From an uncultured Bryobacteraceae bacterium (lineage in GTDB: Bacteria; Acidobacteriota; Terriglobia; Bryobacterales; Bryobacteraceae): 33,991 bases of DNA. A program made the position numbers and the translations under genes. Location: the NCBI GenBank assembly GCA_955652915.1, contig CATPCJ010000170.1, positions 1 to 33,991 on the forward strand, written 5' to 3'. Positions 1-33,991 of the stretch are shown here, one piece after another; the stretch's first letter is position 1, and each line of letters starts with the position of its first letter. A model generated the notes under the pieces. It worked only from the letters and a program-made list of their open reading frames with translations. It was not told where the DNA came from and made no database searches.

Positions 1-98
1 AGCCCCAAGCCCCCAGTCCCCAGCCGCCCAGCGCCTGCTAGAATGAAATTTCCGCACCAGGTCCCTGGCGCAGTCAGCGCTGAACCGGATAACGATCA

Positions 99-638
99 AT
101 GAAAGAAAAAATACGTTCGACCACCATCCTCTGCGTTCGCAGAAACGGAAAGGTTGTCATGGCCGGCGATGGCCAAGTCACGCTGGGTCAGGAAGTCCTC
201 AAATCGTCCGCCCGAAAGTTGCGGCGCCTTTACAGCGACAAGATTCTGGCTGGTTTCGCCGGATCCACCGCCGATGCTTTCGCGCTGTTTTCGCGCTTCG
301 AATCCAAGTTGGAACAGCATAACGGCAATCTCCCTCGCAGTGTCGTGGAACTGGCCAAGGAGTGGCGAACCGACCGCGTCCTTCGTCACCTGGAAGCTTT
401 GCTGCTCGTCGCCGATCCGCAGAGCACTTTCATTGTCAGTGGAAATGGCGACGTCATCGAGCCCGACAATGAAGTAGCCTCCATCGGTTCCGGCGGACCA
501 TTCGCCAAAGCCGCGGCCACCGCGCTCGTCGAAAATACTAAACTGGGAGCGAAAGAAATCGCCGAAAAGGCCATGAAGATCGCGGCTCAGATCTGCATCT
601 ACACCAACGAATCCGTCACTTTTGAGGAGTTGGGCTAA
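99..638 (+). CDS. hslV: ATP-dependent protease peptidase subunit HslV
   Basis: Threonine peptidase that forms the double-hexamer proteolytic core of the cytoplasmic HslUV (ClpYQ) protease. Family hallmarks are visible: [21 protein letters not shown] near the N-terminus is split here as [10 protein letters not shown] and AGDGQVTLG, followed by [28 protein letters not shown] and [11 protein letters not shown]. The 179-residue length is normal. The catalytic Thr is Thr8, because seven residues (MKEKIRS) precede the TT; no ATG, GTG or TTG closer to the Thr is available, so a short propeptide must be removed rather than just the initiator Met. It is the first gene of a + strand operon, and its stop is immediately followed by hslU. 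The 98 bp upstream contain no gene and no convincing promoter; TAGAAT at 39-44 is only a weak -10 candidate. Confidence 0.97.
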
Positions 639-1997
639 ATGGTAATTTATCTGCCGGGCCAGCCTCTCGACGAGGCGCCGCTGCTGGATGAGCTGACTCC
701 CCGCGAGATTGTCCGGGAACTCGACAAGTACGTCATCGGGCAGGCCGATGCCAAGCGCGCCGTTGCCATCGCCCTCCGCAACCGCATTCGCCGCCAGAAA
801 CTCGAGCCTGAAATGGCGGATGAGGTGATGCCCAAGAATATCCTCATGATCGGGCCTACCGGTGTCGGCAAGACCGAGATCGCGCGCCGCCTCGCTAAGC
901 TTGCCAACTCGCCGTTCCTGAAAGTGGAGGCCAGCAAATTCACCGAAGTCGGCTACGTCGGCCGGGATGTCGAAGCCATGATTCGCGACCTGGTGGACAT
1001 CTCCATCGACATGGTGCGCGAAGAGCGCCTCGAAGAAGTGGCCGAGCGCGCCGAGCGCAACGCCGAGGAGCGTCTGCTGGATTTGCTGATGCCGCCGCAG
1101 CCGGAAGCCTCCGAAAGCGCCGAGCGTACACGAGAGAAATTGCGCGAGAAATTGCGCGCCGGGAAATTGGACGACCGGCTGGTGGAGATCGACGTCCGCG
1201 ATCGAGGGCCGACGTTCGAGATCAGCACCAACTCCGGCATGGAAGAGATGGACGTCAATTTGAAGGACGTTCTGCCGGGACTATTCGGCCAGCGCACTCG
1301 CAAGCGAAAGATGCGCGTGGCCGAAGCGGCCGAATACCTCGTCCAGGAAGAAGAACAGAAACTGATCGACATGGATCAGGTTACGCGCGTTGCCTTGGAG
1401 CGCGTGGAGCGCAACGGGATCATCTTCCTCGATGAAATCGATAAGATCGCGGGCCGCGAATCCGGTCACGGTCCGGACGTCAGCCGCGAGGGCGTGCAGC
1501 GCGATATTCTGCCGATCGTGGAAGGCACCACCGTGAATACGCGTCACGGTTTTGTGCGCACGGATCATATTCTCTTCGTCGCCGCCGGCGCTTTTCACGT
1601 CTCCAAGCCCAGCGATCTCATTCCTGAATTGCAAGGCCGTTTTCCAATCCGTGTGGAACTGAAATCGCTCACGGAGGCGGACTTTATTCGCATCCTGCGC
1701 GAGCCTAAGAATGCGTTGGTAAAGCAGTACATGGCGCTGATGGAGACGGAAGGAATCAAGCTCACGTTCACGGACGATTCCATTGAGGAAATCTCCCGCT
1801 TCGCCGCGCGCGTCAACGAAATGTCGGAAAACATCGGCGCCCGCCGTCTGCACACCATCATGGAGAAAATGCTGGAAGAGATCTCCTTCGCCGGCCCGGA
1901 CCTCAAGAAAAAGAACGTGAAAATCGACGCCGCTTATGTGCGCAAACAATTGGCCGACATCGTGAAGGATCAGGATCTGAGCCGGTACATCCTCTAG
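639..1997 (+). CDS. hslU: ATP-dependent protease ATPase subunit HslU
   Basis: AAA+ unfoldase that feeds substrates to HslV. The 452-residue protein shows Walker A GPTGVGKT (72-79), the pore motif GYVGRD (105-110), a charged intermediate (I) domain of about 115-240, Walker B LDEID (264-268), and the [18 protein letters not shown] segment with the sensor/arginine region. It ends in LSRYIL, the C-terminal tail that inserts into HslV to activate it. The ATG directly follows the hslV TAA, with GAGGAG at 624-629 inside the end of hslV as the ribosome binding site, so the two are translationally linked. Nothing looks damaged. Confidence 0.98.
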
Positions 1998-1999
1998 CG

Positions 2000-2989
2000 A
2001 TGAGCACGCGCCCCGCCCTACCTTGTCTCGTCGTTCTGTGCCTCTCTCTCCTACTCGCCGCCTGCGGATCCGTCGGCGAGCCGCTCTATCCAGCCCTGAA
2101 CATCCCCATGACCGTGACCGATCTAACCGCGGTGGAACGCGGCGATAAGATCGACATTCATTTCACCATCCCACCAAAGACCACCGAAGGCCTGTTGTTG
2201 AAAGAGGTCGGCGTCCTGGAATTGCGCGTCGGTCCAAACGCAGGCGGCGAATTCCGCGCCGATACCTGGGCCGCCTCCGTCAAGCGGCTGGATGTCCCGA
2301 TTCCCAAGCAGACCGGCCCGGTCCATTTCGAAACGCTCGCCCAGGAATTCATCGGCAAAGAAGTGCTGCTCGCGGTGCGCATCGGAAATCCTAGAGGACG
2401 AATGTCGGCATGGTCGAACATCGTTGCCGTCGGCGTCGAGCAACCCTTGGCGAAACCTGAGAATCTCCACGCGGACTCGATTGCACAAGGCGTCCGGCTA
2501 ACCTGGGCCGCTCCAAACCAAACATCGTTTCGCGTCTTTCGAAAGCCCGCCCAGGAAAAAGAACCCATTCTGCTCGCTACCTCGGACAAGCCGGAGTATC
2601 TGGACGCCTCCACCGAGTACGGCAAGACTTACGACTATTACGTCCAGGCTTTTCACGACAAAGCCGAGAGCGATGTCCTGGGCCCCGCAAGCATCACGCC
2701 GAAGGACATCTTCCCGCCCGCCGTTCCAACCGGACTGAATGTTTCGGCCGGAGTCGGTGCCATCGAGCTGTCGTGGGATCGAAATACTGAATCCGATTTC
2801 AAGGCGTATCAGGTGTACCGCTCGGAAGACGGCGGTCCATTCGTCAAGATCGCCGAGGGACTGGAAGGTCCCAGTTATTCGGATCGCAAAATCGAATCCG
2901 GCAAACACTATCGCTATCGGATTTCCGCCATCGATCAAACCGGAAACCCGAGTGACCAATCGCCGCCCGTCGAAGCCATCGCACCATGA
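2000..2989 (+). CDS. Lipoprotein with fibronectin type III domains
   Basis: Predicted exported lipoprotein of 329 residues. The N-terminus has a hydrophobic segment and lipobox LAAC with Cys22 as the lipidation site. Two fibronectin type III-like beta-sandwich domains follow the N-terminal region, one beginning near residue 150 (PENLHADSIAQGVRLTW) and one near 240 (PTGLNVSAGVGAIELSW, then YQVYRSEDGG). These domains usually mediate binding or spacing on the cell surface; no catalytic motif is visible. It starts 2 nt after hslU and its stop overlaps the next start as ATGA, so it is co-transcribed with the protease, although a functional link to HslUV is not evident. The precise role is unknown. 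Confidence 0.85.
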   Translation: MSTRPALPCLVVLCLSLLLAACGSVGEPLYPALNIPMTVTDLTAVERGDKIDIHFTIPPKTTEGLLLKEVGVLELRVGPNAGGEFRADTWAASVKRLDVPIPKQTGPVHFETLAQEFIGKEVLLAVRIGNPRGRMSAWSNIVAVGVEQPLAKPENLHADSIAQGVRLTWAAPNQTSFRVFRKPAQEKEPILLATSDKPEYLDASTEYGKTYDYYVQAFHDKAESDVLGPASITPKDIFPPAVPTGLNVSAGVGAIELSWDRNTESDFKAYQVYRSEDGGPFVKIAEGLEGPSYSDRKIESGKHYRYRISAIDQTGNPSDQSPPVEAIAP

Positions 2990-3723
2990 AAATCATTCGC
3001 TATAGCCTGAACCCTCACACGCCGTCAACCGCGCCCGATTCCGATCCCGATGTCCGCCGCGGCGATTATTCGGAGCTGCCGCCCGCTGCCCGTCTTTTGC
3101 CTCCGTGCTCACCTTCGAAAATCGTCTGCGTAGGCCGCAACTATGCCGAGCACGCCAAGGAACTGGGCAACGAAGTCCCCGCTGAACCGCTGATTTTCCT
3201 GAAGCCCCCGTCCTCGCTCATTGCTTCCGGCGACGCGATCGTTTACCCGAAGCTGTCGCAGCGCGTGGACTTTGAAGGTGAACTCGGCGTCGTAATCGGC
3301 AAACGCGCCCGGAATGTCGCCGGCGACGAAGCGTCCGGTTACATTCTGGGCTACACCTGCGTCAACGATGTGACTGCCCGCGATCTGCAAAAGAAAGATG
3401 GGCAGTGGACCCGCGGCAAAGGCTTCGATACCTTCTGCGCCGCCGGGCCCTATGTTATTCCGAAAGAGGAAGTCGACTTTGCCAGTTTCCGGGTTCGCAC
3501 CTTCGTGGATGGCGACAAGAAACAGGATGGCTCGGTGAAGGAAATGCTGTTCGACGTAAATGCGGTGATCGCCTACGTCAGTTCTTTCATGACGCTGGAG
3601 CCGGGCGACTTGATAGCCACCGGCACTCCACCCGGAGTCGGCCCGCTGCAACCAGGATCAAGAGTCCAAATTGATATTGCAGGCCTCGGCGTTCTGGAGA
3701 ACCACGTTGTCGCGCAAGGATAA
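2986..3723 (+). CDS. Fumarylacetoacetate hydrolase family protein
   Basis: Cytoplasmic metal-dependent hydrolase or isomerase of the FAH superfamily, 245 residues. Seen are KIVCVGRNYAEHAKELG, the metal ligands Glu97 and Glu99 in DFEGELG, Asp128 in VNDVTARDLQ, and the C-terminal GDLIATGTPPGVG loop. Members act on beta-diketo acids (2-hydroxyhepta-2,4-diene-1,7-dioate isomerase, acylpyruvase or oxaloacetate-related activity); the substrate cannot be assigned from sequence. The ATG overlaps the lipoprotein stop (ATGA at 2986-2989), indicating coupled translation. No other aromatic-catabolism gene is adjacent, so a housekeeping role such as acylpyruvate clean-up is as likely as a degradation pathway. 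Confidence 0.93.
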   Translation: MKIIRYSLNPHTPSTAPDSDPDVRRGDYSELPPAARLLPPCSPSKIVCVGRNYAEHAKELGNEVPAEPLIFLKPPSSLIASGDAIVYPKLSQRVDFEGELGVVIGKRARNVAGDEASGYILGYTCVNDVTARDLQKKDGQWTRGKGFDTFCAAGPYVIPKEEVDFASFRVRTFVDGDKKQDGSVKEMLFDVNAVIAYVSSFMTLEPGDLIATGTPPGVGPLQPGSRVQIDIAGLGVLENHVVAQG

Positions 3724-3728
3724 GCCCG

Positions 3729-4079
3729 ATGACAGTCTGGATGTTGGCGATCCCGGCGGCGTTGGTTATAGTGGGCGTCTATATTCTGTTTCGCATTCGA
3801 AAACATCCGAAGGATCGTGAGCAGCGGCGGCGCCTGGCAGTCAATCTTCACGGCCGCTTGGGCGACGCGATGATCACCGAAGTGCACGACGGCTTGGTTT
3901 TCTATGAGTACTCCGTGCGCGGCGTGCTTTACGCGGCATCGCAGGATGTTTCGAAATTGCGTGAACACATTCCCATCGACCCGGATCGGCTGATCGGACC
4001 AGTCGGCTTGAAATACTCGACTCAAAATCCCGCCAACTCAATCATCATCTGCGAACACTGGTCCGGCTTACGCGTCTGA
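3729..4079 (+). CDS. Small membrane-anchored hypothetical protein
   Basis: Unrecognised protein of 116 residues, last gene of the hslVU operon and 5 nt after the preceding stop. Residues 3-22 form one hydrophobic transmembrane segment followed by a strongly basic stretch (RIRKHPKDREQRRR), which predicts an N-out/C-in or signal-anchor topology with a soluble C-terminal domain of about 80 residues. The soluble part has alternating hydrophobic strands (AMITEVHDGLVFYEYSVRG, ending SIIICEHWSGLRV), suggesting a small beta-rich fold. Coding-like composition and tight spacing support a real gene. Function is unknown. Confidence 0.7.
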   Translation: MTVWMLAIPAALVIVGVYILFRIRKHPKDREQRRRLAVNLHGRLGDAMITEVHDGLVFYEYSVRGVLYAASQDVSKLREHIPIDPDRLIGPVGLKYSTQNPANSIIICEHWSGLRV

Positions 4080-4085
4080 AAAAAT

Positions 4086-4174
4086 AGGGTGACAGGCTCC
4101 GCCCTCCCAAGCCGCCCGAACATCGAAGCATGCGCATACGCTTTACGCGCGTGGACGGTGGTGCCTGTCACCCT
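4086..4174. repeat. Dispersed palindromic element, copy A
   Basis: An 89-bp element bounded by perfect 12-bp inverted arms, AGGGTGACAGGC at 4086-4097 and GCCTGTCACCCT at 4163-4174, followed by a T-run (TGTTTTTTT). The interior carries CCCAAGCCGCC and GCGCGTGGAC. A second copy in the opposite orientation lies at 32843-32933; when reverse-complemented it shares both ends and both internal blocks. Located just after the hslVU operon, the stem and T-run may also terminate transcription. The remaining sequence to 4283 has no recognisable gene. Confidence 0.85.
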
Positions 4175-4283
4175 GTTTTTTTGCCTGTGTGGATCTTAAA
4201 GCGATTTTTTCACAGCTTCGTAAGCGAGCGTTCCGAAATGCCGGGAACTTTCCCCCGGCCCAGGTGTCTATACTGCCGTGGCG

Positions 4284-4691
4284 ATGGCACTGGGCTCCAA
4301 TAAAACCGCGGCGGCAATCAACGTAACCCCGCTAATCGACGTTCTCCTGGTGCTGCTCATCATCTTCATGGTCCTGCCCCACCCCTCGACAGGATTGAAG
4401 TCCGACGTACCCCAGCCGCCTCTGGAAAATCAACCCGCTCCGCCCAATCCACAACACCTGGTTCTACGTATTCAAGAAAGCGGCTCCATCGAAATCAATT
4501 CGCAGCCCGTACTGCTGAGTCAACTTTCCGAGCGCCTCCAAACTTTGTTCGCAGTCCGTCCCGATGGAGTTCTCTTCGTTGATGGCGCAAAAGAACTGCA
4601 ATTCGAAGATGTCGCCAACGTAATCGACATCGCCCACGGCGTTGGCGTCAATCGCATCGGACTCCTGACCGCCAAACAACAGTACCCGTAA
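4284..4691 (+). CDS. exbD: ExbD/TolR-family biopolymer transport protein
   Basis: Inner-membrane protein of the ExbD/TolR family, about 135 residues. It has a short cytoplasmic N-terminus, the diagnostic sequence INVTPLIDVLLVLLIIFM in which the Asp of LIDVLL is the proton-path residue, one transmembrane helix, and a periplasmic domain with the family ending (GVNRIGLLTAKQ). ExbD works with ExbB to use the proton gradient to energise TonB. No exbB or tonB is adjacent. A GTG six bases upstream (4278) is an alternative start; neither start has a good ribosome binding site. The TonB-dependent receptor at 6422-9352 is a plausible eventual client, but that link is inference. Confidence 0.9.
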   Translation: MALGSNKTAAAINVTPLIDVLLVLLIIFMVLPHPSTGLKSDVPQPPLENQPAPPNPQHLVLRIQESGSIEINSQPVLLSQLSERLQTLFAVRPDGVLFVDGAKELQFEDVANVIDIAHGVGVNRIGLLTAKQQYP

Positions 4692-4730
4692 TGTGGGCTT
4701 CCACGTCTATTGCTATGCTTAACACGGCCC

Positions 4731-6410
4731 ATGATCAAGACCAAGTCCGCGTTTCCCTTGGCGCTTATCCTCCTGGTTACTACGGTCCAGCTGGTTACTA
4801 CGGTCCAGCCCGCATTCCCACAGCAGGAATCCGCCACCATCCGTATCTCCACGCGACTTGTGCCAATCAGTGTCACGGTCCACGACAAGAACGGACCGGT
4901 TTCCAATCTGAAGAAGAGCGATTTCACAATCCTCGACCAGGGACGGCTCCGTGGCGTCAGCCTGTTTTCGGTGACTTCCTCGGAATCTCAAGTCCAAAAG
5001 GCCCCGCCTTTACCTCCGAATACATTTTCGAATTACATCGAGCACCAGGCCGGCCGGCCCTCCACTGTCACCGTCATCCTTTTCGACGGACTGAATACGC
5101 CGGTCGAGAGTCAAATATACGCGCGGCAGGAGCTGCTGGATTTCATCAAGGGGCTGCAACCGCAAGATCGGATTGCGCTCTACACGCTCGGCAGAAAACT
5201 CAACGTCTTGCTTGACTTCACCGCCGACGCCGGCGAGATAAAGCGCACTCTCGCCGGTTTTCGCGGCATCCAAAGCCTTGAGCTCGAAGCCGCCAAGACA
5301 GGCCCATCCACGGCCACCCTCCTACCCGCGTCTCAGGGAATTGGGGCAAATCCCGTAATCGATGGCAGCCTCGACATCGCCGCTCAAATGGAATCCGATT
5401 TCGATACCGAAAGCCGGGTCCGCATGACCGCGCAGGCCCTGGAAGCGATTGCGAATCACGTGGCGCGATTGCCGGGCCGGAAGAATTTGGTCTGGATTTC
5501 CGCCGGCTTCCCGTTGGCGCTGAACATGAACGCGATCAATCCACTCTTGCAGCGCCACGATTTCAACGCGGAGCTCCGCCGGGCTGTTCGCGCCATTAAC
5601 GAAGCGAACATGGCCATCTATCCCGTGGATGCGCGCGGATTGATTAGCTCTTCCTCGTTCGCCATGACTCGAACGTCGCCGGCCACTTCTCCAGCGCTGC
5701 TCCCCGACCGGCGGACCGGCTCGCCTTCGACGGATCATTTTCCCGAAGGAATCGAATCCATGATCGAACTTGCCAACCGAACCGGCGGCCGCGCTTTTTA
5801 CAATTCGATGGATCTGAAAGGCGCCGTGCGCAAGGCGATGGAGGACTCCGATCTCACCTACACACTTGGGTTTTATCCGGACCCCGATTCCTTGGATAAC
5901 AAGTTCCACGACATCAAAGTCCAGGTGGATCGAAAAGGCGTGGACGTGCGCTACCGCAAAGGTTATTTCGCATTCAGCGACGAGCCCCATACCGATCGGC
6001 AGCGCCGGGATGAATTGGCGGACGCACTCTGGAGTCCGCTGGACGCCACGGCTATTCCCCTCATCATGCGTTTGGAACACGTCGCTGAACCCGAACCAAA
6101 TTTGTTGCGAGCCTATCTGGCCGCCGACATCCGTTCCTTGAGCCTTGAGCAAAAAGACAACCATCGGATCGGCGGAGTCGACGTGATGTTGATCCAACAA
6201 GACAAGACTGGCAAAATCCTGGACAGCAGTCTTCAGACTCTGAATTTGGATCTGGACCAGACGAATTATGAAGCGGTCCTGAAAACCGGCATGCCTTTAG
6301 GCAAATATTTGCGCCCAAAAGCAGGCTTGGTGAACGTCCGCGCAATCGTTCTCGACCGGGCAACCGGCAAGGTTGGATCGCTGATAGTGCCGGCTTCACA
6401 AGTGCATTGA
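4731..6410 (+). CDS. Secreted VWFA-related protein (Acidobacterial type)
   Basis: Exported protein of about 559 residues with the layout of the VWFA-related Acidobacterial family. A hydrophobic signal peptide is followed by ISTRLVPISVTVHDKNG and VSNLKKSDFTILDQG, then a von Willebrand A-like domain starting VTVILFDGLNTP with LQPQDRIALYTLG, and a C-terminal half containing YTLGFYPDPDS and RYRKGYFAF. The MIDAS position reads D-G-L-N-T, so a classical DxSxS site is not preserved. ATG 4731 is chosen because the signal sequence MIKTKSAFPLALILL begins there; a TTG at 4710 would add seven residues. An 18-bp in-frame duplication lies in the signal peptide. It is convergent with the TonB receptor, with 11 bp between stops. 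Role unknown, probably protein binding at the envelope. Confidence 0.9.
   Translation: MIKTKSAFPLALILLVTTVQLVTTVQPAFPQQESATIRISTRLVPISVTVHDKNGPVSNLKKSDFTILDQGRLRGVSLFSVTSSESQVQKAPPLPPNTFSNYIEHQAGRPSTVTVILFDGLNTPVESQIYARQELLDFIKGLQPQDRIALYTLGRKLNVLLDFTADAGEIKRTLAGFRGIQSLELEAAKTGPSTATLLPASQGIGANPVIDGSLDIAAQMESDFDTESRVRMTAQALEAIANHVARLPGRKNLVWISAGFPLALNMNAINPLLQRHDFNAELRRAVRAINEANMAIYPVDARGLISSSSFAMTRTSPATSPALLPDRRTGSPSTDHFPEGIESMIELANRTGGRAFYNSMDLKGAVRKAMEDSDLTYTLGFYPDPDSLDNKFHDIKVQVDRKGVDVRYRKGYFAFSDEPHTDRQRRDELADALWSPLDATAIPLIMRLEHVAEPEPNLLRAYLAADIRSLSLEQKDNHRIGGVDVMLIQQDKTGKILDSSLQTLNLDLDQTNYEAVLKTGMPLGKYLRPKAGLVNVRAIVLDRATGKVGSLIVPASQVH
4773..4808 (+). repeat. Perfect 18-bp tandem duplication in signal peptide
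   Basis: The unit CTGGTTACTACGGTCCAG occurs twice back to back (4773-4790 and 4791-4808). It encodes L-V-T-T-V-Q twice, lengthening the hydrophobic part of the VWFA protein signal peptide by six residues without changing frame. Confidence 0.95.
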
Positions 6411-6421
6411 AGCACTTTCCC

Positions 6422-9352
6422 TCAGAACGTCAGTTTCGCCGAAAACTGCAGCGACCGCGCCGGAAGCTGATTCGTGATCCCCACCAGTGGCGTTCCAAAA
6501 CCCGGCGCGGGCGTCGCGCCGTTGCCGTACAGCCCGCTGAATCCCACAAAGTTGGCATGGTTTAGCACATTGAATGCTTCCGCGCGCAAATTCAGTTGAA
6601 CGCGCTCGGTCCCCAAAGAAAAAGGCCGCTCGATAAATGGCGAAACGTCGTAGATCGCCCTGCCCCGCCCGATATTGCGTCCCACTACCACACCGTTGAT
6701 CACAGGCCGGTCCGTAGTCGCCCCGGTGTCTCCGCTGTTATTCACACCGGTCGTGAAATTGTACGGAAGCCCGGAAGCCAGCGTCATGATGCCGCCGAAA
6801 TTGATCTTCAGCGGCGCTACATACACGCCGCTTAGCACGAACCGGTGGCGCTGATCGAAAATCGCGTTTCCGTTTTCAACTCTTCCCGTGAAATTCGGAT
6901 CGTTCGGATTCTGCCCTGGAACATCCGGATCCACATTGTCGATCGCGTGCGACCAGGTGTAACTGGCCAACATTGAAAGGTGCTTGGTGAACCGGTGCGT
7001 GAGATTCACGTCCAAGGCATCGTACCAGGAGTAGCCGTTGTTCACGTCGCTGGTGATGGTGCTATACGGCGGCGGGTTCAGATTGTTCGAATCGCAAGTT
7101 GCGCCGTGCTGCTTGTACCACGACACCCACAATGGGCGTGAGCAGTTCGCGACTCTCGCGTTCTGGACCGCGCCTGGCGCAGTGCGCGGGCTGGTCGTGG
7201 GAGGGTCGACGTCTAACGGCCGGTTGATCCGTATCGTGTGCGATCCTACGTAATCCACGCTAAGCACCCAATCCGTGTGCAGACGGCGCTCGATGCCGAT
7301 AGTCCACTGCTCCGAATAAGGATTCAGCAGCTTGTCCTGATACCCGATCAGAGCAGGCGTATCCAGAAACTGAGCGAGCGCGGACCGCCGGCCAGGGCGG
7401 ATATAAAGCGAGCGAAGCGGCACTGCCGCGCCTGCCGGGAATGCCGGAAGCGGCGCCGCGGCCACGTTGGACGGGAAACCTACCTGGCCCGGCGCAGCGG
7501 TGTAATTGAAAACGCCCGTCGGCCCTGACAGAGTATAGTTCGCCTGCGAATTGTCGATGATCTGCGAATAATAAATGCCGAACCCCCCGCGCATCGCCGT
7601 CTTGCCGTCTCCGTGCAAGTTATAAGAAAATCCAACCCGTGGCGCAAACCCCAGTCGCGAATCGGTGAAGGTCTGCTGCTCATACCGTAGGCCAAAGTTG
7701 AGGGTAAGGTCGGGGCGCACCTTGAAATCGTCTTGCACGAACAACGCCCAAAGCACATCGTTCACCGTGTAGTTCGCGATGCCATAACTCTGCGTGTAGG
7801 AAGCAACATTGCCGATGTTGCCGAGATAGCTTTGGCTCTCGCAAACCGCCAGCCCCAGCGAACACGGCTTGTACACGAATTGGCCGAGATAGATGGGTCC
7901 GCCGAACTCTTTGCTGTTGCCGCCGGTGTGCGCCACAATTACGTCCGCACCGAACTTTACCTGGTGGCGTCCCCAGGAAGCCGACAACGTATCGTTCATC
8001 TGATATTGTCGATTCATCAACAGCGCCGACTGCGAAGTGCCCGACGTGAACGTACCCCCCGTCGAGATCGGCACCTGGAATTGCGTGCCGAAAATCACCG
8101 GATCGAATTGCGTGATCGGCGAACCAAGCTGGAACTGCAGCCGCACGCTGTTGATTAGAGTTGGGGTGATCACGGCAGTCTCGCCGAGCTGTTCCGAGTA
8201 CGTGCGCCGGCGAAACACGCGATCCACGCTTGGCAGACTATTGCCTCCCACCGCGCCGTTCGGATTGGTGTCGTGAAACGCGTCCGGATTGCTTCGAAAA
8301 AACAAGTTATTCCGATCGTTGATCTGATGATCCACCCGCAGGAACCCCAGCCAACCGCGATAGTGCCCGACAAAACTCCCGGGCGCGACGGGCGAGATAA
8401 TGGGCGACGCGCGATCCTGCCGGCTGAATTCCCCAGACCCGAAGAAGTGTGTGTGTCCGCTGCCGCCAACCGGTCCTCCCAGCGATACCGCGGATTGGCC
8501 AAGCGTGTCGCTGGTAATATCGTTGCCATTGGCTGCGTTCGTGGCCGTGAAACCGGATAGCGCCGCCTCCGTGGCGGATGGCCGCCATAATTCCAGCACC
8601 TCGCCGTGGAATTGATTGCCGCCGCTCTTGCTGACGATGTTCACCGCGCTGCCCGTGCTTCCGCCGTACTCGGCCGAAAATCCGTTTTCCAGCACTTGCA
8701 TCTCTTGCACGGCGAAGAGTGGAAGCGTGCTGAAAATCGTCTGCCGGCCCCAACTGTCGTTGCCGGTGGCGCCGTCCACGTCAAACCAGGTTTGACGGCG
8801 CCCGGCGCCATTGGTGGTGAACAGGTTCTGATTCATGAAAACGTCGCCCTGATTAATCGCTGGACGATTCGCCGCGTTCAACAGTGGAAGAAACGTGATC
8901 CTGCGATTGAGAAGAGGCGTCTCCTCTATCTGCTTCTCGGACAAATCAATGCCCAATTGCGGTTCGTCCGTTCGCACTTCGCCAGACACGCCGGTCACCG
9001 TCACCTGTGTTTCGCCGCTCGATACATTGAGTTGCAGATTGATATTCGCGGTGCTTCCGCCAACCAGCGACAGGTGGTCCACATGGGCTTCCGCGAAGCC
9101 CTGTTTGCCGGCGGTGATGTTGTACTCGCCCCCAACGGGAAGTCCCGCAAGCGAAAACTTGCCGTAATCGTCCGTCTTCACCCATCGCGTGAGACCGGTC
9201 TGAGCGTTCTTTAGGGTCACTTCGACGCCGGGAACAACAGCGTGGCTGGGATCCACAATTTGCCCCTGAACGGTAGCCGTGTCCGGAGTCTGCGCGAAAG
9301 CCGCCGCACAAACCAGCATCGACACAATTAGCCAAATACGTGCTTGAGGCAT
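6422..9352 (-). CDS. TonB-dependent receptor with carboxypeptidase-regulatory domain (Oar-like)
   Basis: Outer-membrane beta-barrel transporter of about 976 residues. A signal peptide ends near AFAQ, then a carboxypeptidase-regulatory-like domain begins (TVQGQIVDPSHAVVPGVEVTLKN split as TVQGQIVDPS and PGVEVTLKN), followed by a plug region (IEETPLLNRRI, FSAEYGGSTGSAVNIVSKSGG) and a long barrel with repeated NLRYEQQ/YTWSHA-type strands. It ends in LQFSAKLTF with the terminal Phe typical of barrel proteins. This is the Oar-like class abundant in Acidobacteriota, which handles glycans or peptides. ATG at 9352 is chosen; an upstream in-frame TTG at 9361 would add three residues. Substrate cannot be assigned. 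Confidence 0.95.
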   Translation of the reverse strand: MPQARIWLIVSMLVCAAAFAQTPDTATVQGQIVDPSHAVVPGVEVTLKNAQTGLTRWVKTDDYGKFSLAGLPVGGEYNITAGKQGFAEAHVDHLSLVGGSTANINLQLNVSSGETQVTVTGVSGEVRTDEPQLGIDLSEKQIEETPLLNRRITFLPLLNAANRPAINQGDVFMNQNLFTTNGAGRRQTWFDVDGATGNDSWGRQTIFSTLPLFAVQEMQVLENGFSAEYGGSTGSAVNIVSKSGGNQFHGEVLELWRPSATEAALSGFTATNAANGNDITSDTLGQSAVSLGGPVGGSGHTHFFGSGEFSRQDRASPIISPVAPGSFVGHYRGWLGFLRVDHQINDRNNLFFRSNPDAFHDTNPNGAVGGNSLPSVDRVFRRRTYSEQLGETAVITPTLINSVRLQFQLGSPITQFDPVIFGTQFQVPISTGGTFTSGTSQSALLMNRQYQMNDTLSASWGRHQVKFGADVIVAHTGGNSKEFGGPIYLGQFVYKPCSLGLAVCESQSYLGNIGNVASYTQSYGIANYTVNDVLWALFVQDDFKVRPDLTLNFGLRYEQQTFTDSRLGFAPRVGFSYNLHGDGKTAMRGGFGIYYSQIIDNSQANYTLSGPTGVFNYTAAPGQVGFPSNVAAAPLPAFPAGAAVPLRSLYIRPGRRSALAQFLDTPALIGYQDKLLNPYSEQWTIGIERRLHTDWVLSVDYVGSHTIRINRPLDVDPPTTSPRTAPGAVQNARVANCSRPLWVSWYKQHGATCDSNNLNPPPYSTITSDVNNGYSWYDALDVNLTHRFTKHLSMLASYTWSHAIDNVDPDVPGQNPNDPNFTGRVENGNAIFDQRHRFVLSGVYVAPLKINFGGIMTLASGLPYNFTTGVNNSGDTGATTDRPVINGVVVGRNIGRGRAIYDVSPFIERPFSLGTERVQLNLRAEAFNVLNHANFVGFSGLYGNGATPAPGFGTPLVGITNQLPARSLQFSAKLTF

Positions 9353-9645
9353 GATTTCCAAGCTAGCGCAGGCGTCTTGTTACTACCACAGATCGTAGTT
9401 GGAAAATGAATTATTTCGGTAGAAATAGGAACACCACTCATGCAGTCGCTCACCCTTCGGCAGAATGCGTCTGAACCTCCAACCACATCAAACGCGATGC
9501 ATTTCTGAAAAAACGAAGCCAGTTCGAGCAGGCTGAGATCTATTGCGCGGCCTTCCGAAGCAGCGTCCGTTGTCCCGTCGCGAGGCGGGTAGGGTTTCCC
9601 GTTCCATCGCGCTTTCAATATACGGCGAAATGCCGTATCCGTCAA
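9328..9645 (-). CDS. Doubtful hypothetical ORF downstream of XRE regulator
   Basis: Open frame of 105 codons with a TTG start that overlaps the regulator stop as TTGA, which would allow coupling. The sequence (starting MTDTAFRRILKARWNGKPY) matches no family I recognise, and its 3' end runs 25 bp into the start of the TonB receptor gene on the same strand. It may be real, a remnant, or simply the leader region of the receptor gene. The 289 bp from 9353 to 9641 contain no other candidate gene. Confidence 0.3.
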   Translation of the reverse strand: MTDTAFRRILKARWNGKPYPPRDGTTDAASEGRAIDLSLLELASFFQKCIAFDVVGGSDAFCRRVSDCMSGVPISTEIIHFPTTICGSNKTPALAWKSCLKHVFG

Positions 9646-9968
9646 CGTGGTGTCTTGCGCGGCGGAGGAACAAGAACAATAGGACTGGTCTTTCGTGCCT
9701 TACTGCCCGTAGGTGGTCGGCCGGATGTCTCCAGCAAGCGTTCCAGGCCCAACGCGAAACCGGGAAGCGAAGTGCCAATCGCTCGGCAGAACGCCCGCAC
9801 TTCGATTATGTCGAGGCGACGCTCACCGCGTTCGCACTTGCTCACGAAGGACTGCGTTTCATTCAGCCGTTCCGCAACCTCAATCTGGCTTATCCCCGCC
9901 CGTTCACGGGCAGCGCGAAGCTCCTTGAGAAACAAACGGTATTCGCGCGAAGTGATGCTCTTGTCCAC
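9642..9968 (-). CDS. XRE-family helix-turn-helix regulator
   Basis: Small DNA-binding protein of 108 residues. An XRE/Cro helix-turn-helix spans about residues 12-68: LKELRAARERAGISQIEVAERL, written here as AARERAGISQ and EVAERLNETQ, then SFVSKCERGERRLDIIE, the typical recognition helix and following turn. The C-terminal 25 residues are basic, Pro-rich and probably disordered. The start is GTG (9968). A promoter-like sequence and a perfect palindrome lie just upstream, consistent with autoregulation. No toxin or partner gene is recognisable beside it, so its regulon is unknown. Confidence 0.88.
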   Translation of the reverse strand: MDKSITSREYRLFLKELRAARERAGISQIEVAERLNETQSFVSKCERGERRLDIIEVRAFCRAIGTSLPGFALGLERLLETSGRPPTGSKARKTSPIVLVPPPRKTPR

Positions 9969-9981
9969 GTTTTCCGATTTA

Positions 9982-10025
9982 ATTATAGAAGTCGAAAGTA
10001 GTATAGTACAACCTAGACTAGTCTA
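9982..10025 (-). promoter_or_regulatory. Candidate promoter and palindromic operator of the XRE gene
   Basis: On the minus strand a perfect TATAAT (-10; 9982-9987) is preceded at 18 nt by TTGTAC (10006-10011), a weak -35. Directly upstream is the perfect 12-bp palindrome TAGACTAGTCTA at 10014-10025. A short palindrome beside the promoter is a usual place for an XRE autoregulator site. The predicted transcript would have a very short leader before the GTG at 9968. Confidence 0.45.
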
Positions 10026-10743
10026 ACCAAGACTACATTTACTGCGGCTTCGGCACATAATGTCGAACGGCTAAAGCACCATTCTTTACAAATAAATACT
10101 CCTTGCCACGTGGCCGGAAATGTCGTGTGCTCGATGCTCAATTGGCTTCTTTTTAGCTGACTTTTCGACGTTCTCATAGGCACGCACTGATTCCGGCGCT
10201 ATTTGCGCAAAGCGGTTCTGGAAGAATTTCGGGAGTGGTCGATGGGGACGACGGAAAACTGCTCGCCGCGATGGTGACCGGGGCATACACACAAGCTGAC
10301 AACATAGCTTACTGGCTGGTGCCCTGCCCTCCAAAAAGTTCACCCCAACGATACTACGTGCGGGTGTCTCTTTCCAATGCCCCGGTACTCCGAAATGCGT
10401 TCGAATCCTTCCCCCCAGTCACAAGCCGTTCAAATATTTCTTCCCCCGGCTATTGTCCGCTCCGAATTGCCACAAAGCCTTTCCCACTGCCAACTTGCGG
10501 TGGTTACTCCGCACTCCACCTCGCTGCTTCCGTCGTCCGCTAAGCTCTACGGCATCCTCGCCTCAGTTTAATATAGGGCCAGATGGGCGCCAGACCCGCC
10601 CACATCATCGTCGATTTGACTGTCGGGGACAAATCGATCGGATGGTGTGGGCGGACTGGCCGGACTCGCGAACCCAACGAGAAAGGAAATTAAAAGGATG
10701 CCAAACGAACCCAATTCCATTACCGGACAAATAACAAAAAGGG
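10026..10743. other. Region of about 720 bp without a supported gene
   Basis: Short open frames exist on both strands (for example + 10235-10543 and - 10086-10343), but none has a recognisable domain, a ribosome binding site or coding-like composition. The stretch is richer in A/T and in short runs than its neighbours. The only clear structure is the hairpin at 10589-10660. It may hold decayed genes or an untranslated RNA. Confidence 0.6.
10589..10660. repeat. Long imperfect hairpin
   Basis: Left arm 10596-10618 (CCGCCCACATCATCGTCGAT then TTG) pairs with right arm 10630-10654, with two mismatches and a small bulge; an outer GCCAG (10589-10593) pairs with CTGGC (10656-10660). The loop is about 11 nt. 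It lies 84 bp past the stop of the M56 gene and could end that minus-strand transcript, but it has no U-run on that side. A mobile palindrome or structured RNA is also possible. Confidence 0.75.
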
Positions 10744-11706
10744 TTACCGGACCAGGTGTTCTAGAAGCTGATGCACCGATTGCAACGTTACCGGTTCCAG
10801 TGCGGCGGCGATCGCACCCACAACCAGCATGACTGTCCCGCCAACGACAAAAATTGGAACGCGCCGCCCGCGTTTTGGCGCGTTTGCCTCCAGGCTCAGC
10901 AATCGGTCGACACGCGCCGACAGATCCCGTCCATCGGCCAGCAGCGATGCCACCAACGCGGAACTTTCGGGCGCCGGATTCATGCGCGCCACCCGAACCA
11001 ACGCCGCCGCCAACGAAAGTGACCGCCGGGAATTCCCAGCCACTGCCCTATCATCGGCCGACCATTCCGTGAACTTCGCCCAGCCGCGCTCCAGCGTCGT
11101 GAATCCGTGGAAGTACGGAAAGACATCCGGCGCCAACAAAATCAGGAGCCGTTTGAGATTGTCGCGCGAGACGCCATGGGCCCGTTCGTGCCGAAGCGCG
11201 GCCACAAGTTGATCCTTCGGCAGAGCGCTCAGCAGCTTCTGGGACATTACCAGTTCAGGATGAATGATTCCCGCCAATCCAAGAACCGGCGCGGCATCTT
11301 CCACGATCCAAGCGGTCGCAGTCTTCCGTCCCACCTTCTTACAATGGCGGATGTAACAAAACGAACCCACCAAGGCCCGAGCGGCGCGCGTGATCGAAAT
11401 ACCCCAAACAGCCACAGCCAGAACCGCTGCAGCCAGGCACCATGTGCTAATGTCCTCCGTCGTGGCTGCGGGTTCAAGCCACAGGTAGCTAGGTACGCAT
11501 AGGCCGGCGACGAGAATCAAAGCCACCATCGGCGGAAATAGTCGCAGGATCAACAGGAATCGGGCAGCCGCACGAGGTGTGACGCGCAGTGCAAAACGAA
11601 CCCAAACCGACGACAGCCAGGATACCAACAACCCGACCGTCGAATGGATCAGGAAAAACGAAGCCAAGGACAGGCAGAGCAGCCGTAAGATATAGGAAAC
11701 GTTCAT
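10744..11706 (-). CDS. M56 (BlaR1/MecR1-type) membrane metallopeptidase, no sensor domain
   Basis: Integral membrane zinc peptidase of 320 residues in the M56 family. Hydrophobic segments lie at about 7-33, 47-74 and 88-118, then a cytoplasmic-type catalytic domain with HERAH (His173-Glu174, His177) and the third-ligand region TEWSADDRA (Glu214, Asp218). A final transmembrane helix lies near 285-305. BlaR1 carries a penicillin-binding sensor domain after its last helix; this protein ends soon after it, so the signal it senses is unknown. The start overlaps the BlaI stop (ATGA), so the two are translationally coupled. By family analogy it would cleave BlaI on induction. Confidence 0.88.
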   Translation of the reverse strand: MNVSYILRLLCLSLASFFLIHSTVGLLVSWLSSVWVRFALRVTPRAAARFLLILRLFPPMVALILVAGLCVPSYLWLEPAATTEDISTWCLAAAVLAVAVWGISITRAARALVGSFCYIRHCKKVGRKTATAWIVEDAAPVLGLAGIIHPELVMSQKLLSALPKDQLVAALRHERAHGVSRDNLKRLLILLAPDVFPYFHGFTTLERGWAKFTEWSADDRAVAGNSRRSLSLAAALVRVARMNPAPESSALVASLLADGRDLSARVDRLLSLEANAPKRGRRVPIFVVGGTVMLVVGAIAAALEPVTLQSVHQLLEHLVR

Positions 11707-12101
11707 GGCTTCCTCCGCCGGTCGAGCTCTTTGCGTTTCAGTTTGATCTTCTTTTCCAACTCATCCAGGAGTGCCTCATCGTGCTGGCCAACCGCCTCCA
11801 CCAGGCACGAAATCAGCACCTCGCCGGATTGTTTCGGCCCGGCCAGGAATCCGGCTAGCAAGTTACCGGCTCGCTTCTCTTCCCATTCCTTCCGGGACAG
11901 CCGCGGTGAATAGATGAACGCCCGTTCATCCTTGCGCCTGTCCAACAACGATTTCTTGAAAAGCCGGTCGAGAGTGGTCATCACCGTGGTGTACGCCAGC
12001 GGCCGGTCCAGACTGTCGATGACATCGTGAACATTGCAGTCACCGCGCTTCCACAATATTTCCATCACTGTGTTTTCAAGCGGACCCAATGGCAGCGTCA
12101 T
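11703..12101 (-). CDS. BlaI/MecI/CopY-family repressor
   Basis: Winged-helix repressor of about 132 residues. The N-terminal domain reads LGPLENTVMEILWKRGDCNV and AYTTVMTTLDRLFKKSLLDR, characteristic of BlaI/MecI, followed by the helical dimerisation segment (AFIYSPRLSRKEWEE onward) and a Lys/Arg-rich tail. ATG 12101 is chosen because the family begins at M-T-L-P-L-G-P-L-E; the frame stays open a further 37 codons upstream without family similarity. It is first in a two-gene unit with the M56 peptidase. Likely targets are its own promoter and possibly the transpeptidase gene at 13254. Confidence 0.9.
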   Translation of the reverse strand: MTLPLGPLENTVMEILWKRGDCNVHDVIDSLDRPLAYTTVMTTLDRLFKKSLLDRRKDERAFIYSPRLSRKEWEEKRAGNLLAGFLAGPKQSGEVLISCLVEAVGQHDEALLDELEKKIKLKRKELDRRRKP

Positions 12102-12124
12102 TCCAGACGTCCATTGTATCCTAA

Positions 12125-12142
12125 CGGTTCTAAACAGAACCG
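12125..12142 (-). promoter_or_regulatory. Candidate operator upstream of blaI
   Basis: CGGTTCTAAACAGAACCG is a perfect 7-bp inverted repeat with a 4-bp spacer, 23 bp upstream of the BlaI-family start. Position and symmetry suit an autoregulatory operator. The caveat is that its right half overlaps the end of a larger inverted repeat (12136-12323), so it may simply be part of that element. A TACAAT (minus strand, 12113-12118) could be a -10. Confidence 0.4.
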
Positions 12143-12323
12143 CGACCGTAAGGGAGTGCCCATGGGCCTGCGGCCCAACAAAGGCCGCTTCCGTGCAATC
12201 AATAATTTGCACCGCGTCTTCAACGGAGCGTGGGCGACTCCCTTGGCCAGGGGCACTTGCAAAGCCTCAGCTTGTCTGCGGACAAGGTCGGTGTTGGAGC
12301 CTCTAGCCAACGGTCGCGGCTCT
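12136..12323. repeat. Element with 14-bp inverted ends between blaI and the SDR gene
   Basis: AGAACCGCGACCGT (12136-12149) and ACGGTCGCGGCTCT (12310-12323) are inverted copies matching at 13 of 14 positions and enclose about 160 bp of sequence without a gene. CTAACGGTT occurs just outside both ends (12121-12129 and 12332-12340). This fits a dispersed, non-coding element. The remaining sequence to 12396 shows no gene. Confidence 0.55.
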
Positions 12324-12396
12324 GTGACGACCTAACGGTTACGCTGGCGAGTTTCATAGCCGAGCGGGCGGGCAGCAGCTTACAATTAGAATACGC

Positions 12397-13146
12397 GTGG
12401 ACAATTTGTTTCGTTTAGACGGCCGGGTGGCCTTGATCACCGGTGGCGCCAGTGGCATTGGTGCGGCTTCGTCCAGGGTTTTCGCGTCCGCGGGAGCGAA
12501 AGTTATCATCGCGGATCTGGATCGGGAGCGCGCCGAGCATCTCGCGATGGAAGTGCCTGGCGCGGAAGTTCGGATATGTGACATAACCGACGAGCAAGCC
12601 GTCCAACAGATGTTCGCCGGTATCCGGAAGCTCGACATTCTGGTGAACAATGCCGGAATCGGGCTGGTGGGAAGTATTGACGAGACTTCCCGAGGAGATT
12701 TTGAAAAACTGATGCGCGTCAACGTCGAAGGGACGTTTCTGGTGACCCGTAGCGCCCTTCCCCTGCTGATTGAGTCCCATGGCGCCATCGTGAACATCGG
12801 CTCCGTAGCCGGTCTGGTCGGCGTAAAGCGGCGTTTCGCCTATTGCGCCACCAAGGGGGCGGTCATCGCCATGACCCGGCAGCTAGCCGTCGATTACCCC
12901 AAACAAATCCGTGCCAATTGTATTTGTCCCGGAACGGTGGATACGCCCTTCGTCGAAGGCTATCTGGAAAAACACCATAAGCATGAGAAAGAAGCGGTCC
13001 GGACGGAACTAGAAAACAGGCAGCCCATCGGGCGGTTAGGTCAAGCCACCGAAATCGCTCACATGGCCCTATACCTGGCGTCCCCGGCAGCCGATTTTGT
13101 GAATGGGTCGGTAGTTACCATTGACGGGGGATGGACTGCGGCGTAA
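12397..13146 (+). CDS. Short-chain dehydrogenase/reductase (SDR)
   Basis: NAD(P)-dependent oxidoreductase of 249 residues with the classical SDR layout: TGGASGIG cofactor loop (15-22), Asp40-Asp42 region after the second strand (IIADLD) favouring NAD(H), NNAG (84-87), catalytic Ser136, Tyr149 and Lys153 (YCATK), the PGTVDTPF loop, and the C-terminal FVNGSVVTIDGGWTA. It resembles sugar or 2-keto-3-deoxy-acid dehydrogenases of the SDR family, but the substrate cannot be fixed from sequence. The start is GTG at 12397. It is monocistronic: a separate promoter follows it. Confidence 0.93.
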   Translation: MDNLFRLDGRVALITGGASGIGAASSRVFASAGAKVIIADLDRERAEHLAMEVPGAEVRICDITDEQAVQQMFAGIRKLDILVNNAGIGLVGSIDETSRGDFEKLMRVNVEGTFLVTRSALPLLIESHGAIVNIGSVAGLVGVKRRFAYCATKGAVIAMTRQLAVDYPKQIRANCICPGTVDTPFVEGYLEKHHKHEKEAVRTELENRQPIGRLGQATEIAHMALYLASPAADFVNGSVVTIDGGWTAA

Positions 13147-13154
13147 CTAAGTTC

Positions 13155-13183
13155 TTGACGAAAAGCCGCTTATAACCCATAAT
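13155..13183 (+). promoter_or_regulatory. Sigma70-type promoter for the transpeptidase gene
   Basis: TTGACG (13155-13160), a 17-bp spacer and CATAAT (13178-13183) make a near-consensus promoter just after the SDR stop. Transcription would start near 13190, leaving a leader of about 64 nt before ATG 13254; AGGGA at 13245-13249 is the likely ribosome binding site. Confidence 0.75.
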
Positions 13184-13253
13184 GTGGGAACGGGTTGCAG
13201 CAGATAGTGAAAGTGGAACATTTAGAAATTCTAATCTTTAGCTTAGGGACGAC

Positions 13254-14417
13254 ATGCATCATAGATATACGAACCGTCTCGTTTGCCTCTTTATCGCGCT
13301 CTCACTGATCTCCGGATCGGCTTTTGGGGCCACCCGGCACAAGGCCAAAGGTCACGCTACACGACGCTCGGCTCTCAAGAAGAAACTCGTCGCCGCGGCG
13401 CATCATCCTATCAGTCATCTGTCCAGGCTTCACCGGAAACGGGTTCCTTCCGGTAACTGGTCGTCCCCGACATTCGCGGATTCCACCGAAGGCGATTCCG
13501 TGGACGGCGAGGATCTCGTGGTGCGGCGAGCGGCAGTACAAGCGCTTGGTCCATATAACGGAAGCGTTGTGGTAGTCGACCCCAGCACCGGCCGGCTCCT
13601 GACCATCGTGAACCAGAAACTGGCGTTCAAGAGCGGCTTCCAGCCGTGTTCCACCATTAAGATCGTCGCGGCGCTGGCCGGTTTGAATGAAGGCTTGATC
13701 GATCAGAGCACCATGCTGCGGATCAGCCGGCGGAAGTCCATCGATCTCACCGAGGCGCTGGCCCACTCCAATAATCAATTCTTCTCTTCAGTCGGATACA
13801 GGCTGGGCTACGACAAGATCATCCACTACGCTCAACTGTTCGGTCTGGGCGAAAAAGCCGGATTGAACATCGACGGTGAACTGCCCGGGACCTTGGCGAG
13901 CGCGCCCCCCAGCGATGGCGTCGGCATGATGACCAGTTTTGGCGAGGGAATTTATATGACGCCGCTCGAGTTGGCCGGCATGATGACGGTGGTCGCCAAC
14001 GGCGGAACGCTTTACTATCTGCAGCACCCGCGCAGCAAGGAAGATATAGACCAGTTTGTTCCGCGCGTGAAGCGGCGGTTGGACGTGCAGCCTTGGCTAC
14101 CGCAAATCAAACCCGGAATGTCGGGCGCGGTTGAATATGGCACCGCCCGCCGCGCTAGCTACGCCTCATCGGATCCGATTTACGGCAAGACGGGAACCTG
14201 CACGGATAGCCGCTCTCCAACCCACCTGGGCTGGTTCGGCTCCTACAACGAGCTAGGAAACAACAAGCTGGTAGTTGTCGTACTTCTGACAGGCGGAGGA
14301 CGCGTGAACGGTCCAGTTGCCTCCGGAATCGCGGGCGCTGTTTACAAGAACTTGTCGGAAGAAAGTTATTCCGCGGGATCGCGTCCAGCTTCACCGATCG
14401 CTTTGATCTCGAATTAG
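13254..14417 (+). CDS. Penicillin-binding transpeptidase-domain protein
   Basis: Exported serine acyl-transferase of 387 residues. A signal peptide (LFIALSLISGSAFGA) is followed by a basic linker, then a transpeptidase domain with all three active-site motifs: STIK (Ser133, Lys136), SNN (172-174) and KTGT (312-315). MMTSFGEGIYMTPLELA is the usual penicillin-binding signature before the last motif. It lacks a glycosyltransferase or PBP dimerisation domain, so it is smaller than class A/B PBPs and may be a soluble or weakly anchored D,D-transpeptidase or class D beta-lactamase relative. It has its own promoter. The BlaI/M56 pair 1.2 kb upstream makes regulation by that switch plausible but unproven. 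Confidence 0.88.
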   Translation: MHHRYTNRLVCLFIALSLISGSAFGATRHKAKGHATRRSALKKKLVAAAHHPISHLSRLHRKRVPSGNWSSPTFADSTEGDSVDGEDLVVRRAAVQALGPYNGSVVVVDPSTGRLLTIVNQKLAFKSGFQPCSTIKIVAALAGLNEGLIDQSTMLRISRRKSIDLTEALAHSNNQFFSSVGYRLGYDKIIHYAQLFGLGEKAGLNIDGELPGTLASAPPSDGVGMMTSFGEGIYMTPLELAGMMTVVANGGTLYYLQHPRSKEDIDQFVPRVKRRLDVQPWLPQIKPGMSGAVEYGTARRASYASSDPIYGKTGTCTDSRSPTHLGWFGSYNELGNNKLVVVVLLTGGGRVNGPVASGIAGAVYKNLSEESYSAGSRPASPIALISN

Positions 14418-14439
14418 TCGAGCTGCTGCAAAAAAGCAG

Positions 14440-14543
14440 ACGTGGCGCGGACACTCGTGTCTGCGGGATCGAGACTCGTCTCGATCCTCTTGCCCGAGCA
14501 TCGAGATAAGTCTCGATGCAGCAGACTGAAGTCCGCGCCACGT
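14440..14543. repeat. Mirror-image two-hairpin element between convergent genes
   Basis: Outer 13-bp perfect inverted arms ACGTGGCGCGGAC (14440-14452) and GTCCGCGCCACGT (14531-14543) enclose two perfect hairpins: GGATCGAGAC/GTCTCGATCC (14466-14487) and GCATCGAGA/TCTCGATGC (14498-14519). The right half reverse-complemented closely matches the left half, so the element is an inverted pair of one unit. It fills the 133 bp between the transpeptidase and HAD stops and is flanked by an A-run and a TTATTAAAAA stretch, so it could terminate both transcripts. Confidence 0.9.
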
Positions 14544-14550
14544 GGCGTTA

Positions 14551-15261
14551 TTAAAAATACTCCCGCAGCTCAGCGAAACTATCAATCCTCAACAGGCATC
14601 CGTCTCCATCCCGCAGCTCTTCGTGTTCCAGCGTCCAAGTGTGCGGATGCGGCACGAACACTGCCTTGATTCCCACTTCCAGCGCGGGATTGATATCGGA
14701 CTTCGGCGAATTTCCAATCATCCACGTTCGCCGGGCATCCAGGTTCCGCTCCTCAATCAAAGCCTTGTATGACGCGGCGTTCTTCTCTTTCACGATCGCA
14801 GTGTGTCCAAAATAGATCGCCAGCCCCGATCGATCCAGCTTCAGTTTTTGCTCTTCCGGATCGCCTTTGGTAAATAGCGTGAGATCGTGCCTCATCGAGA
14901 GATATTCGAGCGTTTCCGGCACGTCCGCGATCAGCTCGATGGGATGGTGCAGGATCTGCTCGGTGAAACTCATCACCCGCGGAAGATCGTCCGCCAGAAT
15001 CTCGCGCTCCACCAGCCTTTGGTAACACTCCCCCAGATTCCTGGCGAAGTTGGCCGTGCCATATCCGTGGACTTTGTTATTCACCGTCTCGATCTCATCC
15101 AGCACCGCCCGCACTTCCGCCGGCGGCAAGCTGGAGTGCGCCAGAAAATCGCAAAAGTCGTCGAACGCGCGCTCGAAGTAGATATTGTTTTCCCACAGCG
15201 TATCGTCGGCGTCGACGATCAGATGTTGCCGGCCGTGAACCTTCAAGCGCTGGGCGGCCAC
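14551..15261 (-). CDS. HAD-superfamily hydrolase
   Basis: Cytoplasmic phosphatase-like protein of 236 residues. Motif I is DADDT (Asp17 nucleophile, Asp19), motif II TLFTKGD, and the acidic motif IV IGNSPKSDINPA; a helical cap of about residues 28-105 fits subclass IA. The substrate is unknown. The start is GTG 15261, placed inside the last codons of the LON-domain gene (19-bp overlap), so the pair is co-transcribed on the minus strand. It converges with the transpeptidase gene across the structured repeat. Confidence 0.88.
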   Translation of the reverse strand: MAAQRLKVHGRQHLIVDADDTLWENNIYFERAFDDFCDFLAHSSLPPAEVRAVLDEIETVNNKVHGYGTANFARNLGECYQRLVEREILADDLPRVMSFTEQILHHPIELIADVPETLEYLSMRHDLTLFTKGDPEEQKLKLDRSGLAIYFGHTAIVKEKNAASYKALIEERNLDARRTWMIGNSPKSDINPALEVGIKAVFVPHPHTWTLEHEELRDGDGCLLRIDSFAELREYF

Positions 15262-15872
15262 TTGGCATGTCCATTTCTAGGCGCGACCTTCCGCGCGTGC
15301 CGGCGCTGCCGCTGCCGTAAGTTATAGGCCGGGAAAAAGTCGGCCAACCTGCGCATGCGGTCCGCCTCCGATCGCGTCGCGAGCAAAACCTGCCGGAACT
15401 CGAGATCGGAAACCACCTGCGCCAGTTGAAAACTGAGCTGTGGATCGGTCATCTCCGGATCTTGCCGATCCTCGTCGTCTTCGTGCGTCCGAATATCGTT
15501 ATAAGCTTCCAGCACGCGTGTCTGAACCTCCGGCGCGATTGGTTCCGATCCTTCATCGTCGAAAAACTCCACCGCCCCGCGCAGGTATGGCTTCTCGTCG
15601 TTCAACATAATGATCTCGAACCGCCGCCGTCCAACCGTCAACAGATCCATGCGCCCATCCGGATATTTCTTCAACACCTTTTCGATGCTGGCGGTGCAAC
15701 CCATGTTGACCACGCCGTTTTCTCCAGCCTGCACAACCCCGAATTCCGTCTTGCCGCGCAACACCTCGCCGATCATCTGTTTGTATCGTTCCTCGAAGAT
15801 GTGCAGCGGCAGCGCCGTCCGTGGGAACAGCACTACTTGGAGTGGGAAAAGCGGCAACAGCTCTTCCTGCAT
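15243..15872 (-). CDS. LON substrate-binding domain protein
   Basis: Stand-alone protein of about 209 residues resembling the N-terminal domain of Lon protease: LLPLFPLQVVLFPRTALPLHIFEERYKQM, here read as LLPLFPLQVVLFP and LHIFEERYKQM, then GCTASIEKVLKKYPDGRMDL and TVGRRRFEI. There is no ATPase or peptidase domain, so it is not a protease; such proteins probably bind protein substrates. The C-terminus is Arg-rich (RQRQRRHARK). ATG 15872 fits the family start; the frame is open upstream to 15941. It overlaps the HAD gene and is divergent from shikimate kinase. Confidence 0.87.
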   Translation of the reverse strand: MQEELLPLFPLQVVLFPRTALPLHIFEERYKQMIGEVLRGKTEFGVVQAGENGVVNMGCTASIEKVLKKYPDGRMDLLTVGRRRFEIIMLNDEKPYLRGAVEFFDDEGSEPIAPEVQTRVLEAYNDIRTHEDDEDRQDPEMTDPQLSFQLAQVVSDLEFRQVLLATRSEADRMRRLADFFPAYNLRQRQRRHARKVAPRNGHAKWPPSA

Positions 15873-15961
15873 GTGTACTATTATGACTTCTTGGCGACGG
15901 CACATCAAAAGTCCCAGCTTGTCCGCACACCAGGCCGCCACCGCGAAGAGACCTGTTGCCG

Positions 15962-16492
15962 ATGATTCTTAAGCTGAAGCGCACGCCTGGCATTTATCTG
16001 GTGGGTTTCATGGCGGCCGGTAAAACCACCATCGGCCGATTGCTGGCCCATGAACTGGGCTGGTCCTTTGCGGACGTGGACGAGGACATCGTGGCGGCCG
16101 AGGGGGCCTCCATCGCCGAAATCTTCGATGCGAGCGGCGAGAGGGAATTTCGGAAAATAGAACAGGAAGCCACTCGAAAACGCGTCAACGAAGTGGTGCG
16201 AGGACGGCCCATGGTGGTGGCTCTCGGTGGAGGCGCATTCGCTCAGGACGACACCCGCGCGTTGCTCGAAGAAAACGGCGTCTCGATCTGGCTGGATTGC
16301 CCGTTTCCCACCGTGCGCCGGCGAATTGAAGACACTTCCCTCCGGCCGCTCGCGCGCGATCCGGAGAAATTCCAAAAGCTCTTCGAAGACCGCCGCGCTC
16401 CTTATTCGAAGGCCGAATATCGGATCGAAATCAACAGCGACGATCCGGCCGAGGCCGTCGCGGAAATTCTAAGACTCCCGATTTTCCAATAG
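15962..16492 (+). CDS. aroK: Shikimate kinase
   Basis: Phosphorylates shikimate at the 3-OH with ATP, step five of the chorismate pathway, in the cytoplasm. The 176-residue protein has Walker A GFMAAGKT (15-22), the shikimate-binding DVDEDI, the segment IAEIFDASGEREFRKIE that carries the conserved Arg, the GGGAF loop, and the lid RPLARD. ATG 15962 is preferred to the TTG at 15956 and gives the usual short N-terminus before the P-loop. It is followed after 2 nt by the glycerate kinase gene. Confidence 0.93.
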   Translation: MILKLKRTPGIYLVGFMAAGKTTIGRLLAHELGWSFADVDEDIVAAEGASIAEIFDASGEREFRKIEQEATRKRVNEVVRGRPMVVALGGGAFAQDDTRALLEENGVSIWLDCPFPTVRRRIEDTSLRPLARDPEKFQKLFEDRRAPYSKAEYRIEINSDDPAEAVAEILRLPIFQ

Positions 16493-16494
16493 CC

Positions 16495-17808
16495 ATGGCT
16501 TCGGCGCTCAGCAAGCAGGCACGTCGCATCCTCGATGCGGCGCTGAAGGCGGCCGATCCCACCGAGGCCGTATTGCGGCGCGTAAGGCGCGACGGCGAAA
16601 CGCTCATCGCCGGCCGCCGGCGTTATGGCCTGAAGAAGTTTCGAAATGTGTATGTCATCGGCGCCGGCAAAGCGGGAGGGGCCATGGCGCTGGCCATCGA
16701 GCGAGTGTTGGGAAAGCGAATCCACAGCGGCTTCGTCAACGTGAAGAGTGCTTCCAGCATTCGCCTGCGCCACGTTGCGCTGAATGAGAGCGGCCATCCG
16801 ATTCCCGATGCCAATGGTGAACAAGGCGCGCGCCGCATCGCGAAGATCGCGCAAGACGCCGGCGCCGATGACCTGATCGTTTGCCTGATCTCGGGCGGCG
16901 CCTCAGCTCTGCTGCCGCTGCCGGCCCCACCCGTCACTCTGAAACAGAAGCGGGAAACCACGCAACTGCTGCTCGACTGCGGCGCCGATATCCACGAGAT
17001 GAACTGTATCCGCAAACACATCTCACTAGTGAAAGGCGGACAATTGGCCCGGCTGGCGTTCCCGGCCACCGTTCTCACGTTGATCCTTTCAGACGTGATC
17101 GGCGACGACCTGGATGTCATCGGTTCCGGCCCAACCGTTCCGGATCGCAGCACCTTCGCGGATGCCCGGGCGATTCTCGAAAAGTACGGCATACAGCGTA
17201 GCGTGCCACGCGAAGTGCGCGAGCGCCTCAGCACGAATGCGCCTGAAACCCCCAAGCCCGGCGACAAAATCTTTGAGAGCGTGCAAAACCTGATTGTAGG
17301 CAGCAATCGCCTGGCAGTGGATGCGGCAGCCAACGAAGCGCGCGCACTCGGCTACCGCACCATGATCCTTTCCACGTTCATCGAAGGAGAAACACGAGAC
17401 GCCGCTCGCGTTCACGCCGCCATCGCGAAAGAGATCCGCGCCACGGGACGTCCCGTGAAGCCGCCGGCGTGCGTAATCTCAGGAGGCGAAACCACGGTGA
17501 CGATTCGGGGCAAAGGACTGGGCGGCCGCAATCAGGAATTCGCGTTGGCGGCGGCCATCGATATCGCCGGCTTGAAAAATGCCGCGATTCTAAGCGCGGG
17601 AACCGACGGCAGCGACGGCCCAACCGATGCAGCAGGCGCATTTGCCGATGGCGCGACCCTCGAGCGGGCGAACGCCTTAGGCCTGGACGCTCACAAATTT
17701 CTAGCGGATAACGACTCTTACCATTTCTTCGAACGCTTAGGAGATCTGATCAAGACCGGTCCAACAGGAACGAACGTCGCCGACATAAGACTGATCCTGC
17801 TCCGCTGA
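16495..17808 (+). CDS. Glycerate 2-kinase (DUF4147/MOFRL family)
   Basis: ATP-dependent glycerate kinase of 437 residues, giving 2-phosphoglycerate. The N-terminal DUF4147 domain shows VIGAGKAGGAMA, LISGGASALLPLP and NCIRKHISLVKGGQLA; the C-terminal MOFRL domain shows VISGGETTV, GLGGRNQEFALA and GTDGSDGPTDAAG, ending TGPTGTNVADI. Length and motifs are complete. It lies 2 nt after aroK and is surely co-transcribed, although the two act in different pathways. The 108 bp after it contain no further gene or clear terminator. Confidence 0.94.
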   Translation: MASALSKQARRILDAALKAADPTEAVLRRVRRDGETLIAGRRRYGLKKFRNVYVIGAGKAGGAMALAIERVLGKRIHSGFVNVKSASSIRLRHVALNESGHPIPDANGEQGARRIAKIAQDAGADDLIVCLISGGASALLPLPAPPVTLKQKRETTQLLLDCGADIHEMNCIRKHISLVKGGQLARLAFPATVLTLILSDVIGDDLDVIGSGPTVPDRSTFADARAILEKYGIQRSVPREVRERLSTNAPETPKPGDKIFESVQNLIVGSNRLAVDAAANEARALGYRTMILSTFIEGETRDAARVHAAIAKEIRATGRPVKPPACVISGGETTVTIRGKGLGGRNQEFALAAAIDIAGLKNAAILSAGTDGSDGPTDAAGAFADGATLERANALGLDAHKFLADNDSYHFFERLGDLIKTGPTGTNVADIRLILLR

Positions 17809-17916
17809 GCCGATCTAGCGACAATCATCATTGGCTGCTGTAGTTGAAACAGTGGCTTCAGGAGTCTTTGAGGCAGGTTTGGCGGTATTGTTAGAGAGCT
17901 CTGGAAAGTATGGTTT

Positions 17917-20900
17917 ATGTCATTCAAATTTCCGCTGGTGCGCCGTCTGGTTTTGCTCGGCGCCGCTGTAGCTGCCGCTCAGGCAGATAGCGACCCGAAG
18001 TATGGGCGCCTGCCGCTCCACTTCGAACCCAATTTGGGCCAAGTCCGGCCGGCGGCCCGCTACTTCGCTCGCGCCGGGAATTATCGGGTTTTTATCACGG
18101 ACACCGAGACCATCCTTGAAACGAACGATTCCAAGCATTCCACTGTCCGGATGAAAATATCCGGAGCGACTCCCGGCGCCCGTCTTGAGCCTCTCGAAAA
18201 ACTCCCCGGAGTTAGCAACTATTTCCTCGGGAACGATCCGGCGAAATGGCGCACCAACGTTCCGCAGTATGCGGGGCTCAAGCGGCATGACGTCTATCCG
18301 GGAATCGACATGATTTTCTACGGCAACGAAGGGCAGCTCGAATACGACTGCATCGTGAAGCCCGGAGCCGATCCCTCGCGAATACGCTTGACCTACGAGG
18401 GCGTTGACCGCTTGCGCTTGGATAGCAATGGCGACCTGCTGCTGGCTGCTGGAGGCTACGGGCTGCGCCAGAAAAAACCGGGGGTGTATCAGCAGGACGC
18501 TTCGGGGCAGCGGCAAGAAGTCCAGGGCGCCTACCAACTCGCCGCGAGCGCCACGGAGGTCCGCTTCCTGGTGGGCGATTACGATCGTACCCGCTCTTTG
18601 GTGGTCGATCCCGCGGTGGTTTATATTGCCTACCCGCGCGGAAGCACCGGCGGCGCCAATGCCTTCGGGATCGCGGCCGACGGCGCCGGAAACGCATACA
18701 TCACCGGGCAAACTACATCCACCGATTTCCCGACTGTTTCACCGGCCCAGCCCAATAACGCTGGAGGTCAGGACGCGTTCATCGCCAAGCTGAATGCGGC
18801 GGGAACGGCCCTGGTTTATTCCACCTACCTCGGCGGCAGCAACAGCGATTACGGCCAGGCGATTGCGGTCGACAATAGCGGTAATGCGTACGTGGCCGGC
18901 GTCACGCTTTCCGGCGATTTTCCCATCAAGTCGGCGGCGCAGGCCGCGAAACCTGGAGGCACGGACGGTTTCGTTACTAAACTCGACGCCAACGGAGCCA
19001 TCGTTTTTTCGACCTATCTCGGCGGTTCGAGCTCAGACTTTGCGACGGCGATCGCTGTCGACGGATCGGCTAATGTCTACATCGCCGGCTCGTCGAGTTC
19101 CACCGATTTTCCAGTGGTCAACGCCCTTCAGCCCACGTTGAGGGGCCTGGTCAATCCATTCATTGTGAAGCTGAATCCTAGCGGATCGAGTTTCGTGTTT
19201 TCTACTCACCTGGGTGGTCCGGGCATTTCCATGGCCACCGGTTTGGCCCTTGGTCTGGATGGCGGCATCTGGATCGCCGGCTCGGCCGGGCCGCTTTTCC
19301 CAACCGTAAACCCGGTTCAGCAGTCTTACGGAGGCGGTGATTCGGACGCCTTTATCGCCAAGCTCGACAGTTCGGCATCGAGCCTGCTGTTCTCCACGTT
19401 TCTCGGTGGCGAACGTACGGACCTGGCGACTGGAATCACCGTGGATCGATTTGGAAATGTTCTTGTTGCCGGAAAGACGTTCTCATCGTATTTCCCGACC
19501 GCCTCGCCTCTTCAGGCAAACCTGGATGACGTCGGGAATGGTTTTGTCGCGAAGTTCAGTCCGAATCCACCGGCATTGCTGTACTCCACTTACTTTAGCG
19601 GCGGTAGCATGGGCACGCTATCCATTGCGGTTGACAATGCCGGGAATTCCACCCTGGCCGGCCAATTCCTCACGCTCGGGGGATTCACGCGGTTCCCCAC
19701 CCTCTACTCGCTGCCCGCGCAGCCGACAAACATTGCGTTCGCCGCACAGATCAGCGCTGACGGAACGACACTGTTGTACTCGACCTTTATAGGCGATCGC
19801 ACCCCCCCGTCCGGTGTGCCTGCACTTACAAGCCCCAACGCGCTGGCTGTCGACAATGCCGGGAATGCCTACCTGGCCGGGAGCGCAGGCGTGCCGTTTG
19901 TCGTAAAGCTATCTCAGGCCACCACGCGGTGCAATGTATCCGTGACCGGCGTGTCCCCCCAGGCATTCCCTGCGAAGGGCGGCACAGGCGTAGTGACCTT
20001 CACGAATCCCAACGCTTGCGCGTTTCCGGTTTACAGCACTGCATCTCCGGATCCCTTTCTGCATTTTGATCCGTTCTTCACGGGCGCCGGACAGACTTCG
20101 GGCCAGATTCCCTTCACTGTGGATCGCAACATGAGCCCCCCGCGCCAAGGGAGTCTGCTCATCAATGGAACCGGCTTTACCATTAGCCAGGACGACGGCC
20201 TTTTCTTTCCCGCATTGAAGCTCATGGGCGGCTGGGACACGCCGGCGATGTCAACTAATGCTTCCGGCGTGCTCGCCATTTCCGGATGGGCGCTAAGCAC
20301 CCGTCCAATCAACGTGGAGATTTACCGCCTCGCGGTTCCCGGCGAACAAGCGCCAGGAGGCCGGGTGTTCATCGGGAACGGAACGTTTGTCGCGGGAAGC
20401 CGGCCTGATATCGCCGCTCAGCATCCCGAGTTTCCATTCAACACCGATGCCGGTTGGAGCTACGCGTTGCTGACCAACACACTGCCAAACAGCGACGGCA
20501 GCGCCGGCAAAGGTAACGGCGCCTACCAACTCATAGTGATCATCCAGGACTCAGAGAACCAAATCGCCACCAATTTCCGAACCATCAGCGTGTCCAACAG
20601 GAACGCCGTGAAGCCTTTCGGAACTATCGACACGCCGGGTCCAGGTTCCATTATTTCGGGTAACGCCTACGTCAATTTTGGTTGGGCACTCACGCCACAG
20701 CCAGCTCTGATTCCGCTGAGTGGATCGACGATCAACGTCTTCCTGGATGGCAAGCCGTCGGGGCCGCTAGCGTCCTACAACAATTTCCGGAACGATATCG
20801 CTACTGCTTTACCGGGCTATCAGAACAGCAACGGCGCGGTCGGCTTCGCCAAGCTCGACACCACGGCGCTCATCAACGGGCAGCACACGATCGCCTGGGG

Positions 20901-21393
20901 CGTTACCGACAATAGCAACCAAACCAGCAGCGTGGGTAACCGAGCATTCACTGTGCTGGACGGAAGTTTCGCACCCCCACCGCAGGACACCCGAACGGCA
21001 CGCATCGTGGATGATCCCGAGCCAGTCCCACCGGCGCGCGCGCCCTTCGGCGGTCATCTTTTGCTGCGGAAAAGCTACGACCTCGAAGCGCCGCTCGAGC
21101 GCTTGGTTCCCGATAAGACTTGGACCTACGGAATCGCTATCGAGCATCTCGACCGTCTGGAATTGCGGCTCCTGGATATCGATTCGAATCCCGTCGCCTG
21201 CACCGCGTACCTTGCCCATGGAGAAGAAAGGCTCCCGTTACCGGCCGGGTCCACGCTCGACCGCGATACGTGCACCTTCTACTGGCAGATAGACGCTTCC
21301 TTCCTGGGCGAGTATCCGCTGGTTTTCTCTTCCGATCTCGGTGACGTTCGCGCGCGCGTGATGGTGCATCCCCAGGCGCAGCAGGCCAGGTAA
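17917..21393 (+). CDS. Large secreted SBBP beta-propeller repeat protein
   Basis: Predicted exported protein of 1158 residues. A signal peptide (LVLLGAAVAAAQA) precedes an N-terminal domain beginning YGRLPLHFEPNLGQ, common in this family. SBBP repeats of about 50-55 residues cover roughly 240-660; typical units read DGAGNAYITGQTTSTDFP, FIAKLNAAGTALVYSTYLGG and SDYGQAIAVDNSGNAYVAG. These form beta-propeller blades. Residues about 670-1070 look like Ig-like surface modules (two GWAL-containing segments), and the final 90 residues form a separate domain with two Cys. The role is unknown; cell-surface display or secretion is likely. ATG 17917 fits the signal peptide, with GGAAAG upstream. Confidence 0.9.
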   Translation: MSFKFPLVRRLVLLGAAVAAAQADSDPKYGRLPLHFEPNLGQVRPAARYFARAGNYRVFITDTETILETNDSKHSTVRMKISGATPGARLEPLEKLPGVSNYFLGNDPAKWRTNVPQYAGLKRHDVYPGIDMIFYGNEGQLEYDCIVKPGADPSRIRLTYEGVDRLRLDSNGDLLLAAGGYGLRQKKPGVYQQDASGQRQEVQGAYQLAASATEVRFLVGDYDRTRSLVVDPAVVYIAYPRGSTGGANAFGIAADGAGNAYITGQTTSTDFPTVSPAQPNNAGGQDAFIAKLNAAGTALVYSTYLGGSNSDYGQAIAVDNSGNAYVAGVTLSGDFPIKSAAQAAKPGGTDGFVTKLDANGAIVFSTYLGGSSSDFATAIAVDGSANVYIAGSSSSTDFPVVNALQPTLRGLVNPFIVKLNPSGSSFVFSTHLGGPGISMATGLALGLDGGIWIAGSAGPLFPTVNPVQQSYGGGDSDAFIAKLDSSASSLLFSTFLGGERTDLATGITVDRFGNVLVAGKTFSSYFPTASPLQANLDDVGNGFVAKFSPNPPALLYSTYFSGGSMGTLSIAVDNAGNSTLAGQFLTLGGFTRFPTLYSLPAQPTNIAFAAQISADGTTLLYSTFIGDRTPPSGVPALTSPNALAVDNAGNAYLAGSAGVPFVVKLSQATTRCNVSVTGVSPQAFPAKGGTGVVTFTNPNACAFPVYSTASPDPFLHFDPFFTGAGQTSGQIPFTVDRNMSPPRQGSLLINGTGFTISQDDGLFFPALKLMGGWDTPAMSTNASGVLAISGWALSTRPINVEIYRLAVPGEQAPGGRVFIGNGTFVAGSRPDIAAQHPEFPFNTDAGWSYALLTNTLPNSDGSAGKGNGAYQLIVIIQDSENQIATNFRTISVSNRNAVKPFGTIDTPGPGSIISGNAYVNFGWALTPQPALIPLSGSTINVFLDGKPSGPLASYNNFRNDIATALPGYQNSNGAVGFAKLDTTALINGQHTIAWGVTDNSNQTSSVGNRAFTVLDGSFAPPPQDTRTARIVDDPEPVPPARAPFGGHLLLRKSYDLEAPLERLVPDKTWTYGIAIEHLDRLELRLLDIDSNPVACTAYLAHGEERLPLPAGSTLDRDTCTFYWQIDASFLGEYPLVFSSDLGDVRARVMVHPQAQQAR

Positions 21394-21439
21394 GGGTGGG
21401 CAATCCTGCCTGCAGCCGGCTTTCAGTTGGACATTCTTA

Positions 21440-21549
21440 TGTGGGGCAGGATGGCATCCTGCGGCGGATTGGTAATCGGCCTGGTGTTGGATCCGGAATT
21501 AATTACGGGCCGATTGCCAATCGGCCGCAGGTTACCAACCTGCCCCACA
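21440..21549. repeat. Second mirror-image two-hairpin element
   Basis: Two 42-bp arms, 21440-21481 and 21508-21549, are inverted copies matching at 37 of 42 positions. Each arm is itself two short palindromes: GCAGGAT-ggc-ATCCTGC (21446-21462) and a GGATTGG-TAATCGG hairpin on the left, GCCGATT-gcc-AATCGGC (21509-21525) and GCAGGTT-acc-AACCTGC (21527-21543) on the right. The layout is that of the element at 14440-14543, but the sequence differs. It begins 46 bp after the SBBP stop and its right end directly touches the hicA remnant. Confidence 0.9.
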
Positions 21550-21656
21550 ATTACTATGACGGGAACGGTTATTGTCGCTTTTCCAAACGCTTTTGCATTA
21601 TCCGATGACTGCCTCGCTGGCGGATCCGAGCCTGAAAGGACTCGGAGTTTACCCAA
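21550..21656 (-). pseudogene. hicA: Remnant of a HicA-type toxin gene
   Basis: From a TTG at 21656 the frame reads MGKLRVLSG, which I recognise as the usual start of HicA partners of this HicB subfamily. The next recognisable segment, RQRGSHRIMQKRLEK (the HicA dsRNA-binding-type core with GSH), is in another frame, and TITVPV follows in the first frame again. About a dozen residues between the start and the core appear deleted, and everything after TITVPV is missing: the repeat element starts at once. No functional toxin can be made. Confidence 0.7.
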
Positions 21657-21859
21657 CCCGGCACCTCAACCTGAGTCACGAAAACATCGTTGTGACAGCG
21701 CCGGGCTACTTCGGAATCGGAGGCCGTTTCGAAGAACAGCGTGAGCGCTTCAATGAGGTTGGCCCGCGCTTCTTCAATCGACGCACCCTGGCCGGCAATG
21801 TCGAGCTCCGGGCACAACGCCACAAAACCGCCGTCCTCGCGTTCGATAATCGCGGTCAA
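21649..21859 (-). pseudogene. hicB: HicB-family antitoxin gene, frameshifted at its end
   Basis: The translation TAIIEREDGGFVALCPELDI, then ASIEEARANLIEALTLFFETA and VFVTQVEV, is a HicB antitoxin domain of about 68 residues. The C-terminus reads V-E-V-P-G-W and runs on into hicA sequence to a stop at 21569. Removing one base from the CCC at 21657-21659 would give V-E-V-P-V-G followed by the TAA at 21649-21651, the normal HicB ending. The start is a TTG that corresponds to an internal Leu of relatives (L-T-A-I-I-E-R-E), so the 5' codons also seem lost at the junction with the upstream gene. The folded domain might still be expressed. Confidence 0.75.
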
Positions 21860-21863
21860 TAAC

Positions 21864-23891
21864 TCAGATTACTTCAGTAAAACCGGCGCTAAGCTTGGCA
21901 TTTTGTAAGCTCGTCTCAAGCGTGGTAATTCGGTCAATCATGGCCGGATCCGGAGGTTTTACCGCGCTGACAGATCCCCTCGCCACTGCGGTCCACTCTT
22001 CGGCGAGGGCGAAAGAGCCTATGCTAAAAAGACTTTCTGACAAATTCACAAGAGTGCTCAATCTGTCTTCCGGTTTCTGGCCGCTGGCGCGAGCAGATGC
22101 GATGAGTTTGTCTGCACGCCGTTCACCAACACCTCTGCGAATCGCGTGAAGAAGCGCGCGATCCACCGCCGTTTGGGACAGAACCTCCGATACGAGCACC
22201 GATCGAGCGAGGGGCATGGCATTGGCATTAGCAAATACGGCTAAGCGTTTGGGAAGATCGGCATTTTGCGGGCTCTCGTCCAAATCCTTCAGGATGTCCG
22301 GCGGCAGCACAAAATTAGCGAGGCGAACAACCTGCACCAGTTCCGGATCCAACGTTGCCGCACGAGCTAGCGTTGTTTGCACTCCTTCGCGTAGTTTGCT
22401 TTCAGAATTGGGAGCCGGAGCCGGAGCCGGGCCTCGAGATGCTATGTCTGCTTGCGACCCGAGAAGCATACCGGCCAGGACCTTCGCATTTGCATAGTTT
22501 GGATAAAGCCTCTCCAGCTCCCGCAATTCCGTGAGAGCCTTGTCAAGGCGATTTTTGATGCTGCCCGGTTGATCCAGATCTCGCTTGATCTGAGTAATTA
22601 ATACGAGTTTGCCCAAGAAAGGAACCTGCGAAGACTGTTTGCCCGCAAGAAATCTCTCACGATAACGTTGGATGCCGTCCGGATCGATTTGATTGCCGAG
22701 TTGAGCACTAAGATAGAGAGAGGCTGCTATTAAATCTCCATTAGATGAACTTCCGCCGTCTTCCTCCAGAGCCAGGAGCTGTCTCATCAAAGTATTTACA
22801 TCGCGAACGTGCGCCTCACTGAAAGACGCCAGCCATAAGTCCGCTTTGAGCTTGTACGCCTTGCCCGCGGTGTCTGAACTCTCGTCGACGGAAACCACTC
22901 GCCTCCTCAGTTCCGCCGCCAGTCGATATTCACCCGCCGCTTCAAGTAGCGATGCCGCTTTTGCGAGCCGCGATACACGCAAATGCTTAACCGAATAGCG
23001 ATAGGCTTCATAGCCGCCGATAATTGCCGCCGAAATGAAAATCATCGGCAGCACGACGGTAACTGCCTCCTGCGGGAGCTCCCGCCAAAAAGATTTCAGA
23101 CCCACCCGCAACGTTTGCGAGACGGAAGAAGCGCTTTGGTTTCCCGCTCGCTGCAACTTCCTTAGCAAACTGACTCCCCCAAAGCCGACAAGAACCACTA
23201 AGAAGACAATAACGAGCGCTGCTGCTACGATTTCGTTAGCGACTCGACTCGCCGCTAGCGGGACTTGATCTTGAAGAGCTGAATCAATCCGATTCATCGC
23301 GTCCGTCTCAATGCCTTGAATGCGGTTAATGCTTCGATCCGAAATAGTATCTATCCGAGTCAGCGCGTTGTTGATTATCGAGCTCTCCTTATTGAGAGCA
23401 TTGTCAATTAGTGAGGCTTCGCGGTTGAGGGTGTCATCCGCGATCAGTTGAATTCGCTGAAGTTTATCGTCGATGAGCTTATCGACTTGGTCAATTCTTG
23501 TTTTCATTACAACGTCGATCCTGGCTATATTTTGCTGTGCGATCTGATCGAGCGCTATATTCTCTGTCTTGAGACTCTGGTCTATCCGATCGGCGGCGTG
23601 GTCCGCGACCGCGGTGAATTTAGCGGCGGCCTCGTCGATAGCCGGGCCCAGGGTACCCTGCACAATTCCACCAGTGGGCGCGCCGAGAATCCCTCCGATG
23701 GCGCCCCCGATTCCTCCGATGGCGCCCCCGATTCCTCCGATGGCGCCACCCACTCCCCCTGCTATGTTCCCTATTCCGTTCGCGATGTCACCGAATATGC
23801 CTGGGGTCGCTGGCGGAATGGCATAAAGTAATAAGACAGCCGTGATCACTAACCGAAATTGAGCCGAACCCGCCAGCCGTTTAAGAGTCAT
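21864..23891 (-). CDS. Unrecognised membrane protein with Gly-rich stretch and RID-type helical repeats
   Basis: About 675 residues, no family recognised. In order: an N-terminal hydrophobic signal or anchor (10-30), a Gly/Ile-rich stretch of GGAIGGIGG repeats (37-72), a long charged amphipathic region (87-212) with recurring RID/IDxAL units (RIDQSL, RIDQVDKLIDDKL, LIDNALNKES, RIDTISDRSINRI) suggesting a coiled coil or apolipoprotein-like helix, transmembrane segments near 221-242 and 276-294, and a 380-residue all-helical, TPR-like C-terminal part with AAGEYRLAAELRRR and ERLYPNYANAKVLAG. ATG 23891 is chosen for its AAGGTG site; TTG 23960 is an upstream alternative. Base composition is more A/T-rich than neighbours, suggesting transfer. 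The function is unknown. Confidence 0.75.
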   Translation of the reverse strand: MTLKRLAGSAQFRLVITAVLLLYAIPPATPGIFGDIANGIGNIAGGVGGAIGGIGGAIGGIGGAIGGILGAPTGGIVQGTLGPAIDEAAAKFTAVADHAADRIDQSLKTENIALDQIAQQNIARIDVVMKTRIDQVDKLIDDKLQRIQLIADDTLNREASLIDNALNKESSIINNALTRIDTISDRSINRIQGIETDAMNRIDSALQDQVPLAASRVANEIVAAALVIVFLVVLVGFGGVSLLRKLQRAGNQSASSVSQTLRVGLKSFWRELPQEAVTVVLPMIFISAAIIGGYEAYRYSVKHLRVSRLAKAASLLEAAGEYRLAAELRRRVVSVDESSDTAGKAYKLKADLWLASFSEAHVRDVNTLMRQLLALEEDGGSSSNGDLIAASLYLSAQLGNQIDPDGIQRYRERFLAGKQSSQVPFLGKLVLITQIKRDLDQPGSIKNRLDKALTELRELERLYPNYANAKVLAGMLLGSQADIASRGPAPAPAPNSESKLREGVQTTLARAATLDPELVQVVRLANFVLPPDILKDLDESPQNADLPKRLAVFANANAMPLARSVLVSEVLSQTAVDRALLHAIRRGVGERRADKLIASARASGQKPEDRLSTLVNLSESLFSIGSFALAEEWTAVARGSVSAVKPPDPAMIDRITTLETSLQNAKLSAGFTEVI
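23692..23754 (-). repeat. 21-bp tandem repeat encoding Gly-rich motif
   Basis: Two perfect 21-bp units (23692-23712 and 23713-23733) plus a third diverged unit (23734-23754) encode successive G-G-A-I-G-G-I heptads in the membrane protein. The number of units may vary between strains. Confidence 0.9.
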
Positions 23892-24026
23892 GTACGCTTT
23901 CACCTTCCGTGGGATGGCAAAGCTATCCACAGCTTCATGGATCGAGCGGCTGCCCCCCAAAGTAAGAAACGAATCGACGTGAGAAAGCTATACTACACGC
24001 CATTTGGAAAATACGCAAGGAATTCC

Positions 24027-24095
24027 TGGCGCTCGGGGCTTCCAGCCGGCTAGACCCGCTGGAAAGCGGGTCGGCAGCCTGGATAGGCTGCGCCA
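24027..24095. repeat. Three-hairpin palindromic element
   Basis: Outer arms TGGCGC (24027-24032) and GCGCCA (24090-24095) enclose three hairpins: GGCT-tcc-AGCC (24037-24047), GACCCGCT-ggaa-AGCGGGTC (24053-24072) and GCAGCCT-ggat-AGGCTGC (24074-24091 region). It lies 9 bp past the stop of the sigma54 activator gene and may end that transcript. The design resembles the elements at 14440 and 21440. The gap from 23892 to 24104 contains no gene. Confidence 0.85.
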
Positions 24096-24104
24096 CGAAG
24101 AGGA

Positions 24105-26195
24105 TCAAAGATCTTTGCGGGAAATTCCCAGCTTCTTCATCATGGCGTTCAACGTCGTGCGGGGCACTCCCAGCCGGGTTGCCGTGGTGCTGACTACGCC
24201 ACCCGTCTCCCGGAAAACACGCAGGATGTAATCCCGCTCCACTTCTTCCAGCGTGGGGTTGCTGGTGGATTCCGCGGCCGCGCGCAGTTCGGCTAACGGG
24301 GCGCGCAGGTTGGGACCGGGGGATAGGATCACAGACCTCTCGATGAAGTTTTCCAGCTCCCGCACATTCCCGGGCCACGGCCAATTCATCAAGGCTCGCA
24401 TGGTGTCCGATGGGATTTTTTCAATCTTTCGATCCATTTTCGCGGCGTATTTCTTGGTGAAGTGGCGGGCGAGTATGGGTATGTCCTCGGGATGATCCCG
24501 CAACGGCGGCGCAGTGATCGGGAATACCTTTAGCCGATAATACAGATCGCTGCGGAAGAGTTTATCCCCGATCATCTGCGTGAGATTCCGGTTGGTTGCC
24601 GCCAGCAACCGGACGTCGATCGGGATGGTTTTGGTGCCGCCCAATCTCTCGAAGGCCTTCTCCTGCAGGGCCCGCAGAAGCTTGGGCTGCAAGTCCAAGG
24701 GAATGTCGCCCACTTCATCCAGAAACAGGGTTCCCCGGTGCGCCAGCTCAAACCGGCCGATCTTTTGCTGCAAGGCGCCGGTGAAAGCTCCCCGCTCGTA
24801 ACCGAACAGCTCGCTTTCCAGAAGCCCGGTGGGAATCGCGGCACAGTTCAGGCTGATGAAAGGACTATTTCTGCGGGGACTCACGCTATGAATGGCGCGC
24901 GCGATCAGTTCCTTGCCCGTTCCGGTTTCGCCCAGGATCAAGACCGTCGCATCGGTCGGCGCAACCACTTCAACTTGTCCCATAACCCGCTTGATGGCGG
25001 CGCTGCTGCCTACGATCTCCTCAAACTTGTGCTTGACCTCCACCACTTCTTCCTCGAGATTCTCCAGACGGTCGCGCTCGCGGAGGTCCTGAACGAAGGT
25101 GATCCAGCGAAAGGGAGATAGCTTCAAGACGGCGGTGGCCACCAGCACCAAAACCCGGCTGCCATCCTTGCAAATCAACTCTTTTTCAAACGGTGTACAA
25201 GCGCCGAACCGTAATCCTTCTTCGTGGGCCAGTTCGTCCAGGGCAAGATATTCCGGTGGCGTTAGATCGGGCCAGCGCAGCCGTCCAGCCAGCAAATCCG
25301 CGCGGCTGTATCCCACCAGTTCGAGAAAGGCATCGTTGGCCTCTGGAATCCGGTCAAACTCTCCGGAAATGATTCCGGCGATGGTCGATTCCGCCAGGAG
25401 CGGCCGAATGGCTGCACGGCTGCGCCGCAACTTTTCGTCTCTCTCGTGACGGTCGCTGAAATCGCGCGCCACTCTGGCAAAGCCCTGTAAATCTCCGCTC
25501 TCGTCTCTCAGGGCCATGCTGATTACGTTGGCCCAGAATCGGGAGCCGTCTTTTCTCACCTGCCAGCCTTCGATTCCGAAGTGTCCCTCGGAGGCGGCCC
25601 TCTTCAATTCTTCATCCAGCTTGACGCGCGGAGTATCTTCGGCGCCATAGAGCAGCGACGCGTGTTGGCCGGCGGCTTCATCGAGCTTGTAGCCGTAGAT
25701 GCGTTCCGCTCCCGAATACCAGGCGGCAATCTGTCCATTCACATCCAACAGGAACAGCGCGTAGTCCTGCACCCAACTCGGGACGCTGCGCTTGTCCGGG
25801 CCTTTATCCCCGGTTTTGTCCTGCAACACCACCAGATGACGTACCGGCAAAACGTTTCCTTTAGCGATGTACTCGACGTCCCGCGAACCTCCATCCGTAC
25901 CCACTAACTGGAGCGTTCCGTGCTGCTCGCCTTTCTCCAGAAAGGAACGCCAGCGTTCCGGGAGCAGTGGTTTGAAAGCGGGTTCCGCGAAATCGTCCAG
26001 ACTGCGGCCGATGATCTTTTCCCGCGGAAGACCCAACAGCTTGCCGGCGCCGAAACTGGCATCCCGGTACCTGCGATCGTCGTCCGCAATGAAGATGGGC
26101 GCGGAGGGGTGGTAAACGATCGCCCGGAACAGCAGCTCGAGTTCTCTGGGTCCGTTCTGCTCGAGCCATCCGGTGGATTGTGGCTGAGAGGCCAA
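24105..26195 (-). CDS. Sigma54-dependent transcriptional activator with PAS sensor domains
   Basis: Cytoplasmic enhancer-binding activator of 696 residues. Three PAS domains occupy about 20-125, 140-255 (HFGIEGWQVRKDGSRFW, FARVARDFSDRHERDEKL) and 265-375. The AAA+ domain has Walker A GETGTGKE (422-429), the sigma54-contacting GAFTGA loop (469-474), Walker B GTLFLDEVGDIP, and FRSDLYYRLKVFPI with the arginine finger. A Fis-type helix-turn-helix ends the protein (TATRLGVPRTTLNAMMKKLG). All parts needed to activate sigma54 are present; there is no receiver domain, so it senses directly through PAS ligands. The start is TTG 26195, supported by AAGGAG 7 nt upstream. It is divergent from the histidine kinase at 26493. 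Confidence 0.93.
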   Translation of the reverse strand: MASQPQSTGWLEQNGPRELELLFRAIVYHPSAPIFIADDDRRYRDASFGAGKLLGLPREKIIGRSLDDFAEPAFKPLLPERWRSFLEKGEQHGTLQLVGTDGGSRDVEYIAKGNVLPVRHLVVLQDKTGDKGPDKRSVPSWVQDYALFLLDVNGQIAAWYSGAERIYGYKLDEAAGQHASLLYGAEDTPRVKLDEELKRAASEGHFGIEGWQVRKDGSRFWANVISMALRDESGDLQGFARVARDFSDRHERDEKLRRSRAAIRPLLAESTIAGIISGEFDRIPEANDAFLELVGYSRADLLAGRLRWPDLTPPEYLALDELAHEEGLRFGACTPFEKELICKDGSRVLVLVATAVLKLSPFRWITFVQDLRERDRLENLEEEVVEVKHKFEEIVGSSAAIKRVMGQVEVVAPTDATVLILGETGTGKELIARAIHSVSPRRNSPFISLNCAAIPTGLLESELFGYERGAFTGALQQKIGRFELAHRGTLFLDEVGDIPLDLQPKLLRALQEKAFERLGGTKTIPIDVRLLAATNRNLTQMIGDKLFRSDLYYRLKVFPITAPPLRDHPEDIPILARHFTKKYAAKMDRKIEKIPSDTMRALMNWPWPGNVRELENFIERSVILSPGPNLRAPLAELRAAAESTSNPTLEEVERDYILRVFRETGGVVSTTATRLGVPRTTLNAMMKKLGISRKDL

Positions 26196-26316
26196 TGCTC
26201 TCTCCTTCCTTCGCCCCGTCCGATTCAGGAAGCCGGCGGCCTGGGGAACACGTGCGCGCGCCCGGCAAACAGTGGGAAGCCGAGAATGTGGCGGTCAACA
26301 CCATGGTATCACCTTT

Positions 26317-26332
26317 TGACCTTATTTGGTCA
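26317..26332. promoter_or_regulatory. Dyad in the divergent regulator intergenic region
   Basis: TGACC (26317-26321) and GGTCA (26328-26332) form an inverted repeat separated by TTATTT, in the 297-bp gap between the sigma54 activator and the histidine kinase. Size and spacing resemble a two-fold regulator site, for example of Crp/Fnr or Fis type. A second small palindrome, CCGGTGGACCGG, lies at 26412-26423. No convincing sigma54 promoter (TGGC-N8-TGC) was found by eye in this gap. Confidence 0.3.
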
Positions 26333-26492
26333 CATGACGCTCGCCGGACACGCTGGGACAATCCCCAGGGTACTCTCCTGCATCGTATTGCAGTGAAACG
26401 ACAGTGTTACACCGGTGGACCGGATGCCCAGACGTTTCGGTTCCGCGATTGCTATATAGATTGCTTCCGACAGTTGAGGATTGAGGTGCACC

Positions 26493-27602
26493 ATGGCAAC
26501 GTCATTACAGGCCTTTCGGTCTCTCATCGAACACAGCCCGGATGCGATCTCGCTGATCGACCCGGACGGCGAAGTACTGTACGCAAGTGCGTCAACTACA
26601 AAAGTATTCGGCTACCAGCCGGAAGAACTGGTGGGCCGCAACGGATGGGATCTGATTCATCCTGAAGACCGGCACCAGTCGAGACAGGTGTTGCAGCAGG
26701 TGTTCTACGAGCCGCCGGGTCCGGTCCGCTGGGAGGCCCGGGTCCGCCGTAAAGACGGGAGCTATTCCTGGGTAGAGAGTACCGTTTCCAACCTGCTGGT
26801 GGAGCCTGACGTACAGGCCATCGTTGTCAGCCATCGGGATATCAATGCCAGTAAAGCAGCGGAAACCGAAAGACAGCGGCATGCCGACGAAATGGCCCGC
26901 AGCAATTTAGAGCTGGAGGAGTTTGCGTACACCGTGGCGCACGATTTACGCGAGCCCCTCCGGACCATTTCCGCGTTCACTGGAATGCTGATCCAGAGAA
27001 TGCAAATGGATGGAGACAACAAGGAGATGGCCAAGTTCATTGTAGATGGCGCCGCGCGCATGTCCACGCTAGTCGAGGAACTGCTTACCTTCGCCCGCAC
27101 CGGCAAGCATGAAGCGCCTGGACGAGTGGACCTGCAGCACGCCGTGGCGCAGGCCCTGCAAAATCTGGCGGTGGACATCCAGGCGACAGGCGCAAAGGTG
27201 ACGGTCGATCGGTTACCCGTCCTGGAGAGCAATGAAATCGAGTTGGTACGCCTCTTCCAGAATTTGATCGGTAATGCCGTAAAATATCGCCGGGAAGGCT
27301 CAGCCGAAATTCACGTGAGTGCCCAGCGGCGAGGACTGGAATGGGTCATCCGGATCGAGGACAATGGCGTCGGCATCGCGCCGGAGGATCATGATCGCGT
27401 GTTCAAGCCGTTCGTACGTCTGGCAAGCCGGGATATTCCCGGTACCGGTCTGGGTCTGGCGGTGTGCAAGAAGATCGTGGAAGGATTAGGCGGCACGATC
27501 TGGGTTGAATCCGAACTCGGTGCCGGATCGACTTTCTCGTTCACGATGGCCGCGGCGGAGGAGGGGCTACAGCTCAGGAACGCCCAAGTCGCTGCTGTTT
27601 GA
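26493..27602 (+). CDS. PAS-domain sensor histidine kinase
   Basis: Soluble two-component kinase of about 369 residues. A single PAS domain with PAC tail spans about 5-125 (LIEHSPDAISLIDPDGEVLY, VRRKDGSYSWVESTVS). The phospho-accepting His150 lies in AYTVAHDLREPLR, followed by the ATPase domain with N-box NLIGNAVKYR, G1 DNGVGI, F-box FKPF and G2 GTGLGL. ATG 26493 is chosen because GAGG at 26483-26486 is correctly spaced; a TTG 12 bp earlier is in frame. There are no transmembrane segments. No response regulator is adjacent downstream; the sigma54 activator opposite lacks a receiver, so the partner may be the receiver at 32061 or elsewhere. Confidence 0.92.
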   Translation: MATSLQAFRSLIEHSPDAISLIDPDGEVLYASASTTKVFGYQPEELVGRNGWDLIHPEDRHQSRQVLQQVFYEPPGPVRWEARVRRKDGSYSWVESTVSNLLVEPDVQAIVVSHRDINASKAAETERQRHADEMARSNLELEEFAYTVAHDLREPLRTISAFTGMLIQRMQMDGDNKEMAKFIVDGAARMSTLVEELLTFARTGKHEAPGRVDLQHAVAQALQNLAVDIQATGAKVTVDRLPVLESNEIELVRLFQNLIGNAVKYRREGSAEIHVSAQRRGLEWVIRIEDNGVGIAPEDHDRVFKPFVRLASRDIPGTGLGLAVCKKIVEGLGGTIWVESELGAGSTFSFTMAAAEEGLQLRNAQVAAV

Positions 27603-27673
27603 GCGGACCATCGAATGGGAGGATTTGACGGCTCGTGAGGCATGCACTTACCGGTTGGGGAAGAGGGCCGCAG

Positions 27674-27901
27674 CTACTCGCCAGCGGAAAGACCTCGTTC
27701 TGGTGTCTTCGTTATGCGAGCCCGTTCACGTTCGATCTCCCATTCCACCCGCTGTATTGTGGCGTTCAATTCCTGTACTCGTACGCCTATTGGGCTGTCG
27801 CCCTTATGGTGAAATAGAATCTCCTGCGTTAGCCTGGACGCTGCGAGTTTTAAAGCCTTGAGATGTTCGTCAGTGATTTCAGGTTCATGCCCTGAGGACA
27901 T
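27674..27901 (-). CDS. Small helical hypothetical protein
   Basis: 75 residues with ATG start, lying 34 bp downstream of the Crp-family gene on the same strand, so possibly its co-transcribed partner. The sequence is charged and predicted helical (EHLKALKLAASRLTQEILFH, then ATIQRVEWEIERERARI), without Cys or hydrophobic segments. It resembles small four-helix or coiled-coil proteins but matches no named family. The composition looks coding; a weak AAAGG lies upstream. Confidence 0.5.
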   Translation of the reverse strand: MSSGHEPEITDEHLKALKLAASRLTQEILFHHKGDSPIGVRVQELNATIQRVEWEIERERARITKTPERGLSAGE

Positions 27902-27935
27902 TGGGTAGATGCCTTTCCGTCGCGTTCGAGGGTCG

Positions 27936-28649
27936 TCATTTGGGGAAATCCATCTGCAAGTACGCCATCAACTTTTGGGTGTTGACTATCAACGGCCTTC
28001 CGCGCCGATAATTCACCAATCCCTCTTTACGAAATTTGCCCAGCGTGACGGTGACATGGGAGCGGTTCATCGCAGCCATCTGGGCCAGCTCGTTATGCTT
28101 GATACGGAGTACTGCTTCCGTGGCGTTCGGGTCGGCGCCGCGTCCGGTTGTCAACGAGACTAATACGCGGCCTAAGCGGCCTTCGGCGCCGCGATGCATC
28201 AACGCGTCGACACGTTCTTCCGCCGCACTCAGGCGCACGCAGAAGGTATAGGTCAAGGCGATGAGCGCCGGACGATTGCTTTGTAAAAACGTATACAAAT
28301 CTTCGTGACTAATCTCAACAACGCGGCTGTCGGCCAGGGCACGGCTAAATGAATGTCGCCGGCTATCCGTGACGGAGCAGAAACACAGCTCGCCAAAAGG
28401 CTCGCCTGCTTGAACAACCCGCATCGTGAATTCCCGCCCCTCGGCATCGCAGGCGATAATGGCAACCTGTCCTAGCTCCAGAAAAAACATCCGGTCCGCG
28501 ACATCGGCCGGTTGCCAAATCTCGCTACCTTTGCGATACTTCCGAACCCGGCCGAGTGAGCCGTCGCGCGGTAAGTGCTGTACGGTAATTCCAGTCAGAC
28601 CTCGACAGGATCGATGGTCGGGTAAGGAAGGCATGTCGCTGTGGGTCAT
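27936..28649 (-). CDS. Crp/Fnr-family transcriptional regulator
   Basis: 237-residue regulator. A cyclic-nucleotide-binding-type beta-roll spans about 35-150 (DRMFFLELGQVAIIACDAEG, QAGEPFGELCF), a long dimerisation helix follows (ALTYTFCVRLSAAEERVDAL), and a winged helix-turn-helix lies near 185-225 (ELAQMAAMNRSHVTVTLGKF). GRPLIVNTQKL completes the wing. The N-terminal Cys cluster of oxygen-sensing Fnr is absent, so an iron-sulfur sensor is unlikely; whether a nucleotide or another ligand is bound is unclear. AAGGTG precedes the ATG. It is divergent from the KaiC-like operon and is a candidate regulator of it. Confidence 0.9.
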   Translation of the reverse strand: MTHSDMPSLPDHRSCRGLTGITVQHLPRDGSLGRVRKYRKGSEIWQPADVADRMFFLELGQVAIIACDAEGREFTMRVVQAGEPFGELCFCSVTDSRRHSFSRALADSRVVEISHEDLYTFLQSNRPALIALTYTFCVRLSAAEERVDALMHRGAEGRLGRVLVSLTTGRGADPNATEAVLRIKHNELAQMAAMNRSHVTVTLGKFRKEGLVNYRRGRPLIVNTQKLMAYLQMDFPK

Positions 28650-28768
28650 GCGATCACCTTATCCAAATCCACTGCGCGGCGCACGAATACACTGATACAC
28701 AGGAAAGAGCTCACGGATGGACTCATATTGTACGTCACTAACGTGCTCGCGGTATGTTTGCAGACCAA

Positions 28769-28791
28769 CATCGGATTTTATTTTTCCGATG
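28769..28791. promoter_or_regulatory. Dyad between the Crp-family gene and the KaiC-like operon
   Basis: CATCGGA (28769-28775) and TCCGATG (28785-28791) form a perfect 7-bp inverted repeat around an A/T-only 9-bp centre. It sits in the divergent promoter region (28650-28835). It could be a regulator binding site or a weak hairpin; TTGACA at 28840-28845 downstream lacks a matching -10. Confidence 0.35.
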
Positions 28792-28835
28792 CGGTGAATT
28801 CTTTCGGGCGCAAGGAGCGGAAAGATGCATAATTA

Positions 28836-28961
28836 ATGATTGACACCAGATCGGTTCAAAAATTGGCGAAGCAGCTCAAGGCGGCTCAGGAACGCGAGGC
28901 AGGATTCTGCTATCGGGGGCGTGGGATGGCGACATTGACTGGAATTGCTCGAAGGAAATGA
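28836..28961 (+). CDS. Possible small ORF coupled to the KaiC-like operon
   Basis: A 41-codon frame beginning ATG 28836 (MIDTRSVQKLAKQLKAAQ) ends with TGA overlapping the next ATG as ATGA. The N-terminal half is lysine-rich and helical in character. GGAG at 28814-28817 is too far upstream to be a clear ribosome binding site. It could be a leader peptide, the broken 5' part of a longer gene, or chance. Confidence 0.35.
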   Translation: MIDTRSVQKLAKQLKAAQEREAGFCYRGRGMATLTGIARRK

Positions 28962-29359
28962 AGGGCCGCACCCCCAGTCCGAAGATTCGGGAGCTTGCCC
29001 AACGGCTACTTGCTTACGAGGCGGCCAGTGACAATCTTTCCGATTCAAATATGCCCACCGTGTTGCGTGTCTCCGAGAAGCTGCGACGTCCTCTCAGCAC
29101 ACTCGTCGGAAGCAGCGGTTTCCGTTCGCTGCTGGCCCGAGCTCTGACGCTGGCAAAGGCGCAAGTGCCTGGGCTTAGCGCTGTGGAGATCAAGCCAGAC
29201 GGCTCGCTGGAGGGTTTGCACGACCTTGGTAATCCGGGCCAATCCGCGGAGGCCGGCATCATGCTCACCGCGCAGCTACTCGGGCTGCTTGTCACCTTCA
29301 TCGGCGAAGGCCTGATGCTGAGTCTGGTGTTCGATGAATGGCCGGAGTTCCGCGCCTAA
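28958..29359 (+). CDS. Conserved-looking hypothetical protein preceding KaiC-like gene
   Basis: 133 residues, no named domain recognised. It has a basic N-terminus (KIRELAQRLLAYEAASD), a central block EKLRRPLSTLVGSSGFRSLL and ARALTLAKAQVPGLSAVEI, and a hydrophobic C-terminal stretch LTAQLLGLLVTFIGEGLML that may be a buried helix or membrane-associated segment. The stop lies 23 bp before the KaiC-like start, so it is the probable first or second gene of that operon. GAAGGA is close before the ATG. A role linked to the KaiC/kinase/receiver set is inferred from position only. Confidence 0.65.
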   Translation: MKGRTPSPKIRELAQRLLAYEAASDNLSDSNMPTVLRVSEKLRRPLSTLVGSSGFRSLLARALTLAKAQVPGLSAVEIKPDGSLEGLHDLGNPGQSAEAGIMLTAQLLGLLVTFIGEGLMLSLVFDEWPEFRA

Positions 29360-29382
29360 AATACCTTGGAGAAAAAACGATC

Positions 29383-30891
29383 ATGATCCCTCAAGATAGA
29401 GTGAAGATCAACAAACTCCCGACCGGGGTTCCGGGACTCGATGAGATTCTGGGCGGCGGTCTCCCGGAATTCTCTTTTAACATCATCGCGGGCGCACCCG
29501 GATGTGGCAAGACCACGCTGGCGCATCAATTTATTTTCGCCAATGCGACACCGGAGCGCCCCGCGCTGTATTTCACGGTGCTCGGCGAACCCGCTTTAAA
29601 GATGCTGCGCTACCAACAGCAATATACGTTCTTCGACGCTTCCAAGTTGAACCGCTCTGTCCACTTCATAAATCTGAGCCAGGTCCTGCTGGAGCGGGGA
29701 CTGACGGGGATACTGGAAGAAATCACCAAAGAGGTGGAAGCGGCCAACCCGGGTATCGTCGTAGTGGACTCCTTCCGCACGGTGGTGCGCAAAGTTCTGG
29801 AGAACGAAGTGCAGATACAGGGGTTCGTGCAGCAGCTTGGCCTGCTTCTGACCAGTTGGGAGGCCACTACTTTTCTGATCGGGGAGTATGTCGAATCGGA
29901 GCTGCGCGATAATCCCATATTCACCGTAGCCGATGGCCTGTTCTGGCTCTATCAAACCGTGGAGCGTAATTCCGTTGTGCGCAAGTTACAGATCATGAAA
30001 CTGCGCGGCCAGGCGTCCGTGCCGGGGATGCACACCTTCCGTATTACGGACCATGGCCTGCAGGCCTTCTCGCGTACCCTTGGGTTAGCCGGCAGAAAGA
30101 ATAAGGCGCCCGGCGCGAAGCGCCTTTCCATGGGAATTCCGGAGTTGGATGAGATGCTGGGCGGAGGCATTCCCGAAGGCGATAGTCTCTTGATAGCAGG
30201 TTCTTCCGGGACCGGAAAATCGCTCCTGGCGACGCAATTCATTGCTGCCGGCCTACGCGAGGGACAGCCGGGAATTGTGGCGGTTTTTGAAGAGCGCCCC
30301 GAAGAATACGCTGCGCGCGCCACCAGCTTTGGTCTTGATCTGAATACGCCGATGAAGGACGGAAACCTGGAGGTGATCTACCTCCGTCCCCTGGATCTCT
30401 CCGTGGACGAAACCATGCAGGAGATACTCGATGCGATCAAGAAGAAGGGCGCCAAGCGGCTGGTGATCGACTCACTGGCCGGTTTTGAGATGGCCCTGGC
30501 GCCGGGTTTCCGCACCGACTTTCGGGAATCGCTCTACCGCATGATCTACTCCTTGACTGGAATCGGCGTCACCATTCTAAGCACCGTGGAAATGGAGGAG
30601 TCTTTCACGGAGTTACTCTTCAGCACGTATTCCATCTCGTTTCTCACCGACGACATCATCCGGCTTCGTTACGTGGAGATCGAAGGCCAGCTTCGCAAGG
30701 TGCTGATGGTGGTCAAAATGCGCCGCGGCGCTCACAGCAGCGACATCCGTGAATACGAAATCACTTCTCAGGGAGTGATAATAGGCGAACGGCTCACGGG
30801 CTACGATCGCCTGATTACTGGAATTCCCAGGTTGGGGGACGAGTCCGCGCCAAAGAAATCGAGCTCACGGCGGCAGGCAGCCGAAAGGTAG
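29383..30891 (+). CDS. KaiC-like double-domain RecA-superfamily ATPase
   Basis: 502-residue protein with two tandem KaiC/RecA domains. P-loops are GAPGCGKT (37-44) and GSSGTGKS (273-280); each domain starts with the KaiC signature (TGVPGLDEILGGGLPE and MGIPELDEMLGGGIPE). The second domain keeps the catalytic Glu pair (Glu303-Glu304 in FEERPEE), while the first reads L-G-E-P (67-70) at that place. The region of the cyanobacterial KaiC phosphosites reads ISFLTDD, with Ser419 at the Ser431 position but Phe420 instead of Thr432. It is probably a hexameric ATPase in signal transduction, not a full clock protein; kaiA and kaiB are absent. ATG 29383 is chosen (TGGAG upstream); ATG 29338 would overlap the previous gene. 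Confidence 0.92.
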   Translation: MIPQDRVKINKLPTGVPGLDEILGGGLPEFSFNIIAGAPGCGKTTLAHQFIFANATPERPALYFTVLGEPALKMLRYQQQYTFFDASKLNRSVHFINLSQVLLERGLTGILEEITKEVEAANPGIVVVDSFRTVVRKVLENEVQIQGFVQQLGLLLTSWEATTFLIGEYVESELRDNPIFTVADGLFWLYQTVERNSVVRKLQIMKLRGQASVPGMHTFRITDHGLQAFSRTLGLAGRKNKAPGAKRLSMGIPELDEMLGGGIPEGDSLLIAGSSGTGKSLLATQFIAAGLREGQPGIVAVFEERPEEYAARATSFGLDLNTPMKDGNLEVIYLRPLDLSVDETMQEILDAIKKKGAKRLVIDSLAGFEMALAPGFRTDFRESLYRMIYSLTGIGVTILSTVEMEESFTELLFSTYSISFLTDDIIRLRYVEIEGQLRKVLMVVKMRRGAHSSDIREYEITSQGVIIGERLTGYDRLITGIPRLGDESAPKKSSSRRQAAER

Positions 30892-30897
30892 ACGCGG

Positions 30898-32064
30898 ATG
30901 GATGATGCGACGGTAACAGTGCAGGAACAGGACATGCCGGCTCTCTGCCGGCCCATCGCCGAGACTTCGCCGATGCCGATGGCCGGTGTCGATGGATCCA
31001 GCCACATCGTCCGCTATGTCAACCCTGCGTTTTGCCTCCTGACCGGTAAAACCAGGGAAGAACTGATCGGAAACGCGTTCTCCGGCGCTGTGCCAACCGA
31101 AAACGAATGTCTGTCGCTACTTGATCGGGTTTACCAGACCGGGAAAGCCGAAAGCCATACGGGGCAGGAACACGCCGCTGCCGATCGTTTCTATTGGTCG
31201 TACGTCATGTGGCCAGTTCTTGCCGACGATGGCCGCCGCGTTGGAATCATGATCCAGGTGACAGAGACCACCCCTTTTTTTCTACAGTCGACCAGCATGA
31301 ATCAGGCGTTGATGATAAGTTCGGTGCGCCAGCATGAACTCACGGAAGAGGCGGAGAGACTGAACGAGGAGCTGCAGCGGGCAAACGACGACCTGAAACA
31401 ATTCGCCTTTGCCGCCAGCCACGATCTCCAGGAGCCATTACGCATGATCACGAGTTATTCGCAGCTCCTGATCAAAGGCTACCGGGGCCAACTCGACGGT
31501 GAGGCAGAGGTCTGTGTAGATTTCATCACGAAAGGCGCGAAGCAGATGCGGAACTTGCTCGCGGACCTGCTCTCCTATACCGAGGCCGGCGCGCAGCGGG
31601 GGGAAGCGAGTGAATCGATCGACCTCAATACGATTTTTGAGAAGGTGAAGCAGAATCTGAACTGGGCAATCGAGGAGAGCGGGGCCGTTGTGACCAGCGG
31701 CGATCTGCCCACTGTCCACGGTCACGAAGCGCGTTTTGTGCAGCTCTTCCAGAATCTCGCGGGGAACGCGATCAAGTACCGCGGTGAGTTTTCGCCGGTC
31801 GTTCATTTCTCCGCTGAGAAACGAAACACTGAATGGTTCTTTGCCGTGGCCGACAATGGCATCGGGATCGACCCGCAGTACTATCAAACGATTTTCGGCG
31901 TATTTAAGCGGCTTCACGGGAATGCGATTCCGGGCACGGGTATCGGTCTTGCGATCTGTCAGCGCGTGGTCGAGCGCTACGGCGGCCGGATCTGGGTCGA
32001 GTCGCAAGCGGGGCACGGGTCGACGTTCTATTTCACGCTGCCAATAAGCGAAGCAAGCCGATGA
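30898..32064 (+). CDS. PAS-domain sensor histidine kinase of the KaiC-like operon
   Basis: 388-residue soluble kinase, 6 nt after the KaiC-like gene. A PAS domain spans about 15-130 (VRYVNPAFCLLTGKTREELIG), then a coiled linker (EEAERLNEELQRANDDL), His175 in FAASHDLQEPLRMI, the N-box NLAGNAIKYRG, G1 DNGIGI, and G2 GTGIGL. The FAASHDLQEPLR type of dimerisation domain is often found in phytochrome-like and light- or redox-linked kinases, but no chromophore domain is present. Its stop overlaps the receiver gene start (ATGA at 32061-32064), so the two are very likely a cognate pair. Confidence 0.94.
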   Translation: MDDATVTVQEQDMPALCRPIAETSPMPMAGVDGSSHIVRYVNPAFCLLTGKTREELIGNAFSGAVPTENECLSLLDRVYQTGKAESHTGQEHAAADRFYWSYVMWPVLADDGRRVGIMIQVTETTPFFLQSTSMNQALMISSVRQHELTEEAERLNEELQRANDDLKQFAFAASHDLQEPLRMITSYSQLLIKGYRGQLDGEAEVCVDFITKGAKQMRNLLADLLSYTEAGAQRGEASESIDLNTIFEKVKQNLNWAIEESGAVVTSGDLPTVHGHEARFVQLFQNLAGNAIKYRGEFSPVVHFSAEKRNTEWFFAVADNGIGIDPQYYQTIFGVFKRLHGNAIPGTGIGLAICQRVVERYGGRIWVESQAGHGSTFYFTLPISEASR

Positions 32065-32537
32065 GCGGCGAATCAGACCCGCGAAAGTTTCACATCCTGC
32101 TTGTGGAGGATAATGCCGCGGACGTTTACCTTTTTCGGCAAGCACTGAAAGCCGCGGGAATAGATTTCGAATTAACGGTGATCGAGGATGGCGCCGATGC
32201 GCTCGCGTTCGCGCGGCAGCAGCGAGAGTATGCAGCAAGCCCTATACCGGATCTCGCCGTGTTGGACCTGAACTTGCCGAAGAGCGGCGGGGCCTCCGTG
32301 CTCGAGGCCATGCGCCAGAGCAAGGATCTGGAACGAGTGCCGGTCTTCATCCTGACCTCATCGGCCGGACCGCTCGAGCAGGCAAGCACATGGGAATTGG
32401 GTGTTGAGCGATTCATCACGAAGCCGCTGGACCTGGAAGATTTCTTGCAGATAGGTCAGGTGGTGAAAGAGGTTTTGCTGAAGAGCACGGCGCCGGGAAG
32501 TGCCGACTCGGGCAGCGATTCAAGAGGTGTAGCTTGA
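32061..32537 (+). CDS. Single-domain response regulator (CheY/Rcp1-like)
   Basis: 158-residue receiver without an output domain. Seen are the acidic pair in VEDNAADVYLF (Glu16-Asp17), the phospho-acceptor Asp69 in AVLDLNLPK, the switch residue in FILTSSA (Thr99), and Lys121 in FITKPLD. The NLPKxxG region and ILTSS resemble the Rcp1-type receivers paired with phytochrome-like kinases. Translationally coupled to the kinase by ATGA. It must act through protein contacts, perhaps on the KaiC-like ATPase. The last 20 residues are a Ser/Gly tail. Confidence 0.94.
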   Translation: MSGESDPRKFHILLVEDNAADVYLFRQALKAAGIDFELTVIEDGADALAFARQQREYAASPIPDLAVLDLNLPKSGGASVLEAMRQSKDLERVPVFILTSSAGPLEQASTWELGVERFITKPLDLEDFLQIGQVVKEVLLKSTAPGSADSGSDSRGVA

Positions 32538-32643
32538 AATGAGGCACTTCCGGATTTTTCCGTCCGCCGGGCGCAGAACGGGCCGCTGGCCGGGCCGCCG
32601 AAGCCGTTCGGAATGAAACAACGGTTGCAACGGAGGGGGCTGG

Positions 32644-32842
32644 ATGTATACTCGCTGCCGGGGTTTGCCCAATCATCACCTCCAACCTGGTGAAGGTTCA
32701 AAGACTGCTGGGCGACCGGGTGGGACGCGATATCTTCTTCTACTCGCTGACGGTCCAACCCGAGCTGGACTCTCCCAAGGTGCTCAAGCAGTACGCGAAA
32801 ATGCACTGGTGAGCCCGGGCTGGTCCTTCCCTGACCGAAAAT
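32644..32842 (+). pseudogene. SCO1/SenC-family gene fragment, frameshifted
   Basis: Pieces of an SCO1/SenC copper-chaperone/thioredoxin-fold protein are spread over two frames: MYTRCRG at 32644-32664 in one frame, GVCPIITSNLVKVQRLLGDR and then DIFFYSLTVQPELDSPKVLK with QYAKMH at about 32660-32806 in the next, and VSPGWSF from 32809 back in the first. Together they match the central part of SCO proteins, including one Cys of the CxxxC metal site in each frame (Cys of TRC and of VCP). Both the N-terminal part and everything after GWSF are missing; copy B of the dispersed palindrome begins at 32843. Not functional. Confidence 0.75.
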
Positions 32843-32933
32843 GGTGACAGGCACCCGCTGTCCACGCGCCGTTCGATAGCGTTCACATCCTTCTGGATTC
32901 TGGCGGCTTGGGACAGTGGTGGTGCCTGTCACC
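32843..32933. repeat. Dispersed palindromic element, copy B
   Basis: A 91-bp element with perfect 13-bp inverted ends GGTGACAGGCACC (32843-32855) and GGTGCCTGTCACC (32921-32933). Its reverse complement aligns with copy A (4086-4174) over both ends and the internal blocks TCCCAAGCCGCC and GCGCGTGGAC, so the two are opposite-orientation copies of one family. It directly follows the SCO1 fragment. Confidence 0.88.
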
Positions 32934-32974
32934 ACTGTCTCAGTTCTGACTTAGTTGATACAATTCTAAAATCC

Positions 32975-33619
32975 GTGCGTCAGATCCTCGTCTATTCCGA
33001 TTCGCTGACGTGGGGAATTATTCCTGAGACGCGCCGGAGATTGCCTTTCGACGAACGCTGGCCGGGTGTGCTCGAAAACAAGCTGAACGGTTTTGGGGAG
33101 CGGGTGCGGATTATCGAGGATTGCCTGAATGGCCGGCGCACCGTTTGGGAAGATCCTTTCAAACCAGGCCGCAATGGTCTGAACGGTTTGGCGCAGCGCA
33201 TGGAAATTCATTCGCCGTTGTCGCTGGTGATCCTGATGCTGGGCACGAATGATTTTCAGTTCTCACACCCTTACAACAATGCCTGGTCGGCAGCTCAGGG
33301 GATGGCTGCGCTGGTCAACGAAATACGAAAGGCGCCAATTGAGCCGGAGATGCCGGTTCCGCCGATCCTGATCGTTTGCCCGCCACCGATTTGTTCTCCA
33401 CAAGGGGTTCTGGCGCCAAAGTTTGCCGGCGCGGAGGGAAGGTGCCGGGGACTGGCCGACGCTTACCGGTCCATGAGCGACGCTCTCGGCTGCCATTTTT
33501 TCGACTCATCCAGTGTCACGTCTTCGAGCAGAGTCGATGGGATTCACCTCGATCGGGATCAGCACTTGACGCTCGGTCAGGCACTGGCGGATGTCGCACT
33601 TCCGATATTGGCTACTTGA
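32975..33619 (+). CDS. SGNH/GDSL-type hydrolase
   Basis: Lipase/esterase-like hydrolase of 214 residues without a signal peptide. Block I reads YSDSLTWG with Ser10 as nucleophile (Ser in place of the usual Gly of GDSL), block II has the Gly of NGRRT, block III GTND (LMLGTNDF), and block V DGIHLD with Asp188 and His191. This resembles the arylesterase/acetylesterase branch acting on small esters. The start is GTG 32975; TACAAT at about 32959-32964 may be a -10. The 3' end overlaps the convergent CPBP gene by 8 bp. Confidence 0.92.
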   Translation: MRQILVYSDSLTWGIIPETRRRLPFDERWPGVLENKLNGFGERVRIIEDCLNGRRTVWEDPFKPGRNGLNGLAQRMEIHSPLSLVILMLGTNDFQFSHPYNNAWSAAQGMAALVNEIRKAPIEPEMPVPPILIVCPPPICSPQGVLAPKFAGAEGRCRGLADAYRSMSDALGCHFFDSSSVTSSSRVDGIHLDRDQHLTLGQALADVALPILAT

Positions 33620-33991
33620 AGACGAGGTGGGCCACGGTGGTTTCGAGATCCCCGTAGATCATGGCTAACGCGGTCAGGTCGAAGGCCGCGTGCGCACACA
33701 TCAGCGGGAAGATGCGTCCGGTGATGGCGAAGATCGTTCCGAACACCAAACTCACAACAATCTCCTGTTCCACGCCGGGTAGCTTTTGGTTAGGATAGTG
33801 CGCCAGTGCAAACAGGATGGTGGTGATCAGCACCGTGAGCGTTTTGGCCCACAGGCTGGATCCGAAGAGCTTGCCGAAGCGTTCGAACAGGAATCCTCGG
33901 ACCACGGTCTCTTCTCCGAAGCCGGCGACGACGATCATGGTCCAGATAGCTAGCGGGAGCGCGGCCCGATTTCCGGTCAGATAATGAAACG
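33612..33991 (-). CDS. CPBP-family intramembrane metalloprotease, 5' end outside window
   Basis: The frame stays open to the window edge, so the N-terminal part is missing here. The visible 126 residues contain the three CPBP motifs: GEETVVRGFLFE (EExxxR), FALAHYP (FxxxH) and HAAFDLTAL near the end, within hydrophobic helices. These Abi/CAAX-protease-like enzymes cleave within membranes or process small peptides; substrates are unknown. It is convergent with the SGNH hydrolase, with stops overlapping by 8 bp. Confidence 0.88.
   Translation of the reverse strand, partial: FHYLTGNRAALPLAIWTMIVVAGFGEETVVRGFLFERFGKLFGSSLWAKTLTVLITTILFALAHYPNQKLPGVEQEIVVSLVFGTIFAITGRIFPLMCAHAAFDLTALAMIYGDLETTVAHLVFK

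Follow-up and report, generated by a model that had tools for sequence, protein, structure and literature searches.

The window analysed here, 33,991 nucleotides from an uncultured Bryobacteraceae bacterium, contains a 104-bp palindrome at 14440-14543, between two convergent genes. Three identities had been proposed from the letters alone: an RNA with a four-way structure, a non-autonomous mobile palindrome, or a two-way terminator. The second is strongly favoured by the evidence described below, the first holds as a description of geometry only, and the third finds no support as the origin of the element. The palindrome is very probably a REPIN-type non-autonomous element of a RAYT (TnpA-REP, an IS200/IS605-like HuH tyrosine transposase). 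REPINs are among the commonest repeats of bacterial genomes, and the mode by which RAYTs move them is unsettled.

Architecture and fold of the palindrome

The main features recorded in the sequence-only reading were all recovered. The outer repeat is perfect over 13 bp (14440-14452 and 14531-14543) and encloses two perfect inner hairpins, one of 10 bp at 14466-14487 and one of 9 bp at 14498-14519, and the two halves mirror one another, being 84% complementary over 31 nt. The element does lie between convergent stops. A PBP transpeptidase-domain gene (13254-14417, + strand; PF00905, E 1.8e-35) ends 22 bp before it, and a HAD-family hydrolase gene (14551-15261, - strand; PF13419/PF00702) ends 7 bp after it.

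The complete mini-element (14440-14543, assigned to neither strand; R1 match of 118 bits) runs from GTGG to CCAC with AC/GT flanks, and is laid out over ~104 bp as GTGG, hairpin A, hairpin B, a short linker, hairpin B′, hairpin A′ and CCAC. On its own strand, either end has the order GTGG, hairpin A, hairpin B. At the left end (+ strand) the GTGG tag, the REP guide tetranucleotide, occupies 14442-14445 and is invariant in an alignment of 39 copies from the same genome. Hairpin A, the REP hairpin, is found at 14446-14465 (CGCGGACAC-TC-GTGTCTGCG; 97% of alignment cells paired) and includes a G·T pair at 14449/14462. Hairpin B is at 14466-14487 (GGATCGAGAC-TC-GTCTCGATCC; 98.5% of cells paired, 5 compensated cells). 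The short linker (14488-14497, + strand) occupies the place that, by comparison with L083/L106, the RAYT gene takes in the parent unit. On the far side, hairpin B′ at 14498-14519 (+ strand; GCATCGAGA-TAAG-TCTCGATGC; 98% of cells paired) is followed by hairpin A′ at 14521-14536, which is the REP hairpin of the - strand (GCGGAC-TTCA-GTCTGC), with A-U/C-G compensation in 10 of the 39 aligned copies and a G·T pair on the - strand at 14534/14523. The right-end tag (14538-14541, - strand) reads CCAC on the + strand, and 5 of the 39 copies have the GTAG variant. A GT[AG]G tetranucleotide is therefore present directly 5′ of the hairpin at each end, as an invariant GTGG on the left and as CCAC or CTAC (GTGG/GTAG on the other strand) on the right. 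A pyrimidine (C or T) precedes GTGG in 123 of 134 ends. The family consensus is (AC)GTGG-CGCGGACACTCGTGTCTGCG-GCCTCGAGACTCGTCTCGAGGC-TCTTTCCCCGGA-GCATCGAGACGAGTCTCGATGC-A-GCAGCCTGAAGGCCGC-GCCAC(GT).

The G·T pair of hairpin A is at an identical stem position at both ends. It is present at the left end in 38/38 informative copies, and at the right end 35/39 copies have A x C on the + strand, equivalent to G·T when the GTGG strand is read. A pair of this kind is favourable in just one of the two strands, in keeping with single strands being recognised in folded form.

Compared with 200 shuffles, the folding energy of the element has z-scores of -9.6 and -10.0 as RNA (the two strands) and -7.9 as DNA. 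Over the four local hairpins, doubly changed cells number 18 where shuffles average 4.2, with a covariation score of 0.058 against 0.026, though the 39 aligned copies are the best BLAST matches to the window copy and their related rows inflate the compensatory counts. Covariation, the lack of which would have spoken against a structured element, was thus found. In 36/39 of these copies a single long hairpin, in place of the four local hairpins, is the lowest-energy single-strand fold, which counts against the model set out below, the median energy being -41.8 kcal/mol for the long hairpin and -29.4 kcal/mol for local pairs only, the latter computed with a base-pair span limit. In other genomes, A pairs with A′ and the B hairpins are mostly local because B and B′ often differ. 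The same layout is built there from different stems, 34 parsed ends yielding 18 versions of stem A and 28 of stem B; these matches were chosen with a structural model, and the ends found at RAYT loci (see below) are a less biased test.

Copies in the genome and element-free sites in relatives

A BLAST search of the own assembly with 14430-14550 scored 40 copies among 228 candidates, and the non-self copies share 83-91% identity with the query. The strict arm pattern GTGGCGCGGACN{4,12}TCTGC has 117 matches, against 0 for a reversed control pattern. A covariance model built on 39 copies gave at least 150 matches, 7 loci being matched on both strands, and puts the number of distinct copies in the 7.1-Mb genome at 143 or more. 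The two inverted REPs recur as a unit in the modelled copies, GTGG...CCAC with both ends. Length varies from 96 to 108 bp across 67 copies with exact ends, and mean column identity is 82% in the 39-copy alignment. Partial copies also occur, and many copies are partial or degraded. The prospect that no further copies would exist is contradicted by the own genome and by relatives alike.

The context of 80 copies was determined using simple codon-based gene calls: 40 are between tandem genes, 25 between convergent and 9 between divergent genes, while another 4 overlap called genes and the last 2 have no neighbour. The family is mostly extragenic (74/80 copies between two called genes), copies have a median separation of 6 bp from the closest gene 3′ end, and convergent sites are enriched (25/74 versus 9/71 background pairs, p 0.003). 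In other bacteria, too, REPs are reported to lie mostly downstream of genes (PMC3733652). Placement after stop codons could be a matter of tolerance or of target choice, and side effects of the element on transcript ends are conceivable.

The exact arm has 48 copies here but only 0-4 in each of four congeners, and the congeners G002 and G003 carry mainly an arm variant that matches their own RAYT ends. In the congener G004, the convergent genes of the window are ~14 bp apart with no element between them. In G002 and G003 (L088:1150-1700 and L087:2060-2560) the orthologous gap contains a distinct pair of palindromes with GTAG tags, GTAGGGCAAGCCTCCGGCTTGCCC...GACAAGCCGGAGGCTTGTCCTAC, the same convergent site being there occupied independently by another REP family.

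An insertion in coding sequence was found in an M20-family peptidase gene (L063:342-1580, - strand), where the element lies in frame and adds 39 codons, while the orthologues in G002 and G003 are uninterrupted. At 117 nt the insert exceeds the element plus AC/GT flanks by ~10 nt, and the insertion boundary is only approximate. Gene calls also run through element copies at L247:975-2108 (+ strand), in the N-terminus of a HlyD-type membrane-fusion protein, and at L073:743-2107 (- strand), in a protein without a Pfam match.

These distributions bear on the proposal that the palindrome is a structured RNA or bidirectional terminator, retained because it acts on transcripts from convergent genes. 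The stable fold on both strands, the median of 6 bp past stop codons and the enrichment between convergent genes are as such a role would require; the after-gene position is, however, equally expected for REPs. The element is missing at the same junction in G004, its amplification is confined to one lineage, and copies are inserted in genes too. No site resembling an intrinsic terminator (a G+C-rich hairpin followed by a T tract) was found within the element, and a search of Rfam 15 gave 0 matches above the gathering score in the window. A role of this kind is very unlikely to explain the family. With no T tract after the hairpins, a two-way terminator was rejected as the origin of the element, but a secondary effect on transcripts is possible given the position after stop codons.

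The RAYT unit and a model for mobilisation

The REPIN-type reading calls for a cognate RAYT with matching flanking REPs, and one is present. Six Y1-transposase matches were found in the genome. One of them, the RAYT gene on G000:C267, is flanked by both ends of the element family in the same arrangement, with the gene replacing the linker of the mini-element, and the other five Y1 genes are without the ends of the 104-bp family. The left end of the RAYT unit is GTGGCGCGGCCTCTTAGGCTGCG-GCATCGAGACTCGTCTCGATGC and the right end is GTGGCGCGGACACTCGTGTCTGCG-GCCTCGAGACTCGTCTCGAGGC, which are both family-consensus ends (L083/L106). The right end also supplies the last codons of the RAYT gene.

The open reading frame is intact and predicts a protein of 195 aa, which matches PF01797 with 31.2 bits (cut-off 23) and conserves the NHVH and YIENNP motifs, corresponding to the HxH and catalytic Tyr of the Y1/HuH domain. 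It scores 74.5 bits with the NCBIfam model REP_Tyr_transpos (NF047646), slightly under the curated cut-off of 80 (a value set for the database, which does not define the protein), and 25.2 bits with the IS200 model. A PDB sequence search with the RAYT returned nothing at 0.001.

The mini-element presumably arose from such a unit by internal deletion. The bases beside the right-end inner hairpin, GAAGAGCCTCGAG in the RAYT unit and GGAAAGAGCCTCGAG in the mini-element, would be consistent with this origin, the match being short with few shared bases. The REPIN would then consist of two inverted GTGG-tagged REP ends of the RAYT unit, with a linker in place of the gene. Where DNA is single-stranded, as at a replication fork, the GTGG strand of each end would fold into hairpin A and then hairpin B. 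The RAYT from G000:C267, acting in trans, would recognise GTGG and hairpin A, tell the correct strand by its G·T pair, and cut and rejoin single strands so that the element is copied or moved without target-site duplication. Mobilisation by this RAYT, including binding and cutting, and the single-strand processing of the ends are what we infer.

The designation as a non-autonomous mobile palindrome is upheld by more than 140 copies, a RAYT with matching ends, element-free sites in relatives and the in-frame insertion in a gene. From the four-way RNA, the geometry survives in the four local hairpins and their compensatory changes. The GTGG tags, the strand-specific G·T pair and the link to a transposase argue for folded single-stranded DNA as the substrate and not for a functional RNA.

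Target-site duplications were absent, repeats of at least 2 bp flanking 6.0% of copies and 6.0% of shuffled pairs. This bears on a second source of short palindromic repeats, a MITE of a DDE transposon, in which terminal inverted repeats are read as double-stranded DNA by a cut-and-paste transposase. The family does resemble a MITE in being short, palindromic and of high copy number, with inverted ends and no coding capacity. However, its within-end hairpins are kept by compensatory change, which recognition of duplex DNA does not need, and the gene with matching ends encodes a Y1/HuH transposase. A DDE origin was rejected on the absence of target-site duplications and on the ends shared with a HuH transposase, and is highly improbable.

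A further alternative is a REPIN that is no longer mobilised, its RAYT and repeats being retained for a domesticated role in the host (nucleoid or supercoiling sites, or transcript ends). REP families are known from the literature as binding sites of host proteins, and the many partial or degraded copies would fit such a state. The intact RAYT open reading frame, RAYT ends that still agree with the family consensus and copies that are both numerous and similar make it unlikely.

Two-hairpin ends at other RAYT loci and related systems

Among 30 RAYT loci gathered by protein similarity alone, an inward-pointing GTRG double-hairpin end was found at 23, and at both ends in 10; in dinucleotide shuffles the frequencies were ~2% per end and 0.2% for both ends. 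In a named genome collection, 19/30 loci of Acidobacteriota type, assigned by record title, have such an end compared with 13/50 from other phyla, some of the single-ended matches being likely due to chance (2-5% in shuffles). Both ends were found in 7/30 and 1/50, respectively. The nearest named relatives among the best 80 loci of this collection are permafrost and peat Bryobacterales and Solibacteraceae MAGs, and Koribacter versatilis was absent from those 80. Related genomes have double-hairpin ends around related RAYT genes, with hairpin sequences that differ and complementarity that is kept. The element family occurs without a detected close RAYT in some relatives (e.g. G004 and G047), which may be due to incomplete assemblies, other RAYTs or past activity.

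We tentatively suggest that the tandem two-hairpin end (GTRG, hairpin A and hairpin B) is the recognition unit of Acidobacteriota RAYTs, a possibility to which we give somewhat less than even weight. If so, it would be a recognition mode distinct from that of single-hairpin REPs, and hairpin B, drifting fast by compensatory change, may set specificity between co-resident RAYT families.

The element resembles the REPINs of Bertels and Rainey 2011 (PMC3116915) in having two inverted REPs and a spacer, a length of ~100 bp, dispersed and extragenic copies and a RAYT link. Long-hairpin and 'clover' folds have both been proposed for those REPINs, which have a single hairpin per REP and a spacer kept able to form one long hairpin. 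The element described here instead has two tandem hairpins (A and B) per end, and in its relatives in other genomes B and B′ differ, each being self-complementary. Canonical REPs, defined by GT[AG]G (PMC6006769), likewise have the GTRG tag adjoining the hairpin foot, and TnpA-REP recognises folded single strands strand-specifically, with conserved stem mispairing in one group, that of E. coli (PMC6006769, PMC8266576). The differences are the second tandem hairpin after the REP hairpin, and a conserved irregularity that is a single G·T pair here and a bulge in E. coli REPs.

Di Nocera et al. 2013 (PMC3733652) describe REPtrons and TIRtrons, RAYT-like genes with inverted ends, some 'double palindromic' and some belonging to repeat families organised in dimers, and name Acidobacteria, including the TIRYTs of Koribacter versatilis. 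The TIRs are described there as unrelated to GTAG repeats while the ends reported here are GTGG/GTAG-tagged, a separation made by description only. A literature search with the arm sequence GTGGCGCGGAC retrieved unrelated cell-biology and cancer papers only. REPINs and RAYTs are themselves established, and double-palindromic RAYT ends of a related kind were described in 2013 (PMC3733652). What sets the present family apart is the tandem pair of hairpins at each REP end and its amplification within a Bryobacterales lineage; compared with Koribacter by description, the family could prove a further member of that group. With an intact RAYT unit, more than 140 miniature copies, sister families in congeners and a coding-gene insertion with uninterrupted orthologues, the lineage is a natural test set for transposase recognition in a phylum little studied for RAYT/REPIN systems.

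Other repeats were seen in the same genome. A second family, at 4079-4181 and 32837-32939 of the window, has inverted GGTGACAGGCACC arms ~60-80 bp apart, and this arm has 60 exact matches in the genome but 0-2 in each of 30 relatives. Another RAYT of the genome, L081, has ends similar to these arms (GGTGACAGTCACC), and the repeat may be a second RAYT-linked family. The RAYT-like genes L082 and L084 (G000:C369 and G000:C181) have right-end palindromes of further families (GGCAGGTTACCAACCTGCC; CAGGCAAGAATGCCTG), suggesting that several RAYT/repeat families exist side by side in this genome.

Follow-up and report, generated by a model that had tools for sequence, protein, structure and literature searches.

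Two-hairpin REPINs and their cognate RAYT genes in an uncultured Bryobacteraceae bacterium

REPINs, RAYTs, the co-residence of several families and the co-diversification of REPs with RAYTs are already published (PMC3116915, PMC3686654, PMC6006769, PMC8266576), and the REPIN/RAYT kind has been defined (PMC3116915, PMC3733652, PMC6006769). As REPs diversify with their RAYTs, the layout is conserved and the stems change (PMC3686654, PMC8266576). The elements described here share with the REPINs and cognate RAYTs of PMC3116915 the inverted REP doublet with a spacer, the formation of hairpins, the extragenic position, the high copy number, and the co-residence of several families, each beside its own RAYT. 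They differ in the arm, which has one palindrome there and two tandem hairpins here. Full-text searches pairing RAYT terms with Acidobacteria gave just two papers of relevance (PMC3733652, PMC6006769), which describe further relatives. In the part of PMC3733652 that deals with TIRtrons, including those of Koribacter, acidobacterial RAYT-like genes are flanked by long inverted repeats, as they are here, and a figure legend calls some of these TIRs double palindromic; the same part sets TIRs apart from GTAG repeats and gives some of them the motif GGGGWSAS, whereas the present arms begin with GTRG (a comparison by description only). The Class 3 TnpA-Y1 of Solibacter (PMC6006769) likewise belong to Acidobacteriota, with several hundred structured repeats per genome, but have the leader CnGA at the repeat foot and a YV..EQ motif, in place of GTRG and YIE(M/N)NP. 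The present results extend REPINs to uncultured Bryobacterales.

The window, i.e. the whole stretch of 33,991 nucleotides that was analyzed, belongs to a 7.09-Mb draft genome of 506 contigs. The element at 21441-21548 is a pair of inverted arms. Taken as 42-nt arms (21440-21481 and 21508-21549, one flanking base included), they are complementary at 37 of 42 positions (88%) and separated by 26 nt. Each arm consists of the leader GTGGG, hairpin 1, and hairpin 2. In the left arm (+ strand), the leader (21441-21445) combines the GTRG tetranucleotide with G as the clade-typical fifth base. It is followed by hairpin 1 (21446-21462, GCAGGATGGCATCCTGC, with the stem halves GCAGGAT and ATCCTGC around GGC) and hairpin 2 (21463-21481, GGCGGATTGGTAATCGGCC), which has one mismatch here and a matching CCGCC in most copies. 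The right arm, on the - strand, mirrors this order with hairpin 2 at 21508-21526, hairpin 1 at 21527-21543, and the leader at 21544-21548 (CCCAC on the + strand). The spacer between the arms (21482-21507) is conserved within the genome and differs in congeners. As folded single-stranded DNA, the element greatly exceeds shuffled sequences in stability, with z values of -9.8 (+ strand) and -9.2 (- strand). Two inverted, hairpin-forming REP units around a spacer are the organization of a REPIN. A small ORF on the - strand (21602-21862) adjoins the element and is kept in three congeners amid unrelated neighborhoods; it looks HicB-like by eye, and a Pfam search returned no match for it.

A second REPIN (family B) lies at 14442-14541, with the leader GTGGC and hairpins at 14447-14464, 14466-14487, 14499-14518, and 14521-14536. 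Its layout is that of the element at 21441-21548 (family A), its stems are unrelated, and its folding as single-stranded DNA gives a z of -8.2 against shuffles. The first-pass annotation had described at 21440-21549 two inverted arms with 37 of 42 matching positions and two palindromes each, laid out as in the 14440 element with unrelated hairpin sequences; arm alignment, the hairpin search and the arm anatomy of both elements bear this out. A third family is represented in the window by a single arm on the - strand (24052-24096), composed of GTGGC, GCAGCCTATCCAGGCTGC, and GACCCGCTTTCCAGCGGGTC. A descriptor (a GTRGNGC leader and two adjacent hairpins) was run on the window and on 203 kb from 20 arbitrarily chosen contigs of the same genome. 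It found 10 arms and 3 inverted pairs in the 203 kb and 4 arms in the window, altogether 14 arms in 237 kb, while ten dinucleotide shuffles of the full 237 kb gave 0 or 1 arm each (mean 0.3) and no pairs. With 14 arms against ~0.3 in shuffles, the element class is therefore real, and the structure-based search proposed in the earlier reading yields more than two elements, with far lower counts in shuffled sequence. A different inverted repeat at 4079-4181 of the window (AAAAAATAGGGTGACAGGC...GCCTGTCACCCTGTTTTTT, with 29-nt arms) resembles the GAGGTGACAGTCACCTC arms around the Y1_Tnp gene in L033.

Both families are dispersed and present in many copies, as REPINs are. In the case of family A there are at least 40 copies (the number scored) with 93-100% identity, and in the case of family B at least 40 at 83% identity or more. 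The hairpin-1 pattern of family A has 251 matches per strand versus 0 for the reversed pattern; as the pattern is nearly palindromic, this corresponds to 251 to 502 places. Family A copies are mostly extragenic (2 of 30 in long ORFs, versus 82% of other points), and for family B, with 14 of 30 in long ORFs, the avoidance is less clear. All three window elements sit 3' of genes, and their hairpins would also form in RNA, as expected if they were gene-end modules working as structured RNAs or transcription terminators, retained for gene regulation and linked to RAYTs only secondarily; roles of REPs in terminating transcription and in mRNA stability have been proposed (PMC3733652). We hold this reading to be very improbable, as no Rfam family scored above its gathering threshold for the element, the copies are ~95% identical in unrelated contexts and different between congeners, which fits a recent spread, and the arms track the RAYT phylogeny described below. 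The elements may nevertheless have a side effect in the host. A plain transcription terminator was rejected, since it leaves the RAYT link unexplained, as was a CRISPR-like repeat, for which no regular array was seen.

The alignments of family B have sharp ends at GTGG...CCAC. In family A the core often lies within a longer shared repeat, so part of its copying may have involved a larger unit. Remnants of this outer repeat flank the window element at 21427-21439 (TTGGACATTCTTA, common to many family A copies) and at 21550-21558 (ATTACTATG), and a degenerate outer REP-like arm on the + strand (21396-21426, GTGGGCAATCCTGCCTGCAGCCGGCTTTCAG) was recognized by comparison with the copies L020 and L022. 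An outer repeat without family A inside was sought as an insertion site, and all outer copies readable with their flanks contain family A. The REP dimers of GTAG-15 in A. variabilis (PMC3733652) are likewise nested, as a rule, in an outer palindrome never found alone, with other sequences and in another phylum. Family A is often part of a larger mosaic (21396-21439 and 21550-21558; L003-L031, L068-L097) of the form CTGGAGTTTGGACATTCTTA, family A, and a 78-nt linker ending in CTCCAG. The outer bounds of this mosaic are exchangeable REP-like hairpins (GACAGGCCTCCTGGCCTGTC, CACAGGCAAGAATGCCTGTG, or the type found at 24052-24096), both ends often being of the same type, an arrangement suggesting that REPINs belonging to different RAYTs are nested in one another.

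Six Y1_Tnp genes were found in the genome. The gene of RAYT-A (L034, G000:C369:4148-4729) encodes 194 residues (P0001) with the motifs NHVH...YIEMNP; a family A arm overlaps its 3' end, and a complete element of the family lies beside its start. RAYT-B (L035) has 195 residues (P0002) and the motifs NHVH...YIENNP, and its gene has family B arms on both sides, one of which overlaps the 3' end and encodes the last residues. A cognate HUH/Y1 gene flanked by the same REP, as expected of REPINs, is thus present for families A and B. A third Y1_Tnp gene (L036) lies between arms of one hairpin each, CACAGGCATTCTTGCCTGTG. Both RAYT-A and RAYT-B score above the Pfam cut-off for Y1_Tnp, and REP_Tyr_transpos is the best NCBIfam model for both, with scores of 78.5 and 74.5, just under the curated cut-off of 80. 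RAYT-A matches the solved E. coli TnpA-REP (PDB 4ER8, 1.4e-5). Of the NH[IFV]H, WQ, and YIxNNP motifs, RAYT-B has all three by eye, and RAYT-A has YIEMNP instead of the last. Likened by motifs alone, the two proteins share with TnpA-REP subclass 2.4, or RAYT group 4 (PMC6006769), the GT[AG]G foot, the NHVH and WQ motifs and a REP overlapping the transposase gene; YIxNNP is matched by RAYT-B but not by RAYT-A, and the overlap lies between HuH and Y there and at the 3' end of the gene here.

The flanking genes also bear on the possibility that the element is a MITE, i.e. an ordinary DDE insertion sequence reduced by deletion, the arms being its terminal inverted repeats. The element is short, present in high copy and has inverted ends, and a longer repeat, itself bounded by outer inverted ends (CTGGAGTTTGGACATTCT / AGAATGTCCAAACTCCAG), encloses some of the copies. 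However, the genes between the matching arms are of the HUH/Y1 type and not DDE genes, and the arm hairpins show compensatory changes (below), which plain inverted repeats do not need; on these grounds a DDE MITE was rejected. No constant target duplication is apparent beside the copies by inspection of alignments in the same genome and in congeners. The chance that a MITE is the correct description is in our estimation minimal, slightly smaller still than that of the terminator module.

RAYT homologues were collected from 120 relatives and named genomes, mostly Bryobacterales and Solibacter (Acidobacteriota), giving 111 distinct loci. An inward-facing GTRG double-hairpin arm is found at 63 of the 111 loci (Bryobacterales and beyond), and on both sides at 31. 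In the control intervals, drawn at random from the genome of the window, an arm was found in 9 of 400 and arms on both sides in 0 of 400 (Fisher p 6e-40 for 63/111 versus 9/400). The arms thus also have the GTAG or GTGG that REPINs carry at the base of the palindrome. In a tree of 108 RAYTs, clade A comprises 51 rows (support 96) and clade B 14 (support 96 for 13 of them). The fifth base of the leader follows these clades: all arms scored in clade A are GTRGG (G in 41, C in 0), and all those scored in clade B are GTRGC (C in 11, G in 0). The left and right arms of one locus have a median identity of 88%, compared with 59% for arms of different loci. The more alike two RAYTs are, the more alike their arms tend to be (Mantel rho 0.39, and 0.43 for the G-leader set; 0 of 2000 permutations). 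As in described REPINs, RAYT and REP thus diversify together, as seen in both the fifth base and the Mantel correlation. Double hairpins occur in 48 of the 52 clade A and B RAYTs having any GTRG arm. In the sister clade and other phyla (Chloroflexota, Planctomycetota, Bacteroidota, and others), with two clade A fragments set aside, 26 of 34 have a single hairpin (Fisher p 4e-11 for double versus single by clade). The arm with two tandem hairpins is a derived character of a single RAYT clade.

The stems keep their pairing while their letters change. Among the family A copies of the genome, which were found by sequence similarity alone, the covariation score is 0.145 (0.046 shuffled), and stem pairs are changed on both sides in 28 cells versus 12.7 expected. 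Across the RAYT loci the score is 0.559 (0.160 shuffled), hairpin 1 is 100% paired, and changes on both sides occur in four of its six pairs; these arms were picked by a hairpin search, and the independent evidence is their detection rate relative to the controls and the family A genome copies. The arm structure is under selection. That a class of elements keeps its layout while its sequence changes, as had been supposed from the window, is upheld by these paired stem changes together with the descriptor hits and the RAYT-locus arms.

Ten family A sites of one congener (G002) were compared with two others (G003 and G001). Six of the ten are occupied in G003, and four lack the element between matching flanks (in G003 or G001), with junctions that are not clean, showing short unrelated filler or deletions at some. 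The four missing sites are consistent with mobility, gain and loss being inseparable in this comparison. An empty site was also sought at the window locus, where the upstream neighborhood is not conserved in congeners.

Taken together, we are highly confident that the element is a REPIN, a non-autonomous unit of two inverted REP arms of which RAYT-A most likely recognizes, cuts, and rejoins the GTGG and hairpins. The families are REPINs because RAYT genes carry such arms, whose stems differ by RAYT lineage and stay paired by compensatory changes. Presumably they are mobilized in trans by the cognate RAYT, as judged from sequence. The arm would present GTGG as a guide tetranucleotide at the hairpin foot, with a second hairpin behind the first in this lineage. 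RAYT-A, an HUH/Y1 single-strand transposase, most likely reads GTGG and the folded hairpins on single-stranded DNA, and would cut and rejoin at the arms, spreading copies into intergenic DNA. That RAYT-A reads GTGG and the folded arm on a single strand is expected from what is known of TnpA-REP biochemistry (PMC8266576) and of IS200/IS605 transposition; its cleavage and copying activity, like any part played by the second hairpin, we infer. We propose that the need of the transposase to read a folded strand preserves the layout, and that the letters of the stems drift, pair by pair, in step with the transposase; related RAYTs would then have related arms and distant RAYTs unrelated ones.

The notion of an undescribed non-coding system does not hold, as each of the two families has a cognate RAYT gene with its own arms on the flanks, which is the REPIN/RAYT kind. 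What appears to be new are the tandem two-hairpin arms as a clade trait and the fifth leader base following the RAYT clade without exception, neither of which was found in the open-access literature searched, of limited coverage. With about equal weight for and against, the two hairpins may have become a joint recognition site in one clade of acidobacterial RAYTs, read together and with the fifth leader base serving as a key to the clade; this would give dozens of naturally separate transposase/hairpin pairs, several of them co-resident per genome. The idea of layout without sequence thereby becomes a concrete, testable set of transposase/DNA-hairpin pairs. Since leader base and stems change with the RAYT clade, these genomes are natural experiments on the reading of folded DNA by a single-strand transposase, and also on how such pairs are kept apart in one cell.

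The genome contains further double-hairpin families, of the GCAGCCTATCCAGGCTGC type (24052-24096) and of the GGACCCCCTGGTCC type (L163:6041; L167:5364). No RAYT was detected for either in the draft genome, and RAYTs of relatives carry such arms (L109, L118); the two families are possibly orphans, or their RAYT genes were lost in the draft assembly. In two other genomes (G062 and G063), both incomplete assemblies, family A arms are present and RAYT-A was not detected. In other genera (G061, G040, G043, and others), the 42-nt arm of family A is conserved at 98-100% identity and the RAYT-A homologues at only ~50-68%, which suggests strong constraint or a recent horizontal spread of the arms. At L162:1074, a chimeric arm joins hairpin 1 of family A to a hairpin of the type of the L036 RAYT, suggesting recombination between REP families.
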